A DNA stretch of 44,394 nt from Stappia stellulata (lineage in GTDB: Bacteria; Pseudomonadota; Alphaproteobacteria; Rhizobiales; Stappiaceae): assembly GCF_020176715.1 (NCBI RefSeq), contig NZ_JAIVMF010000022.1, positions 1 to 44,394 on the forward strand. The letters are read 5' to 3'. The notes under the pieces were generated by a model. It was not told where the DNA came from. It saw only the letters and a program-made list of their open reading frames with translations, and searched no databases. The position numbers were made by a program, and so were the translations under genes. Shown in pieces: positions 1 to 44,394 of the stretch. The first letter of the stretch is position 1. Each line of letters begins with the position of its first letter.

Positions 1-62
1 ACAAGCTGCTCAAGCGTCACCATCTCGAGCGCTGTCTGATCCGGGCCGGGCTTCTTCAACAT
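1..62 (-). mobile_element. 5' end of a probable IS transposase gene (partial)
   Basis: An open frame begins with ATG at 62 on the minus strand and runs off the left edge, giving the 20 N-terminal residues MLKKPGPDQTALEMVTLEQL. A short charged lead followed by an 'EMVTLEQLV'-like stretch resembles the start of IS1182/IS5-type DDE transposases, where this segment precedes a conserved DHLLR-like motif (recalled from the family; that motif lies outside the window). There is no Shine-Dalgarno sequence, as is common in transposase genes. The terminator-like hairpin at 79-104 lies just upstream, an arrangement that can shield a transposase from read-through transcription. The IS end and any target duplication cannot be placed from one side. 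An ordinary gene start remains possible. Confidence 0.5.
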
Positions 63-78
63 AAAAACAATGAATCAA

Positions 79-104
79 AAACCCCCGGCCAAAGCCAGGG
101 GTTT
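79..104 (-). terminator. Hairpin with T-tract upstream of the transposase start
   Basis: Eleven base pairs with one mismatch: AAACCCC pairs with GGGGTTT and GGC with GCC around a 4-base loop. On the minus strand it is followed by TTTTTG, so it can act as an intrinsic terminator for transcription moving left toward the transposase start at 62. It may belong to the IS end rather than to the host chromosome. Confidence 0.5.
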
Positions 105-116
105 GTCAGCAGTCTG

Positions 117-141
117 AGGGGTGCGGCCTGGCCGCACCCCT
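117..141 (+). terminator. Perfect 11-bp hairpin with 3-base loop
   Basis: AGGGGTGCGGC and its exact complement flank a CTG loop. On the plus strand TGTTTC follows; on the minus strand TCAGACTG follows, which has no T-run. It therefore reads best as a plus-strand terminator, or as a bidirectional one whose left T-tract was displaced by the putative IS. A second, weaker hairpin (162-178, GCGGCC/GGCCGC) lies between it and the stop of the small gene at 186-320. Confidence 0.5.
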
Positions 142-185
142 TGTTTCGACTTCGGTGTCTTGCGGCCCCCAGGGCCGCGCCGCGT

Positions 186-320
186 CTATTGAACCGCAAC
201 CACCGTCGCGGGACCGACGTCGGCACCGCCGAAAACGACCATCAAGGCGAGAACGCCACCGGCCAGGATAACGGCCCATGCCGCTACGCCCCAGCAGGAT
301 TTCTGCACATGTTCGTCCAT
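186..320 (-). CDS. 44-residue single-pass membrane protein
   Basis: A short minus-strand gene starts at ATG 320 with a good Shine-Dalgarno sequence (AAGGGG about 8 bases upstream) and ends at TAG 186. The product has a short polar N-terminus (MDEHVQKSC), then a hydrophobic run of about 20 residues rich in Ala, Val, Leu and Gly at residues 11-30, and a short tail. It is predicted to sit in the inner membrane with one span. Hairpins just downstream (162-178 and 117-141) and a promoter-like pair at 397-424 support a discrete monocistronic unit. I do not recognise the family; small cytochrome-oxidase-associated or stress-type membrane peptides look similar in general build. Function unknown. Confidence 0.6.
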   Translation of the reverse strand: MDEHVQKSCWGVAAWAVILAGGVLALMVVFGGADVGPATVVAVQ

Positions 321-396
321 GAAAACCCCTTGTCCGATCCTGAGCCCATGATGAGTATCGGCGGCACCAATTGCGCGCCGTGTTCGGACGAGCGGG

Positions 397-424
397 ATTT
401 AACGATTTGGCAACGCTTTCGCAA
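397..424 (-). promoter_or_regulatory. Candidate promoter for the 44-residue membrane protein
   Basis: On the minus strand TTGCGA (424-419) and TTAAAT (402-397) are separated by 16 bases, about 75 bases upstream of the ATG at 320. Both are partial matches to the housekeeping consensus. Assigned by position and similarity only. Confidence 0.3.
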
Positions 425-439
425 GGTCGAATTTTGAGC

Positions 440-474
440 AACCTGCCGTGCGCGTCACGCATGGCAGGTTTTTC
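440..474 (+). terminator. Intrinsic terminator with no gene upstream
   Basis: AACCTGCC ... GGCAGGTT with an inner TGCG/CGCA stem, followed directly by TTTTTC on the plus strand. No convincing plus-strand gene ends upstream, and the DUF599 start codon lies 197 bases downstream. It may end a small RNA or act as an attenuator in the leader of the gene at 671. The rest of 321-670 shows nothing else that I can support. Confidence 0.6.
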
Positions 475-670
475 GTCCGATCCCCGCCCTTTGCCCACAG
501 GGTCCTGTGGACGCCCAAGCGCAGCGGGTCGGCCGATCCAAACGGGTTCGCCGGACTTTCCCGGATGCATGGCAGCCGGGTACGGGACGCCTCTCTTGAT
601 CGCACAGGCGCGCAAGGCCACTGTGGAGCGCACGCTCACGCCCCGCGTACGGTCCGGCACAGGAACGCTG

Positions 671-1426
671 ATGGACATTCTCACGCCCCTCGACCTAGCC
701 GCCCTTGCCTGGTTCCTGGCGGGCTGGCTCGGCTTTCACGCCGTCGTCGAGCTGTCGCCCTTGCGCAAGCGCACGCTGTCGCACGCGATGAACCGGCATC
801 GCATCGGCTGGATGATGGAGATGAGCCGCCGACCGGTCAGGATCATGGACATCGCCGTTGCCGGCGGGCTTCAGCAGGGCACGGGCTTCTTCGCCTCGAC
901 CTCGCTGCTGGCGATCGGCGGTTGTTTCGCCCTGCTGACATCGACCGAATCGGTCTTTCGCATCATGCAGGATCTCGGGCTGGACGAAGGGCGCAACCCC
1001 GCCACCTGGGAGTTGAAGGTGATCGGCCTGACGCTGATCTACGCCTATGCGTTCTTCAAGTTCGGCTGGGCCTACCGTTTGTTTAACTACGCTACGATCA
1101 TGATGGGCGCCATGCCGGACGGGGATCCGGCGCCGGCACATGCGGCCGATTTCGCCAAACGCGCCGGCGGGATGATGGTGCTCGCCGGCAGCCACTTCAA
1201 TCGCGGCCAGCGGGCGTTCTTCTTCTCGATCGGCTATCTCGGCTGGTTCGCCGACGCGCGGGTGTTCTTCGTCACCACCCTCTTCGTGATGATCGTGCTT
1301 GCGCGGCGTCAGTTCGCCTCAAGGGCGAGAACCCTTGCGGTTTCCGCACACCAGTCACCATCGGAGCCGATGGCCGACAAGGGCGCCATGAAGACGGACA
1401 CGGGCTCGGCAAACCCCTTCACCTGA
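671..1426 (+). CDS. DUF599 family membrane protein
   Basis: This 251-residue inner-membrane protein matches the DUF599 family in length, four-helix layout and the early 'FxxxWxG' region. Predicted membrane spans lie near residues 7-27, 72-92, 112-135 and 185-212. The conserved core includes 'LSHAMNRHRIGWMMEMSRRPVRIMD' (residues 36-60), where a basic cytoplasmic stretch leads into span 2. The start at 671 is chosen because AGGAA lies 6 bases upstream and the first span follows at once; a longer in-frame reading to 371 adds only low-complexity shadow sequence. Members have no settled function. Its last 35 or so residues are polar and overlap the end of the convergent cyclase gene by 118 bases, so the C-terminal tail may be poorly conserved. 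Confidence 0.85.
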   Translation: MDILTPLDLAALAWFLAGWLGFHAVVELSPLRKRTLSHAMNRHRIGWMMEMSRRPVRIMDIAVAGGLQQGTGFFASTSLLAIGGCFALLTSTESVFRIMQDLGLDEGRNPATWELKVIGLTLIYAYAFFKFGWAYRLFNYATIMMGAMPDGDPAPAHAADFAKRAGGMMVLAGSHFNRGQRAFFFSIGYLGWFADARVFFVTTLFVMIVLARRQFASRARTLAVSAHQSPSEPMADKGAMKTDTGSANPFT

Positions 1427-2553
1427 AAGCTGCCCATCAGCCCGGCGCGACAGCCCATGATGTCGGCGATCGCCTCCGAGACGAGAATGTCCTGGTTGAG
1501 GTCGCGGGTGAGGCCGGCGATCCGCGAGGCCAGATTGACCACCGGCCCGACCACGGTGAAGTCGAGCCGCGTCTTTGCACCGACATTGCCGAAAAACACG
1601 TCGCCGGCATGAAGCGCGATGCCGACACGCAGCTCCTGCGACTTCTCGCAGCAGGTGTTGTTGATCTCGGAGATCTTCTCGACCGCATCGCGCGCCGCCA
1701 GAAGCGCCTGGCGCGAAGCTTCGCGCGCGCTCTCCGGGCAGCCGTAGGGAAAGACCGTCATCACCTCGTCGCCGATGAATTTCAGCACCTCGCCGCCATG
1801 GGCCTCGACGGAGGTGGTGATCGCCTCGAAATAGGCATTGAGCAGCGCGATCAGCGTGTCGCCGGGCAGTTCGTTCGACAGTTCGGTGAAGCCGCGCAGA
1901 TCCGCGAAGCCAACGACGGCGGAGATGGTCTCGCCGTCGCCGCGATGCACCGTCCCCTCCAGCACGCGCTCGCCGGCGCGATGGCCGACATAGGTCTCCA
2001 TCAGGGTGCGCGACGTGCGTTTCAGGGTCTGCAGCTCGCAGATCAGCGCCAGCGGCCGGGTGATGGCCTCGAGAAGCCCGATCTCGGCACCGGAAAACCC
2101 GTTCCTGCCGCGGGTTGCGAAGCTCACGCCCTTCAGCGACCCGTCGGAAAACGGCATCGGCAGGACAATGTAGTCGGTGTAACCGCCGTCGATCAGGTCC
2201 TGGGTGATGCCGAAGCGCGGCGGCTCCTCGTTGCCGACCAGCCGGATGCGCACGCTGCGCCGCTCGGTGTAGACCACCTTCAGTGGGCTGGCGAGATAGA
2301 CCTCGTTGGTCTCCGCGGATTCGAAATAACGGCGCATTTCCCGCTCGCCATCGACGCTCCACAAAGCGCTTTCCGCGCGAACATTGGGATGCAGCAGCGG
2401 GATCGAGGTGGAAATCCGGTCGACCATCAAGCCGCTCTTGCGCAGGCGCTGCGCCAGCGTCTCGATCAGTTCGAGACTGTCGCCGATCATGACGGCTTCG
2501 CCATAGAGCCATTCCATGACATCGGCGGCAAGCACGGTTGTGTTGATCGTCAT
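1309..2553 (-). CDS. Class III adenylate cyclase with N-terminal sensor region
   Basis: Predicted to convert ATP to cyclic AMP in the cytoplasm. The 414-residue protein has a non-membrane N-terminal region of about 200 residues, ending in a GAF-like 'FSGAEIGLLEAITRPLAL' segment (153-170), then a C-terminal cyclase domain from about 210. The metal-binding aspartates are Asp218 (FADLRGFT) and Asp262 (FIGDEV). The adenine-selecting pair Lys258 and Asp331 and the transition-state pair Asn340 and Arg344 are all present, so the homodimer should be active and ATP-specific. Start chosen at 2553, where AAGGGG lies about 8 bases upstream; longer readings add Arg-rich shadow sequence. It is transcribed alone, downstream of the terminator at 2710-2755, and converges on the DUF599 gene with a 118-base overlap. 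Confidence 0.9.
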   Translation of the reverse strand: MTINTTVLAADVMEWLYGEAVMIGDSLELIETLAQRLRKSGLMVDRISTSIPLLHPNVRAESALWSVDGEREMRRYFESAETNEVYLASPLKVVYTERRSVRIRLVGNEEPPRFGITQDLIDGGYTDYIVLPMPFSDGSLKGVSFATRGRNGFSGAEIGLLEAITRPLALICELQTLKRTSRTLMETYVGHRAGERVLEGTVHRGDGETISAVVGFADLRGFTELSNELPGDTLIALLNAYFEAITTSVEAHGGEVLKFIGDEVMTVFPYGCPESAREASRQALLAARDAVEKISEINNTCCEKSQELRVGIALHAGDVFFGNVGAKTRLDFTVVGPVVNLASRIAGLTRDLNQDILVSEAIADIMGCRAGLMGSFQVKGFAEPVSVFMAPLSAIGSDGDWCAETARVLALEAN

Positions 2554-2709
2554 GGAATGCCCCTTCGCCCCCGGGCCGCCGGGGCGACCATTCTCGTCCG
2601 TTCGCGGCATCGCATGCCGGTCCGCCGCACGAGCGCTCTCGCGACGCCTGCGGCAAACCGAATTCCGCAACGGCAGACGCGCAATTATCTAGTCACGAAG
2701 TTTAGCTGA

Positions 2710-2755
2710 AAAAAGACCGTTTCGCGATCACGTGTTCGCGGGGGCTGCGAAACGG
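2710..2755 (-). terminator. Intrinsic terminator of the aldo/keto reductase gene
   Basis: A perfect 9-bp stem (CCGTTTCGC with GCGAAACGG) encloses a 21-base loop and is followed on the minus strand by TCTTTTTT. It begins one base after the reductase stop codon (2757) and separates that gene from the cyclase downstream. Confidence 0.75.
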
Positions 2756-2756
2756 C

Positions 2757-3584
2757 CTACTCCGCGTCCCACTCCGGCGCGAAATCGGGATCGACCCGGC
2801 GTCCCTCTCCGCTGCCCAGCGCGAAGATCGCATCCATCTCGTCCTCGCTCAGCTCGAAGTCGAAAATCGCCGCGTTTTCCGCAAGCCGACCCGGCGTGCC
2901 GGTCTTGGGGATCGCCGCCACATCGTCCTGCTGCATCAGCCAGCGCAGGGTGACCTGGACTTCGGACTTGCCGTGGCGCTTGGCGATGTCGCGGATGACC
3001 TGCTGATCGCGCACCGCGCCCTTCTGGATCGGCGAATAGGCGGTCAGGCCCATGCCGGCGGCGTCAAGTGCAGCGCGCACCGCCTTCTGGGAGAGCTGCG
3101 GGTGATATTCCACCTGGTTGATCGATAAGGCTCCGCCGGCGAGATCCTGCGCCTCGCGCACCAGTGCGGCGGTGAAGTTGGACACGCCGATCGCCCGCGC
3201 CCAGCCGCGTGCGCGCACCTCCAGCAGCCCCTCCATCTGTTCCTTCAGCGGAACATGGGCGTTGGGCCAGTGGATCAGGAAGAGATCGACCTGCTCAAGC
3301 CCGAGCCGGTCGAGGCTGTCCTCGCAGGAGCGCAGCATCAGCTCCGGGTCGAGCCGGTCGTGCCAGACCTTGGTCGTGAGGAAATAGTCTTCGCGCGCGC
3401 GCCCGGCGGCACGCAAGCCCGCACCGACATCCTTCTCGTTGTCATACATCGCCGCCGTGTCGATGTGCGACCAGCCGTTTTCCAGCGCGGCGCGCACGAT
3501 GTCGCGGCACGGCTCGCCGCTGAGCGGCCATGTGCCGAGACCGAGGGCCGGCATGTCGACGCCATTGAAAGACAGGTATTTCAT
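2757..3584 (-). CDS. Aldo/keto reductase (AKR) family oxidoreductase
   Basis: A 275-residue cytosolic NADPH-dependent carbonyl reductase of the AKR superfamily, with a single (alpha/beta)8 barrel. The catalytic tetrad is complete: Asp42 and Tyr47 (IDTAAMYDNE), Lys72 (TTKVWHDR) and His105 (LIHWPNAH). Family signatures 'GVSNF' and 'INQVEYHPQLSQ', plus the cofactor-binding 'IPKTGTPGRLAENAAIFDFELS' near the C-terminus, are in order. Length and motifs resemble 2,5-diketo-D-gluconate reductase (Dkg-like) enzymes, but the substrate cannot be read from sequence. It stands alone: a terminator follows within two bases and an 81-base gap separates it from the ClpP-type gene upstream. Confidence 0.93.
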   Translation of the reverse strand: MKYLSFNGVDMPALGLGTWPLSGEPCRDIVRAALENGWSHIDTAAMYDNEKDVGAGLRAAGRAREDYFLTTKVWHDRLDPELMLRSCEDSLDRLGLEQVDLFLIHWPNAHVPLKEQMEGLLEVRARGWARAIGVSNFTAALVREAQDLAGGALSINQVEYHPQLSQKAVRAALDAAGMGLTAYSPIQKGAVRDQQVIRDIAKRHGKSEVQVTLRWLMQQDDVAAIPKTGTPGRLAENAAIFDFELSEDEMDAIFALGSGEGRRVDPDFAPEWDAE

Positions 3585-3665
3585 CGCGTGATCCTCCTGG
3601 GTGACGGCATCCCCGGCCTGCGGACATGATTCGGGCGGGAACCGGCAAGGTCCCCGCCCGGGAAT

Positions 3666-4280
3666 TCAGTCCAGGTCGGAAACGGAGACCGCGACCTTGC
3701 CGACAAGACCATAGGCGATCGCCTCGTCAGGCCCCATCCAGTAGTCGCGGTCGGTGTCCTTCTCGATCCGCTCCATCGGCTGGCCGGTGGCATCGGCGAA
3801 GATCTTGTTCAACCGGTCCCGCATCTTCAGGATCTCGCGCGCCTGGATCTCGATGTCCGAGGCCTGACCGCCGGCGCCGCCGGACGGTTGATGCAGCAGG
3901 AACCGGGTGTTGGGCGTGCAGTAGCGACGCTCCTTCGGCACCGAGACATAGATCAGCGCGCCGGCGCTCGCCACCCAGCCCATGCCCAGGATACGGACCT
4001 CAGGCGCGATGAACTTGATGGTGTCATGGATCATGTCGCCGGATTCGACGTGACCGCCGGGCGAGGACACGATCACCGTGATCGGATCATGCGACACCTG
4101 CGCCAGCGCCATCAGGCGGGCGCTGACATCGCGCGCCAGTTCCTGCGTGATCGGCCCCGTGATCAGGACCGTGCGCGCGTCGAACAGATGCTTGTCGACC
4201 TGAATGGAACTCGGCGTCTTGGTCTTTTCCTCTTCCTCGTCGTCGAGGCGGCTCGGCACATCGGTCGTCTTGTTGGTCAT
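3666..4280 (-). CDS. ClpP-family serine protease subunit
   Basis: A 204-residue Clp protease proteolytic-subunit homologue, expected to form ring-shaped chambers fed by a Clp ATPase. The triad is intact: Ser105 ([10 protein letters not shown]), His130 ([10 protein letters not shown]) and Asp179 (DTDRDYWM). It is a divergent paralogue: the usual 'GxAASMG' nucleophile context reads WVASAG, and an acidic N-terminal tail (residues 12-18, DDEEEEK) replaces the typical propeptide. Start 4280 is chosen for the AAGGAG sequence upstream, although the spacing of about 12 bases is long; an upstream reading to 4589 is low complexity and Arg-rich. No clpX, clpA or lon lies nearby, so its partner ATPase is unknown and it may act in mixed or alternative complexes. 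Confidence 0.9.
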
Positions 4281-4417
4281 GTGCAAGATCTGCTCCTTGT
4301 GAAGACGGAATCGGCCCGGGAAGGCCCTGTCTCGACCCCCATACTTAGGCGATGCGCGCCCGCGCGGCAAAGGGGTTCTCGCAAGAAGGTTTCCATCAAT
4401 CCGGCAGGGCACGAACG

Positions 4418-5257
4418 TCAGAGGCGTTTCCCGGTCTTTACCCCCATCCAGAGCATCGCCAGAAACGGCAGCGAGGGCCAATGAAACCAGATCGATCCGA
4501 GACCAGTGAAAACATTGATGGCGAAGAAGAACGCAATCCAGCCGACCGCGAAACGCACCCGCCCCGGCTGCCGACAGTACCAATCCCACACCCCGTGAAA
4601 GAGCGCCGCGACGGGGCGGCCGGCATCGTCTTTTTCCCGGGCCGCCTCCGTGGCCGAAGGCGGGTCCTGCCGATTGTCGGCGTCGGGTTGCACGGATGGA
4701 CCGGCCTGCGCTCCACCATCATTTTCCGCGTTCGCGCCATTGATCCGCACGCGGTAGCTTAGAACCGGCTCGCTGATATTCTTGACGTTCTGCGCATCGA
4801 GGGCATCGAATCCGAGCGCAAGCCTTGCGTGCACCTGCTCGTAGACGGGGGACGAGATCACGATGCCGCCCGGCTCGGCGATCTGCTGGAGACGTGCCGC
4901 GATATTGACGCCTTCGCCATAGATATCGCCATCCTCCACCAGAACGTCGCCAAGATTGATGCCGATGCGAAAGGCCATGCGTTCGGATTGCGGCAGGGCA
5001 TGGTTGCGCCCGGCGAGTTCGGTCTGGATCTCGACGGCAGCGCGCACCGCCTCGGTCACCGATCCGAATTCCACGATCACCGCATCGCCCCAGGTGTTGA
5101 CAATGCGTCCGTCGCGCGCAGCGACCAGTCCGCCAATCGCCTCGCGATAGCCGCGCAGGCGGTCGAAGGTCCCGTCCTCGTCGGCTTCCATCAGCCGCGA
5201 GTACTGAACGGCATCCGCGCACAGAATTGCGGCCAGTCGGCGCTTGACGCGGCTCAT
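4418..5257 (-). CDS. Class III nucleotide cyclase with C-terminal 2TM anchor
   Basis: A 279-residue fusion. Residues 7-125 form an N-terminal class III cyclase domain of the 'RLAAIL-AD-YSRLM' subgroup; residues about 170-215 are a polar linker; residues 220-279 match a 2TM domain (aromatic helix pair, '[18 protein letters not shown]'). Metal ligands Asp15 and Asp58, the base-contacting Asp109 and the Asn118/Arg122 pair are present. The lysine that usually contacts adenine is Asn54 (VNTWGD), a variant also found in relatives, so ATP specificity is likely but less certain. Cyclase domains of this subgroup usually sit ahead of TPR arrays; here the anchor would hold the domain at the inner membrane. 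Confidence 0.88.
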
Positions 5258-5395
5258 GGAGTGTCCCCGGTTGAAGTCCCTGCCTCTTCAATGGGGGGCG
5301 GCAGCGCGGAGATCAACCCCGCACATGACCAGCGCGTGCCCGCAGAGCGCTGCTTTTTTGTCCCACGCGCGGAGAACGCACAGCCCTTGCCGGGT

Positions 5396-6292
5396 TTACC
5401 GGCCTGCTCCGCGCCGGCCGAAGCCGGTCAGGCCGGTGCCCTGGAAGGACGCCCCGCCGGTCGCATGGCGCCCCGCTCCGGATCCCGGCGGCGCTGCTGC
5501 CGGCCAGTTGCGCTGAATGCCCCGGACACCGACAAAAACGAACACCGCGCGCCAGAGAAAGGGCCAGAGCACGCCCAGCGGGCTCTTCAGCGTTTCGGCG
5601 AGGCGAACGTCCTGCGGATCGTAGATCGGATGAACCAGCGCGACCGTGTGGCCGGGTTGATGATCGCCGGCCGTTTGCGCAGCCACCTTGAGGGTTTTCA
5701 TCCACAAGCGGCGCTGCGCGGGCGAAAACGACACATCGAGAAGATAGTAGCGGACGTCGCCCGTCTGCGGATCGGAGATTTCCCGCCGGTCCTCGACGGT
5801 TCCCTCGATGCGAAGGCCGGCGAGCACATGCGCTCCCGATCCCGCCAGATCCGCCAGGTGCCGGGGCACGCCGTGGAGGGCGACGCCGATGCCGAAGGCG
5901 AAGGCGAAGGCGAAGGTGCAGATGGCCGCCCAGCGCCGCACGGGCGAGGTTCCGCGTGCGGCTAGGCCGCTGGCAAAGCCGCGGCGCAATCGTGCCGCCA
6001 GCCCGAGGACCCCGACCAGCAGCACCGCCAGACCGATAAGGAGTTTGACCGATCCGCTGAGAACGATCGCTGTCTTCACAGCCTTTACGGCTTCTTCCGG
6101 CACACGCGGCGCAAAGGCGGTCTCGGGCAACGCCACCCCGCGCTCCGCCAGATCCGGCATTTGGAACCGGGGCGCGGGTTGAACAAGCGGAAGGAAATCG
6201 AGGGCCGCAAACACCAGGATCAGGACGCCTGCAGAGAGGACGACAATCCAGATCCCGAGACCGACGACGGCACCCAAAACACGGTCGAGCAT
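5396..6292 (-). CDS. Multi-pass membrane protein with DUF3592-like domain
   Basis: A 298-residue inner-membrane protein. Hydrophobic segments lie near residues 7-33, 75-100, 121-141 and 240-258. Between the last two, 'RIEGTVEDRREISDP...YYLLDVSFSPAQRRLWMKTLKV' and 'GHTVALVHPIYDPQDVRLAETLKSP' follow the DUF3592 pattern: a short extracytoplasmic beta-rich domain with a 'YDP..vRL' motif placed between membrane helices. The 30-residue C-terminal tail is Gly/Ala-rich and looks disordered. Start at 6292 follows a weak GGGTG. An overlapping minus-strand frame (5313-6299) is arginine-rich with no family resemblance and is a shadow. It lies between the anchored cyclase and isovaleryl-CoA dehydrogenase genes, with 87 bases to the latter. 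Function unknown. Confidence 0.8.
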   Translation of the reverse strand: MLDRVLGAVVGLGIWIVVLSAGVLILVFAALDFLPLVQPAPRFQMPDLAERGVALPETAFAPRVPEEAVKAVKTAIVLSGSVKLLIGLAVLLVGVLGLAARLRRGFASGLAARGTSPVRRWAAICTFAFAFAFGIGVALHGVPRHLADLAGSGAHVLAGLRIEGTVEDRREISDPQTGDVRYYLLDVSFSPAQRRLWMKTLKVAAQTAGDHQPGHTVALVHPIYDPQDVRLAETLKSPLGVLWPFLWRAVFVFVGVRGIQRNWPAAAPPGSGAGRHATGGASFQGTGLTGFGRRGAGR

Positions 6293-6379
6293 GAAACACC
6301 CTAAGGCAGCAATATGCTACCTAAAGGTGCTGTTCGTTAAATTTGCACTACCGCCACGCGATTTCCCCGCACATCTTCC

Positions 6380-7555
6380 TCAGGCGGTCTTGTTGAAGAT
6401 TTCCCGGCCGATCAGCATGCGGCGGATTTCGGAGGTTCCGGCCCCGATCTCATAGAGCTTGGCATCGCGCAGCAGCCGTCCGGTCGGATACTCGTTAATA
6501 TAGCCGTTGCCGCCGAGCAGCTGGATCGCGTCGAGCGCCATCTTGGTCGCGGTTTCGGCCGCATAAAGGATCGCTCCGGCGGCATCCTCGCGGGTCGTCT
6601 CGCCCCGGTCGCAGGCCTGCGCGACGGCATAGACATAAGCCTTGGAGGAATTCATCGCGACATACATGTCCGCGACCTTGCCCTGCACGAGCTGGAACGT
6701 GCCGATCGGCTGGTCGAACTGCCGGCGCTCGTGGATATAGGGGATCACCACGTCCATCGCGGCCTGCATGATGCCGACGGCCCCGGCGGCGAGCACCGCG
6801 CGCTCATAGTCGAGACCGGACATCAGCACGTTGACGCCCTTGCCGACCTCACCCAGCACGTTTTCCTCCGGCACCTCGCAATCCTGGAACACCAGCTCGC
6901 CGGTTTCCGATCCGCGCATCCCGAGCTTGTCGAGTTTCTGGGCGACGGAAAATCCGGCGAAGCCCTTCTCGATCAGGAAGGCGGTGATGCCTTTGGGCCC
7001 GGCGTCGGGATCGGTCTTGGCATAGACGATCAGCGTATCGGCATCCGGCCCGTTGGTGATCCACATCTTGGAGCCGTTGAGGATATAGCGGTCGCCCTTC
7101 TTGTCGGCGCGCAGCTTCATCGAGACGACATCCGAGCCGGCCCCCGGCTCCGACATGGCCAGCGCGCCGAGATGCTCGCCGGTGATCAGCTTCTCCAGAT
7201 AGCGGGTCTTTTGCGCGTCCGTACCCCAGCGGCGCAGCTGGTTGACGCAAAGGTTGGAATGCGCGCCGTAGGACAGGCCGATGGAGGCCGATGCCCGCGA
7301 CACCTCTTCCATCGCGATGCAATGCTCCAGGTAGCCGAGGCCGGTGCCGCCCCACTCTTCTTCCACCGTGATGCCATGCAGGCCGAGCTCGCCCATCGCG
7401 GGCCAGAGTTCGGCGCGCGGGAACCAGTCCTCCCGGTCGATGCGCTCCGCAAGCGGTGCGATCCGGTCCTGCGAGAACGACCGCACGCTGTCGCGCAGCA
7501 TGTCTGCGGTTTCGCCGAGATTGAAGTTGAAGGCGGGAAAATCGTTGCGGATCAT
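6380..7555 (-). CDS. ivd: Isovaleryl-CoA dehydrogenase
   Basis: An FAD-dependent acyl-CoA dehydrogenase of 391 residues that oxidises isovaleryl-CoA to 3-methylcrotonyl-CoA in leucine breakdown, passing electrons to ETF. Subfamily assignment rests on the catalytic base: Glu251 in '[11 protein letters not shown]' occupies the position unique to isovaleryl-CoA dehydrogenases, while the usual C-terminal glutamate site reads '[11 protein letters not shown]' with Gly/Ala. FAD-binding 'MSEPGAGSD' (134-142) and 'WITNG' (165-169) are present. It is the third gene of a MerR regulator - thioesterase - dehydrogenase unit, 41 bases downstream of the thioesterase. The other leucine-pathway genes (methylcrotonyl-CoA carboxylase, hydratase, lyase) are not in this window. 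Confidence 0.95.
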
Positions 7556-7596
7556 CTGTTGGCTCCGGATGTTGCGGGAAACGGGGTGAGCGGGCG

Positions 7597-8043
7597 TCAG
7601 TCCTCGATGCCCGGCAATGCGATCATGGTGAAAAGGCCGGTCGCGATATGGACCTCGCCGAAATCGCCGAAGCCATGGACATCGGCGGCAACGACACTCA
7701 GCGTCCGGCCTGTCTTGATGACCCGGCCAACGGCTTTCATCCGATCGCCACGCCCGGGATTGAGCAGGTTCATCTTGAATTCCGTGGTCAGCACGCCGTG
7801 CCCCGCCTTAAACAGGGAGAGCGCCGCATAGCCCGCGGCACTGTCGGCGAGCGTGCTCGTCACGCCGGCATGGAAAAACGCGTGCTGCTGGGTCAGGCCG
7901 GGATGGTAGGCAGCCTCGAGTTCGACCCGTCCCGGGGCGAGCGCGGCGATCTCGGCCCCCAGCGTGGTCATGAACGCCTGCCGGGCGAAGCTGGCGCGCA
8001 CCCGTGCCTCCCACGCTGGATCGCGGGGCTCTATCGCGCTCAT
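7597..8043 (-). CDS. PaaI-family hotdog thioesterase
   Basis: A 148-residue single hotdog-domain protein that probably hydrolyses an acyl-CoA. The family helix motif is clear at about residues 53-74, '[19 protein letters not shown]', giving the His-Gly and Asp positions of the PaaI type; the central strand '[16 protein letters not shown]' and the following '[15 protein letters not shown]' match the core sheet. Its ATG overlaps the stop of the MerR-type gene upstream by four bases (ATGA at 8043-8040), so the two should be translationally coupled. Between a LiuR-type regulator and isovaleryl-CoA dehydrogenase it probably clears a branched or unsaturated acyl-CoA that builds up during leucine catabolism. 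The substrate is an inference from context. Confidence 0.88.
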
Positions 8044-8459
8044 AGCGGCTTGTCCCCAAGCCCGGAGAACAGGTCGCCGGCCGGGCCCATCTCGGCGAGC
8101 CGCTTGCGGCAGCCGGCCTCCACCTCTTCCAGTTCCGAAAGCGTCAGGTCGATGTCCTGGCGCTTAGCCAGAAGTTCGGCGCGCCGGCTTTCGATACGGC
8201 GCATCAATAGCTGAAGTTGGCCCGCCTCGCCCGGCGCCTTGTCGTACATGGTGATGATGTCGCGGATCTCGGCCAGCGAAAACCCCAGCCGCTTGCCGCG
8301 CAGGATCAGCTTCAGCCGCGTCCGGTCGCCGGGGCGATAGAGCCGCTGGCGCCCGCGGCGTTGCGGCTTGAGAAACCCTTCGGCTTCGTAAAACCGAAGC
8401 GTCCGCGTCGTCACGCCGAATTCCTGGGTGAGCTGGGTGATGGTATAATAAAGCTGCAT
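8040..8459 (-). CDS. liuR: MerR-family regulator, LiuR-like
   Basis: A 139-residue DNA-binding regulator. Residues 4-72 are a MerR winged helix ('TITQLTQEFGVTTRTLRFYEAEGFLKPQRRGRQRLY'), followed by a coiled-coil dimerisation helix (about 78-120) and a short effector tail. Start 8459 has a strong GGAGGGG seven bases away; an upstream extension to 8549 has none. MerR regulators next to isovaleryl-CoA dehydrogenase in proteobacteria are LiuR, which responds to branched-chain degradation intermediates; the assignment here is by context. It is the first gene of the unit and probably controls its own operon through the dyad at 8483-8503. Confidence 0.85.
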   Translation of the reverse strand: MQLYYTITQLTQEFGVTTRTLRFYEAEGFLKPQRRGRQRLYRPGDRTRLKLILRGKRLGFSLAEIRDIITMYDKAPGEAGQLQLLMRRIESRRAELLAKRQDIDLTLSELEEVEAGCRKRLAEMGPAGDLFSGLGDKPL

Positions 8460-8482
8460 GACCCCTCCACCATCATGCTGAA

Positions 8483-8503
8483 TTACCCTTACGTTCCAGT
8501 CAA
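8483..8503 (-). promoter_or_regulatory. Candidate LiuR operator and promoter
   Basis: An imperfect dyad (TTACC ... GTCAA, centred on TACGTT) lies 24 bases upstream of the liuR-like start. On the minus strand its first six bases, TTGACT, look like a -35 element, which fits MerR regulators sitting inside their own promoter. No good -10 is visible at standard spacing; MerR promoters often use a longer 19-20 base spacer. The remainder of the 325-base gap up to 8784 holds the leader described at 8722-8766. Confidence 0.4.
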
Positions 8504-8721
8504 CAAGTAAAATTTCCTGTATTTTTTTCAAACACATACCTATTCGCAAACTTCAGTCGTTCGGCCAAAACGTCGACCGGATCGCGCCCGGTGCGATCGC
8601 TGAAGTTGCCTGTGCGCGCGTGCCGAAACGCCGCACCGGCGTCCCGCAATCGACTTTTTCTTGGCCTTAACCGCCCGACCCGGCACACTCCAAGCGATTG
8701 CCCGGCGGGCCGGAGACGCCA

Positions 8722-8766
8722 GTCCCGCCGGCCGGAGCCGGTTTCAGCGGCGGGACAGGTCCCGCC
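8722..8766 (+). promoter_or_regulatory. Leader with mutually exclusive hairpins before an RBS
   Basis: Three complementary segments: A, GTCCCGCCG (8722-8730); B, CGGCGGGAC (8748-8756); C, GTCCCGCC (8759-8766). B pairs perfectly with A (9 bp) or with C (8 bp, two-base loop), but not with both. Segment C ends 4 bases before the Shine-Dalgarno sequence (CAGGAGG, 8771-8777) of the gene at 8785. This is the layout of a translational switch, although GC-rich DNA produces such pairings by chance. Confidence 0.4.
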
Positions 8767-8784
8767 CCGACAGGAGGTCCGCAC

Positions 8785-9123
8785 ATGTCGCCGATCCACT
8801 CCACCGCCCCCGGCAGGCGGACCGCCATCCTTGCGGGAACGGCCGTTCTCGCCCTTGCCCTTCTCGTTCCCAGCGTCGCGGACGCCGCCCGCCCCGACCT
8901 GAGGCGCATGACCTGCGCCCAGGCGCAGGCGATGGTCGCCCAGCGCGGCGCGGTGGTGATGACCACGGGCCAATACACCTATCAGCGCTTCGTCGCCGGT
9001 CCGCGCTGGTGCGACCACTGGGAGGTGGTGCGCCCCGAGGTCGCCAGCACCCGCGACACGCAAAGCTGTGTGGTCGGCTACATCTGCGAGGTGCCCCTGT
9101 TCCGCCCGTTCGAATGGGACTGA
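8785..9123 (+). CDS. Small secreted cysteine-containing protein
   Basis: A 112-residue protein with a Sec signal peptide: basic residues near 9-13, a hydrophobic core near 14-30 ending 'VADAA', with cleavage expected after about residue 35. The mature part of about 78 residues carries four cysteines (in 'MTCAQAQ', 'RWCDHW', 'QSCVVGYIC'), suggesting two disulfides and a periplasmic or extracellular location. The start is set by an excellent Shine-Dalgarno sequence (CAGGAGG, 7 bases away). Similar short 'CxxAxxxVxxxGxxVxxTG' proteins occur in Rhizobiales without an assigned function. It stands alone, divergent from liuR and ahead of the Anbu cluster, with a terminator-like dyad at 9239-9272. 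Confidence 0.78.
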   Translation: MSPIHSTAPGRRTAILAGTAVLALALLVPSVADAARPDLRRMTCAQAQAMVAQRGAVVMTTGQYTYQRFVAGPRWCDHWEVVRPEVASTRDTQSCVVGYICEVPLFRPFEWD

Positions 9124-9171
9124 AAGGCGCAGCACGGGACGGCCCGCAACAGCCTCGCGGCAGGCATGTGT

Positions 9172-9199
9172 TTGACGGAACTGCTCCAACGGCTAAGGT
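9172..9199 (+). promoter_or_regulatory. Candidate promoter upstream of the ATP-grasp/Anbu operon
   Basis: TTGACG (9172-9177), a 16-base spacer, then TAAGGT (9194-9199). The -35 is a strong match to the alphaproteobacterial consensus, the -10 a weaker one. It lies 155 bases before the first operon start, and the terminator-like dyad at 9239-9272 sits between them, so if real the transcript would have to pass or be governed by that hairpin. Confidence 0.3.
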
Positions 9200-9238
9200 G
9201 AAACACGCGCTACGGCAATTGCCGGCGGTGCCCACATG

Positions 9239-9272
9239 CTGAAAAACTGCCCATCGGATGGCGCTTTTTCAG
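9239..9272 (+). terminator. A/T-flanked dyad, probable bidirectional terminator
   Basis: CTGAAAAA and TTTTTCAG flank an inner GCC-CAT / ATG-GC stem, so in either direction a GC-rich hairpin is followed by a T-run. It is well placed to end the small secreted protein gene (stop 9123). If transcription starts at 9172-9199 it would instead act as an attenuator for the operon at 9355. Confidence 0.5.
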
Positions 9273-9354
9273 ACTTGAGACGCGCCTTGCCGGCTTGCGA
9301 AATTGAAAGCCCGTTGGAACCGGAAGACCGGACAGTGTCGCGCAGAGGGGGAGA

Positions 9355-10779
9355 ATGACGGATACAGAGCCATTCAACGAAATGCTCGGACCGGACGGTC
9401 AGCCCCGCGCGCCCTACAGGGCGCTGGCGGAGTGGTTCTCGGGCATGTCTCCTGCCGAGATGCGCAGGAAATCGCGCGAGGCCGAAACGATCTTCCGGCG
9501 TCTGGGCATCACCTTCGCCGTCTATGGCACCGCCGAAGCGACGGAACGCCTGATCCCCTTCGACATCGTGCCGCGCGTTCTCGCGGCGGCCGAATGGCGG
9601 CGGATCTCCGCCGGCATCGACCAGCGGGTGCGGGCGCTGAACGCGTTCCTGCATGACATCTACCACCGGCAGGAAATCATCCGCGCCGGCCGGATTCCTG
9701 CCGAACTGGTGATCCAGAACGAGGCGTTCCTGCCGGAGATGATCGGCTTCACGCCGCCGCGCAAGGTCTATGCGCATATCATCGGCACCGACCTGGTGCG
9801 GGTCGGCGAGGACGAGTTCTACGTGCTGGAGGACAACACGCGCACGCCGTCGGGCGTGTCCTACATGCTGGAAAACCGCGAAACCATGATGCGGATGTTT
9901 CCCGAGCTGTTCCAGCAGAACCGCGTCGCGCCGATCGAGCATTATCCAGATCTTCTGCGCGAAACGCTGGAAAGCGTCGCGCCGGCGAATTGCGACACCG
10001 ACGAACCGACGGTCTGCATCCTGACGCCGGGCATCTACAACTCCGCCTATTTCGAACACGCCTTTTTGGCCGACAGCATGGGTGTCGAACTATGCGAGGC
10101 GCGCGACCTTTTCGTCGACGACGGAAAGGTCTTCATGCGTACCACCCGCGCGCCGGAACGGGTGCACGTCATCTACCGGCGCATCGACGACGCCTTCCTC
10201 GACCCCCTCACCTTCCGGCCAGACAGCATGCTCGGCGTGCCGGGCCTGTTCGATGCCTATCGCGCCGGGAACGTGACGATCTGCAACGCACCGGGAACAG
10301 GCATCGCCGACGACAAGGCCGTCTACGCCTATCTGCCGGAGATCATCGAGTTCTACACCGGCCAGAAGCCGATCCTGCAGAACGTTCCGACCTGGAACTG
10401 CGCGCGGGAAGACGACCTTGCCTATGTGCTCGATCACCTGCCGGAAATCGTGGTCAAGGAAGTGCACGGGTCGGGCGGCTACGGCATGCTGATCGGCCCG
10501 ACCGCATCGAAACGCGAACTGGCGGAATTCAAGCGCCGGCTGAAGGCCAATCCGTCGAACTACATCGCCCAGCCGACCCTGTCGCTTTCCGCCTGCCCCA
10601 CCCATGTCGCCTCGGGCCTTGCGCCGCGCCATGTCGACCTCAGGCCCTATGTCCTGGTCGGCGACAAGGTGCGCATCACGCCTGGCGGGCTGACCCGCGT
10701 CGCCCTGAAGAAGGGCTCGCTGGTGGTCAATTCCAGCCAGGGCGGCGGCACCAAGGACACCTGGGTACTGGAGGACTGA
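9355..10779 (+). CDS. Circularly permuted ATP-grasp protein (DUF404/DUF407 type)
   Basis: A 474-residue cytosolic protein of the circularly permuted ATP-grasp type 2 family, predicted to join a carboxylate to an amine using ATP. Visible signatures run in family order: the N-terminal 'IFRRLGITFAVYGTAEATERLIPFDIVPR' block (46-74), 'VLEDNTRTPSGVSYMLENR' (158-176), 'VIYRRIDDAFLDPL' (268-281), and the late nucleotide-binding 'VVKEVHGSGGYGMLIGP' with 'DLRPYVLV' near the end. The start has GGGGGAG five bases upstream. It leads a four-gene set with an alpha-E protein (6 bases away), a transglutaminase-fold protein and the Anbu peptidase. Comparative-genomic work predicts a peptide-ligation system for such clusters; the substrate is unknown. 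Confidence 0.93.
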   Translation: MTDTEPFNEMLGPDGQPRAPYRALAEWFSGMSPAEMRRKSREAETIFRRLGITFAVYGTAEATERLIPFDIVPRVLAAAEWRRISAGIDQRVRALNAFLHDIYHRQEIIRAGRIPAELVIQNEAFLPEMIGFTPPRKVYAHIIGTDLVRVGEDEFYVLEDNTRTPSGVSYMLENRETMMRMFPELFQQNRVAPIEHYPDLLRETLESVAPANCDTDEPTVCILTPGIYNSAYFEHAFLADSMGVELCEARDLFVDDGKVFMRTTRAPERVHVIYRRIDDAFLDPLTFRPDSMLGVPGLFDAYRAGNVTICNAPGTGIADDKAVYAYLPEIIEFYTGQKPILQNVPTWNCAREDDLAYVLDHLPEIVVKEVHGSGGYGMLIGPTASKRELAEFKRRLKANPSNYIAQPTLSLSACPTHVASGLAPRHVDLRPYVLVGDKVRITPGGLTRVALKKGSLVVNSSQGGGTKDTWVLED

Positions 10780-10785
10780 TACGAC

Positions 10786-11733
10786 ATGCTCGGCCGCACC
10801 GCCGCTTCGCTCTACTGGACCTCGCGCTACAACGAGCGCGCCGAAAACATGGCCCGTCTGCTGGAAGTCGGCTATCGCATCGCGATGACCCCGCGCCTGG
10901 GACAGGATCGTTCCGACGACTGGCGCTCGACGCTGGTGAGCGCGGGATGCGACGGCGCGTTCTTTTCCAAATACGACGAGCCGACCAAGCGCGCCGTGGT
11001 TCAGCACATGCTGTTCGACCGGGACAATCCCTCCTCCGTGCGCTCCTGCATCGAGGCGGCCCGCAACAACGCGCGCTCGGTCAGAACCGCCATCACCGGG
11101 GAAATGTGGGAAAGCCTGAACACCACCTATCTGGAGTTCATGGACATTCGCCCGCAGCACATGACCGACAACAAGCTTCCGGACTTTCTCGCCTGGATCA
11201 AGCAGCGCTCCATGCTGTTTCGCGGCGCCATGCTGGGCACCCTGATGCGCGACGCCGGCTATCACTTCAGCCAGTTCGGCGCCTTCATCGAGCGCACGGA
11301 CAACACCGCCCGCATCCTCGACGTGAAATACTGGATCCTGCTGCCGGACAACGAGATGATCGGCGGCGATCTGGACCGCTACCAGTGGACCACGATCCTG
11401 CGGTCGGTTTCGGCGCACAGAAGCTATCGGCACGCCTATCGCGACGCCCAGGTGCGCCCCTTCAATGTCGCGGAATTCCTGATCCTGAGAAAGGAAATGC
11501 CGCGGTCCATCTCTTACTGCTATGATTGGATCTCGGAGAGCGCTGCCGCTCTTGCGATCCGCTATCAAGACAGCCCGGTAAGCTGCGATATGGCCCATGG
11601 CACGCTCTCGCTGCTCGAGGAAACCTCGATGAACCGCATCTTCCAGGGTGGCTTGCATGAATTCCTGACCGATCTGATCGCCCGCAACAACGCGCTTGGC
11701 GCCCAGCTCGCATCGGATTACCACTTCTCGTAA
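10786..11733 (+). CDS. Alpha-E domain protein (DUF403)
   Basis: A 315-residue, mainly alpha-helical protein of the alpha-E family. The N-terminal signature 'MLGRTAASLYWTSRYNERAENMARLLEVGYR' (1-31) is almost invariant in the family, and the internal glutamate-containing helices 'FIERTDNTARILDVKYW' (about 169-185) and 'PRSISYCYDW' follow. No enzymatic motif is known. Members nearly always sit next to a circularly permuted ATP-grasp gene, as here with a 6-base gap, and are thought to form a complex with it or supply a substrate-handling domain. The 49-base gap to the transglutaminase-type gene fits one transcript. Confidence 0.93.
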   Translation: MLGRTAASLYWTSRYNERAENMARLLEVGYRIAMTPRLGQDRSDDWRSTLVSAGCDGAFFSKYDEPTKRAVVQHMLFDRDNPSSVRSCIEAARNNARSVRTAITGEMWESLNTTYLEFMDIRPQHMTDNKLPDFLAWIKQRSMLFRGAMLGTLMRDAGYHFSQFGAFIERTDNTARILDVKYWILLPDNEMIGGDLDRYQWTTILRSVSAHRSYRHAYRDAQVRPFNVAEFLILRKEMPRSISYCYDWISESAAALAIRYQDSPVSCDMAHGTLSLLEETSMNRIFQGGLHEFLTDLIARNNALGAQLASDYHFS

Positions 11734-11782
11734 TGCGGACAGGACGCGTGTCCGGAACGCGACCAACGGAGACCGACGGCCC

Positions 11783-12601
11783 ATGCGCCTCGTCGTGAAA
11801 CACGTCACACGCTACACATACGAACAGCCGATTGCCCACATGATCCAGCAATTGCGGCTGACCCCTCACACTCAGGAGGGGCAGGAGATCCTGTCCTGGA
11901 CGGTGACGGTGCCGGGTCTGGAAACGGGCGCCCATTACATCGACGGCTTCGGCAACCGGGTCGATCTGGTCAGCCACCACGACCCTGTCACCGAGCTCAG
12001 CGTCTCCGTCGAGGGCCTGGTCGAAACCAAGGACATGGCCGGGATCGTCGGCGACTTCCCCTGCCCCGCCACCGACGACGTGTTCCGGCGCTTCACACCG
12101 CTGACCGCGGCCAGTCCGGCGATCCGGCGCCTCGGCGCGCTCGCCTCCGACACCGGCGATGTCTCCGGTTTTCACGAGTTGATGCACGCGATCCGCGACA
12201 AGGTCGACTATCAGACCGGCGTGACGGAAGTACACACCACCGCGGCCGAGGCGCTCGCCTCGGGGCAAGGCGTCTGCCAGGATCATGCACATATTTTCAT
12301 CAGTGCGGCCCGCTGCATTGGCGTGCCGGCGCGCTATGTGTCCGGATACATGCTGATGGAAGACGAGCAGGAGTCCGAGGCCCATCACGCCTGGGCCGAG
12401 GTCAAGTTGCCGACGCTCGGCTGGGTCGGCTTCGATGTCTCCAACGGCATGTGCCCGACCGAGCGCTATATCCGCCTGACCACGGGCCTCGATTCCCGCT
12501 CCGCCGCCCCCATTCGCGGCATCCGCAGAGGCAGCGGCGATGAATCCATGTCGGTTGAGGTGGCGGTCCTGCAGGAATCGGCGCAAGCTCAACAGCAATG
12601 A
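11783..12601 (+). CDS. Transglutaminase-like cysteine protease-fold protein
   Basis: A 272-residue protein with an N-terminal beta domain (1-80; 'RLVVKHVTRYTYEQPI' is the family opening) and a transglutaminase core. The triad is complete: Cys165 (GQGVCQDHAH), His202 (EAHHAWAEV) and Asp218 (GFDVSNG). It has no signal peptide, so it should act in the cytoplasm. Such proteins are more often amidases or peptidases than cross-linkers. Set between the alpha-E and Anbu genes, it is predicted to cleave or transfer the peptide-like product made by the ATP-grasp enzyme. Start 11783 is preferred because the beta-domain motif begins there; the ribosome-binding site (GGAGACC) is some distance upstream. 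Confidence 0.92.
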   Translation: MRLVVKHVTRYTYEQPIAHMIQQLRLTPHTQEGQEILSWTVTVPGLETGAHYIDGFGNRVDLVSHHDPVTELSVSVEGLVETKDMAGIVGDFPCPATDDVFRRFTPLTAASPAIRRLGALASDTGDVSGFHELMHAIRDKVDYQTGVTEVHTTAAEALASGQGVCQDHAHIFISAARCIGVPARYVSGYMLMEDEQESEAHHAWAEVKLPTLGWVGFDVSNGMCPTERYIRLTTGLDSRSAAPIRGIRRGSGDESMSVEVAVLQESAQAQQQ

Positions 12602-12693
12602 AACCGTTGCTCCCTCGCCCGGAACACGGTCATATCCTTCAAGCCTCCCAAGACGGGAATCATCCCGCGCCACGGCACGCTCGCCGCAGGTGC

Positions 12694-12710
12694 GTTGCAA
12701 ACGGTGCAAC
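12694..12710 (+). promoter_or_regulatory. Hairpin abutting the Anbu start codon
   Basis: GTTGCA and TGCAAC pair perfectly across a five-base loop (AACGG), and the second arm ends one base before the ATG at 12711. It fills the place where a Shine-Dalgarno sequence should be; none is recognisable in the 30 bases upstream. A second small hairpin (CGGGA/TCCCG, 12654-12667) lies further up. This suggests structure-dependent or coupled translation. Confidence 0.4.
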
Positions 12711-13442
12711 ATGACGTACTGCGTAGGTCTCAAGCTTGACCGCGGCCTGGTGATGGCCGCCGATACGCGAACGAATGCCGGTCTCGACAGTGTCGCGACC
12801 TTCAAGAAGCTGCATGTGTGGGAAAAGCCCGGCGAGCGGGTGCTCTGCCTGCTTTCGGCCGGCAACCTTGCCGTCACCCAGTCGGTGGTGAGCCTTCTGT
12901 CCGAACGGCTGGAAGGCGACGATCCCGCCCGCCCCACGCTGTTTTCCGTGGACACGATGTTTCAGGCCGCCCGCCTTGTCGGCAGCGTCGTGCGCGACGT
13001 GCGCGCCATCGACGGCGATGCGCTTGCCGCCAACTCCGAGAGCTTCAGCGTGACGTTCCTGCTCGGCGGGCAAATCAAGGGCGAGGCGCCACGGCTGTTC
13101 CAGATCTATTCCGCCGGCAACTTCATCGAGGCCTCCGACGACACGCCGTTCCTGCAGATCGGCGAACACAAATACGGCAAGCCGATCCTGGACCGGGTGA
13201 CCCAGGCCGACATGCGCCTCGGCCAGGCCGCGAAACTGGTGCTTCTGTCGTTCAACTCGACGCTCAGGTCGAACCTGTCCGTCGGCATGCCGATCGACAT
13301 GCTGCTCTACAATACAGACAGCTTCTCCGCCCACCGCCAGACGCGGGTCGAGGAGACCGACCGGTATTTCGCGGACATGTCGCGCATGTGGTCGGAAAAA
13401 CTCCGCGATGCGGTCGCCGAGATCCCCGACTTCGAGATCTGA
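12711..13442 (+). CDS. Anbu, proteasome beta-like peptidase
   Basis: A 243-residue N-terminal nucleophile hydrolase of the Anbu family (ancestral beta subunit), related to proteasome beta and HslV. After Met removal the first residue is Thr1 (TYCVG), Asp17 sits in 'AADTRTNAG', and lysines at 31/32 in 'TFKKLHVW' lie at the expected Lys33 region, so the active site looks intact and needs no propeptide. The later 'FLLGGQIKGEAPRLFQIYSAGNFIEA' and 'YGKPILDR' are Anbu-specific. This start is forced by the need for an N-terminal Thr. It is 109 bases downstream of the transglutaminase-type gene. Known Anbu proteins form open helical rings, and peptidase activity has been hard to show; the natural substrate is unknown. 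Confidence 0.95.
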   Translation: MTYCVGLKLDRGLVMAADTRTNAGLDSVATFKKLHVWEKPGERVLCLLSAGNLAVTQSVVSLLSERLEGDDPARPTLFSVDTMFQAARLVGSVVRDVRAIDGDALAANSESFSVTFLLGGQIKGEAPRLFQIYSAGNFIEASDDTPFLQIGEHKYGKPILDRVTQADMRLGQAAKLVLLSFNSTLRSNLSVGMPIDMLLYNTDSFSAHRQTRVEETDRYFADMSRMWSEKLRDAVAEIPDFEI

Positions 13443-13475
13443 CGGCCGGCGTCTTCCACCCGGCTTGCCAACCGC

Positions 13476-14198
13476 TCAGGACGACGGCATCAACTGCGCG
13501 GCCGCCGCGCGGGCAAGCGCGTCCGCCAGCTCCTGCTTGTTGGCTTCGCCGACATGCGCATCGCTCGGGTTGTCGCCGAAGAAGGGCTCGGTGAGCGCGG
13601 AAGGGATGTCCAGCGCCGACACGCTGCTGTAGCCCCGATCGCCCTTGTCCCGTTCCTTCAGGCCGCGGTCATAGAGCCCGAGCGCCTGAAGCATCGCGTC
13701 CTGCAGCCGTTGCGCCCAGGCCTTCGATCCGGCATTCCGGTCCTCGTCGTAGAGCGTTTCCGTGCCGTGCGCCGCGCCGTTATACGAGTTGAAATGCAGT
13801 TCCATCACGCAGCTTGCGCCCCATTTGGCGACCTGCTTGTAGGCACCGGCGATGCCGATCCCATCGCGAAAGAAGATCTTGCTCTGAATGCCCTGCGCCA
13901 TGCAGGCCTGATGCACCATCGCGGCAAGACCCTTGTTCCAGGGATATTCGCTCTTGTGGATCGGAGCTCCGCCCGACGCGCCGGGGCTGTTTTTCGTGTG
14001 CCCGACGACGATGGCGACCGCCGGCCCGGACGCCCGCGCCACGATCTCCTTTTCCGCATCGACCCCGGCGCGCGCACCACTCAGGATCTCTTCCAGATCG
14101 TTCAGCCGCTCCTGCTCTGCCCGAATGACCTGATAATCCTCATAGGAAATCTCTTCACCCGCCAATATACGGCGCTCGATTTCTGCAATATCCACCAT
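13476..14198 (-). CDS. Zinc amidase (amidase_3), no signal peptide
   Basis: A 240-residue N-acetylmuramoyl-L-alanine amidase-type protein, expected to cut the lactyl-peptide bond of peptidoglycan. Zinc ligands fit His67 (VVGHTKNSPG), Glu84 (HKSEYPWN) and His135 (MELHFNSYNG); the catalytic glutamate is Glu204 (ALTEPFFG). Residues 1-56 form a charged helical extension ('AEIERRILAGEEISYEDYQVIRAEQERLNDL'). Start 14198 has GGGGGAGG six bases away, ruling out the longer frame from 14225. There is no Sec signal, unlike housekeeping AmiC-type enzymes; this is typical of phage or gene-transfer-agent endolysins. No phage genes surround it. It is convergent to Anbu, with 33 bases between stops. Confidence 0.88.
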   Translation of the reverse strand: MVDIAEIERRILAGEEISYEDYQVIRAEQERLNDLEEILSGARAGVDAEKEIVARASGPAVAIVVGHTKNSPGASGGAPIHKSEYPWNKGLAAMVHQACMAQGIQSKIFFRDGIGIAGAYKQVAKWGASCVMELHFNSYNGAAHGTETLYDEDRNAGSKAWAQRLQDAMLQALGLYDRGLKERDKGDRGYSSVSALDIPSALTEPFFGDNPSDAHVGEANKQELADALARAAAAQLMPSS

Positions 14199-14224
14199 CT
14201 GCACCTCCCCCATCCGAAAGTGCA

Positions 14225-14252
14225 ATTATAGCCTCGGCAAAAAACAATTAAA
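14225..14252 (-). promoter_or_regulatory. Candidate promoter for the amidase gene
   Basis: A perfect TATAAT (minus strand, 14230-14225) with TTTAAT (14252-14247) 16 bases upstream. The -10 is about 27 bases from the amidase ATG at 14198, leaving a short leader that contains its ribosome-binding site. Confidence 0.4.
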
Positions 14253-14278
14253 GATTGTGCTTGCGACAAACACCCGCC

Positions 14279-14296
14279 ATCGCCGGCACCGGCGAT
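14279..14296 (-). terminator. Hairpin downstream of the ATP12-type gene
   Basis: ATCGCCGG pairs perfectly with CCGGCGAT around two bases, about 20 bases after the ATP12-family stop (14316). The minus-strand continuation is GGCGGGTGTTTG, with no proper T-run, so termination here would be weak or factor-assisted. Confidence 0.35.
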
Positions 14297-14315
14297 AGCC
14301 GGCAAAATCGGCCGG

Positions 14316-15104
14316 TCAGGTGCCGGCCCGCGTCGCCTGAAGCACGTGCACCGCCGCGTCGAAATCGCGCCTGCGAAGCGCGCGTGTGCGCTGCGCCTCT
14401 TCGTCGGCGCCCCATTGCTCGATGTTCCAGTCCTCGTCGAGATGGGCCGCAGACCAGATCGTGTCCGGATCGAACGCCTCCTGCGCAAGCGCCAGCGCCA
14501 GCAGCGCCGACCCGGTCAGCGTCGTCGCGACGTGCAGCGCCGCAAGCCGCAATGGCGAGGCCGGCTCCAGCCGCTCGCGAATGCGTGCGATCAGCGCCGG
14601 ATCCTGGCGCACCGGCATGATGCCCTCGGCCAGCACGAAACGGCCGGCATAGCGCGCCTCCGCCCAGGCCAGCACCGCGCCCCATTGCTCGTTCTGGCGC
14701 TGGACCAGCGTGTCCGGCATTTCCGCGCGGTAGAACAGCAGGTCGTTGCCGGCATATTTGGCGATGTCGTCAGCGACCTCGGCCATGCGTTTCGACACGG
14801 CATCGATCGCGACATTGGCAATGCGGGTCAGCGGCATGCGCAGCGGATCGATCTCGGTTTCCTGCGCGTCCCATTCCTCCGCGACCCGACGCGCGAGCGC
14901 CTCGTCCGGCAGAACGAGCCGGTTGCGCTGTGCCGTCCTGACCGGGCGCCCGTCGAGCAGAATGGAAAACCCGTCGTCGCCGGCGTCCACCGACACGACG
15001 GTGTAGAAGCGCTTCGGCAATTGCTTGCGCGACAGCGTCTTCGCCCGCTCCACGGGATCGAGGGCCCCGCCGCCCGCTTCCAGCTCTTCCAGCAAATCAC
15101 GCAT
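14316..15104 (-). CDS. ATP12-family F1-ATPase assembly chaperone
   Basis: A 262-residue homologue of mitochondrial Atp12, which binds the F1 alpha subunit before it joins the hexamer. Family hallmarks: 'KRFYTVVSVDAGDDGFSILLDGRPVRT' (31-57), 'PLTRIANVAIDAV' (91-103), 'DLLFYRAEMPDTLVQRQNEQWGAVLAWAE' (121-149) and the C-terminal 'HLDEDWNIEQWGADEEAQRTRALR', with the Trp-Gly-x-Asp-Glu-Glu motif. The start ATG at 15104 overlaps the HAD gene stop by one base (TGATG), so translation should be coupled. Atp12 homologues among bacteria are essentially alphaproteobacterial, which supports the taxonomic reading. It is the last gene of the crcB - pseudouridine synthase - HAD - atp12 run. Confidence 0.93.
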   Translation of the reverse strand: MRDLLEELEAGGGALDPVERAKTLSRKQLPKRFYTVVSVDAGDDGFSILLDGRPVRTAQRNRLVLPDEALARRVAEEWDAQETEIDPLRMPLTRIANVAIDAVSKRMAEVADDIAKYAGNDLLFYRAEMPDTLVQRQNEQWGAVLAWAEARYAGRFVLAEGIMPVRQDPALIARIRERLEPASPLRLAALHVATTLTGSALLALALAQEAFDPDTIWSAAHLDEDWNIEQWGADEEAQRTRALRRRDFDAAVHVLQATRAGT

Positions 15105-15799
15105 CAGACACGATCCATTTGTGCAGCAGCCGACCGAAGATCGAGCATTTCGGCCAGCACGCCCTCAAGCTCGCCAAAGGCATCGATGATGCGCCCGGCG
15201 CCGCTTGCCACCAGCTGCTCGCGCGGATGATAGCCCCAGCTCACGCCGACGGAGGAAACGCCGGCCGCGCGCGCCATGTCGATGTCGAACGTGGTGTCGC
15301 CGATCATCACCGTCCTGTCGGCTTGCGCCCCCGTTTCGGCCATCGCCTGCAGGATCATGCCCGGGTGAGGCTTGGACGGGGCGCTGTCCGCCGTCTGGAT
15401 GGTGGCGAACATCCGCTCCAGACCGTGCATTTCCTGCAAGTGACGGACACCGCGCAGGGCCTTTCCGGTGGCGATGCCGAGCAGCACGTCGTCGCGCGCA
15501 TGCAGCGCGTCAAGCACCGCGCGGGCGCCGGGATAGAGCGGATCGTGATCGAGCCCGGCAAGCCGGCGCGCGACCTTGGCCTGGCGGTAGGCGTCCGCCA
15601 TCGCCGGCACCAGATGGGCGTGCTCGGGCGCGACGAGCCGCCTGAAGGCGACATCGAGGGACAGCCCGACGATGGACAGGCCCGTGCGCCGGTCCGGCGG
15701 GGTCAGCCCCACCGCCTCGAACCCCACCGTCACCCCGTGCAGGATCGTGTCCTGACTGTCGACCAGCGTCCCGTCGCAATCGAAAATGACCAGATACAG
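15104..15799 (-). CDS. HAD-superfamily phosphatase with CTG start
   Basis: A haloacid-dehalogenase hydrolase of the phosphoglycolate-phosphatase-like group, 231 residues if started at CTG 15799. The catalytic motif DxDGT lies at residues 7-11 ('YLVIFDCDGTLVDS'); the motif-II threonine is in 'LLGIATGKALRG', the lysine in 'SKPHPGMI', and motif IV is 'MIGDTTFDIDMARAAGV'. The first ATG/GTG-type start is GTG 15733, which would remove the nucleophile Asp and leave a dead enzyme. The only upstream codons before the in-frame stop shared with the pseudouridine synthase gene are GCC and CTG. A GGAGG sequence sits 8 bases before that CTG, so CTG is the best start. Substrate not assignable. Confidence 0.88.
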   Translation of the reverse strand: MYLVIFDCDGTLVDSQDTILHGVTVGFEAVGLTPPDRRTGLSIVGLSLDVAFRRLVAPEHAHLVPAMADAYRQAKVARRLAGLDHDPLYPGARAVLDALHARDDVLLGIATGKALRGVRHLQEMHGLERMFATIQTADSAPSKPHPGMILQAMAETGAQADRTVMIGDTTFDIDMARAAGVSSVGVSWGYHPREQLVASGAGRIIDAFGELEGVLAEMLDLRSAAAQMDRV

Positions 15800-15802
15800 G
15801 GC

Positions 15803-16813
15803 TCAGTCCTCCGGATCGTTGGTTTCGGGGTCGTATTGGGCGGCATCGAAACCGAGCAGGTTCCAGCTTTGCTGCATGTGGGCGGGCAGCGGCGCGGAAA
15901 TGTCGATCGAGCCGCGCCCCGACGGATGCGGAATGACGATGCGGCGGGCATGCAGATGCAGCTTGTTCTGCAGTCCGCCCGGGAACTCGAAGTTCTCGAT
16001 GTTGAAATACTTCGGATCGCCGATGATCGGATGGCCGATATGGGCGGCATGGGCGCGCAGCTGGTGCGTGCGGCCGGTGATCGGGCGCAGGCTCACCCAG
16101 GACACCTTCGGCCCGGCGTTCTCCACCACCGAATAGAGCGAGACGGAATGCTGCGCGTCGGTCTCGCCGTGGCGGGCGATGCGCATGCGTTCCTCGTCCT
16201 CGTCGCGGGTCAGATAGGTGGAGATCCGCCCCTGGCGCGGCTTCGGCACGCCGGCCACCAGCGCCCAGTAGATCTTGCGGGTCTGGCGCGCGCGGAAGGA
16301 TTTCGACAGCGACTGCGCCGCCTTGCGCGTCTTGGCGAGCAACAGGATGCCCGAGGTTTCCCGGTCGAGACGGTGCACGAGACGCGGCTTTTCGCCCTTG
16401 GCGTCGCGGAAGGCCTCCAGCATGCCGTCGAGGTGCCGGGTCAGGCCGGAGCCGCCCTGCACCGCAAGCCCGGCCGGCTTGTTCAGCACCATCACCTCGC
16501 GGTCCTCATAGACCGTCATCGCCTCGACCGCCTCGCGGTCGCCGGCCACGAGCTTGCGCGCCTTCGGCTTGGCGTTGGCGCTGTCCTTGGCCTGGACCTT
16601 GGCGTCGACCTGCATCGGCGGGATGCGCACCACCTGCCCCGTTGCAATGCGCGTGGAGGTGTCGACGCGCTTGCCGTCGACACGCACCTGCCCGGTGCGC
16701 AGCAGCTTTTGCAGGTGCCCGAAGCCGAGCCCCGGAAAATGCGTCTTGAACCACCGGTCAAGGCGCATGCCGGCCTCATCCGCGGTGACGGTTCGTTGTT
16801 CTATTCCGGACAT
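15803..16813 (-). CDS. RluA/RluC-family 23S rRNA pseudouridine synthase
   Basis: A 336-residue enzyme that isomerises uridines in rRNA. Residues 14-66 form an S4 RNA-binding domain ('MRLDRWFKTHFPGLGFGHLQKLLRTGQVRVDGKRV'); the catalytic domain follows from about 100 with Asp150 in 'LVHRLDRETSGILLLAK' and 'RPITGRTHQLRAHAAHIGHPI' downstream. The layout and length fit RluC, which targets three positions of 23S rRNA, but RluD-type specificity cannot be excluded by eye. A Lys/Ala-rich insert (70-90, VQAKDSANAKPKARK) links the two domains. Its stop is three bases from the CTG start of the HAD gene, in the same frame, and its last codons carry that gene's ribosome-binding site. Confidence 0.92.
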   Translation of the reverse strand: MSGIEQRTVTADEAGMRLDRWFKTHFPGLGFGHLQKLLRTGQVRVDGKRVDTSTRIATGQVVRIPPMQVDAKVQAKDSANAKPKARKLVAGDREAVEAMTVYEDREVMVLNKPAGLAVQGGSGLTRHLDGMLEAFRDAKGEKPRLVHRLDRETSGILLLAKTRKAAQSLSKSFRARQTRKIYWALVAGVPKPRQGRISTYLTRDEDEERMRIARHGETDAQHSVSLYSVVENAGPKVSWVSLRPITGRTHQLRAHAAHIGHPIIGDPKYFNIENFEFPGGLQNKLHLHARRIVIPHPSGRGSIDISAPLPAHMQQSWNLLGFDAAQYDPETNDPED

Positions 16814-16924
16814 TGGCTTTCCTGATCGCTTCCGCCAGCCTACGCGGCGCTGCGCGGAAGGCGTGGGGATTTCGCTCTACCTAATCCGCCGCGCGCGGCA
16901 GGGCAAGCATTCCCGCATGTCGGC

Positions 16925-17314
16925 TCACGCCATCAGCGTGCGCATGGCCCACAGCCCGGCCAGAAGCGCGGCAATGGAGACCGCCACCGAAACGGCCGCA
17001 TAGCCGAGCGCGGCCATCTGCTGGCCCCGCTCCCACAGGAACACCACATCGAGGGAAAAGGCGGAAAACGTCGTGAAGCCGCCGAGGACGCCGGTCGCGA
17101 GAAAAAGCCGGAGCCCGGTCGCCGTGCCGCCCGCGCTGGCGCGCGCCGCGAGCCAGCCGATCAGAAGCCCCATGGCCAGCGACCCGAGGATATTGACCGT
17201 CAGCGTGCCGACCGGAAAGCCGGGACCGAACCAACGCAGCGCCGCCTGGTTTACCAGATGCCGGCTGCCGGCGCCCAGCGCCCCGCCCAGCGCAACGAGA
17301 AGGAAATGCATCAT
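16925..17314 (-). CDS. crcB: Fluoride channel/exporter CrcB
   Basis: A 129-residue four-helix membrane protein of the CrcB/Fluc family, working as a dual-topology dimer that releases fluoride from the cell. Signatures: 'GGALGAGSRHLVN' (9-21) in helix 1, the pore asparagine in 'TLTVNILGSLAMGLLIG' (37-53), and the 'GVLGGFTTFSAFSLDV' box (75-90) with the phenylalanines that line the path and the Na+ site. Either of two adjacent ATGs (17314 or 17311) could start it. It follows the VOC gene by 10 bases and precedes the pseudouridine synthase gene by 111, so it is co-transcribed with both. I see no fluoride riboswitch upstream. Confidence 0.95.
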   Translation of the reverse strand: MMHFLLVALGGALGAGSRHLVNQAALRWFGPGFPVGTLTVNILGSLAMGLLIGWLAARASAGGTATGLRLFLATGVLGGFTTFSAFSLDVVFLWERGQQMAALGYAAVSVAVSIAALLAGLWAMRTLMA

Positions 17315-17324
17315 CGCGGGCCCG

Positions 17325-17753
17325 TCACTCCTGGTAGTTCGGCCAGAGCGCAGGCGCGGCGAATTCCACGACGTTGCCGTCCGGGTCGTTCACATAGATC
17401 GAAACGCCGCCGGCAGGCCAGGTGACCTCGCTGACGATCGGCACGCCGGCTTGCGCGAAATGCGCCCGCCATTGATCGAGGTCGGACTTTGCGACCTTGA
17501 AGGCGAAATGGCCAGGCCCCTCGCCGTGATGGCCGGGAATGACACCGCCATCCGTCTGCACATCCTCGGCCGTGGCCCCGCGCAGGAAGACGAGAAGCGC
17601 CTCGCCGGGTGCCGCGTCGTAGACGCAAAGCCGCTCGCCGCCGACCATGCGTTCAAGACCGACAATCCCGCCATAGAACGCATGGGCGCGGTCGAGATCC
17701 GCCACATAGACGGAGGTTTCCAGAATGCCCCGCACCCGGGGAGCGCTTGCCAT
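17325..17753 (-). CDS. VOC (glyoxalase/dioxygenase) superfamily protein
   Basis: A 142-residue single-chain VOC protein with two beta-alpha-beta-beta-beta repeats. Metal-site residues appear in the usual places: 'LETSVYVADLDRAHAFYGGIVGL' opens module 1 and 'HFAFKVAKSDLDQW' opens module 2, with 'VYVNDPDGNVVEF'-like closing residues (SIYVNDPDGNVVEFA) including the C-terminal glutamate. This resembles glyoxalase/bleomycin-resistance-like enzymes of unknown substrate. Of the adjacent ATGs at 17756 and 17753, the second is 7 bases from AGGAG and is preferred. It lies 36 bases after mgtE and 10 before crcB. Confidence 0.87.
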   Translation of the reverse strand: MASAPRVRGILETSVYVADLDRAHAFYGGIVGLERMVGGERLCVYDAAPGEALLVFLRGATAEDVQTDGGVIPGHHGEGPGHFAFKVAKSDLDQWRAHFAQAGVPIVSEVTWPAGGVSIYVNDPDGNVVEFAAPALWPNYQE

Positions 17754-17789
17754 CATGACACTCCTGCTGGCTTGCACATGGCTTTCCCC

Positions 17790-19205
17790 TCAGATCGGCA
17801 GGCCGAACCAGAGCGCCGCGATCCACAGGAAGGCGAAGAAGCCGACGATGTCGGTCACAGTGGTGACGAAAACGCTTGAGGCAATCGCCGGGTCGACGCC
17901 GACCTTTTCCAGCACGACCGGAATGAGCAGGCCCGAGAGGCCCGCCGACACCATGTTGATGACGATGGCCACGCCGATCACCGTGCCAAGCCCCGCGTTG
18001 CCGAACCAGAGCGTGGCCGCGATGCCGATCAGGATCGCCAGCGCGATGCCGTTCAGCAGGCTGACGAGCACCTCCCTGCGCAGCACCCGCCACATGTTGC
18101 GGGCGTCGAGTTCCTGGGTGGCCAGCGCGCGCACCGCGACCGTCATCGTCTGGGTGCCGGCATTGCCGCCCATGGAGGCGACAATCGGCATCAGGACGGC
18201 GAGCGCGACCATCGCCTCGATGGTGCCCTCGAACAGCGAGATGACCACGGAGGCGAGCACCGCGGTGGCGAGATTGACCACCAGCCAGGTGAAGCGGGAT
18301 TTTGCGGTGACGAGCACCGCATCGGAAATCTCCTCGTCGCCCAGACCCGCCAGGCCGCGCAGATCCTCTTCCGCCTCTTCCTGGATGACGTCGACGATGT
18401 CGTCGATCATCACCATGCCGACCAGCCGGCCGGCATCGTCGACCACACCGGCGGACACGAGGTTGTAGCGCTCGAAGGAGCGGGCCACCTCCTCCCGGTC
18501 TTCGGTTGCCTCGAAGGGGTGGACGTCTTCCTCCATGATCGCGGAGACCTTGGTCGCCCGCTTTGTGCGCAAGAGCTTGTCGAGCGGCAGCGAGCCGATC
18601 AGGCGGAAGCCCGGATCGACCACGAAGATCTCGTGGAACGTGTCCGGCAGGTCCTCCGCCTCGCGCATGTAGTCGATGGTCTGCCCGACGCTCCAGAACG
18701 GCGGCACCGCGATGAAATCCGTCTGCATCAGACGGCCGGCGGATTCTTCCGGGTAGTCGAGGGAGCGCTGCAGTTGGACCCGGTCGGTGTGCGACAGCCG
18801 CTGCAGGATCGCCGCCTGCTCTTCCTCGCTCAGGTCTTCCAGAATGTAGACGGCATCGTCGGAATCGAGCTCGCCGATGCCCTCCGCCAGCGTCTTGGCC
18901 GGCAGCTCTTCCAGGATCTTGAGGCGAACCGCCTCGTCGAGTTCGGTCAGCGTGGCGAAGTCGAACTCGTCGCCGAGCAGCCGCACGAACGGGCCGCGGC
19001 TGTCGGCGCTGAGCGATTCGATGAGATCGGCGACATCCGCCTCGTGCAGGTCGCCGACAAGGCCGATGATCGCGGGCGCGTCCTCGACCTCGATCCCGGC
19101 CTCGATCAGCGCGAGGAAGCCCGCGGAAATCCGCCCTTCCTCGTCGCGCACGGGCGGAAGTTCCAGCACGGGATCGGTTGGTTCGACTGTTTCGGCGTCC
19201 GACAC
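17790..19205 (-). CDS. mgtE: Magnesium transporter MgtE
   Basis: A 471-residue magnesium channel. It has a cytoplasmic superhelical N domain (about 20-140, Asp/Glu-rich, 'LHEADVADLIESL'), tandem CBS domains (about 150-270, 'IMEEDVHPFEATEDREEVARSFERYNLVSAGVVDDAGRLVGMV') that sense Mg2+, a plug helix, and five membrane helices (about 290-471). The pore sequences 'LMPIVASMGGNAGTQTMTVAVRALA' and the final helix 'TTVTDIVGFFAFLWIAALWF', with its Asp, are conserved. The start codon is GTG at 19205, preceded closely by GGGAGGGG. It is first in the minus-strand run that continues through the VOC gene and crcB. Confidence 0.95.
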   Translation of the reverse strand: MSDAETVEPTDPVLELPPVRDEEGRISAGFLALIEAGIEVEDAPAIIGLVGDLHEADVADLIESLSADSRGPFVRLLGDEFDFATLTELDEAVRLKILEELPAKTLAEGIGELDSDDAVYILEDLSEEEQAAILQRLSHTDRVQLQRSLDYPEESAGRLMQTDFIAVPPFWSVGQTIDYMREAEDLPDTFHEIFVVDPGFRLIGSLPLDKLLRTKRATKVSAIMEEDVHPFEATEDREEVARSFERYNLVSAGVVDDAGRLVGMVMIDDIVDVIQEEAEEDLRGLAGLGDEEISDAVLVTAKSRFTWLVVNLATAVLASVVISLFEGTIEAMVALAVLMPIVASMGGNAGTQTMTVAVRALATQELDARNMWRVLRREVLVSLLNGIALAILIGIAATLWFGNAGLGTVIGVAIVINMVSAGLSGLLIPVVLEKVGVDPAIASSVFVTTVTDIVGFFAFLWIAALWFGLPI

Positions 19206-19559
19206 GATCCCCTCCCTGATTTGTCCGTCGCAACGGCGGGCCCACGCGAGCAGGCAATCGTTTCAAGATGCGGCGCGGCCCTGCGATGCGCTTGCGGCAC
19301 GCACGGCGACACCATCCGCGCGGCGCGGGATACGCGCGGGACCAGGCGCACTCCGCGTCTGAGCCCCCGCTTCTCACAGTCTTAGGGCAAAGACAGGGCC
19401 GCACCAACGCCCGACACGAGAAATCCTGTGGGCGCGGCACCGAAAGCGGCCGGAAAGTGACGTTGGGGAGGGAAAAGACGGCTTACAGCCCACGCACCGA
19501 AATGCCGGCAGCCGGCGTCGCGGCGCCGGCGGCGGACGGACCTCGCCGCGGAAAGATGC
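19206..19559. other. 354-base gap with no gene
   Basis: This stretch lies between the mgtE start and the stop of a 43-residue membrane protein. Frames on both strands are short, arginine-rich and without ribosome-binding sites. It should hold the mgtE promoter, but I cannot pick a convincing -35/-10 pair. GC-rich self-complementary runs near 19503-19540 could fold but lack T-tracts. Confidence 0.5.
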
Positions 19560-19691
19560 TTACAAGGCGAACACCAGCGCCGCCAGAATGACGACGACCG
19601 CGGCCAGTCCCAGCGACACCGTCAGCACGCGCGCATTGGTCTTGTTGGTGTTGCCCTGTCGGGCGTCGGTCTTTTGTTTCTCGATTGTCAT
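19560..19691 (-). CDS. 43-residue single-pass membrane protein
   Basis: A short minus-strand gene from ATG 19691 to TAA 19560 with a near-perfect ribosome-binding site (AAGGAG, 6 bases from the ATG). The N-terminal half is polar and basic (MTIEKQKTDARQGNTNKTNA); residues 22-43 are a continuous hydrophobic helix rich in Val, Leu and Ala that runs to the C-terminus, so the protein is probably a tail-anchored inner-membrane peptide. I do not recognise a named family, though short 'KT-ARQG-(N)-RVL-VS' membrane peptides are plausible in Rhizobiales. The 203-base gap upstream to the LysR gene shows no further gene. Function unknown. Confidence 0.65.
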   Translation of the reverse strand: MTIEKQKTDARQGNTNKTNARVLTVSLGLAAVVVILAALVFAL

Positions 19692-19894
19692 CGCAAACTC
19701 CTTCCAGGTTTGAGGGCGTCTCGACCAATGAGGCCCCCGCTACGGCGCGGCCGCAAAGCGGTCGGACGAACGAGCCAATCACCTTGACCTCCTTGTGATA
19801 CGGCATGCGCACGCCACAGGATTTCAAAAAATCGGATCAACGGCTCAAGCAGGGACAACGCGCGTGCACCGGGCCCGGTTACCTTGCCTTGCTG

Positions 19895-20833
19895 TCATGC
19901 CGGCGCAAGCCTGTCGGCAAGCGGCGTCTCCCTGGTGTGAATCGCCTGTCGCATCCATGCACCGAATGAGCGATATGACGGCTGTGTCTCGCACTGCCGC
20001 CACAACAGCATCAGACTGATGCGCGGACTGTCCGCATCGGCGAAAGGCACCACCGAGATGTTGCGCAACGGTCTTTGTCTGACGGACGCGGGCACGAGCC
20101 CGACCGCACCGTTTGCCCGGATTGCGTTGACCATGCTTTCCAGAGTGGCCACGTGAAGATCAAGTGGCCCCGGCGCGCCCGACCGCGCGAGCGCCTTTGC
20201 CAGACGGTCATAGAGAAACGGCGCATGCCCGCGATCGAAGGCCACGAAAGAGTTGCCGGCAAGCCCGGACAGGGAAACCGCGGGCATCCCGGCTGCCGGA
20301 TGGTCGGATCTCAGCATGGCGGCCATGGGTTCCGTGAAGAGCGTCGTCGCCGCGACCCCGGGCGCCCAATGTCCCTCGCCGTCGCATCCGGCCGCAAACG
20401 CCAGGTCCAGGTCTCCCGACAACACGGCCTGGTCGGGACGCATGTCACCCAGATCGACCGGCTCGAGAATGCGATCGGAAAACAGATGCGCGCAGGTATC
20501 GAGGCCGAGCGGCTCGATCAACGCGTAGACATACTCCAGGAAGCCGATGCGAATACGCCGCCGTCCTGTCGACATTTCGCGGACGAGGTGCAACGCGTCA
20601 TCGAGATCGGCGATGATCCGGCGCGCCCGGCTCGCGAGTTCCACACCCGCGGGCGTCAACTCGACGCCTCCCTGTTCGCGCGCCACCAACGCCAGACCCG
20701 CCACCTCCTCGAGTCGGCGAATGCTGCGCGAGAACGGCGGCTGCGAGATCCCGCAAAGCGCGGCCGCACGGGTGAAATTGCGAAGATCGTCAAGCGCGAC
20801 AAACTGGCGCAATTGCTCAAGTGTTGGACGCAT
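19895..20833 (-). CDS. LysR-family transcriptional regulator
   Basis: A 312-residue LysR regulator. Residues 3-62 form the winged helix ('TLEQLRQFVALDDLRNFTRAAALCGISQPPFSRSIRRLEEVAGLALV'), followed by a linker helix and a two-lobed effector domain (about 90-300). Start 20833 matches the family opening, with GGAGGAA about 12 bases upstream; a longer frame from 20884 lacks homology. It is divergent from the cupin and SDR genes across a 132-base gap holding the dyad at 20853-20868, so it most likely controls those two genes in response to their substrate. Confidence 0.92.
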   Translation of the reverse strand: MRPTLEQLRQFVALDDLRNFTRAAALCGISQPPFSRSIRRLEEVAGLALVAREQGGVELTPAGVELASRARRIIADLDDALHLVREMSTGRRRIRIGFLEYVYALIEPLGLDTCAHLFSDRILEPVDLGDMRPDQAVLSGDLDLAFAAGCDGEGHWAPGVAATTLFTEPMAAMLRSDHPAAGMPAVSLSGLAGNSFVAFDRGHAPFLYDRLAKALARSGAPGPLDLHVATLESMVNAIRANGAVGLVPASVRQRPLRNISVVPFADADSPRISLMLLWRQCETQPSYRSFGAWMRQAIHTRETPLADRLAPA

Positions 20834-20852
20834 CGACTCAAGGTTCCTCCCC

Positions 20853-20868
20853 GGTATCGCGATATACC
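20853..20868. promoter_or_regulatory. Candidate LysR operator
   Basis: GGTATCGCGATATACC: outer GGTAT/ATACC arms around a perfect ATCGCGAT palindrome. It contains the T-N11-A spacing typical of LysR sites and lies in the gap between the divergent LysR and cupin genes, 20 bases from the regulator's start codon. Confidence 0.45.
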
Positions 20869-20965
20869 CAGAGAGTATTTCCACCGTGGTTTGTACGACA
20901 ATAGCATTCGAACGGGGCAGAGAAAAACCTGCTCCATCAATCGCTTGAACCTACCGGAGGAAAGA

Positions 20966-21463
20966 ATGGGCACCTATACACCAGAGAAAATGACGGAAAT
21001 CCCCGCCGCGCCGACGCAGCACGAATATTACGCCGACGGCTCGACGCTCGTGCGCGCGGAGCACATTCCCTGGACCGAATGGGCGTTGCCGGGCACCGAG
21101 TTCAAGCTGCTCGACTATGACCGCAACCGCTCCTATTCCGTGATCCTTCTTCGCATCTCGCCGGATTCGCCGCCGGTCAGGCATAAGCATATGGGCGCAG
21201 CGAACGCCTTTATCCTCGAAGGCGGATTTTCCTACGAGCATGGCACCATCCGCGCCGGCCAGTTCATGGTTGAAGCCGGCGGCGTCTCGCATACGCCGCA
21301 AATCCATCCCGACGGCTGCACCCTGCTCGGCTTCATGTACGGCGCGGTCGTCGGCCTGAACGACGACGATTCCATTGCCGGCCTGGTCGATGTCGACTGG
21401 ATGATCGACCGGGTGCGCGAGAACAACGCCTTCGCCCATCTTGAGGATGTGCCGCGGACCTGA
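20966..21463 (+). CDS. Cupin protein, dihydroxyacetophenone dioxygenase-like
   Basis: A 165-residue single-cupin protein. Metal-binding motif 1 appears as 'PVRHKHMGAANAFILEGGFSYE' (about 72-93; His74, His76 and the later Glu), and motif 2 as 'MVEAGGVSHTPQIHPDG' with its histidine. The flow 'WTEWALPGTEFKLLDYDRNRSYSVILLRISPDSPP' resembles the 2,4'-dihydroxyacetophenone dioxygenase / acetylacetone-cleaving (Dke1) group of iron dioxygenases that cut C-C bonds beside a carbonyl. GGAGGAAAG lies just before the ATG. It precedes an SDR gene by 35 bases and is divergent from a LysR gene. The pair probably degrades a hydroxy-ketone; the exact substrate is not assignable. Confidence 0.82.
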   Translation: MGTYTPEKMTEIPAAPTQHEYYADGSTLVRAEHIPWTEWALPGTEFKLLDYDRNRSYSVILLRISPDSPPVRHKHMGAANAFILEGGFSYEHGTIRAGQFMVEAGGVSHTPQIHPDGCTLLGFMYGAVVGLNDDDSIAGLVDVDWMIDRVRENNAFAHLEDVPRT

Positions 21464-21498
21464 TCCGCCCGCCCCTTCCAAAAGAACTGGACCACACA

Positions 21499-22293
21499 AT
21501 GAGACTGAACGGAAAGATCGCGCTGATCACCGGCGCGGCGAACGGCATCGGCCGCGCAAGCGCCTGCCTCTTCGCCCGAGAGGGCGCGCATGTCATCGCC
21601 TCCGACCTCGACGCAACCGCGCTCGAAGATCTCTGCCACGAGATCGGGGCAGCCGGCGGGTCGGCGCGCGCCATCGCCTGCGACGTCTCGGACGACGGAC
21701 AGGTCGGCGCCCTGTTTCGCGACATCCGCGATCGCGAGGGTCGACTCGACATCCTGTACACGAATGCCGGCATCTCCGGCGCGATCGGCGGGATCACCGA
21801 GCAGACGCGGGAGGCGTGGGAGCGCGTGTTTCGCGTCAATGTCGATGGCACCTGGTTGTGTTGTCGCGAGGCGGTCGCGCTGATGCCGGCCAGCGGCGGC
21901 GCCATCGTCACCCAGGCGTCCATCGCCGCCCTCATGGGCGGCGGACCTCCCGGAGCCGGCCCGGTTGCCGGCTACACGGCCGCCAAGGCCGCCGTTATCG
22001 GCCTGACGCGGTCGATCGCCTATCAGTTCGGCCATCGCAACATTCGCTGCAATGCCGTCCTGCCGGGCTCTATCGAGACGGCGATGACCCAGCCGCTGAT
22101 GACGTCGACGACCTATGTCGAGGGCGTCACCCGGTCGACGCCGCTGGCCCGCTTCGGACGGCCGGAGGAGGTTGCGGCGGCAGCGCTCTTCCTTGCAAGC
22201 GACGAGGCGAGCTTCATCAGCGGCGAAACGCTTGTCGTCGATGGCGGCTTTATCGTGGCGCAGGGACCGGTCTATCCGACCGCAGCCCTGTAG
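21499..22293 (+). CDS. Short-chain dehydrogenase/reductase (SDR)
   Basis: A 264-residue classical SDR with a Rossmann fold. Cofactor motif TGAANGIG (11-18), Asp36 after strand 2 (ASDLD) implying NAD(H) preference, NAG at 89-91, and catalytic Ser141, Tyr159 and Lys163 (GYTAAK) are all present. The C-terminal 'LARFGRPEEVAAAALFLASDEASFISGETLVVDGGF' is typical. It lies 35 bases after the cupin gene and should oxidise an alcohol to the ketone the cupin then cleaves, or reduce a product. The region after the stop leads to the terminator shared with tRNA-Leu. Confidence 0.93.
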   Translation: MRLNGKIALITGAANGIGRASACLFAREGAHVIASDLDATALEDLCHEIGAAGGSARAIACDVSDDGQVGALFRDIRDREGRLDILYTNAGISGAIGGITEQTREAWERVFRVNVDGTWLCCREAVALMPASGGAIVTQASIAALMGGGPPGAGPVAGYTAAKAAVIGLTRSIAYQFGHRNIRCNAVLPGSIETAMTQPLMTSTTYVEGVTRSTPLARFGRPEEVAAAALFLASDEASFISGETLVVDGGFIVAQGPVYPTAAL

Positions 22294-22378
22294 CCGCAGT
22301 GTCGCGCGCGGCCCGGCCGTGCGCGACACCGGCCCGCCGCGCAGAATCGCATCAGCGCGTCCCGCTGCTTGCGGGCAC

Positions 22379-22412
22379 AAAAAAACCCGGTCCGAAGACC
22401 GGGTCTTTTTTT
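22379..22412 (-). terminator. Terminator shared by tRNA-Leu and the SDR gene
   Basis: ACCCGGTC pairs perfectly with GACCGGGT. On the minus strand the loop is TTCG, the stable UUCG tetraloop, and seven Ts follow: a canonical intrinsic terminator directly after the tRNA. On the plus strand a T-run also follows (22406-22412), so it can end the cupin-SDR transcript as well. Confidence 0.88.
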
Positions 22413-22498
22413 GGTGCGGTCGAGAAGACTCGAACTTCCACGGGTTTTACCCCACAGCGACCTCAACGCTGCGCGTCTACCAATTCCGCCACGACCGC
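22412..22498 (-). tRNA. tRNA-Leu (anticodon GAG)
   Basis: 87 bases with an encoded CCA end. The 7-bp acceptor stem GCGGTCG/CGACCGC is perfect. The anticodon stem CAGCG/CGCTG holds the loop TTGAGGT with anticodon GAG, reading CTC and CTT codons. A long variable arm (GTGGGGTAAAACCCGT) marks it as class II, fitting leucine. The T arm GAAGTTCGAGTCTTC is normal. A promoter lies at 22531-22559 and a UUCG terminator follows at once. Confidence 0.97.
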
Positions 22499-22530
22499 TT
22501 GTTTCGCAACCGACTTGATTGCGGTGCCAT

Positions 22531-22559
22531 CGTCTAGCAAATCGGTTTTTGCGGTGCAA
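22531..22559 (-). promoter_or_regulatory. Promoter of tRNA-Leu
   Basis: On the minus strand TTGCAC (22559-22554), a 17-base spacer, then TAGACG (22536-22531), 32 bases upstream of the mature 5' end at 22498. Spacing is ideal and placement fits a monocistronic tRNA. Confidence 0.5.
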
Positions 22560-22602
22560 GCGAATTGCGAGACGATATTCACAGGCTTGCGCCCAAAAGA
22601 CG

Positions 22603-22869
22603 TCAGACGGGACCGGTGGCGCGCACGGGGCGGGCTTCCGGCGGGCGAATGAGCACTTCGGTCACCGAGACGCCGACACGCTCGCCCTGAAGCACCACCT
22701 GCCCCTTGGCGATGGGAATGTTGTTGGCAAGGATCTTCACGTCATCCTCTTCGCGCGACATCAGCTCGATGACGGCGCCGCGGCCCATGCGAAGCAGCTG
22801 GTGAATCGGCATTTCCGCGGTTCCCAGAACCACGGAGATATCGATGGAGATATTGTCGAAGATGCCCAT
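22603..22869 (-). CDS. fliN: FliN-like flagellar motor switch protein
   Basis: An 88-residue single SpoA/FliN domain: 'ISIDISVVLGTAEMPIHQLLRMGRGAVIELMSREEDDVKILANNIPIAKGQVVLQGERVGVSVTEVL' follows the FliN core, including the 'GxxvELd' and 'V.i.vNg..ia.GEvv' pattern. FliN forms the lower C-ring with FliM and FliG. The protein is shorter than usual, lacking the N-terminal acidic extension, and lies far from any other flagellar gene in this window. It may be the main FliN or a paralogue of the FliM/FliN family. A CtrA-like box lies about 100 bases upstream in the right orientation. Confidence 0.85.
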   Translation of the reverse strand: MGIFDNISIDISVVLGTAEMPIHQLLRMGRGAVIELMSREEDDVKILANNIPIAKGQVVLQGERVGVSVTEVLIRPPEARPVRATGPV

Positions 22870-22968
22870 GTAAGCGTCCGGCCTCGAACAAGGATGGCAA
22901 TGCCAGGGTATTCACTCTAAATGACGGGGGCGCGGATCACGCCCGATCCGACCTTGGGCGCCCCATGG

Positions 22969-22983
22969 TTAACAAACCGCTAA
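22969..22983 (-). promoter_or_regulatory. Candidate CtrA binding site
   Basis: On the minus strand TTAG-N7-TTAA followed by a reading of TTAAC at its end, one mismatch from the CtrA consensus TTAA-N7-TTAA(C). It lies between divergent fliN and lipB, 100 bases upstream of fliN; flagellar genes are classical CtrA targets in alphaproteobacteria. Confidence 0.4.
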
Positions 22984-22995
22984 CGGACTTGCAAA

Positions 22996-23709
22996 ATGAC
23001 AGAACGCGGTGAGATCCTCAAAGGCTTCCATCCGACAACGCCCGACGGCCCGCCGGTCGAATGGGCGGTTAGCGACGGGCTCGTGCCCTATGAGGACGCG
23101 CTAGGCGAGATGGACCGACGGGTCGCCGGCATCGCCGACGGCACGTTGCCCGAGCGCATCTGGCTGCTGGAGCATCCGCCCCTTTATACCGCCGGCACCA
23201 GCGCGAAGCTTGACGACCTGCTCACCCCCGACCGCTTCCCCGTGCACAAGACCGGCCGCGGCGGGCAATACACCTATCATGGTCCCGGTCAGCGAGTTGT
23301 CTATGTGATGCTCGATCTCAAGCGCCGCACGCCGGACGTGCGCGCCTTCGTCGCCGCGCTGGAGAGCTGGCTGATCTCCGCCCTGTGGGAACATCACGTG
23401 CGCGGCGAGCGGCGGGAAGACCGCGTCGGCGTCTGGGTGCGTCGTCCGGACAAGGGCGCGGACCGCGAGGACAAGATCGCCGCCATCGGCATCCGCATGC
23501 GCAAGTGGGTGAGCTTTCACGGCATGGCGCTCAACGTCGACCCGGAGCTTGAGCATTTCGCCGGGATCGTGCCCTGCGGCGTCACCCGTCACGGCGTCAC
23601 CAGTCTCGTCGATCTCGGCCTGCCCGTGACGCTCGCCGATGTCGACCTGACCCTGAAGCGCACCTTCGAAGAGGCCTTCGGCCCGACGATCTCCGTAGCG
23701 GCACCCTGA
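22996..23709 (+). CDS. lipB: Octanoyltransferase LipB
   Basis: A 237-residue cytosolic enzyme that moves octanoate from octanoyl-ACP onto lipoyl domains, the first step of lipoate assembly. Family marks: '[14 protein letters not shown]' (57-70), the substrate loop '[19 protein letters not shown]' (85-103), the catalytic Lys160 in '[17 protein letters not shown]' and the acyl-accepting Cys194 in '[14 protein letters not shown]'. A charged insert (137-159, [23 protein letters not shown]) is common in alphaproteobacterial LipB. The start lacks a clear ribosome-binding site. lipA is not nearby. Confidence 0.95.
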
Positions 23710-23829
23710 GACACCGAAGCATCCGCCTGCGGGAGACAAAGCACAGTCGGTCATTCCGGCTTGTTTCTTGTCAATTTCCTCTAGTTCTGACACAAGATCA
23801 GGGGTCCGAAGCCTCCGGCCGGGGCAAAT

Positions 23830-24321
23830 ATGCTCGAACGCGTGTCAGAAATCCGTTTATGGTCTGGTGCCCTCGCCACGCTTGCGGGGCTGATGTTTTC
23901 CCTCGCCCTGACGGCACCGGCGGAAGGCGCGGAAGGCGCCACCAGCTGGTCCTACGACGTGCGCGGCGGGACGCCCCGCTTCTGGACGGAAGGCGCCGGC
24001 GGCGCCCGCTTCACCCTGTGGTGCCAGGACTGGGGCACCGGTCCCCATCCGGTTCTCGCCATCCGGATCGCCGAGCGTGCCGCGCCGGCCAACCGGCTTG
24101 TCCGTCTGGTGATCGACCGCTCGATGATCAAGCTCAGGGCCGATGCGCGGGGTTACATCCGCACCGATTGTCCCCTGTGTGCAGATCAGGCGACCTGGCT
24201 TTGGAACAAGCTGCGCAGCGGCCACTTCATGCAGATCCAGCTCGACGACGGCCGCTATTCGGGCTTTCGCATCAAGGGCATGGCACAGCTTGCCGGAGAG
24301 GCGGTGTGCTCGCGCCGGTGA
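23830..24321 (+). CDS. Small secreted protein of unknown function
   Basis: A 163-residue protein with an N-terminal signal: basic start, hydrophobic core at about 10-28 and an Ala-rich cleavage region ending near residue 36 (APAEGAEG). The mature domain of about 125 residues is beta-rich, with 'FTLWCQDWGTG' and 'TDCPLCADQATWLWNKLRSGHFMQIQLDDGRYSGFRIKGM'. Cysteines sit at the WCQD, CPLC and C-terminal VCSRR positions, so disulfides in the periplasm are likely. The pattern resembles invasion-associated-locus-B-like or DUF-type secreted proteins, but I cannot place it. It is 120 bases after lipB and 97 before folB, possibly in the same transcript. Confidence 0.75.
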   Translation: MLERVSEIRLWSGALATLAGLMFSLALTAPAEGAEGATSWSYDVRGGTPRFWTEGAGGARFTLWCQDWGTGPHPVLAIRIAERAAPANRLVRLVIDRSMIKLRADARGYIRTDCPLCADQATWLWNKLRSGHFMQIQLDDGRYSGFRIKGMAQLAGEAVCSRR

Positions 24322-24418
24322 GCGCGGGCAGTTCGCGGTTGCGGCGACCCTACCCCGGCTGCTAGATGGCGGGCCTGATCGGGCCGAGCGCCCTTTGCCG
24401 AAACGGACCCATCCCGAC

Positions 24419-24787
24419 ATGGACGCAATCCACCTTCAAGATCTGGCCTTCTACGCCTACCATGGTGTCCATGCGGAAGAGGCGCGGCTCGGCCAGCGCT
24501 TCCAAGTCGACCTGACCTGTCACGTGGACCTGAGCGAGGCATCGGCGTCCGACCGCTACGAGGACACGGTCTGCTACGGCCTCCTGACCGAAACCGTGGA
24601 ACGGGTCGTGACCACCTCCCGGTTTCAGTTGATCGAGCGGTTGGCCGGAGCGATTGCCGACGCCGTGCTGGACTGCGACGCGCGCATCGAATCGGTGCGG
24701 GTGCGGGTTCACAAGCCGGGCGCGCCGCTTCCCATCGCGAGCGGACGCGTCAGCGTCGAGATCTCACGCGCCCGCGCGCACGTCTGA
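24419..24787 (+). CDS. folB: Dihydroneopterin aldolase FolB
   Basis: A 122-residue enzyme of folate synthesis that cleaves 7,8-dihydroneopterin to the hydroxymethyl pterin and glycolaldehyde. The opening 'IHLQDLAFYAYHGVHAEEARLGQRFQVDL' (4-32) carries the conserved YHG and glutamate positions; 'YEDTVCYGLL', the pterin-binding 'LIERLAGAIADAVL' with its glutamate, and the catalytic lysine in 'VRVRVHKPGAPL' follow. Length is normal. Start 24419 is the ATG at the family position. Its last 24 bases overlap the end of the convergent patatin gene. No other folate gene is next to it. Confidence 0.93.
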   Translation: MDAIHLQDLAFYAYHGVHAEEARLGQRFQVDLTCHVDLSEASASDRYEDTVCYGLLTETVERVVTTSRFQLIERLAGAIADAVLDCDARIESVRVRVHKPGAPLPIASGRVSVEISRARAHV

Positions 24788-27172
24788 GAACGCTTCCTCC
24801 ACCTCCCGCAGCAACCCCGGAACCAGCGCCGGATCGGCGTTGAGCCGGTCTCGCTCCTCCTCCAGGATGGCGAGAAACACACCGCGCCGCGCCGCCCGCA
24901 CCTCAGCCTCCGCAACTCGGATCACGGGTTCGGCGGCCTGAAGCGCCATGGTCATCAGCCGGTCGGCCGCCGTCAGACGCCCCCAAAGATAATCATGCTC
25001 GCGCCAGCCGCGATTGAAGAACGCGCCGAAGGCATTCAGGCTGCGTCCCTTCAGCTCGATGCCTTGCGGGCGCAGGCTGTGCGGATCGGCCGGACTGATG
25101 CGGTCAACCTGGACCTCGTTGTGTTCCGCGATCGCCGTGCCCCGCAGAACGGGCAAGGTCACGAGGTCGTAGAAGGCGAACCCCACATAGGCGCCGGTCA
25201 GCGCCAGATGCAGCGATTGCGGCAGGTAATTGAGCGTCATCATCGAGAAAACGTCGTCGGCAAGCGCGTCGAGGTCGGCAAGCCCCATGCGCGCCGACAA
25301 AGCGGCGACGAGAGCGTCGCCCGCCTTCGGGTCGGCGGCAGGGGTTTCCAGCAGCCGTTCGACGAGGCTGCGCGTCTCCTTCCCATAGAACTCCGCGCTC
25401 CAGCGACGGGAGAGATTGTCGATCTGCTCGTAGAGCGTCGACTTCAGCTCGTCCATCTCGTCCGCCCGGACCCCGCCCCGGTTCTCCGCAAGCCGATAGA
25501 GGCGGTTGAGACGGCGGATCACGAAGCGAAGCCGGCGGATGCGGTAGTCGACATCGAGGCCGCGCAGGAACCGGATGACCGGCTCCGGCGTCACCGAGCC
25601 TTCGGTGCGCGCGCCGGACGCCGTGGCAAGCCATACATCGAGACGAAGCGCAATCGCGGAGGCCTGACCGTTGCCATAGGCCCCGGTGCGTCCGAGGGCA
25701 CCTCCCGGCGCGTCCTGCAGCACCCGCGCGCAGAGATCCGCGACCCGTTCGACCACGCCGGAGAGCTTCAGCCGCTGATAGCCGCGATAGGCATAGCCGG
25801 CGGTGAGATGCGCGCGCTCATTGGCCATCGTGCGACAACGCGTCAGTTCCTGCACGGTCAGCGGATGAAGCAGCTCCGGCCCGAGGATCGCGTGCACCTC
25901 GCTTTCCACCAGCGGCTCGGCGGCGGCGATCACCTCGGCGATCCGCCGGACCTCCCGGTTGTGCTCCGCCACCTGTTCAAGCGCGTCGCCGATCGGCTCG
26001 TTGCGCGGGATATGTGCAAGCGATGCCAGAATGACGCGAAAGAACCCGGGAAGATGCGCATCCGGCGCGCCATCCTCCGGCGCCGACACCTCGTCGGGCT
26101 TCGGGTCGACATAGACGATCTTGCGGACCACCTCCCGCCCCGCGGCGCGCCCGGCGATTGCCTCCAGCAACGGCTGGAACGGCTTGTTCATGACCACGCT
26201 GCCGTCGACCAGGACGCGCGCCTCCGCCGCCTCGCCACCCGCGCCGAAGGCACGCCGGCAGAAGGCGTCGCGCTGCGGCCAGGCCTCGCCCCGCTCGACC
26301 AGCACCTCGTCCATCTCGCCAAGCGTCATCGGCGGAAAGGCGCCGGGAAACGCCGATGTGGCGCGGGCGGAAAACACCAGAGCAGGAATGGCGGCATCGC
26401 CGAAATCCGACTGAAGCTCGCCATTGCCCCGACAGGTCGCGGAATACCGCAGGATCAAGCGGTGTTCGGTCTCCTCGACCTCGGCGGGATCGTGGATGGC
26501 AAAGCGCCGCTTGGCGCCGTGAAAATCCGTGACGGTCACCAGCAGATCGAGCCGCTGGCCCTGCGGCACGAGGGTCGCGGGCCCTGCCTCCCCGTCGCCG
26601 GGCCGCATGGCGTGGCAGGCGTCGAGCATCCAGCCGACATAACGCGCGCCGGAAAACGGTGGCGTAAACCAGCGCGACTGCATGAGGCGGCGCAGCTTGC
26701 CGCGCGTTTCGCCGTCGTCCGTCTCCGACTTGAGCGCCATGGTCACCAGCCGGTCCAGCACCGGCGCAATCGATCCCTTGAGGTAGCGCGTCAATCCCAC
26801 CGGCTCATTGGCGAGACGGGTGACATCGGCGTTTTCCAGCCAGAGATCGCGGTGGGCCTCAAGCGACAGATTATGCGCCAGCGCGCGTGCCAGCATGACC
26901 CCATTCACCCCGCCCGCGGATGCGCCCGAGATCACGTCGATGACAACGCGCAGGTCGAGTTTCGGCGCAAAGAGCCCGAGAAAAGCTTCATAGGCGGCAG
27001 CGGCCGAGCCATCCGCCGCAGCCGGGTCGGCCTCGCCTGTGTCCAGACGCGCCTCCATCCGCCGCGACGCCCGCACCAGATTGAGAAATTCCCTCGTGAT
27101 TCCGTGCATGTGCACGGCGAGCGAAACGCCACCGTACAACACAAGCGCCAGGCGCAATTCGATCTGTTTCAT
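24764..27172 (-). CDS. Large patatin-like protein (DUF3376 type)
   Basis: An 802-residue protein with a patatin serine-hydrolase domain in the first 400 or so residues. The oxyanion segment 'LYGGVSLAVHMHGI' (12-25), nucleophile Ser85 in 'VISGASAGGVNGV' and partner Asp323 in 'VLVDGSVVMNKPF' give a complete Ser-Asp dyad. The second half is a long helical region ('MTMALQAAEPVIRVAEAEVRAA' at the end) fitting DUF3376. It has no signal peptide, so it probably acts on the inner leaflet or on cytosolic lipids as a phospholipase A or lipid hydrolase. Such proteins are sporadic in actinobacteria and alphaproteobacteria and are uncharacterised. It has a weak ribosome-binding site and stands apart from rarA by 121 bases. 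Confidence 0.9.
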   Translation of the reverse strand: MKQIELRLALVLYGGVSLAVHMHGITREFLNLVRASRRMEARLDTGEADPAAADGSAAAAYEAFLGLFAPKLDLRVVIDVISGASAGGVNGVMLARALAHNLSLEAHRDLWLENADVTRLANEPVGLTRYLKGSIAPVLDRLVTMALKSETDDGETRGKLRRLMQSRWFTPPFSGARYVGWMLDACHAMRPGDGEAGPATLVPQGQRLDLLVTVTDFHGAKRRFAIHDPAEVEETEHRLILRYSATCRGNGELQSDFGDAAIPALVFSARATSAFPGAFPPMTLGEMDEVLVERGEAWPQRDAFCRRAFGAGGEAAEARVLVDGSVVMNKPFQPLLEAIAGRAAGREVVRKIVYVDPKPDEVSAPEDGAPDAHLPGFFRVILASLAHIPRNEPIGDALEQVAEHNREVRRIAEVIAAAEPLVESEVHAILGPELLHPLTVQELTRCRTMANERAHLTAGYAYRGYQRLKLSGVVERVADLCARVLQDAPGGALGRTGAYGNGQASAIALRLDVWLATASGARTEGSVTPEPVIRFLRGLDVDYRIRRLRFVIRRLNRLYRLAENRGGVRADEMDELKSTLYEQIDNLSRRWSAEFYGKETRSLVERLLETPAADPKAGDALVAALSARMGLADLDALADDVFSMMTLNYLPQSLHLALTGAYVGFAFYDLVTLPVLRGTAIAEHNEVQVDRISPADPHSLRPQGIELKGRSLNAFGAFFNRGWREHDYLWGRLTAADRLMTMALQAAEPVIRVAEAEVRAARRGVFLAILEEERDRLNADPALVPGLLREVEEAFSDVRAGA

Positions 27173-27293
27173 GGAAGCGGAACGCTCCGTGCTGGAACGT
27201 CAATGCTCGACCGCTTCGCAGGAAATGGCAAGGGAGTCGCGCGCTTTTCCCGTCAGGGGTTGCAGCAAGCGGTAGGCCGCGCGGCGCGCGCCG

Positions 27294-28604
27294 TCACGTG
27301 GTCCCGCGCTCGCGGCGAAGACGCTGCCAGTAATCGAGGCGCTTGCGGATTTCGCGTTCGAACCCCCGCTCGGGTGGGTCGTAGAACTGCTGCCGCCCCA
27401 TGCTCTCGGGAAAATAGTCCTGCCCCGAAAACGCATCCGGCGCATCGTGGTCATAGGCGTAGCCGGAGCCGTAGCCTTCCGATTTCATCAGCTTGGTCGG
27501 GGCGTTGAGAATGTGTTTCGGCGGCGACAGCGAGCCGTTCTGCTTGGCCGAGCGCACCGCCGCCTTATAGGCGGTATAGACGCCGTTCGACTTCGGCGCG
27601 GTCGCCAGATAGACGACCGACTGCGCCAGCGCCAGCTCGCCCTCCGGCGATCCCAGCATCTGGTAGGCATCGCGCGCGGCATTGGCCTGCACCAGCGCCT
27701 GCGGATCGGCAAGGCCGATATCTTCCACCGCCATGCGGATCAGCCGCCGGGCCAGAAACAGCGGGTCCTCGCCGCCGTCGAGCATGCGACAGAACCAGTA
27801 AAGGGCGGCATCCGGGTCCGAGCCGCGCACGGACTTGTGCAGCGCGGAGATCAGATTGTAGTGGCCGTCGCGGGACTTGTCGTAGACCGGCGCGCGCCGC
27901 TGCACGATCTCCTGCAGACGCTCGGCATCAAATATCTCGCCCTCGCGCGCCGCGCGCCAGACGTCTTCTGCCAGCGTCAGCGCCGAGCGGCCGTCGCCAT
28001 CGGCCATGCGCAGGAGCACCGCACGTGCCTCCTCGTCGAGCGGCAGCGGCCGCCCCTCCTCTGCTTCCGCCCGCTCCAGCAGCTTGGCGATGGCCGCGCT
28101 GTCGAGCGTCTTGAAGGTCAGCACATGGGCACGCGACAGCAGCGCGGCATTGAGCTCGAAGCTGGGGTTTTCGGTGGTGGCACCGACGAGCGTCACCGTC
28201 CCGTCCTCCATCACGGGAAGGAACCCGTCCTGCTGGGCGCGGTTGAAGCGATGGATCTCGTCGACGAAAAGCAGCGTGCCCTGACCGACCGCCCGCGCGG
28301 CGCGGGCCGCCTCGAACACCTTCTTCAGGTCGGCGACGCCGGTGAAGATCGCCGAGATCTGTTCGAAGCGCAGGTCCGTCTGTTCGGCGAGAAGCCGCGC
28401 CACGGTGGTCTTTCCCGTGCCGGGCGGACCCCAGAAGATCAGCGAGCCGAGGCTGCGCGTGCGCAGCATCCGGGTCAGCGCGCCGTCCTCGCCGAGCAGA
28501 TGCTCCTGGCCGACCACCTCGCCAAGCTGCGCCGGGCGCAGCCGGTCGGCGAGCGGCCGCACCGCCCCCGCGTCCAGCCCCGCGTTTTGAAACAGGTCAC
28601 TCAT
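27294..28604 (-). CDS. rarA: Replication-associated recombination protein RarA
   Basis: A 436-residue AAA+ ATPase of the RarA/MgsA (Mgs1/WRNIP1) family that acts at stalled replication forks. Walker A GPPGTGKT (59-66), Walker B 'LLFVDEIHRFN' (111-121), sensor 1 in 'VGATTENPSFELNAALLSRAHV' and the C-terminal tetramerisation region ('YWFCRMLDGGEDPLFLARRLIRMAVEDIGLADP', 'PKHILNAPTKLMK') are all in order. The C-terminal 'GYGSGYAYDHDAPDAFSGQDYFPESM' tail is typical. It lies 31 bases downstream of the DegP/Do gene, a pairing kept next to rplQ in many Rhizobiales. Confidence 0.96.
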   Translation of the reverse strand: MSDLFQNAGLDAGAVRPLADRLRPAQLGEVVGQEHLLGEDGALTRMLRTRSLGSLIFWGPPGTGKTTVARLLAEQTDLRFEQISAIFTGVADLKKVFEAARAARAVGQGTLLFVDEIHRFNRAQQDGFLPVMEDGTVTLVGATTENPSFELNAALLSRAHVLTFKTLDSAAIAKLLERAEAEEGRPLPLDEEARAVLLRMADGDGRSALTLAEDVWRAAREGEIFDAERLQEIVQRRAPVYDKSRDGHYNLISALHKSVRGSDPDAALYWFCRMLDGGEDPLFLARRLIRMAVEDIGLADPQALVQANAARDAYQMLGSPEGELALAQSVVYLATAPKSNGVYTAYKAAVRSAKQNGSLSPPKHILNAPTKLMKSEGYGSGYAYDHDAPDAFSGQDYFPESMGRQQFYDPPERGFEREIRKRLDYWQRLRRERGTT

Positions 28605-28635
28605 CGCCAGAAGGCCTCATTCCGGCCGTCGCCCC

Positions 28636-30075
28636 TCAGCCGCGAAGGGCAATGCGCAACACACGGTCGCCGCGCTTGATTTCGATGCGCCAGACCCCGG
28701 GATCGCCCCGGGCGATGCGCTGAAGCTCGCGTGAATTCGCGATCTCGCGCCCGTTCACGGCAAGCAGGATGTCTCCGATCTCCAGGCCGACGCGATTGGC
28801 GGTGGACCCCGGCTCGAGCTCCATGACCACGACGCCCTGCTCGAAGGTATCGAGACGCAGTTCCTCGGCCACGGCCGGCGACAGATTGGCCACGGTGATG
28901 CCGGCGAAGGGCGAATAGCCCTCGATGCGCCGCGGGTCGCGCGGAACGGTTTCCGGAGCCGGCTCGAGCGACACGGTGAGCTCCTGCTCCCCCGACCCGC
29001 GCAGGATGGTGAACCGCGTCTTGGACCCGATTTCCTTGGTCGCGAACCGGTAGCCGAAGCTGTTGGGATCGGTGATTTCCGCATCCGCCACGCGGATGAT
29101 CAGATCGCCGACGCGCAGGCCCGATTTCTCCGCCGGACTGTCCGGCGCGATCTGGGTGACGAGCACGCCGCGCGGACGGTCGAGCCCCATCGCCTCGGCG
29201 ATTTCCGCCCCCACCGACTGCAGCCCCGCCCCGAGCCAGGGCCGACGAACCGTGCCGTCGCCCTGCGCCGCGGTGGCGACGAAATGCACCATGTTGGAGG
29301 GAATGGCGAAGCCGATGCCGTTCGATCCGCCGGAGCGCGAGAAGATCGCCGTGTTGATGCCGACGAGCCGCCCGTCCACATCCACCAGCGCGCCGCCGGA
29401 ATTGCCCGGGTTGATCGCCGCATCGGTCTGGATGAAGAACTGATAGTCGGTCACCCCGACGCGGGTGCGCGCCAGCGCCGACACGATTCCTTGCGTCACC
29501 GTCTGCCCGACGCCGAAGGGATTGCCGACGGCGAGCACGATGTCGCCGACCTCCACCGTGTCGGAATCGGCGAACTCCAGATAGGGCAACTCGCCCTTGA
29601 GGTCCTTCGCCTTGAGGATCGCAAGATCGGTCTTCTCGTCGAGGACAATGATCTCGGCGTCGAACTCGCGCCGGTCCGACAGCGCGACCCGCACCTCGTC
29701 GGCGCCCTTGATCACATGATGGTTGGTCACGATCACGCCGTCGGCGGAAATGATCACGCCGGACCCAAGCGAGGATTCCACGCGCTCGCGCGGGCGGCCG
29801 AGATCCTGCCCCGGATTGCCGAAGAACCTGCGAAAGAACGGATCGTCGAAGAACGGCGAGGTCTGGCGCTGGAGCACCGTGCGCTTCGCATAGACGTTGA
29901 CCACCGCCGGCGCGGCGGTCTTGACCACGGGCGCGAAGGAGGCCTTCAACTCCCCTGCGGAGCGTGGCGCCTGTCGGTCCGAGGCCTGTCCCGGCAGCAC
30001 GAGGGCCACGGCCAGAAGGCCCGCGCCCGCGATCCGCGCCGCTGCCCGTCCCAACGCGCCTGCATATCCCGTCAT
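28636..30075 (-). CDS. degP: DegP/Do-family periplasmic serine protease
   Basis: A 479-residue periplasmic protease/chaperone of the HtrA family. It has a signal peptide (1-31, cleaved near 'GQASD'), a trypsin-like domain with His120 (VTNHHVIKG), Asp150 (DEKTDLAIL) and Ser226 (NPGNSGGALV), then two PDZ domains (about 285-370 and 385-479). The LA-loop region 'FFDDPFFRRFFGNPGQ' is typical of alphaproteobacterial Do proteases. Start 30075 gives a proper signal; upstream sequence to 30267 crosses the ribosomal operon terminator. It has its own transcription unit with rarA. DegP versus DegQ cannot be settled by eye. Confidence 0.93.
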   Translation of the reverse strand: MTGYAGALGRAAARIAGAGLLAVALVLPGQASDRQAPRSAGELKASFAPVVKTAAPAVVNVYAKRTVLQRQTSPFFDDPFFRRFFGNPGQDLGRPRERVESSLGSGVIISADGVIVTNHHVIKGADEVRVALSDRREFDAEIIVLDEKTDLAILKAKDLKGELPYLEFADSDTVEVGDIVLAVGNPFGVGQTVTQGIVSALARTRVGVTDYQFFIQTDAAINPGNSGGALVDVDGRLVGINTAIFSRSGGSNGIGFAIPSNMVHFVATAAQGDGTVRRPWLGAGLQSVGAEIAEAMGLDRPRGVLVTQIAPDSPAEKSGLRVGDLIIRVADAEITDPNSFGYRFATKEIGSKTRFTILRGSGEQELTVSLEPAPETVPRDPRRIEGYSPFAGITVANLSPAVAEELRLDTFEQGVVVMELEPGSTANRVGLEIGDILLAVNGREIANSRELQRIARGDPGVWRIEIKRGDRVLRIALRG

Positions 30076-30173
30076 CTCGCTCGTCCCCACACTCCGGATT
30101 GTCCGCAAGGGCCTTGCGCGCAGGGCGCGCACGCCCGATTCGCCCTCATCGGTATAGAGGGATCGAAGGTAAC

Positions 30174-30201
30174 AAAAAAGGCGACCCGAAGGCCGCCTTT
30201 T
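30174..30201 (-). terminator. Terminator of the ribosomal protein operon
   Basis: On the minus strand GGCGGCC and GGTCGCC pair (one G-U) around a TTCG loop, flanked by AAAA and TTTTTT. It lies 23 bases after the rplQ stop (30224) and closes the tuf-to-rplQ superoperon. The G-U pair exists only in the minus-strand RNA, which fixes the direction. Confidence 0.9.
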
Positions 30202-30223
30202 CAATCGTTTGCTGCGCGACAGA

Positions 30224-30649
30224 TTATGCCGCGGCTTCTGCCGTGTCTTCGGCCTCGGTGCGGGCACGATCGGCCGCGCCCTTGGCCTCGACGTCGCGAT
30301 CGACGAACTCGATCACGGCCAGCGGGGCGTTGTCGCCATAGCGGAAGCCCGCCTTGAGGACGCGCGTATAGCCGCCGTTGCGGCCCTTGTAGCGCTCTGC
30401 AAGCGTGTCGAACAGCTTGCGAACGAGCGCGACGTCGCGGATCTGCGAGATCGCCTGACGGCGGGCGTGCAGGTCGCCGCGCTTGCCGAGGGTGATCAGC
30501 TTCTCGACGATCGGACGCAGTTCCTTTGCCTTGGGAAGCGTCGTCACGATCTGCTCATGCTCAATCAGCGATGCGGACATGTTTGCGAACATCGCCTTGC
30601 GATGGCTCGAAGTCCGATTGAGCTTGCGGCCGCGATTGCCGTGGCGCAT
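30224..30649 (-). CDS. rplQ: 50S ribosomal protein L17
   Basis: A 141-residue L17. The N-terminal '[24 protein letters not shown]' is the universal bacterial opening. Relative to E. coli it carries the alphaproteobacterial C-terminal acidic/Ala-rich extension ('[21 protein letters not shown]'). It is the last gene of the superoperon, 73 bases after rpoA; that spacer contains hairpins at 30707-30721 and 30672-30687. The terminator at 30174-30201 follows. Confidence 0.97.
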
Positions 30650-30722
30650 GGCTCTCTCCTTTTCCTGTCACGGCGGACCAACCCGCCTGATGCCTTGTCT
30701 GAAGACCGCGCGAAACGCGCGA

Positions 30723-31745
30723 TCAGTACTGGTGATCTTCGTAGCGCTTGGCGAGCTCGTCGATGTTCTCCGGCGGCCAGTTGGCCACCTCCATGCCGAG
30801 GTGGAGACCCATCTGGGCGAGAACTTCCTTGATCTCGTTCAGCGACTTGCGACCGAAGTTCGGCGTGCGCAGCATTTCGGCTTCGGTCTTCTGGATGAGA
30901 TCGCCAATATACACGATATTGTCGTTCTTCAGGCAGTTGGCCGAACGCACCGACAGCTCGAGCTCGTCGACCTTCTTGAGAAGCGCCGGGTTGAAGGCGA
31001 GTTCCGGAACGGTGTCTTCCTTCACTTCACGGCGCGGCTCTTCGAAGTTGACGAAGATCGAGAGCTGGTCCTGCAGGATCCGCGCGGCAAAGGCCACGGC
31101 ATCCTCCGGGGTGACCGATCCGTCGGTCTCGATCGTCAGCGACAGCTTGTCATAGTCGAGAACCTGGCCTTCACGGGTGTTTTCCACCCGGTAGGACACC
31201 TTCTTGACCGGAGAATACAGGCTGTCGACCGGGATCAGACCGATCGGCGCGTCTTCCGGGCGGTTGCGGTCGGCCGCAACATAGCCCTTGCCGGTGTTGA
31301 CGGTGAACTCCATGCGGATCTCCGCACCCTCGTCCAGCGTGCAAAGCACGAGATCCGGGTTGAGAACCTCGATGTCGCCCACCACCTGGATATCGCCAGC
31401 GGTCACGACACCCGGGCCCTGCTTGCGCACGACCATGCGCTTGGGGCCTTCGCCCTGCATGCGGATCGCGATTTCCTTGATGTTCAGGACGATGTCGGTG
31501 ACATCTTCGCGAACGCCGGGGATCGACGAAAACTCATGCAGAACGCCGTCGATCTGGACGGCGGTGACGGCCGCGCCCTGGAGCGACGACAGCAGAACCC
31601 GGCGCAGGGCGTTGCCAAGCGTGAGACCGAAGCCGCGTTCCAGCGGCTCCGCGATCACCACACCGAGCAGGCGCGCGTCATGACCCGGCTTTACCTCAAG
31701 CTTGTTCGGCTTGATCAGTTCCTGCCAGTTTTTGTTAATGCTCAA
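30723..31745 (-). CDS. rpoA: RNA polymerase subunit alpha
   Basis: 340 residues if started at TTG 31745. The N-terminal assembly domain begins '[16 protein letters not shown]' and the C-terminal domain (about 250-340) has '[21 protein letters not shown]', including the arginine (E. coli Arg265) that binds UP elements and activators, and '[12 protein letters not shown]'. The TTG is 7 bases from GGAGG, and the next in-frame ATG is far inside the conserved N-terminus. An upstream ATG at 31802 would add 19 unconserved residues and has no ribosome-binding site. It lies between rpsK (82-base gap) and rplQ. Confidence 0.95.
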
Positions 31746-31826
31746 ATCTCGTTCCTCCGGCTGTCCCGCCGCGGCCCGAAAGCCACGGCCATGCTGTGCC
31801 ATGAGAAGGGAGTGATACGCCTGAAA

Positions 31827-32217
<391 letters not shown>

Positions 32218-32288
32218 TTTTCTATCCTTTGCTCGATCTCGTCACCGCCGTGGTTCGGCGGCTCCACCGGGCCGTACGTTCCGATGAA

Positions 32289-32657
32289 TTACTTCTTCTT
32301 GCCGGCAATCGCCTTCGCCGGGCCCTTGCGGGTGCGGGCGTTGGTGTGCGTGCGCTGGCCGCGGACCGGAAGACCGCGACGGTGGCGCAGGCCACGGTAG
32401 CAGCCAAGGTCCATCAGACGCTTGATGTTCATTGCCACTTCGCGGCGCAGGTCACCTTCCACGATGTAGTCGCGGTCGATGGTCTCGCGCATGGCAAGGA
32501 CTTCGGCGTCCGAAAGCTCGTTGACGCGGCGCTCGGGCGCGATGTTCACCTTGGAGATGATCTCCTCGGCGAACTTGGGGCCGATGCCGTGAATGTACTG
32601 AAGCGCGATGACGACGCGCTTGTTCGTCGGGATGTTTACACCTGCAATACGGGCCAA
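32289..32657 (-). CDS. rpsM: 30S ribosomal protein S13
   Basis: A 122-residue S13 if translation begins at TTG 32657, giving the standard '[25 protein letters not shown]' opening. GGAG stands 6 bases before that TTG. An in-frame ATG four codons upstream (32669) would add 'META' but has no ribosome-binding site (CCCCAAAAC precedes it). The RNA-binding tail '[25 protein letters not shown]' is complete. S13 lies in the head and bridges to the 50S subunit. It follows the structured 163-base adk spacer. Confidence 0.96.
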
Positions 32658-32758
32658 TGCCGTCTCCATGTTTTGGGGGCTTCATGGCTGAAGCGCCACC
32701 GGGGTTGCCCCGCGTCCGGTGGAGGCCGGCCCATGCGGGGAAGAAAAACTGCACGAAC

Positions 32759-32796
32759 GCATCCGCGTCCCGCGCGCATGGCGCGGACCCGGATGC
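32759..32796 (-). other. Long hairpin in the adk-rpsM spacer
   Basis: GCATCCG, GTCC and GCGC in the left arm pair with GCGC, GGAC and CGGATGC in the right arm around a five-base loop, with one mismatch and one bulge. There is no T-run in either direction, so it is more likely a processing, stability or regulatory structure than a terminator. Two smaller stems (CCACCGG/CCGGTGG, 32698-32724; GCTTCA/TGAAGC, 32679-32694) follow before rpsM. Confidence 0.5.
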
Positions 32797-32820
32797 GTAC
32801 ATTAGGGCAGGTCGCGAGGC

Positions 32821-33413
32821 TTAGACCTCTCTGCCAACCGCGTCAAGCACGGAATCGATCTGTGCCGAGACCTCGTCGATCGACTTCATGCCGTCGACAG
32901 TTTTCAGCTGGCCGCGTCCGCGATAATAGGGCGCAACGACTGCGGTATCGCGGTTGTAAGCCTCAAGGCGCTGCTTGAAGACTTCCGGATCGTCGTCCTT
33001 GCGCACCGGCTGGCCGTTGGCCTTGGCCTCGGCCGCGCGCTTGACGATCCGCTCGACCAGTGCGGACTGGTCGACCTCGAGTTCGAGCACGAGATCAAGC
33101 GTCATGTTCTTCTCGGCCAGCATCGCGTCGAGCGCCTCGGCCTGGGCCACCGTGCGCGGGAACCCGTCGAGGATGAAGCCCTTCTCGGCGTCCGGCTCCT
33201 CTATCCGGTCGGCGACGATGCCGATGACGATGTCGTCCGACACCAGCCCGCCGGCATCCATCACCGACTTCGCCTTCAGCCCGACCGGCGTTTCGGCGGC
33301 AACCGCCGCCCGAAGCATGTCACCCGTCGACAGTTGCGGAATGCCATGCTTCGCCACCAGACGCGCGGCCTGGGTGCCCTTGCCGGCACCCGGCGGTCCG
33401 AGAAAAATCAGCC

Positions 33414-33417
<4 letters not shown>
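32821..33417 (-). CDS. adk: Adenylate kinase
   Basis: A 198-residue enzyme interconverting ATP, ADP and AMP. P-loop '[16 protein letters not shown]' (5-20), AMP-binding '[11 protein letters not shown]' (29-39) and '[17 protein letters not shown]' (81-97) are clear. The LID is the short type: '[34 protein letters not shown]' replaces the zinc-binding long LID, as is usual in alphaproteobacteria. Its ATG overlaps the secY stop by four bases (ATGA, 33417-33414), indicating coupled translation with the translocon gene. Confidence 0.97.
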
Positions 33418-34748
<1,331 letters not shown>

Positions 34749-34796
34749 TCCAGGCTCCGGTCAAATATGCGTGCAGGAACAAGGGAAAACCCAGGC

Positions 34797-35267
34797 TTAT
34801 TCAGCCTGGGCTCCGATAATCGTGACTTTGCCGCCAGCCTTCTCGACCGCGTCGATGGCAGCCTTGGAGGCGCCTGCGATCTCGAAGGAAACAGCGCCCT
34901 TCAGGGCCCCGTCGGAAAGCAGGCGGACACCGTCCTTGACCCGGCGGATGACGCCGGCGGCCTTGAGGGCCTCGGCCGTCACCGTCTGGCTCGCGTCGAG
35001 CTTGCCGGCATCGATCGCGATCTGGATGCGACCGAGGGAAACCACCGTGAAGGACTTCGCGAAGATGTTCGTGAAGCCGCGCTTCGGCAGGCGACGATGC
35101 AGCGGCATCTGGCCGCCCTCGAAGCCCTTGATCGCGACGCCCGAACGGCTCTTCTGACCCTTGACGCCACGGCCACCGGTCTTGCCCTTGCCGGAGCCGA
35201 TGCCGCGACCGACGCGCATGCGGTCCTTCGTGGCACCCGGATTGTCCCGGAGTTCATTCAGTTTCAT
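34797..35267 (-). CDS. rplO: 50S ribosomal protein L15
   Basis: A 156-residue L15, a late-assembling protein near the central protuberance. The start '[43 protein letters not shown]' shows the long basic, glycine-rich N-terminal extension that threads into 23S rRNA. Two adjacent ATGs exist; 35267 is 7 bases from GGGGAG and is preferred to 35270. It lies 20 bases after rpmD. Confidence 0.96.
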
Positions 35268-35287
35268 CATCTATCTCCCCGCATCCC

Positions 35288-35482
35288 TCACGCGTCTTCG
35301 ACGACGCGGACGAGATGCTGAACCTTCCGGATCATGCCGCGTACTTCCGGCGTGTCCTTGAGCGTCGAGCGGCGGTGCATCTTGTTCAGTCCGAGCCCGA
35401 TCAGCGTCGCGCGCTGATCCTTCGGACGACGCAAGGGGCTGCCAACCTGCTCGACCGTAACGGTCTTATCAGTGTTCGCCAT
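35288..35482 (-). CDS. rpmD: 50S ribosomal protein L30
   Basis: A 64-residue L30 with '[55 protein letters not shown]', the full single alpha-beta domain. L30 is absent from some bacteria; here it is intact and in the standard place between rpsE and rplO, with 42 and 20 bases on either side. Confidence 0.96.
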
Positions 35483-35524
35483 GGAACCAAGCCTTTCTCA
35501 AGCTGGGGTCGATGCACGCAAAGG

Positions 35525-36100
35525 TCAAGCCTCGGCGGCAGACTGCGCGCTATCGTCGATGTCGCGGCGACGAGCCTGGACCTGCGAAACCTTGAGACCG
35601 CGACGAGCCGCGACCGAACGCGGGCTGTCCTCATGCTTCAAGGCGTCGAAAGTGGCGCGCACCATGTTGTAGGGGTTCGCCGAGCCCAGCGACTTGGCAA
35701 CGACGTCCTGGACGCCGAGGGTCTCGAACACCGCACGCATCGGGCCGCCGGCGATGATGCCGGTACCGGCCGGAGCAGCCCGCAGGATCACTTTGCCCGC
35801 GCCGTGACGTCCGTTGACGTCGTGGTGCAGGGTGCGGCCCTCGCGCAGCGGCACGCGGATCATCGACCGCTTCGCGGCTTCCGTTGCCTTGCGGATCGCT
35901 TCCGGCACTTCACGGGCCTTGCCGTGACCGAAGCCGACGCGGCCCTTCTGATCGCCAACCACCACAAGTGCGGCAAAGCCGAACCGGCGGCCACCCTTGA
36001 CGACCTTGGCGACGCGGTTGATGTGAACAAGCTTGTCGACGAATTCGCTGTCGCGCTCGTTCCGATCGCCTCCGCGATCCCGATTATCCTGTCTCGCCAT
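35525..36100 (-). CDS. rpsE: 30S ribosomal protein S5
   Basis: A 191-residue S5, which supports decoding accuracy and helps unwind mRNA at the entry channel. The double-stranded RNA-binding domain '[43 protein letters not shown]' and the C-terminal '[37 protein letters not shown]' are intact. Start ATG 36100 gives the charged opening [17 protein letters not shown]; the longer reading from TTG 36136 lacks family support. Confidence 0.96.
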
Positions 36101-36142
36101 AATTTTCGCTTCCGTTTGTCTGTGAGCGTCTTTCAACGACGA

Positions 36143-36505
36143 TCAGAATTCCAGTCCGCCCTCACGAGCCGCATCGGCAAGAGCCTTGACGCGCCCGTGG
36201 TACATGTAACCGCCGCGGTCGAACACCACCTGGGTGACGCCGGCCGCCTTGGCACGTTCGGCAAGCATCTTGCCAACGGCCTCGGCCGCGGAAGTGTTGC
36301 CGCCCGACTTGAGAGCGGAGCGGAGATCCTTGTCGACGCTCGACGCCGAAGCGAGCGTATGGCCCTTGGCGTCGTCGATGATCTGCGCATAGATTTGCTT
36401 GGAAGAGCGATACACCGACAGGCGCGGACGCCCGTTGAGTACCTTCTTGATCGAACGACGGACGCGGTCGCGGCGGCGTTCGAAGCCTGATTGTGTCTTC
36501 GCCAT
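36143..36505 (-). CDS. rplR: 50S ribosomal protein L18
   Basis: A 120-residue L18, which binds 5S rRNA with L5. '[47 protein letters not shown]' and the C-terminal '[28 protein letters not shown]' are diagnostic. Start ATG 36505 gives the standard [11 protein letters not shown] opening; a longer frame is shadow from rplF. It follows rplF by 11 bases. Confidence 0.96.
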
Positions 36506-36516
36506 GATCCGGTCCG

Positions 36517-37050
36517 TTACTTCTTCTTGCCTTCCTTGCGGACGATATATTCGCCCGCGTAGCGAATGCCCTTGCCCTTGTAGGGCTCGGGCGGACGGTA
36601 ATCGCGGATTTCCGCCGCGACCTGTCCGACGCGCTGCTTGTCGATGCCCGTGATCACGACTTCCGTGGGCTTCGGACATGCCACATCGATGCCTTCCGGC
36701 ATCGGATGCACGACGTCATGCGAAAAACCGAGCGCGAGCTGCAGGTTTCTGCCCTGCACCTGTGCGCGATAACCGACGCCGGTGATTTCAAGGCGCTTCT
36801 CGAAGCCCTTGCTCACCCCGGTCACGAGGTTTTCGACCATCGTGCGGGACATGCCCCACATCGCGCGCGCCGGCTTGCTGTCGACCCGCGGATTGACCTT
36901 GATTCCATCGTCCGTCATTTCGACCAGAACGAGATCATTGACCACGAAGGAGAGTTCCCCCTTCGGACCCTTGACCGCTACCGTCTGGCCGTTGATCGTT
37001 GCCGTTACCCCGCTCGGCACGGGGACTGGCTTCTTGCCAATTCGAGACAT
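36517..37050 (-). CDS. rplF: 50S ribosomal protein L6
   Basis: A 177-residue L6, which lies near the factor-binding centre. It has two related domains: '[33 protein letters not shown]' opens the first and '[33 protein letters not shown]' the second, ending '[22 protein letters not shown]'. ATG start, full length, 44 bases after rpsH. Confidence 0.97.
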
Positions 37051-37094
37051 ATGACCAACCTGTCCAGTTTACCTTGCAAGTGAACCCTGCTGCA

Positions 37095-37493
37095 TCAGAA
37101 GATGCGGCAGAGCACCTCGCCACCAACGTTTTGCTCCCGCGCATCATGGTCGGCCATGACACCGCGCGGCGTCGACAGGATCGACACGCCCAGGCCATTG
37201 GCAACCCGCGGGATATTCTTGACGGAGGAATAGACCCGCCGTCCCGGCTTGGAGATCCGCTCGATGGAGCGGATGACCGGTTCGCCGTCAAAGTACTTCA
37301 ACTCGATCTCGAGCTCAGCCTTGCCGCCGTCGAATTCCACAGCCGAATAGCCACGGATATACCCTTCCGACGCAAGCACGTCGAGCACATGTTCGCGCAA
37401 TTTCGACGCGGGCGTAGAGACCTTGCTCTTGCGCCGCATCTGAGCATTGCGGATCCGGGTGAGCATATCGCCCAAGGGATCGGAAATCGCCAT
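37095..37493 (-). CDS. rpsH: 30S ribosomal protein S8
   Basis: A 132-residue S8, a primary 16S rRNA binder of the central domain; in E. coli it represses the spc operon through the rplE region. '[42 protein letters not shown]' and the C-terminal '[33 protein letters not shown]' are complete. It lies 10 bases after rpsN. I cannot identify an S8-binding leader near rplE by eye. Confidence 0.97.
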
Positions 37494-37503
37494 CGGACTC
37501 TCC

Positions 37504-37809
37504 TTACCAGCTCGACTTCACGAGGCCCGGGACCAAGCCCTTGGAGCCCAGCTCGCGAAGCGCAACACGCGACATCTTCAGCTTGCGATAGTAGCCGCGG
37601 GGGCGTCCTGTCACTTCACAACGGTTGCGAACACGCACCTCCGCGGAATTCCGCGGCAGCTTGGCGAGCTTCAGCCTTGCGGCGTAACGCTCTTCAAGCG
37701 ACAGGCTGTCGTCCTTCGCAGCCGCCTTCAGCGCGGTGCGCTTCTCGGCGTATTTCTTAACGAGCCGCTCGCGCCGCTTGTTCTTCTCGATCGCGCTCTT
37801 CTTCGCCAT
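37504..37809 (-). CDS. rpsN: 30S ribosomal protein S14
   Basis: A 101-residue S14 of the zinc-free type: full-length N-terminal helical region ([20 protein letters not shown]) and '[41 protein letters not shown]', without the CxxC pairs of the short zinc form. Start ATG 37809; the longer frame is shadow. It follows rplE by 28 bases. Confidence 0.96.
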
Positions 37810-37837
37810 CGTCTGTCCTCGTTCTTTTCCCGCTCGA

Positions 37838-38395
37838 TTACTTGCGGAACGGGAAGTTGAACGCGCGCAGAAGCTCGCGCGCCTCGTCATCGTTGTCCGC
37901 GGTGGTGCAAACAATCACGTCCAGGCCCCAGATCTGGTCGACCTGGTCGTAATTGATTTCCGGAAACACGATATGTTCCTTCACGCCCATTGCGTAGTTT
38001 CCACGGCCGTCGAAGCTCTTGGCATTCAGGCCGCGGAAGTCACGAACGCGCGGCAGCGCAATCGTGATCAGGCGATCGAGAAATTCGTACATCCGCTCAC
38101 CGCGCAGCGTCACCTTTGCGCCAAGGGGCATGCCTTCACGAACCTTGAAGGTCGCGATCGACTTGCGGGCCTTGGTGATGACCGGCTTCTGACCGGCGAT
38201 TTGCGCAAGATCCTCGGCAGCGATCTTGGCCTTCTTGCTGTCGGCCACCGCCTCGCCGATACCCATGTTGAGAACGATCTTCTCAAGCGCGGGAATCTGC
38301 ATCGGATTCTTGTAGTTGAACTTTTCCTGCAGCTGCGGACGGATCTTTTCCAGATACTCCGTCTTCAGCCGCGGCAGGGTCTTGGACTCAGCCAT
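37838..38395 (-). CDS. rplE: 50S ribosomal protein L5
   Basis: A 185-residue L5, which binds 5S rRNA and contacts P-site tRNA. '[29 protein letters not shown]', '[32 protein letters not shown]' and the C-terminal '[31 protein letters not shown]' are diagnostic. Its first eight bases overlap the end of rplX, so translation should be coupled. Confidence 0.97.
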
Positions 38396-38705
38396 CGATC
38401 AGATCTCCCGAACGCTTGGCCACGCGCACTTTGGTGCCGTCTTCCTTTACCTGGAACCCGACGCGAGTCGGCTTCCCGTCCTTCGGATCGGCAAGCGCCA
38501 GGTTCGACATGTGAACCGGCAGCTCCTTGCTGATGATCCCACCCTCGGACTGCGCCGTCTGGCGCTGGTGCCGGCGCACGACGTTGACGCCGCGAACCAG
38601 AGCCTTGTTGTCCTGCGGGGAAACCGAAATGATTTCGCCGGTCTTGCCCTTGTCGCGCCCCGTGAGCACGACAACGGTGTCGCCCTTTTTAATCTTGGCG
38701 GCCAT
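38388..38705 (-). CDS. rplX: 50S ribosomal protein L24
   Basis: A 105-residue L24, an assembly initiator near the exit of the peptide tunnel. The KOW motif '[23 protein letters not shown]' (5-27) and '[41 protein letters not shown]' are complete. Its ATG overlaps the rplN stop by one base (TAATG), and its end overlaps rplE by eight. Confidence 0.97.
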
Positions 38706-39073
38706 TAGAGCACCTCCGGAGCGAGCGAAATAACCTTCATGTGGTTCTTCGCACGCAGCTCGCGCGGAACCGGGCCGAAGATACGCGTCCCCACCGGTTC
38801 CTTGTTGTTGTTAATCAGGACCGCCGCATTGCGGTCGAACCGGATCACCGAGCCGTCGGGACGGCGAATATCCTTCGCCGTGCGCACGACGACCGCTTTC
38901 ATCACGTCGCCCTTCTTGACGCGGCCGCGCGGTGTCGCCTCTTTCACGCTGACGACAATGATGTCGCCGACGCTGGCATACTTCCGCTTCGAGCCGCCGA
39001 GCACTTTGATGCACATGACACGACGGGCGCCGGAATTATCCGCCACGTCGAGGTTTGTTTGCATCTGAATCAT
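38705..39073 (-). CDS. rplN: 50S ribosomal protein L14
   Basis: A 122-residue L14, which forms an inter-subunit bridge with 16S rRNA helix 44 and is the docking site of RsfS. '[65 protein letters not shown]' is the canonical core. It begins 56 bases after rpsQ, a typical start of the spc section of the operon, and overlaps rplX by one base. Confidence 0.97.
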
Positions 39074-39129
39074 GACTGGCCGCCTTGTTCTTCTCTCACC
39101 GTGTTCGCTTGCGAACGCCGGAAGTCATG

Positions 39130-39372
39130 TCAGTCCGCAGTCGACGTTTCGACAACGGTCCAGGTTTTGGTCTTCGAAATCGGCGCGCACTCTTGGATCT
39201 GGACGGTATCGCCCGTCTTGTGCGCGTTGGTCTCGTCATGCGCCCGATACTTCTTCGAGCGGCGAACGGTCTTCTTGAACAACGGGTGGGTGAAGCGGCG
39301 CTCCACACGAACCGTGACCGTCTTGTCGTTGGCGTCGCTCACCACAACGCCCTGCAGTACGCGTTTCGGCAT
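39130..39372 (-). CDS. rpsQ: 30S ribosomal protein S17
   Basis: An 80-residue S17, an OB-fold primary binder of 16S rRNA. '[49 protein letters not shown]' contains the conserved loop. Start ATG 39372, since an upstream frame to 39474 only mirrors rpmC. It lies 10 bases after rpmC. In the classical E. coli layout it ends the S10 operon; here no terminator separates it from rplN. Confidence 0.96.
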
Positions 39373-39382
39373 AATGGTCTCC

Positions 39383-39583
39383 TTACGCGCTTGTTGCCAC
39401 GCGCTTGTCGCGCATGATCGTCTGAATGCGCGCAATGTCACGACGCACCTGGCGCACACGCGCCGTATTCTCAAGCTGGCCGGTGGCCCGCTGAAAGCGC
39501 AGGTTGAACTGCTCTTTCTTCAGGCTCTCAAGGTCCGTTGCCAGCTCGTCCAAGGTCTTTGCCCGAACGTCCATGGCCTTCAT
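39383..39583 (-). CDS. rpmC: 50S ribosomal protein L29
   Basis: A 66-residue helical L29 at the tunnel exit, near the docking site for trigger factor and SRP. '[51 protein letters not shown]' is the standard coiled hairpin. ATG start with a good ribosome-binding site. It lies between rplP (24 bases) and rpsQ (10 bases). Confidence 0.96.
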
Positions 39584-39607
39584 GGCACTACTCTCCTGGT
39601 CCCGCCT

Positions 39608-40021
39608 TTAGTCGGCGATACGCTGAACGAAGCGGCACTTGATCGGCAGCTTGGCTGCAGCAAGGCGCATCGCTTCGCGTGCCGTGTCTTCCGGCACACC
39701 GTCGATCTCGAACATGATCCGACCGGGCTTGACCTTAGCGGCCCAATAGTCCGGCGAACCCTTGCCCTTACCCATACGCACTTCGGTCGGCTTCGACGAC
39801 ACCGGCACGTCCGGGAAAATCCTGATCCAAACACGACCCGCACGCTTCATGTGACGGGTCATGGCACGACGGGCCGCCTCGATCTGGCGTGCGGTCACCC
39901 GCTCCGGCTCAACGGCCTTGAGGCCGAAGGCGCCGAAATTGAGATCGGTTCCGCCCTTGGCGGTACCATGGATCCGGCCCTTGTGCTGCTTGCGGAACTT
40001 CGTTCGCTTCGGTTGCAGCAT
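39608..40021 (-). CDS. rplP: 50S ribosomal protein L16
   Basis: A 137-residue L16, a late-assembling protein by the A-site tRNA elbow. '[19 protein letters not shown]' and '[50 protein letters not shown]' carry the conserved arginine that some bacteria hydroxylate. It lies 46 bases after rpsC. Confidence 0.97.
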
Positions 40022-40067
40022 CTCTACTCTCTCGCTCTGCTACTGTCCAAGACCCGACTTGCTGCCC

Positions 40068-40784
40068 TTAGGCAGCGCGCCCGCGGTCGCGGCGTCCGCC
40101 GCCCTGGTTCGATCCGTCGCCCTCGACCGCACGGCGCTCATGCGCCATCGGGTCGTGCTCGAGGATTTCGCCCTTGAAGATCCAGACCTTGACGCCGCAT
40201 GTGCCGTAGGCCGTATGGGCCGTGGACATGCCGAAGTCGATGTCCGCGCGCAGCGTGTGCAGCGGCACACGACCTTCGCGGTACCATTCGGTCCGGGCGA
40301 TCTCGGCGCCGCCAAGACGGCCGCCGCAGTTGATCCGGATGCCCTGCGCGCCCATACGCATGGCGGACTGAACCGCCCGCTTCATGGCACGACGGAAGGC
40401 AACGCGGCGCTCCAACTGCTGCGAGATGCCGTCAGCAACCAGCTGAGCGTCGATCTCGGGCTTGCGCACTTCAACGATGTTGATGTGCACATCGGAGTTG
40501 GTGATCTGCGAAAGCGCCTTGCGGAGCTTCTCGATGTCCGCGCCCTTCTTGCCGATCACGACACCCGGACGACCCGAGTGAACCGAAACGCGGCACTTGC
40601 GGTGCGGACGCTCGACGACAACCTTGGACACGGCTGCCTGCTTCAAAGCCTTGAGGATATACTCCCGGATGCGGAAGTCCTCATGCAGCAGCTGGCCGTA
40701 TTCACCCTTGTCCGCGTACCAGCGCGAATCCCAGGTGCGGTTGATGCCAAGACGCAGACCGATCGGATTTACTTTGTGTCCCAT
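40068..40784 (-). CDS. rpsC: 30S ribosomal protein S3
   Basis: A 238-residue S3 at the mRNA entry channel. The opening '[43 protein letters not shown]' and the type II KH domain with '[20 protein letters not shown]' (GKKG loop) are diagnostic. The C-terminus carries an Arg/Gly-rich extension ([13 protein letters not shown]). Its ATG overlaps the rplV stop by one base. Confidence 0.97.
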
Positions 40785-41164
40785 CAGGCGGTCTCCTCGA
40801 CTTCGCGGACGACGATGGTGAGGTTCGAGAACGGCTTCTCGATCCGACCCACACGGCCACGGGCACGAGCCTGGAACCGCTTGATCACGAATGCCTTGCC
40901 GACATGCGCCTCGGCCACGACCAGGCTGTCGACATTGAGGTCATGGTTGTTCTCCGCGTTCGCGATCGCCGACATCAACGCCTTCTTGACGTCGTCGGAG
41001 ATGCGCTTGCGCGAGAAGGTGAGATCGGACAGCGCCTTTTCCACCTTTTTGCCGCGGATGGTTTCCGCGACGAGGTTCAGCTTACGCGGAGAAACGCGCA
41101 GCATCCGGGCGACCGACTTCGCCTCATTGTCGGCGAGCGCGCGCCCGCCCTTCGGCTTGCCCAT
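40784..41164 (-). CDS. rplV: 50S ribosomal protein L22
   Basis: A 126-residue L22 whose beta-hairpin lines the peptide exit tunnel near the macrolide site. '[55 protein letters not shown]' and '[26 protein letters not shown]' are conserved; the latter is the tunnel-lining loop. Two bases separate it from rpsS and it overlaps rpsC by one. Confidence 0.97.
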
Positions 41165-41166
41165 GG

Positions 41167-41445
41167 TTACTTCCTCTTCGCCTTCTTGTCGGCGCCATGG
41201 CCATAATAGGTGCGCGTCGGCGAGAACTCGCCGAACTTGTGACCGATCATGTCCTCGGACACCAGCACCGGAACGTGCTTCTGGCCATTGTAGACGCCGA
41301 AGGTCAAACCAACGAACTGGGGCAGGATCGTCGAACGACGGCTCCAGATCTTGATGACTTCGTTACGGCCCGACGCGCGGACCTTTTCTGCCTTCTTCAG
41401 CAGAAAGCCGTCAACGAACGGGCCCTTCCAAACTGAACGTGCCAT
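41167..41445 (-). CDS. rpsS: 30S ribosomal protein S19
   Basis: A 92-residue S19 of the 30S head, partner of S13. '[92 protein letters not shown]' in outline (motifs WSRRSTILP and [11 protein letters not shown]) is complete. It lies 12 bases after rplB. Confidence 0.96.
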
Positions 41446-41457
41446 GGTCGGCCCCTT

Positions 41458-42291
41458 TTACTTCTTGCGCGCGTGACGGCTGCGGACGATGTACTTGTCC
41501 GTGGCCTTGTTCGAACGCGTGCGCTTGCCCTTGGTCGGCTTGCCCCACGGCGTGACCGGATGACGGCCACCGGAGGTACGACCCTCACCACCACCATGCG
41601 GGTGGTCGACCGGGTTCATGGCGACACCACGCACGTGCGGGCGACGGCCCTGCCAGCGCGAACGGCCAGCCTTGCCGAGATTGATGTTGCCGTGGTCCGG
41701 GTTGGACACGGCGCCGATCGAGGCCATGCAGGTCCCGAGCACGCGACGCTGCTCGCCCGAAAGCAGGCGGATCGTCGTGTAGCCCTGGTCGCGACCGACG
41801 ACCTGTGCGTAGGCACCGGCCGAACGTGCGATCTGTCCGCCCTTGCCGGGCTTCATCTCGACGTTGTGGACGATCGTGCCGACCGGAATGGACGCCAGCG
41901 GCATCGCATTGCCCGGCTTCACGTCGACCGACTTGCCGGCGATGACCTTGTCGCCGACGGCGAGACGCTGCGGAGCAAGAATGTAGGACAGCTCGCCGTC
42001 CTCATACTTGACCAGAGCGATGAACGCCGTCCGGTTCGGATCGTATTCGATCCGCTCGACCGTTGCCGACATGTCGAACTTGGTCCGCTTGAAGTCGACC
42101 AGGCGGTAGCGGCGCTTGTGCCCGCCACCACGGTTCGGCGCCGTCGTGCGACCGGTGTTGTTGCGACCGCCGGACTTGGTCAGACCTTCGGTCAGGCTCT
42201 TGACCGGCTTGCCCTTGTACAGCGACGAGCGGTCCACCTGGACCAGCTGGCGTCGACCGGGCGACGTCGGATTGAAGGTTTTGAGTGCCAT
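41458..42291 (-). CDS. rplB: 50S ribosomal protein L2
   Basis: A 277-residue L2, needed for subunit joining and peptidyl transferase function. An OB-fold and an SH3-like domain are followed by the C-terminal '[29 protein letters not shown]' loop, with the conserved histidine near the catalytic centre. '[30 protein letters not shown]' is present near the N-terminus. It lies 16 bases after rplW. Confidence 0.97.
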
Positions 42292-42307
42292 TGTTCCCTC
42301 TCCGCCC

Positions 42308-42601
42308 TTACAGACCGGTTGTGACGTCGATGGACTGGCCGTCCTGCAGGGTCACGACCGCCTTCTTGACGTCGGACTGCTGGCCGATCCGCCCGCGGAA
42401 CCGCTTCTGCTTGCCCTTGCGGACAAGGGTGTTCACTGCCGTCACCTTGACCCCGAAGAGCGCTTCGACAGCGGCCTTGATCTCGGGCTTCGTGGCGGTC
42501 GGCGAAACGTTGAACACGACCTTGTTCTGCTCGGACGCGAAAGTCGCCTTCTCGGTGATCACCGGGGACACGACCGTGTCATAGTGCTTGAGAGTGCTCA
42601 T
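42308..42601 (-). CDS. rplW: 50S ribosomal protein L23
   Basis: A 97-residue L23 at the tunnel exit, the anchor for trigger factor and SRP. '[62 protein letters not shown]' is the standard core with its rRNA-threading loop. Its ATG overlaps the rplD stop by four bases (ATGA), so the two are translationally coupled. Confidence 0.97.
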
Positions 42602-43218
42602 TTGAACCGCTCCTCCAGGGCCGACACCGCCGCCTTGGTCAACACCAGCTTTTCACGCCGCAGGATATCGTAGACGTTGATACCCTCGATCGGCAGAACG
42701 TCGATCGCCGGAATGTTCCGGGATGCGAGACGGAAGTTCGCGTCGACCTCGCTGCCGTCGATGATCAGCGCATTGCTGAGACCGAGCTTGGCGAAACGGG
42801 CGTAGAGCGCCTTGGTCTTGGCTTCCGAAGCCTTGGCATCGTCGACGATGATGATGCCGTCGCCCTTCAGCTTGGCCGAGAGCGCGTGCCGCAGGCCGAG
42901 CGCACGGACCTTCTTGGGAAGATCGTGGGCGTGGCTGCGAACGACCGGGCCGTGGGCCTTGCCGCCGCCGCGGAACTGCGGAGCCTTCTTGTTGCCGTGA
43001 CGCGCGCCGCCCGTGCCCTTCTGGCGGACGAACTTCTTCGTCGTGCCGGAAATCTCCGAACGCTGCTTCGCCTTGTGCGTACCGGCCTGGCGACGAGCCA
43101 GCTGCCAGCGCACCACGCGGTGGATCAGGTCGGTGCGCGGCTCGAGACCGAAGATCTCGTCCGACACCGTGATCGAACCGGCGGCAGCCCCGTCGAGGGT
43201 CTTTACCTCAAGTTCCAT
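42598..43218 (-). CDS. rplD: 50S ribosomal protein L4
   Basis: A 206-residue L4 whose long loop reaches the peptide tunnel: '[52 protein letters not shown]'. Start ATG 43218 gives '[24 protein letters not shown]', one base overlapping the rplC stop; a longer frame is shadow of rplC. In E. coli L4 represses the S10 operon; no matching leader can be claimed here. Confidence 0.96.
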
Positions 43219-43928
43219 CACTCGCTCTCCTTCTCGACTGCAACAGCAGCCTCGACCGCGCGGAAGGCACCCGGCATCGGAACGCCGTCCGGAAGCGCCT
43301 TCTTGACCGCGTCGCGGATGACGATCCAGCCACCCTTCGATCCCGGGACTGCGCCCTGGATCATGATCAGGCCGCGCTCCACATCGGTGCGGACGATCTT
43401 GAGGTTCTGCGTGGTCACCTGCTCGGCACCCATGTGCCCGGCCATCTTCTTGCCCTTGAACACCTTGCCGGGGTCCTGGCACTGGCCGGTCGAACCGTGC
43501 GAACGGTGCGAAATCGACACACCGTGCGAGGCGCGAAGGCCGCCGAAGTTGTGCCGCTTCATGGCACCGGCGAAACCCTTACCGATCGAGGTGCCCGTGA
43601 CATCCACGAACTGGCCCTCGACGAAATGGTCGGCCGTGATTTCGGCACCGACATCGATCAGGTTGTCCTGCGAGACGCGGAATTCCGCGAGCTTGCGCTT
43701 CGGCTCAACCTTCGCGACGGCGAAGTGCCCGCGCATGGCGCGCGGCGTGTTCTTAACCTTGGCCAGTCCGGCGCCAACCTGCACCGCAACATAACCGTTT
43801 TTCTCTTCCGTCCGGTGGGCGATTACCTGACAGTTTTCGAGCTTCAGCACCGTCACCGGCACATGCTCACCCGCATCGTTGTAGATGCGCGTCATACCCA
43901 CCTTCTGTGCGATCACTCCAGAACGCAT
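43218..43928 (-). CDS. rplC: 50S ribosomal protein L3
   Basis: A 236-residue L3, an assembly initiator. '[30 protein letters not shown]' opens it, and the loop toward the catalytic centre '[24 protein letters not shown]...[16 protein letters not shown]' includes the glutamine methylated by PrmB in E. coli. The C-terminus carries an Ala/Glu extension ([14 protein letters not shown]). It lies 25 bases after rpsJ. Confidence 0.97.
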
Positions 43929-43953
43929 ATCGGCGTGTCCCCTTGTGAGCGCC

Positions 43954-44262
43954 TTACAGCTTGATCTCGACGTCGACACCAGCGGCGAGGTCGAGCTTCA
44001 TCAGCGCGTCCACGGTCTGCGGCGTCGGATCAACGATGTCGAGAAGACGCTTATGCGTGCGCATCTCGAACTGATCACGGCTTTTCTTGTCGATATGCGG
44101 ACCACGAAGCACTGTGTACTTCTCGATCCGCGTGGGCAGCGGCACGGGGCCGCGCACTTGTGCACCGGTCCGTTTCGCCGTGCTGACGATCTCGCGGGTC
44201 GAGGCATCGAGAACTCGATGATCGAACGCCTTGAGACGGATCCGAATGTTTTGACCGTTCAT
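43954..44262 (-). CDS. rpsJ: 30S ribosomal protein S10 (NusE)
   Basis: A 102-residue S10, which joins the 30S head and, as NusE, couples transcription to translation with NusG. '[74 protein letters not shown]' in outline (RGPVPLPT and [14 protein letters not shown] motifs) is complete. Start ATG 44262 is favoured over 44268 by standard length. It follows tuf by 60 bases. Confidence 0.96.
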
Positions 44263-44281
44263 GTCCAAATCCCCATGCGGT

Positions 44282-44312
44282 CCGCGGGCGGACTTGAGTG
44301 TCCGTCCCGCGG
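44282..44312 (-). other. Strong hairpin between tuf and rpsJ
   Basis: CCGCGGG plus CGGAC pair with GTCCG plus CCCGCGG around a six-base loop, giving 12 base pairs with a single bulged base. The minus-strand sequence after it (ACCGCATGGGG) has no T-run, so complete termination is unlikely. It could modulate or process the mRNA between tuf and the S10 section. Confidence 0.5.
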
Positions 44313-44322
44313 GTCTCGCGGA

Positions 44323-44394
44323 TTACTCGATGATCGACGCGACGACGCCGGCACCGACCGTGCGGCCGCCTTCGCGGATGGCGAAGCGAAGTCC
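44323..44394 (-). CDS. tuf: Elongation factor Tu, C-terminal 23 residues (partial)
   Basis: The minus-strand frame entering from the right edge ends at TAA 44323 and reads 'GLRFAIREGGRTVGAGVV' plus 'ASIIE', the invariant C-terminus of bacterial EF-Tu domain 3. The rest of the gene lies outside the window. Placement directly before rpsJ matches the rpsL-rpsG-fusA-tuf-rpsJ order, so the str and S10 operons are contiguous here. Confidence 0.97.
   Translation of the reverse strand, partial: GLRFAIREGGRTVGAGVVASIIE

Follow-up and report, generated by a model that had tools for sequence, protein, structure and literature searches.

The Anbu operon of Stappia stellulata: gene content, conservation and a proposed function in peptide or amide metabolism

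The locus and its four proteins

The stretch of DNA analysed here, referred to as the window, comprises 44,394 nucleotides of Stappia stellulata and harbors four genes in a row at 9355..13442, all on the forward strand (Table 1). A preliminary description of this DNA had placed the genes here and assigned each to a family, and profile searches bear out all four assignments, that of Anbu also through the solved structure 5nyj. The four family matches are strong and co-linear, and are therefore not due to chance. The set is the canonical, published Anbu operon, which is widespread in bacteria and is described as four genes in a conserved order (PMC6376114); the window carries exactly this set, in the order ligase, Alpha-E, TGase and Anbu, on one strand. 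A search of NCBIfam gave no match for the ligase, Alpha-E or TGase, and a match for Anbu only below the curated cut-off. The window operon was scanned for promoters and terminators; no terminator-like match came up, and the single promoter-like match falls within the coding sequence of the ligase.

Table 1. Genes of the Anbu operon in the window; the profile scan of the TGase was run from 11780.
Product	Length	Coordinates	Strand	Matches and features
CP-ATP-grasp ligase	474 aa	9355-10779	+	PF14403 (E 3.2e-170); PF04174 (E 5.5e-154); PDB 3n6x (E 2.4e-201)
Alpha-E protein	315 aa	10786-11733	+	PF04168 (E 9.2e-91); two homologous helical halves (~1-153, ~154-315)
Transglutaminase-like protein (TGase)	272 aa	11783-12601	+	PF01841 (E 1.1e-22); PF08379 (E 1.1e-20); Cys165/His202/Asp218
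Anbu, proteasome-like Ntn hydrolase	243 aa incl. Met	12711-13442	+	PF00227 (E 7e-9); PDB 5nyj (E 1.1e-97)

By sequence, the best solved relative of the ligase is 3n6x, deposited as a putative glutathionylspermidine synthase, and that of the TGase is 3isr (E 1.4e-11), while for Alpha-E a sequence search of the PDB up to E 1 returned no solved relative. The window Anbu aligns over its whole length (residues 1-243) with residues 1-244 of 5nyj, and the solved structures that match it represent five distinct sequences, three of them named Anbu and two named 'Peptidase'. Its catalytic Thr1 is T2 of the motif MTYCVG, encoded at 12714-12716 directly after the initiator Met, and is accompanied by Asp17 and the active-site lysine, Lys32(33). 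The ATG at 12711 is the only Anbu start that places Thr beside the initiator Met, and all 58 Anbu matches in a sample of genomes from the order (the order sample) begin at the residue matching it. The list of open reading frames also gives an alternative upstream start for this frame, at 12540. Read against its relatives, the TGase of the window has its Cys-His-Asp triad, so that the catalytic residues of both enzymes are intact here, as had been proposed.

Conservation across genomes

Conservation of the gene order had been suggested earlier as a check. Of the 80 named loci from relatives, 54 have the exact set and order within the stretch examined, although the genes are not always contiguous. 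The association between Anbu and Alpha-E extends beyond these loci. Among the 101 genomes of the order sample, Alpha-E is present in 68 and Anbu in 58, all 58 of which have Alpha-E (hypergeometric 4e-18); among the 249 genomes of a phylum sample the corresponding numbers are 132 and 85, with Alpha-E in 84 of the 85 (hypergeometric 2e-30). These probabilities are uncorrected for kinship, and the Alpha-E counts include fusion-type genes. Only one genome in the two samples, G187 of the phylum sample, has Anbu without a detected Alpha-E, which makes what the ligase and Alpha-E produce the best place to look for the natural substrate of Anbu. Conversely, Anbu is absent from 10 of the 68 Alpha-E genomes in the order sample, so that the ligase and Alpha-E look like the core of the system and Anbu like an addition to it.

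The Anbu gene is not always found beside its partners. In the order sample its distance from the Alpha-E gene exceeds 200 kb in G034 and G076; G038 has it on another contig, and G019, G065, G079 and G087 have it on the opposite strand. At least 11 genomes of the phylum sample have it far off or on a different contig (G114, G117, G130, G158, G176, G278, G287, G298, G316, G322 and G336), as measured from the Alpha-E places among the matches listed; further Alpha-E copies may be nearer.

The ligase and Alpha-E are more closely tied. In 78 of the 80 named loci the gene directly before Alpha-E is that of the ligase, the other two loci beginning at a contig edge, and in both loci scanned of a sister system (L150 and L152) the two are fused into one protein. 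The residue alignment of the ATP-grasp lacks six of the loci, four dropped as partial, split or containing a stop and two without a match. In Alpha-E, E169 and R170 of an ER motif are present in 81 of 81 aligned rows, and E17 and R18 each in 79. An AlphaFold2 model built from a 60-row alignment has a pLDDT of 92.0 and a pTM of 0.90. The 60 rows are the window and sequences from 59 of the 80 named loci. Within this alignment the two halves of Alpha-E match each other (hhalign Prob 98.4, E 4.6e-15), indicating a tandem duplication; as negative controls, reversal gave E 0.57 and the best of 30 column permutations E 0.0049. Rotation of the second half by 80 columns was rejected as a negative control, for the match remains (E 4.3e-12 over 69 columns), as is expected when the matching block stays whole. 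The preliminary description had cast Alpha-E as a scaffold; its fusion and adjacency to the ligase, its invariant charged residues and its internal duplication suggest instead that it is better read as a component of the ligase.

The active site of Anbu is constant, with Thr1, Asp17 and the lysine kept in 112 of 112 aligned rows from relatives, but that of the TGase is not. The cysteine, scored at the aligned position only, is kept in 60 and missing in 14 of the 74 named relatives covered (out of 80 loci), and it is missing in 10 of 62 genomes of the order sample; the named relatives and the order sample may have species in common, so the two counts are not independent. The residue alignment lacks 12 loci, four without a match and eight dropped, namely L035, which is in two pieces, and seven rows with a stop that probably reflect alignment beyond the gene end; from this alignment and that of the ATP-grasp, second copies are also excluded. 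In the order sample, loci were scanned in 66 of the 68 Alpha-E genomes (all but G078 and G089), and 62 of these yielded a TGase. A tree that used 130 of 137 labelled rows, 22 of them without the cysteine and with L035 excluded from the labels, requires at least nine changes at this position, and a faster tree, on which 123 rows carry labels, requires at least ten, counts that do not separate loss from gain.

TGase catalysis is thus not a constant part of the operon. The earlier view of two peptidase folds as a fixed set is not supported as it stood, although the two relatives from the family of the window both keep the TGase cysteine. Loss of active-site residues among relatives, which the preliminary description had named beforehand as evidence against its account, was found for this cysteine.

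A link between absence of Anbu and loss of the TGase cysteine was considered and rejected. When Anbu was called genome-wide in the order sample, genomes with the cysteine had Anbu in 47 cases and lacked it in five, and those without the cysteine had it in nine and lacked it in one (Fisher p = 1.0). The named loci, where Anbu was judged at the locus only, give a seeming association (46 with and eight without Anbu where the cysteine is kept, six and eight where it is missing).

Proposed chemistry and regulation

We lean, by a narrow measure and largely by inference, towards an operon in which the ligase acts together with Alpha-E to produce an amide or short peptide, which Anbu, optionally with the TGase, hydrolyses or trims. 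Alpha-E would be a standing component of the ligase, and the CP-ATP-grasp would spend ATP on activating a carboxylate for amide formation; the outcome would be a short peptide, or else a metabolite or protein that carries an amide modification. Anbu, an N-terminal-threonine hydrolase that forms an open split-ring oligomer, would hydrolyse, trim or release this product, and in most lineages the TGase-like cysteine enzyme would join it in doing so. Gene identity, order, co-occurrence, residue conservation and the ligase/Alpha-E fusion in two sister loci are observed directly, and the literature contributes the split ring of Anbu, the release of orthophosphate from ATP by a homolog of the ATP-grasp, and expression under nitrogen limitation in some species; from these we infer amide-bond formation, the place of Alpha-E in the ligase, the action of Anbu on the ligase product and the activity of the window copy. 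The idea of peptide synthesis is traced by citing papers to Iyer et al. 2009. A more specific form of this reading, which we offer as tentative and rather doubtful, has as its core a two-part ligase, in which Alpha-E, a duplicated helical unit with two ER-(E/D)-N motifs, holds the substrate for the CP-ATP-grasp; Anbu would be a dedicated product hydrolase, and the TGase-like protein would repeatedly have become a non-catalytic binding partner.

Published biochemistry constrains these proposals. A homolog of the ATP-grasp released orthophosphate from ATP, which the authors note could be plain ATP hydrolysis; neither Anbu nor Gln or Glu stimulated the ATP-grasp of the Yersinia operon, and pull-downs with the operon proteins found no specific complex (PMC6376114). 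None of the AMC peptides tried with the Anbus of Yersinia bercovieri, a Hyphomicrobium and Pseudomonas aeruginosa gave activity above background, although the Yersinia enzyme has Thr1, Asp17 and the lysine (PMC6376114). Intact residues are therefore a weak ground for the earlier conclusion that the window system is probably functional. The same combination of invariant residues and hydrolysis not seen has a further reading, that Anbu is a transpeptidase or ligase instead of a hydrolase, in which case the operon would contain two bond-forming steps. The proteasome homolog connectase does act as a specific ligase (PMC8665760), but it is monomeric where Anbu is a split ring, and no acceptor is on record; we consider this reading very improbable.

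Our literature search (few subscription papers; bioRxiv preprints outside its scope) found no paper establishing the product of the Anbu operon, in agreement with the earlier statement that product and target are not established. The product could equally well be a small peptide or amide that stays free or one conjugated to a target. If the system tags proteins, the ligase, perhaps joined by the TGase, would place a peptide tag on cell proteins, and Anbu would remove it in the manner of a deubiquitinase or degrade the tagged protein. This accords with hypotheses quoted in PMC6376114 and with the union of ATP-grasp, TGase and proteasome-like folds in one operon, but the accessible parts of the cited literature name no tag or target and the TGase nucleophile is frequently missing, and we regard tagging as unlikely.

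Evidence on regulation raises the prospect of a nitrogen-limitation module that would remodel peptides or recover nitrogen from them, Anbu serving as a turnover peptidase and the ligase storing or recycling nitrogen. A Burkholderia DUF403/404/407/TGase cluster is NtrC-dependent (PMC5491218), COG3484 is listed in an analysis of the sigma54 regulon (PMC12316311), marine metagenomes show these domains in association with urea metabolism (PMC3597751), and Anbu of P. putida goes up when nitrogen is limiting (as cited in PMC5666114). Of 77 sequences searched, namely the window and 76 named relatives, 27 have a sigma54-like site in the 300 nt that precede the ligase gene. The controls gave such sites in 38 of 3850 mononucleotide shuffles, in 3 of the 77 reverse strands and in none of the 77 stretches lying 300-600 nt upstream. 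Seven of the 27 are Methylobacteriaceae and so are not independent. NtrC-like sites, however, are not enriched, being present in 5 of the 27 sequences that have a sigma54-like site, in 4 of 45 that lack one and in 161 of 1540 shuffles; the window and two same-family relatives lack a sigma54-like site, and regulation does not give the chemistry. We judge a nitrogen module improbable. For the window operon itself, sigma54 control was rejected, the best -24/-12 match in the 300 nt upstream of the ligase gene being 6/12; in the two relatives it was 7 and none.

Related systems

The operon of the window has the same four families, order and Anbu catalytic residues as that of Yersinia bercovieri (PMC6376114), and we found no substantive difference between them. 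The window copy alone thus adds no new evidence on function, and it is the comparison with relatives that narrows what to examine; the function of the Anbu operon bears on the early history of the proteasome.

The sister system shares the CP-ATP-grasp, Alpha-E and TGase families with the window. It differs in that the ligase and Alpha-E are fused, that a putative amidoligase (DUF2126) is added, and that Anbu is absent among the seven proteins scanned; the one Anbu match in each of the two genomes lies away from the sister locus. The window genome has a single, unfused Alpha-E, so the sister system was not detected there.

The RimK/RimB and rlo operons also pair an ATP-grasp with a peptidase (PMC12239564), a likeness that is an analogy only. 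Their peptidase is aspartic and of a family other than Anbu, and the term Alpha-E is absent from the main text of that paper. The rlo operon adds an inactive TGase (PMC12239564); the TGase of some Anbu-operon relatives may be inactive too, and need not be catalytic in the Anbu operon.

The operon and its order in relatives

The four genes of the Anbu operon are separated by 6 nt (ATP-grasp to Alpha-E), 49 nt (Alpha-E to the transglutaminase-like protein, TGase) and 109 nt (TGase to Anbu). Each product has a Pfam match; in PDB sequence searches, Anbu aligns with known Anbu structures such as 5nyj at E 1.1e-97, and the ATP-grasp with 3n6x at E 2.4e-201. The preliminary description was correct in its coordinates, its family assignments and its observation of a four-gene module; its interpretation is supported in part only, its points on Alpha-E, the TGase as a fixed part and function lacking support as worded. 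The module is a clean example of an already known arrangement. Available passages of PMC5666114 describe the same co-occurrence and name Iyer et al. 2009 as the source of the idea that such genes make peptides. Read by eye, the 6-bp arms GTTGCA and TGCAAC form a perfect inverted repeat around a 5-nt loop; the repeat abuts the Anbu start codon on its 5' side and may have arisen by chance. The neighbours downstream of the module are ordinary.

Coordinates and family matches of the features discussed
Feature	Location	Strand	Match or content
Anbu operon, four genes	window 9355-13442	+	ORFs and Pfam
ATP-grasp gene		+	CP_ATPgrasp_2
Alpha-E gene		+	Alpha-E
TGase gene		+	Transglut_core with Bact_transglu_N
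Anbu gene		+	Proteasome
Inverted repeat	window 12694-12710		
Downstream genes	window 13479-16813	-	Amidase_3, ATP12 chaperone, HAD hydrolase, pseudouridine synthase
Anbu gene of G187 (locus L155)	contig C88, 6056-6775		
Anbu match of G014 (within L138)	C181, 9540-10268		one in-frame TAG
Second Anbu-like gene	L109, 9658-10380		

Conservation of the gene order was checked in 80 named loci, collected through Alpha-E and read for gene content in the fetched stretch. Exactly this set and order is found in 54/80, a few of which have wide gaps within the set (L080, L088, L094, L096). The ligase lies directly upstream of Alpha-E in 78/80, TGase no more than 1.5 kb downstream in 74/80, and Anbu inside the fetched stretch in 62/80. 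Where TGase is missing from that interval, the stretch stops at a contig edge (L056, L090), or TGase, instead of adjoining Alpha-E, is found about 2 and 4.5 kb past it, with Anbu further downstream (L088 and L094, both Methylorubrum), or TGase was not detected though Anbu is present (L074, L103). In L109 a second Anbu-like gene, 45% identical to the window Anbu, stands right behind the first.

Ligase and Alpha-E as the probable constant unit

Among the 101 genomes of the order sample, Alpha-E (E up to 0.001) occurs in 68 and Anbu (E up to 1e-10) in 58. All 58 Anbu genomes also carry Alpha-E, and ten genomes have Alpha-E but no Anbu, one of them (G089) with Alpha-E of the long-frame type only. 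In the phylum sample Alpha-E is found in 132/249 genomes overall and in 84/85 Anbu genomes; the hypergeometric values for co-occurrence in the two samples ignore kinship. The sole Anbu genome without detected Alpha-E in either sample is G187. Furthermore, in the sister loci of G041 and G019, the two covered by the fusion scan among the long-frame Alpha-E genes, ATP-grasp and Alpha-E form one protein (800 and 833 aa) that adjoins a DUF2126 protein and a TGase. Because Anbu occurs almost only with Alpha-E, and because of this fusion, ligase and Alpha-E look like the constant unit and Anbu like an add-on depending on it. Various genomes have Anbu at a distance from the Alpha-E places listed, which speaks against a strict operon. 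The Anbu match in the fragmented genome G014 is interrupted by an in-frame TAG, which may be a sequencing error or mark a decayed copy.

The AlphaFold2 model of Alpha-E is all-helical and confident (pLDDT 92.0, pTM 0.90), its weak stretch being residues 186-190 with the invariant P187; a PDB sequence search for a solved relative returned none up to E 1. The protein has two homologous halves, which hhalign aligns over 132 columns with a probability of 98.4 and E 4.6e-15 (reversed half, E 0.57; best of 30 column permutations, E 0.0049). Each half contains the motif ER-A-(E/D)-N-x-A-R, with T for A in the window's second half. The available published passages on these genes do not mention the duplication. 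Since the halves are homologous, the motif is paired and Alpha-E is fused to the ligase elsewhere, Alpha-E is likelier to be a ligase component than a passive scaffold.

Active sites and function

Anbu Thr, Asp and Lys are identical in 112/112 rows of relatives from both sets and are present in the window, and the window TGase has Cys165, His202 and Asp218, so these catalytic residues are indeed intact here. The residue preceding the Anbu Thr is M in 103 rows and otherwise V (5 rows) or L (4 rows), as expected from a literal reading of start codons. The ATP-grasp has a long list of invariant residues over 75 rows. The further step from intact residues to a probably functional system is weak, since Anbus purified from three species cleaved no peptide tested, according to passages of PMC6376114, which also record orthophosphate release by a homologous ATP-grasp.

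Nor is the TGase site constant. Counted at the aligned position only, Cys is replaced in 14/74 named relatives, 12 of these 14 retaining His and all 14 Asp, and in 10/62 order-sample genomes, the window's own being one of the 62; of these ten, 7 retain His and all 10 Asp. The Cys state requires a minimum of 9 changes on the ligase tree, and 10 on a faster tree; both relatives of the window's own family keep Cys. The replacements are not linked with Anbu loss in the order sample. Given that Cys is replaced in these relatives, the TGase role would seem not always to depend on the nucleophile, or its activity may be dispensable in some lineages. Some loci (L038, L099) have extra TGase copies, which might compensate.

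The likeliest reading is that ligase and Alpha-E would synthesise an amide or short peptide, which Anbu would hydrolyse. It is also possible that Anbu acts in a ligase-like manner, or that the operon serves tagging or nitrogen recovery.

Upstream regulation and the remaining genome

In 27/77 sequences the 300 nt preceding the ligase gene contain a sigma54-like site (at least 10/12 positions), against 38/3850 shuffles, 3/77 reverse strands and 0/77 in the next 300 nt upstream. In a wider set such sites occur in 34/113, versus about 1.1% of 2260 random stretches. The window has no such site within 300 nt upstream of its ligase gene. The sites are consistent with available passages of PMC5491218, according to which a related cluster in Burkholderia depends on NtrC, and with a passage of PMC12316311, where an analysis of the sigma54 regulon includes COG3484; the link is therefore not new. 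In the window's genome Alpha-E occurs once only, and a second proteasome-family gene, a 187-aa open frame on contig C9, probably encodes HslV.
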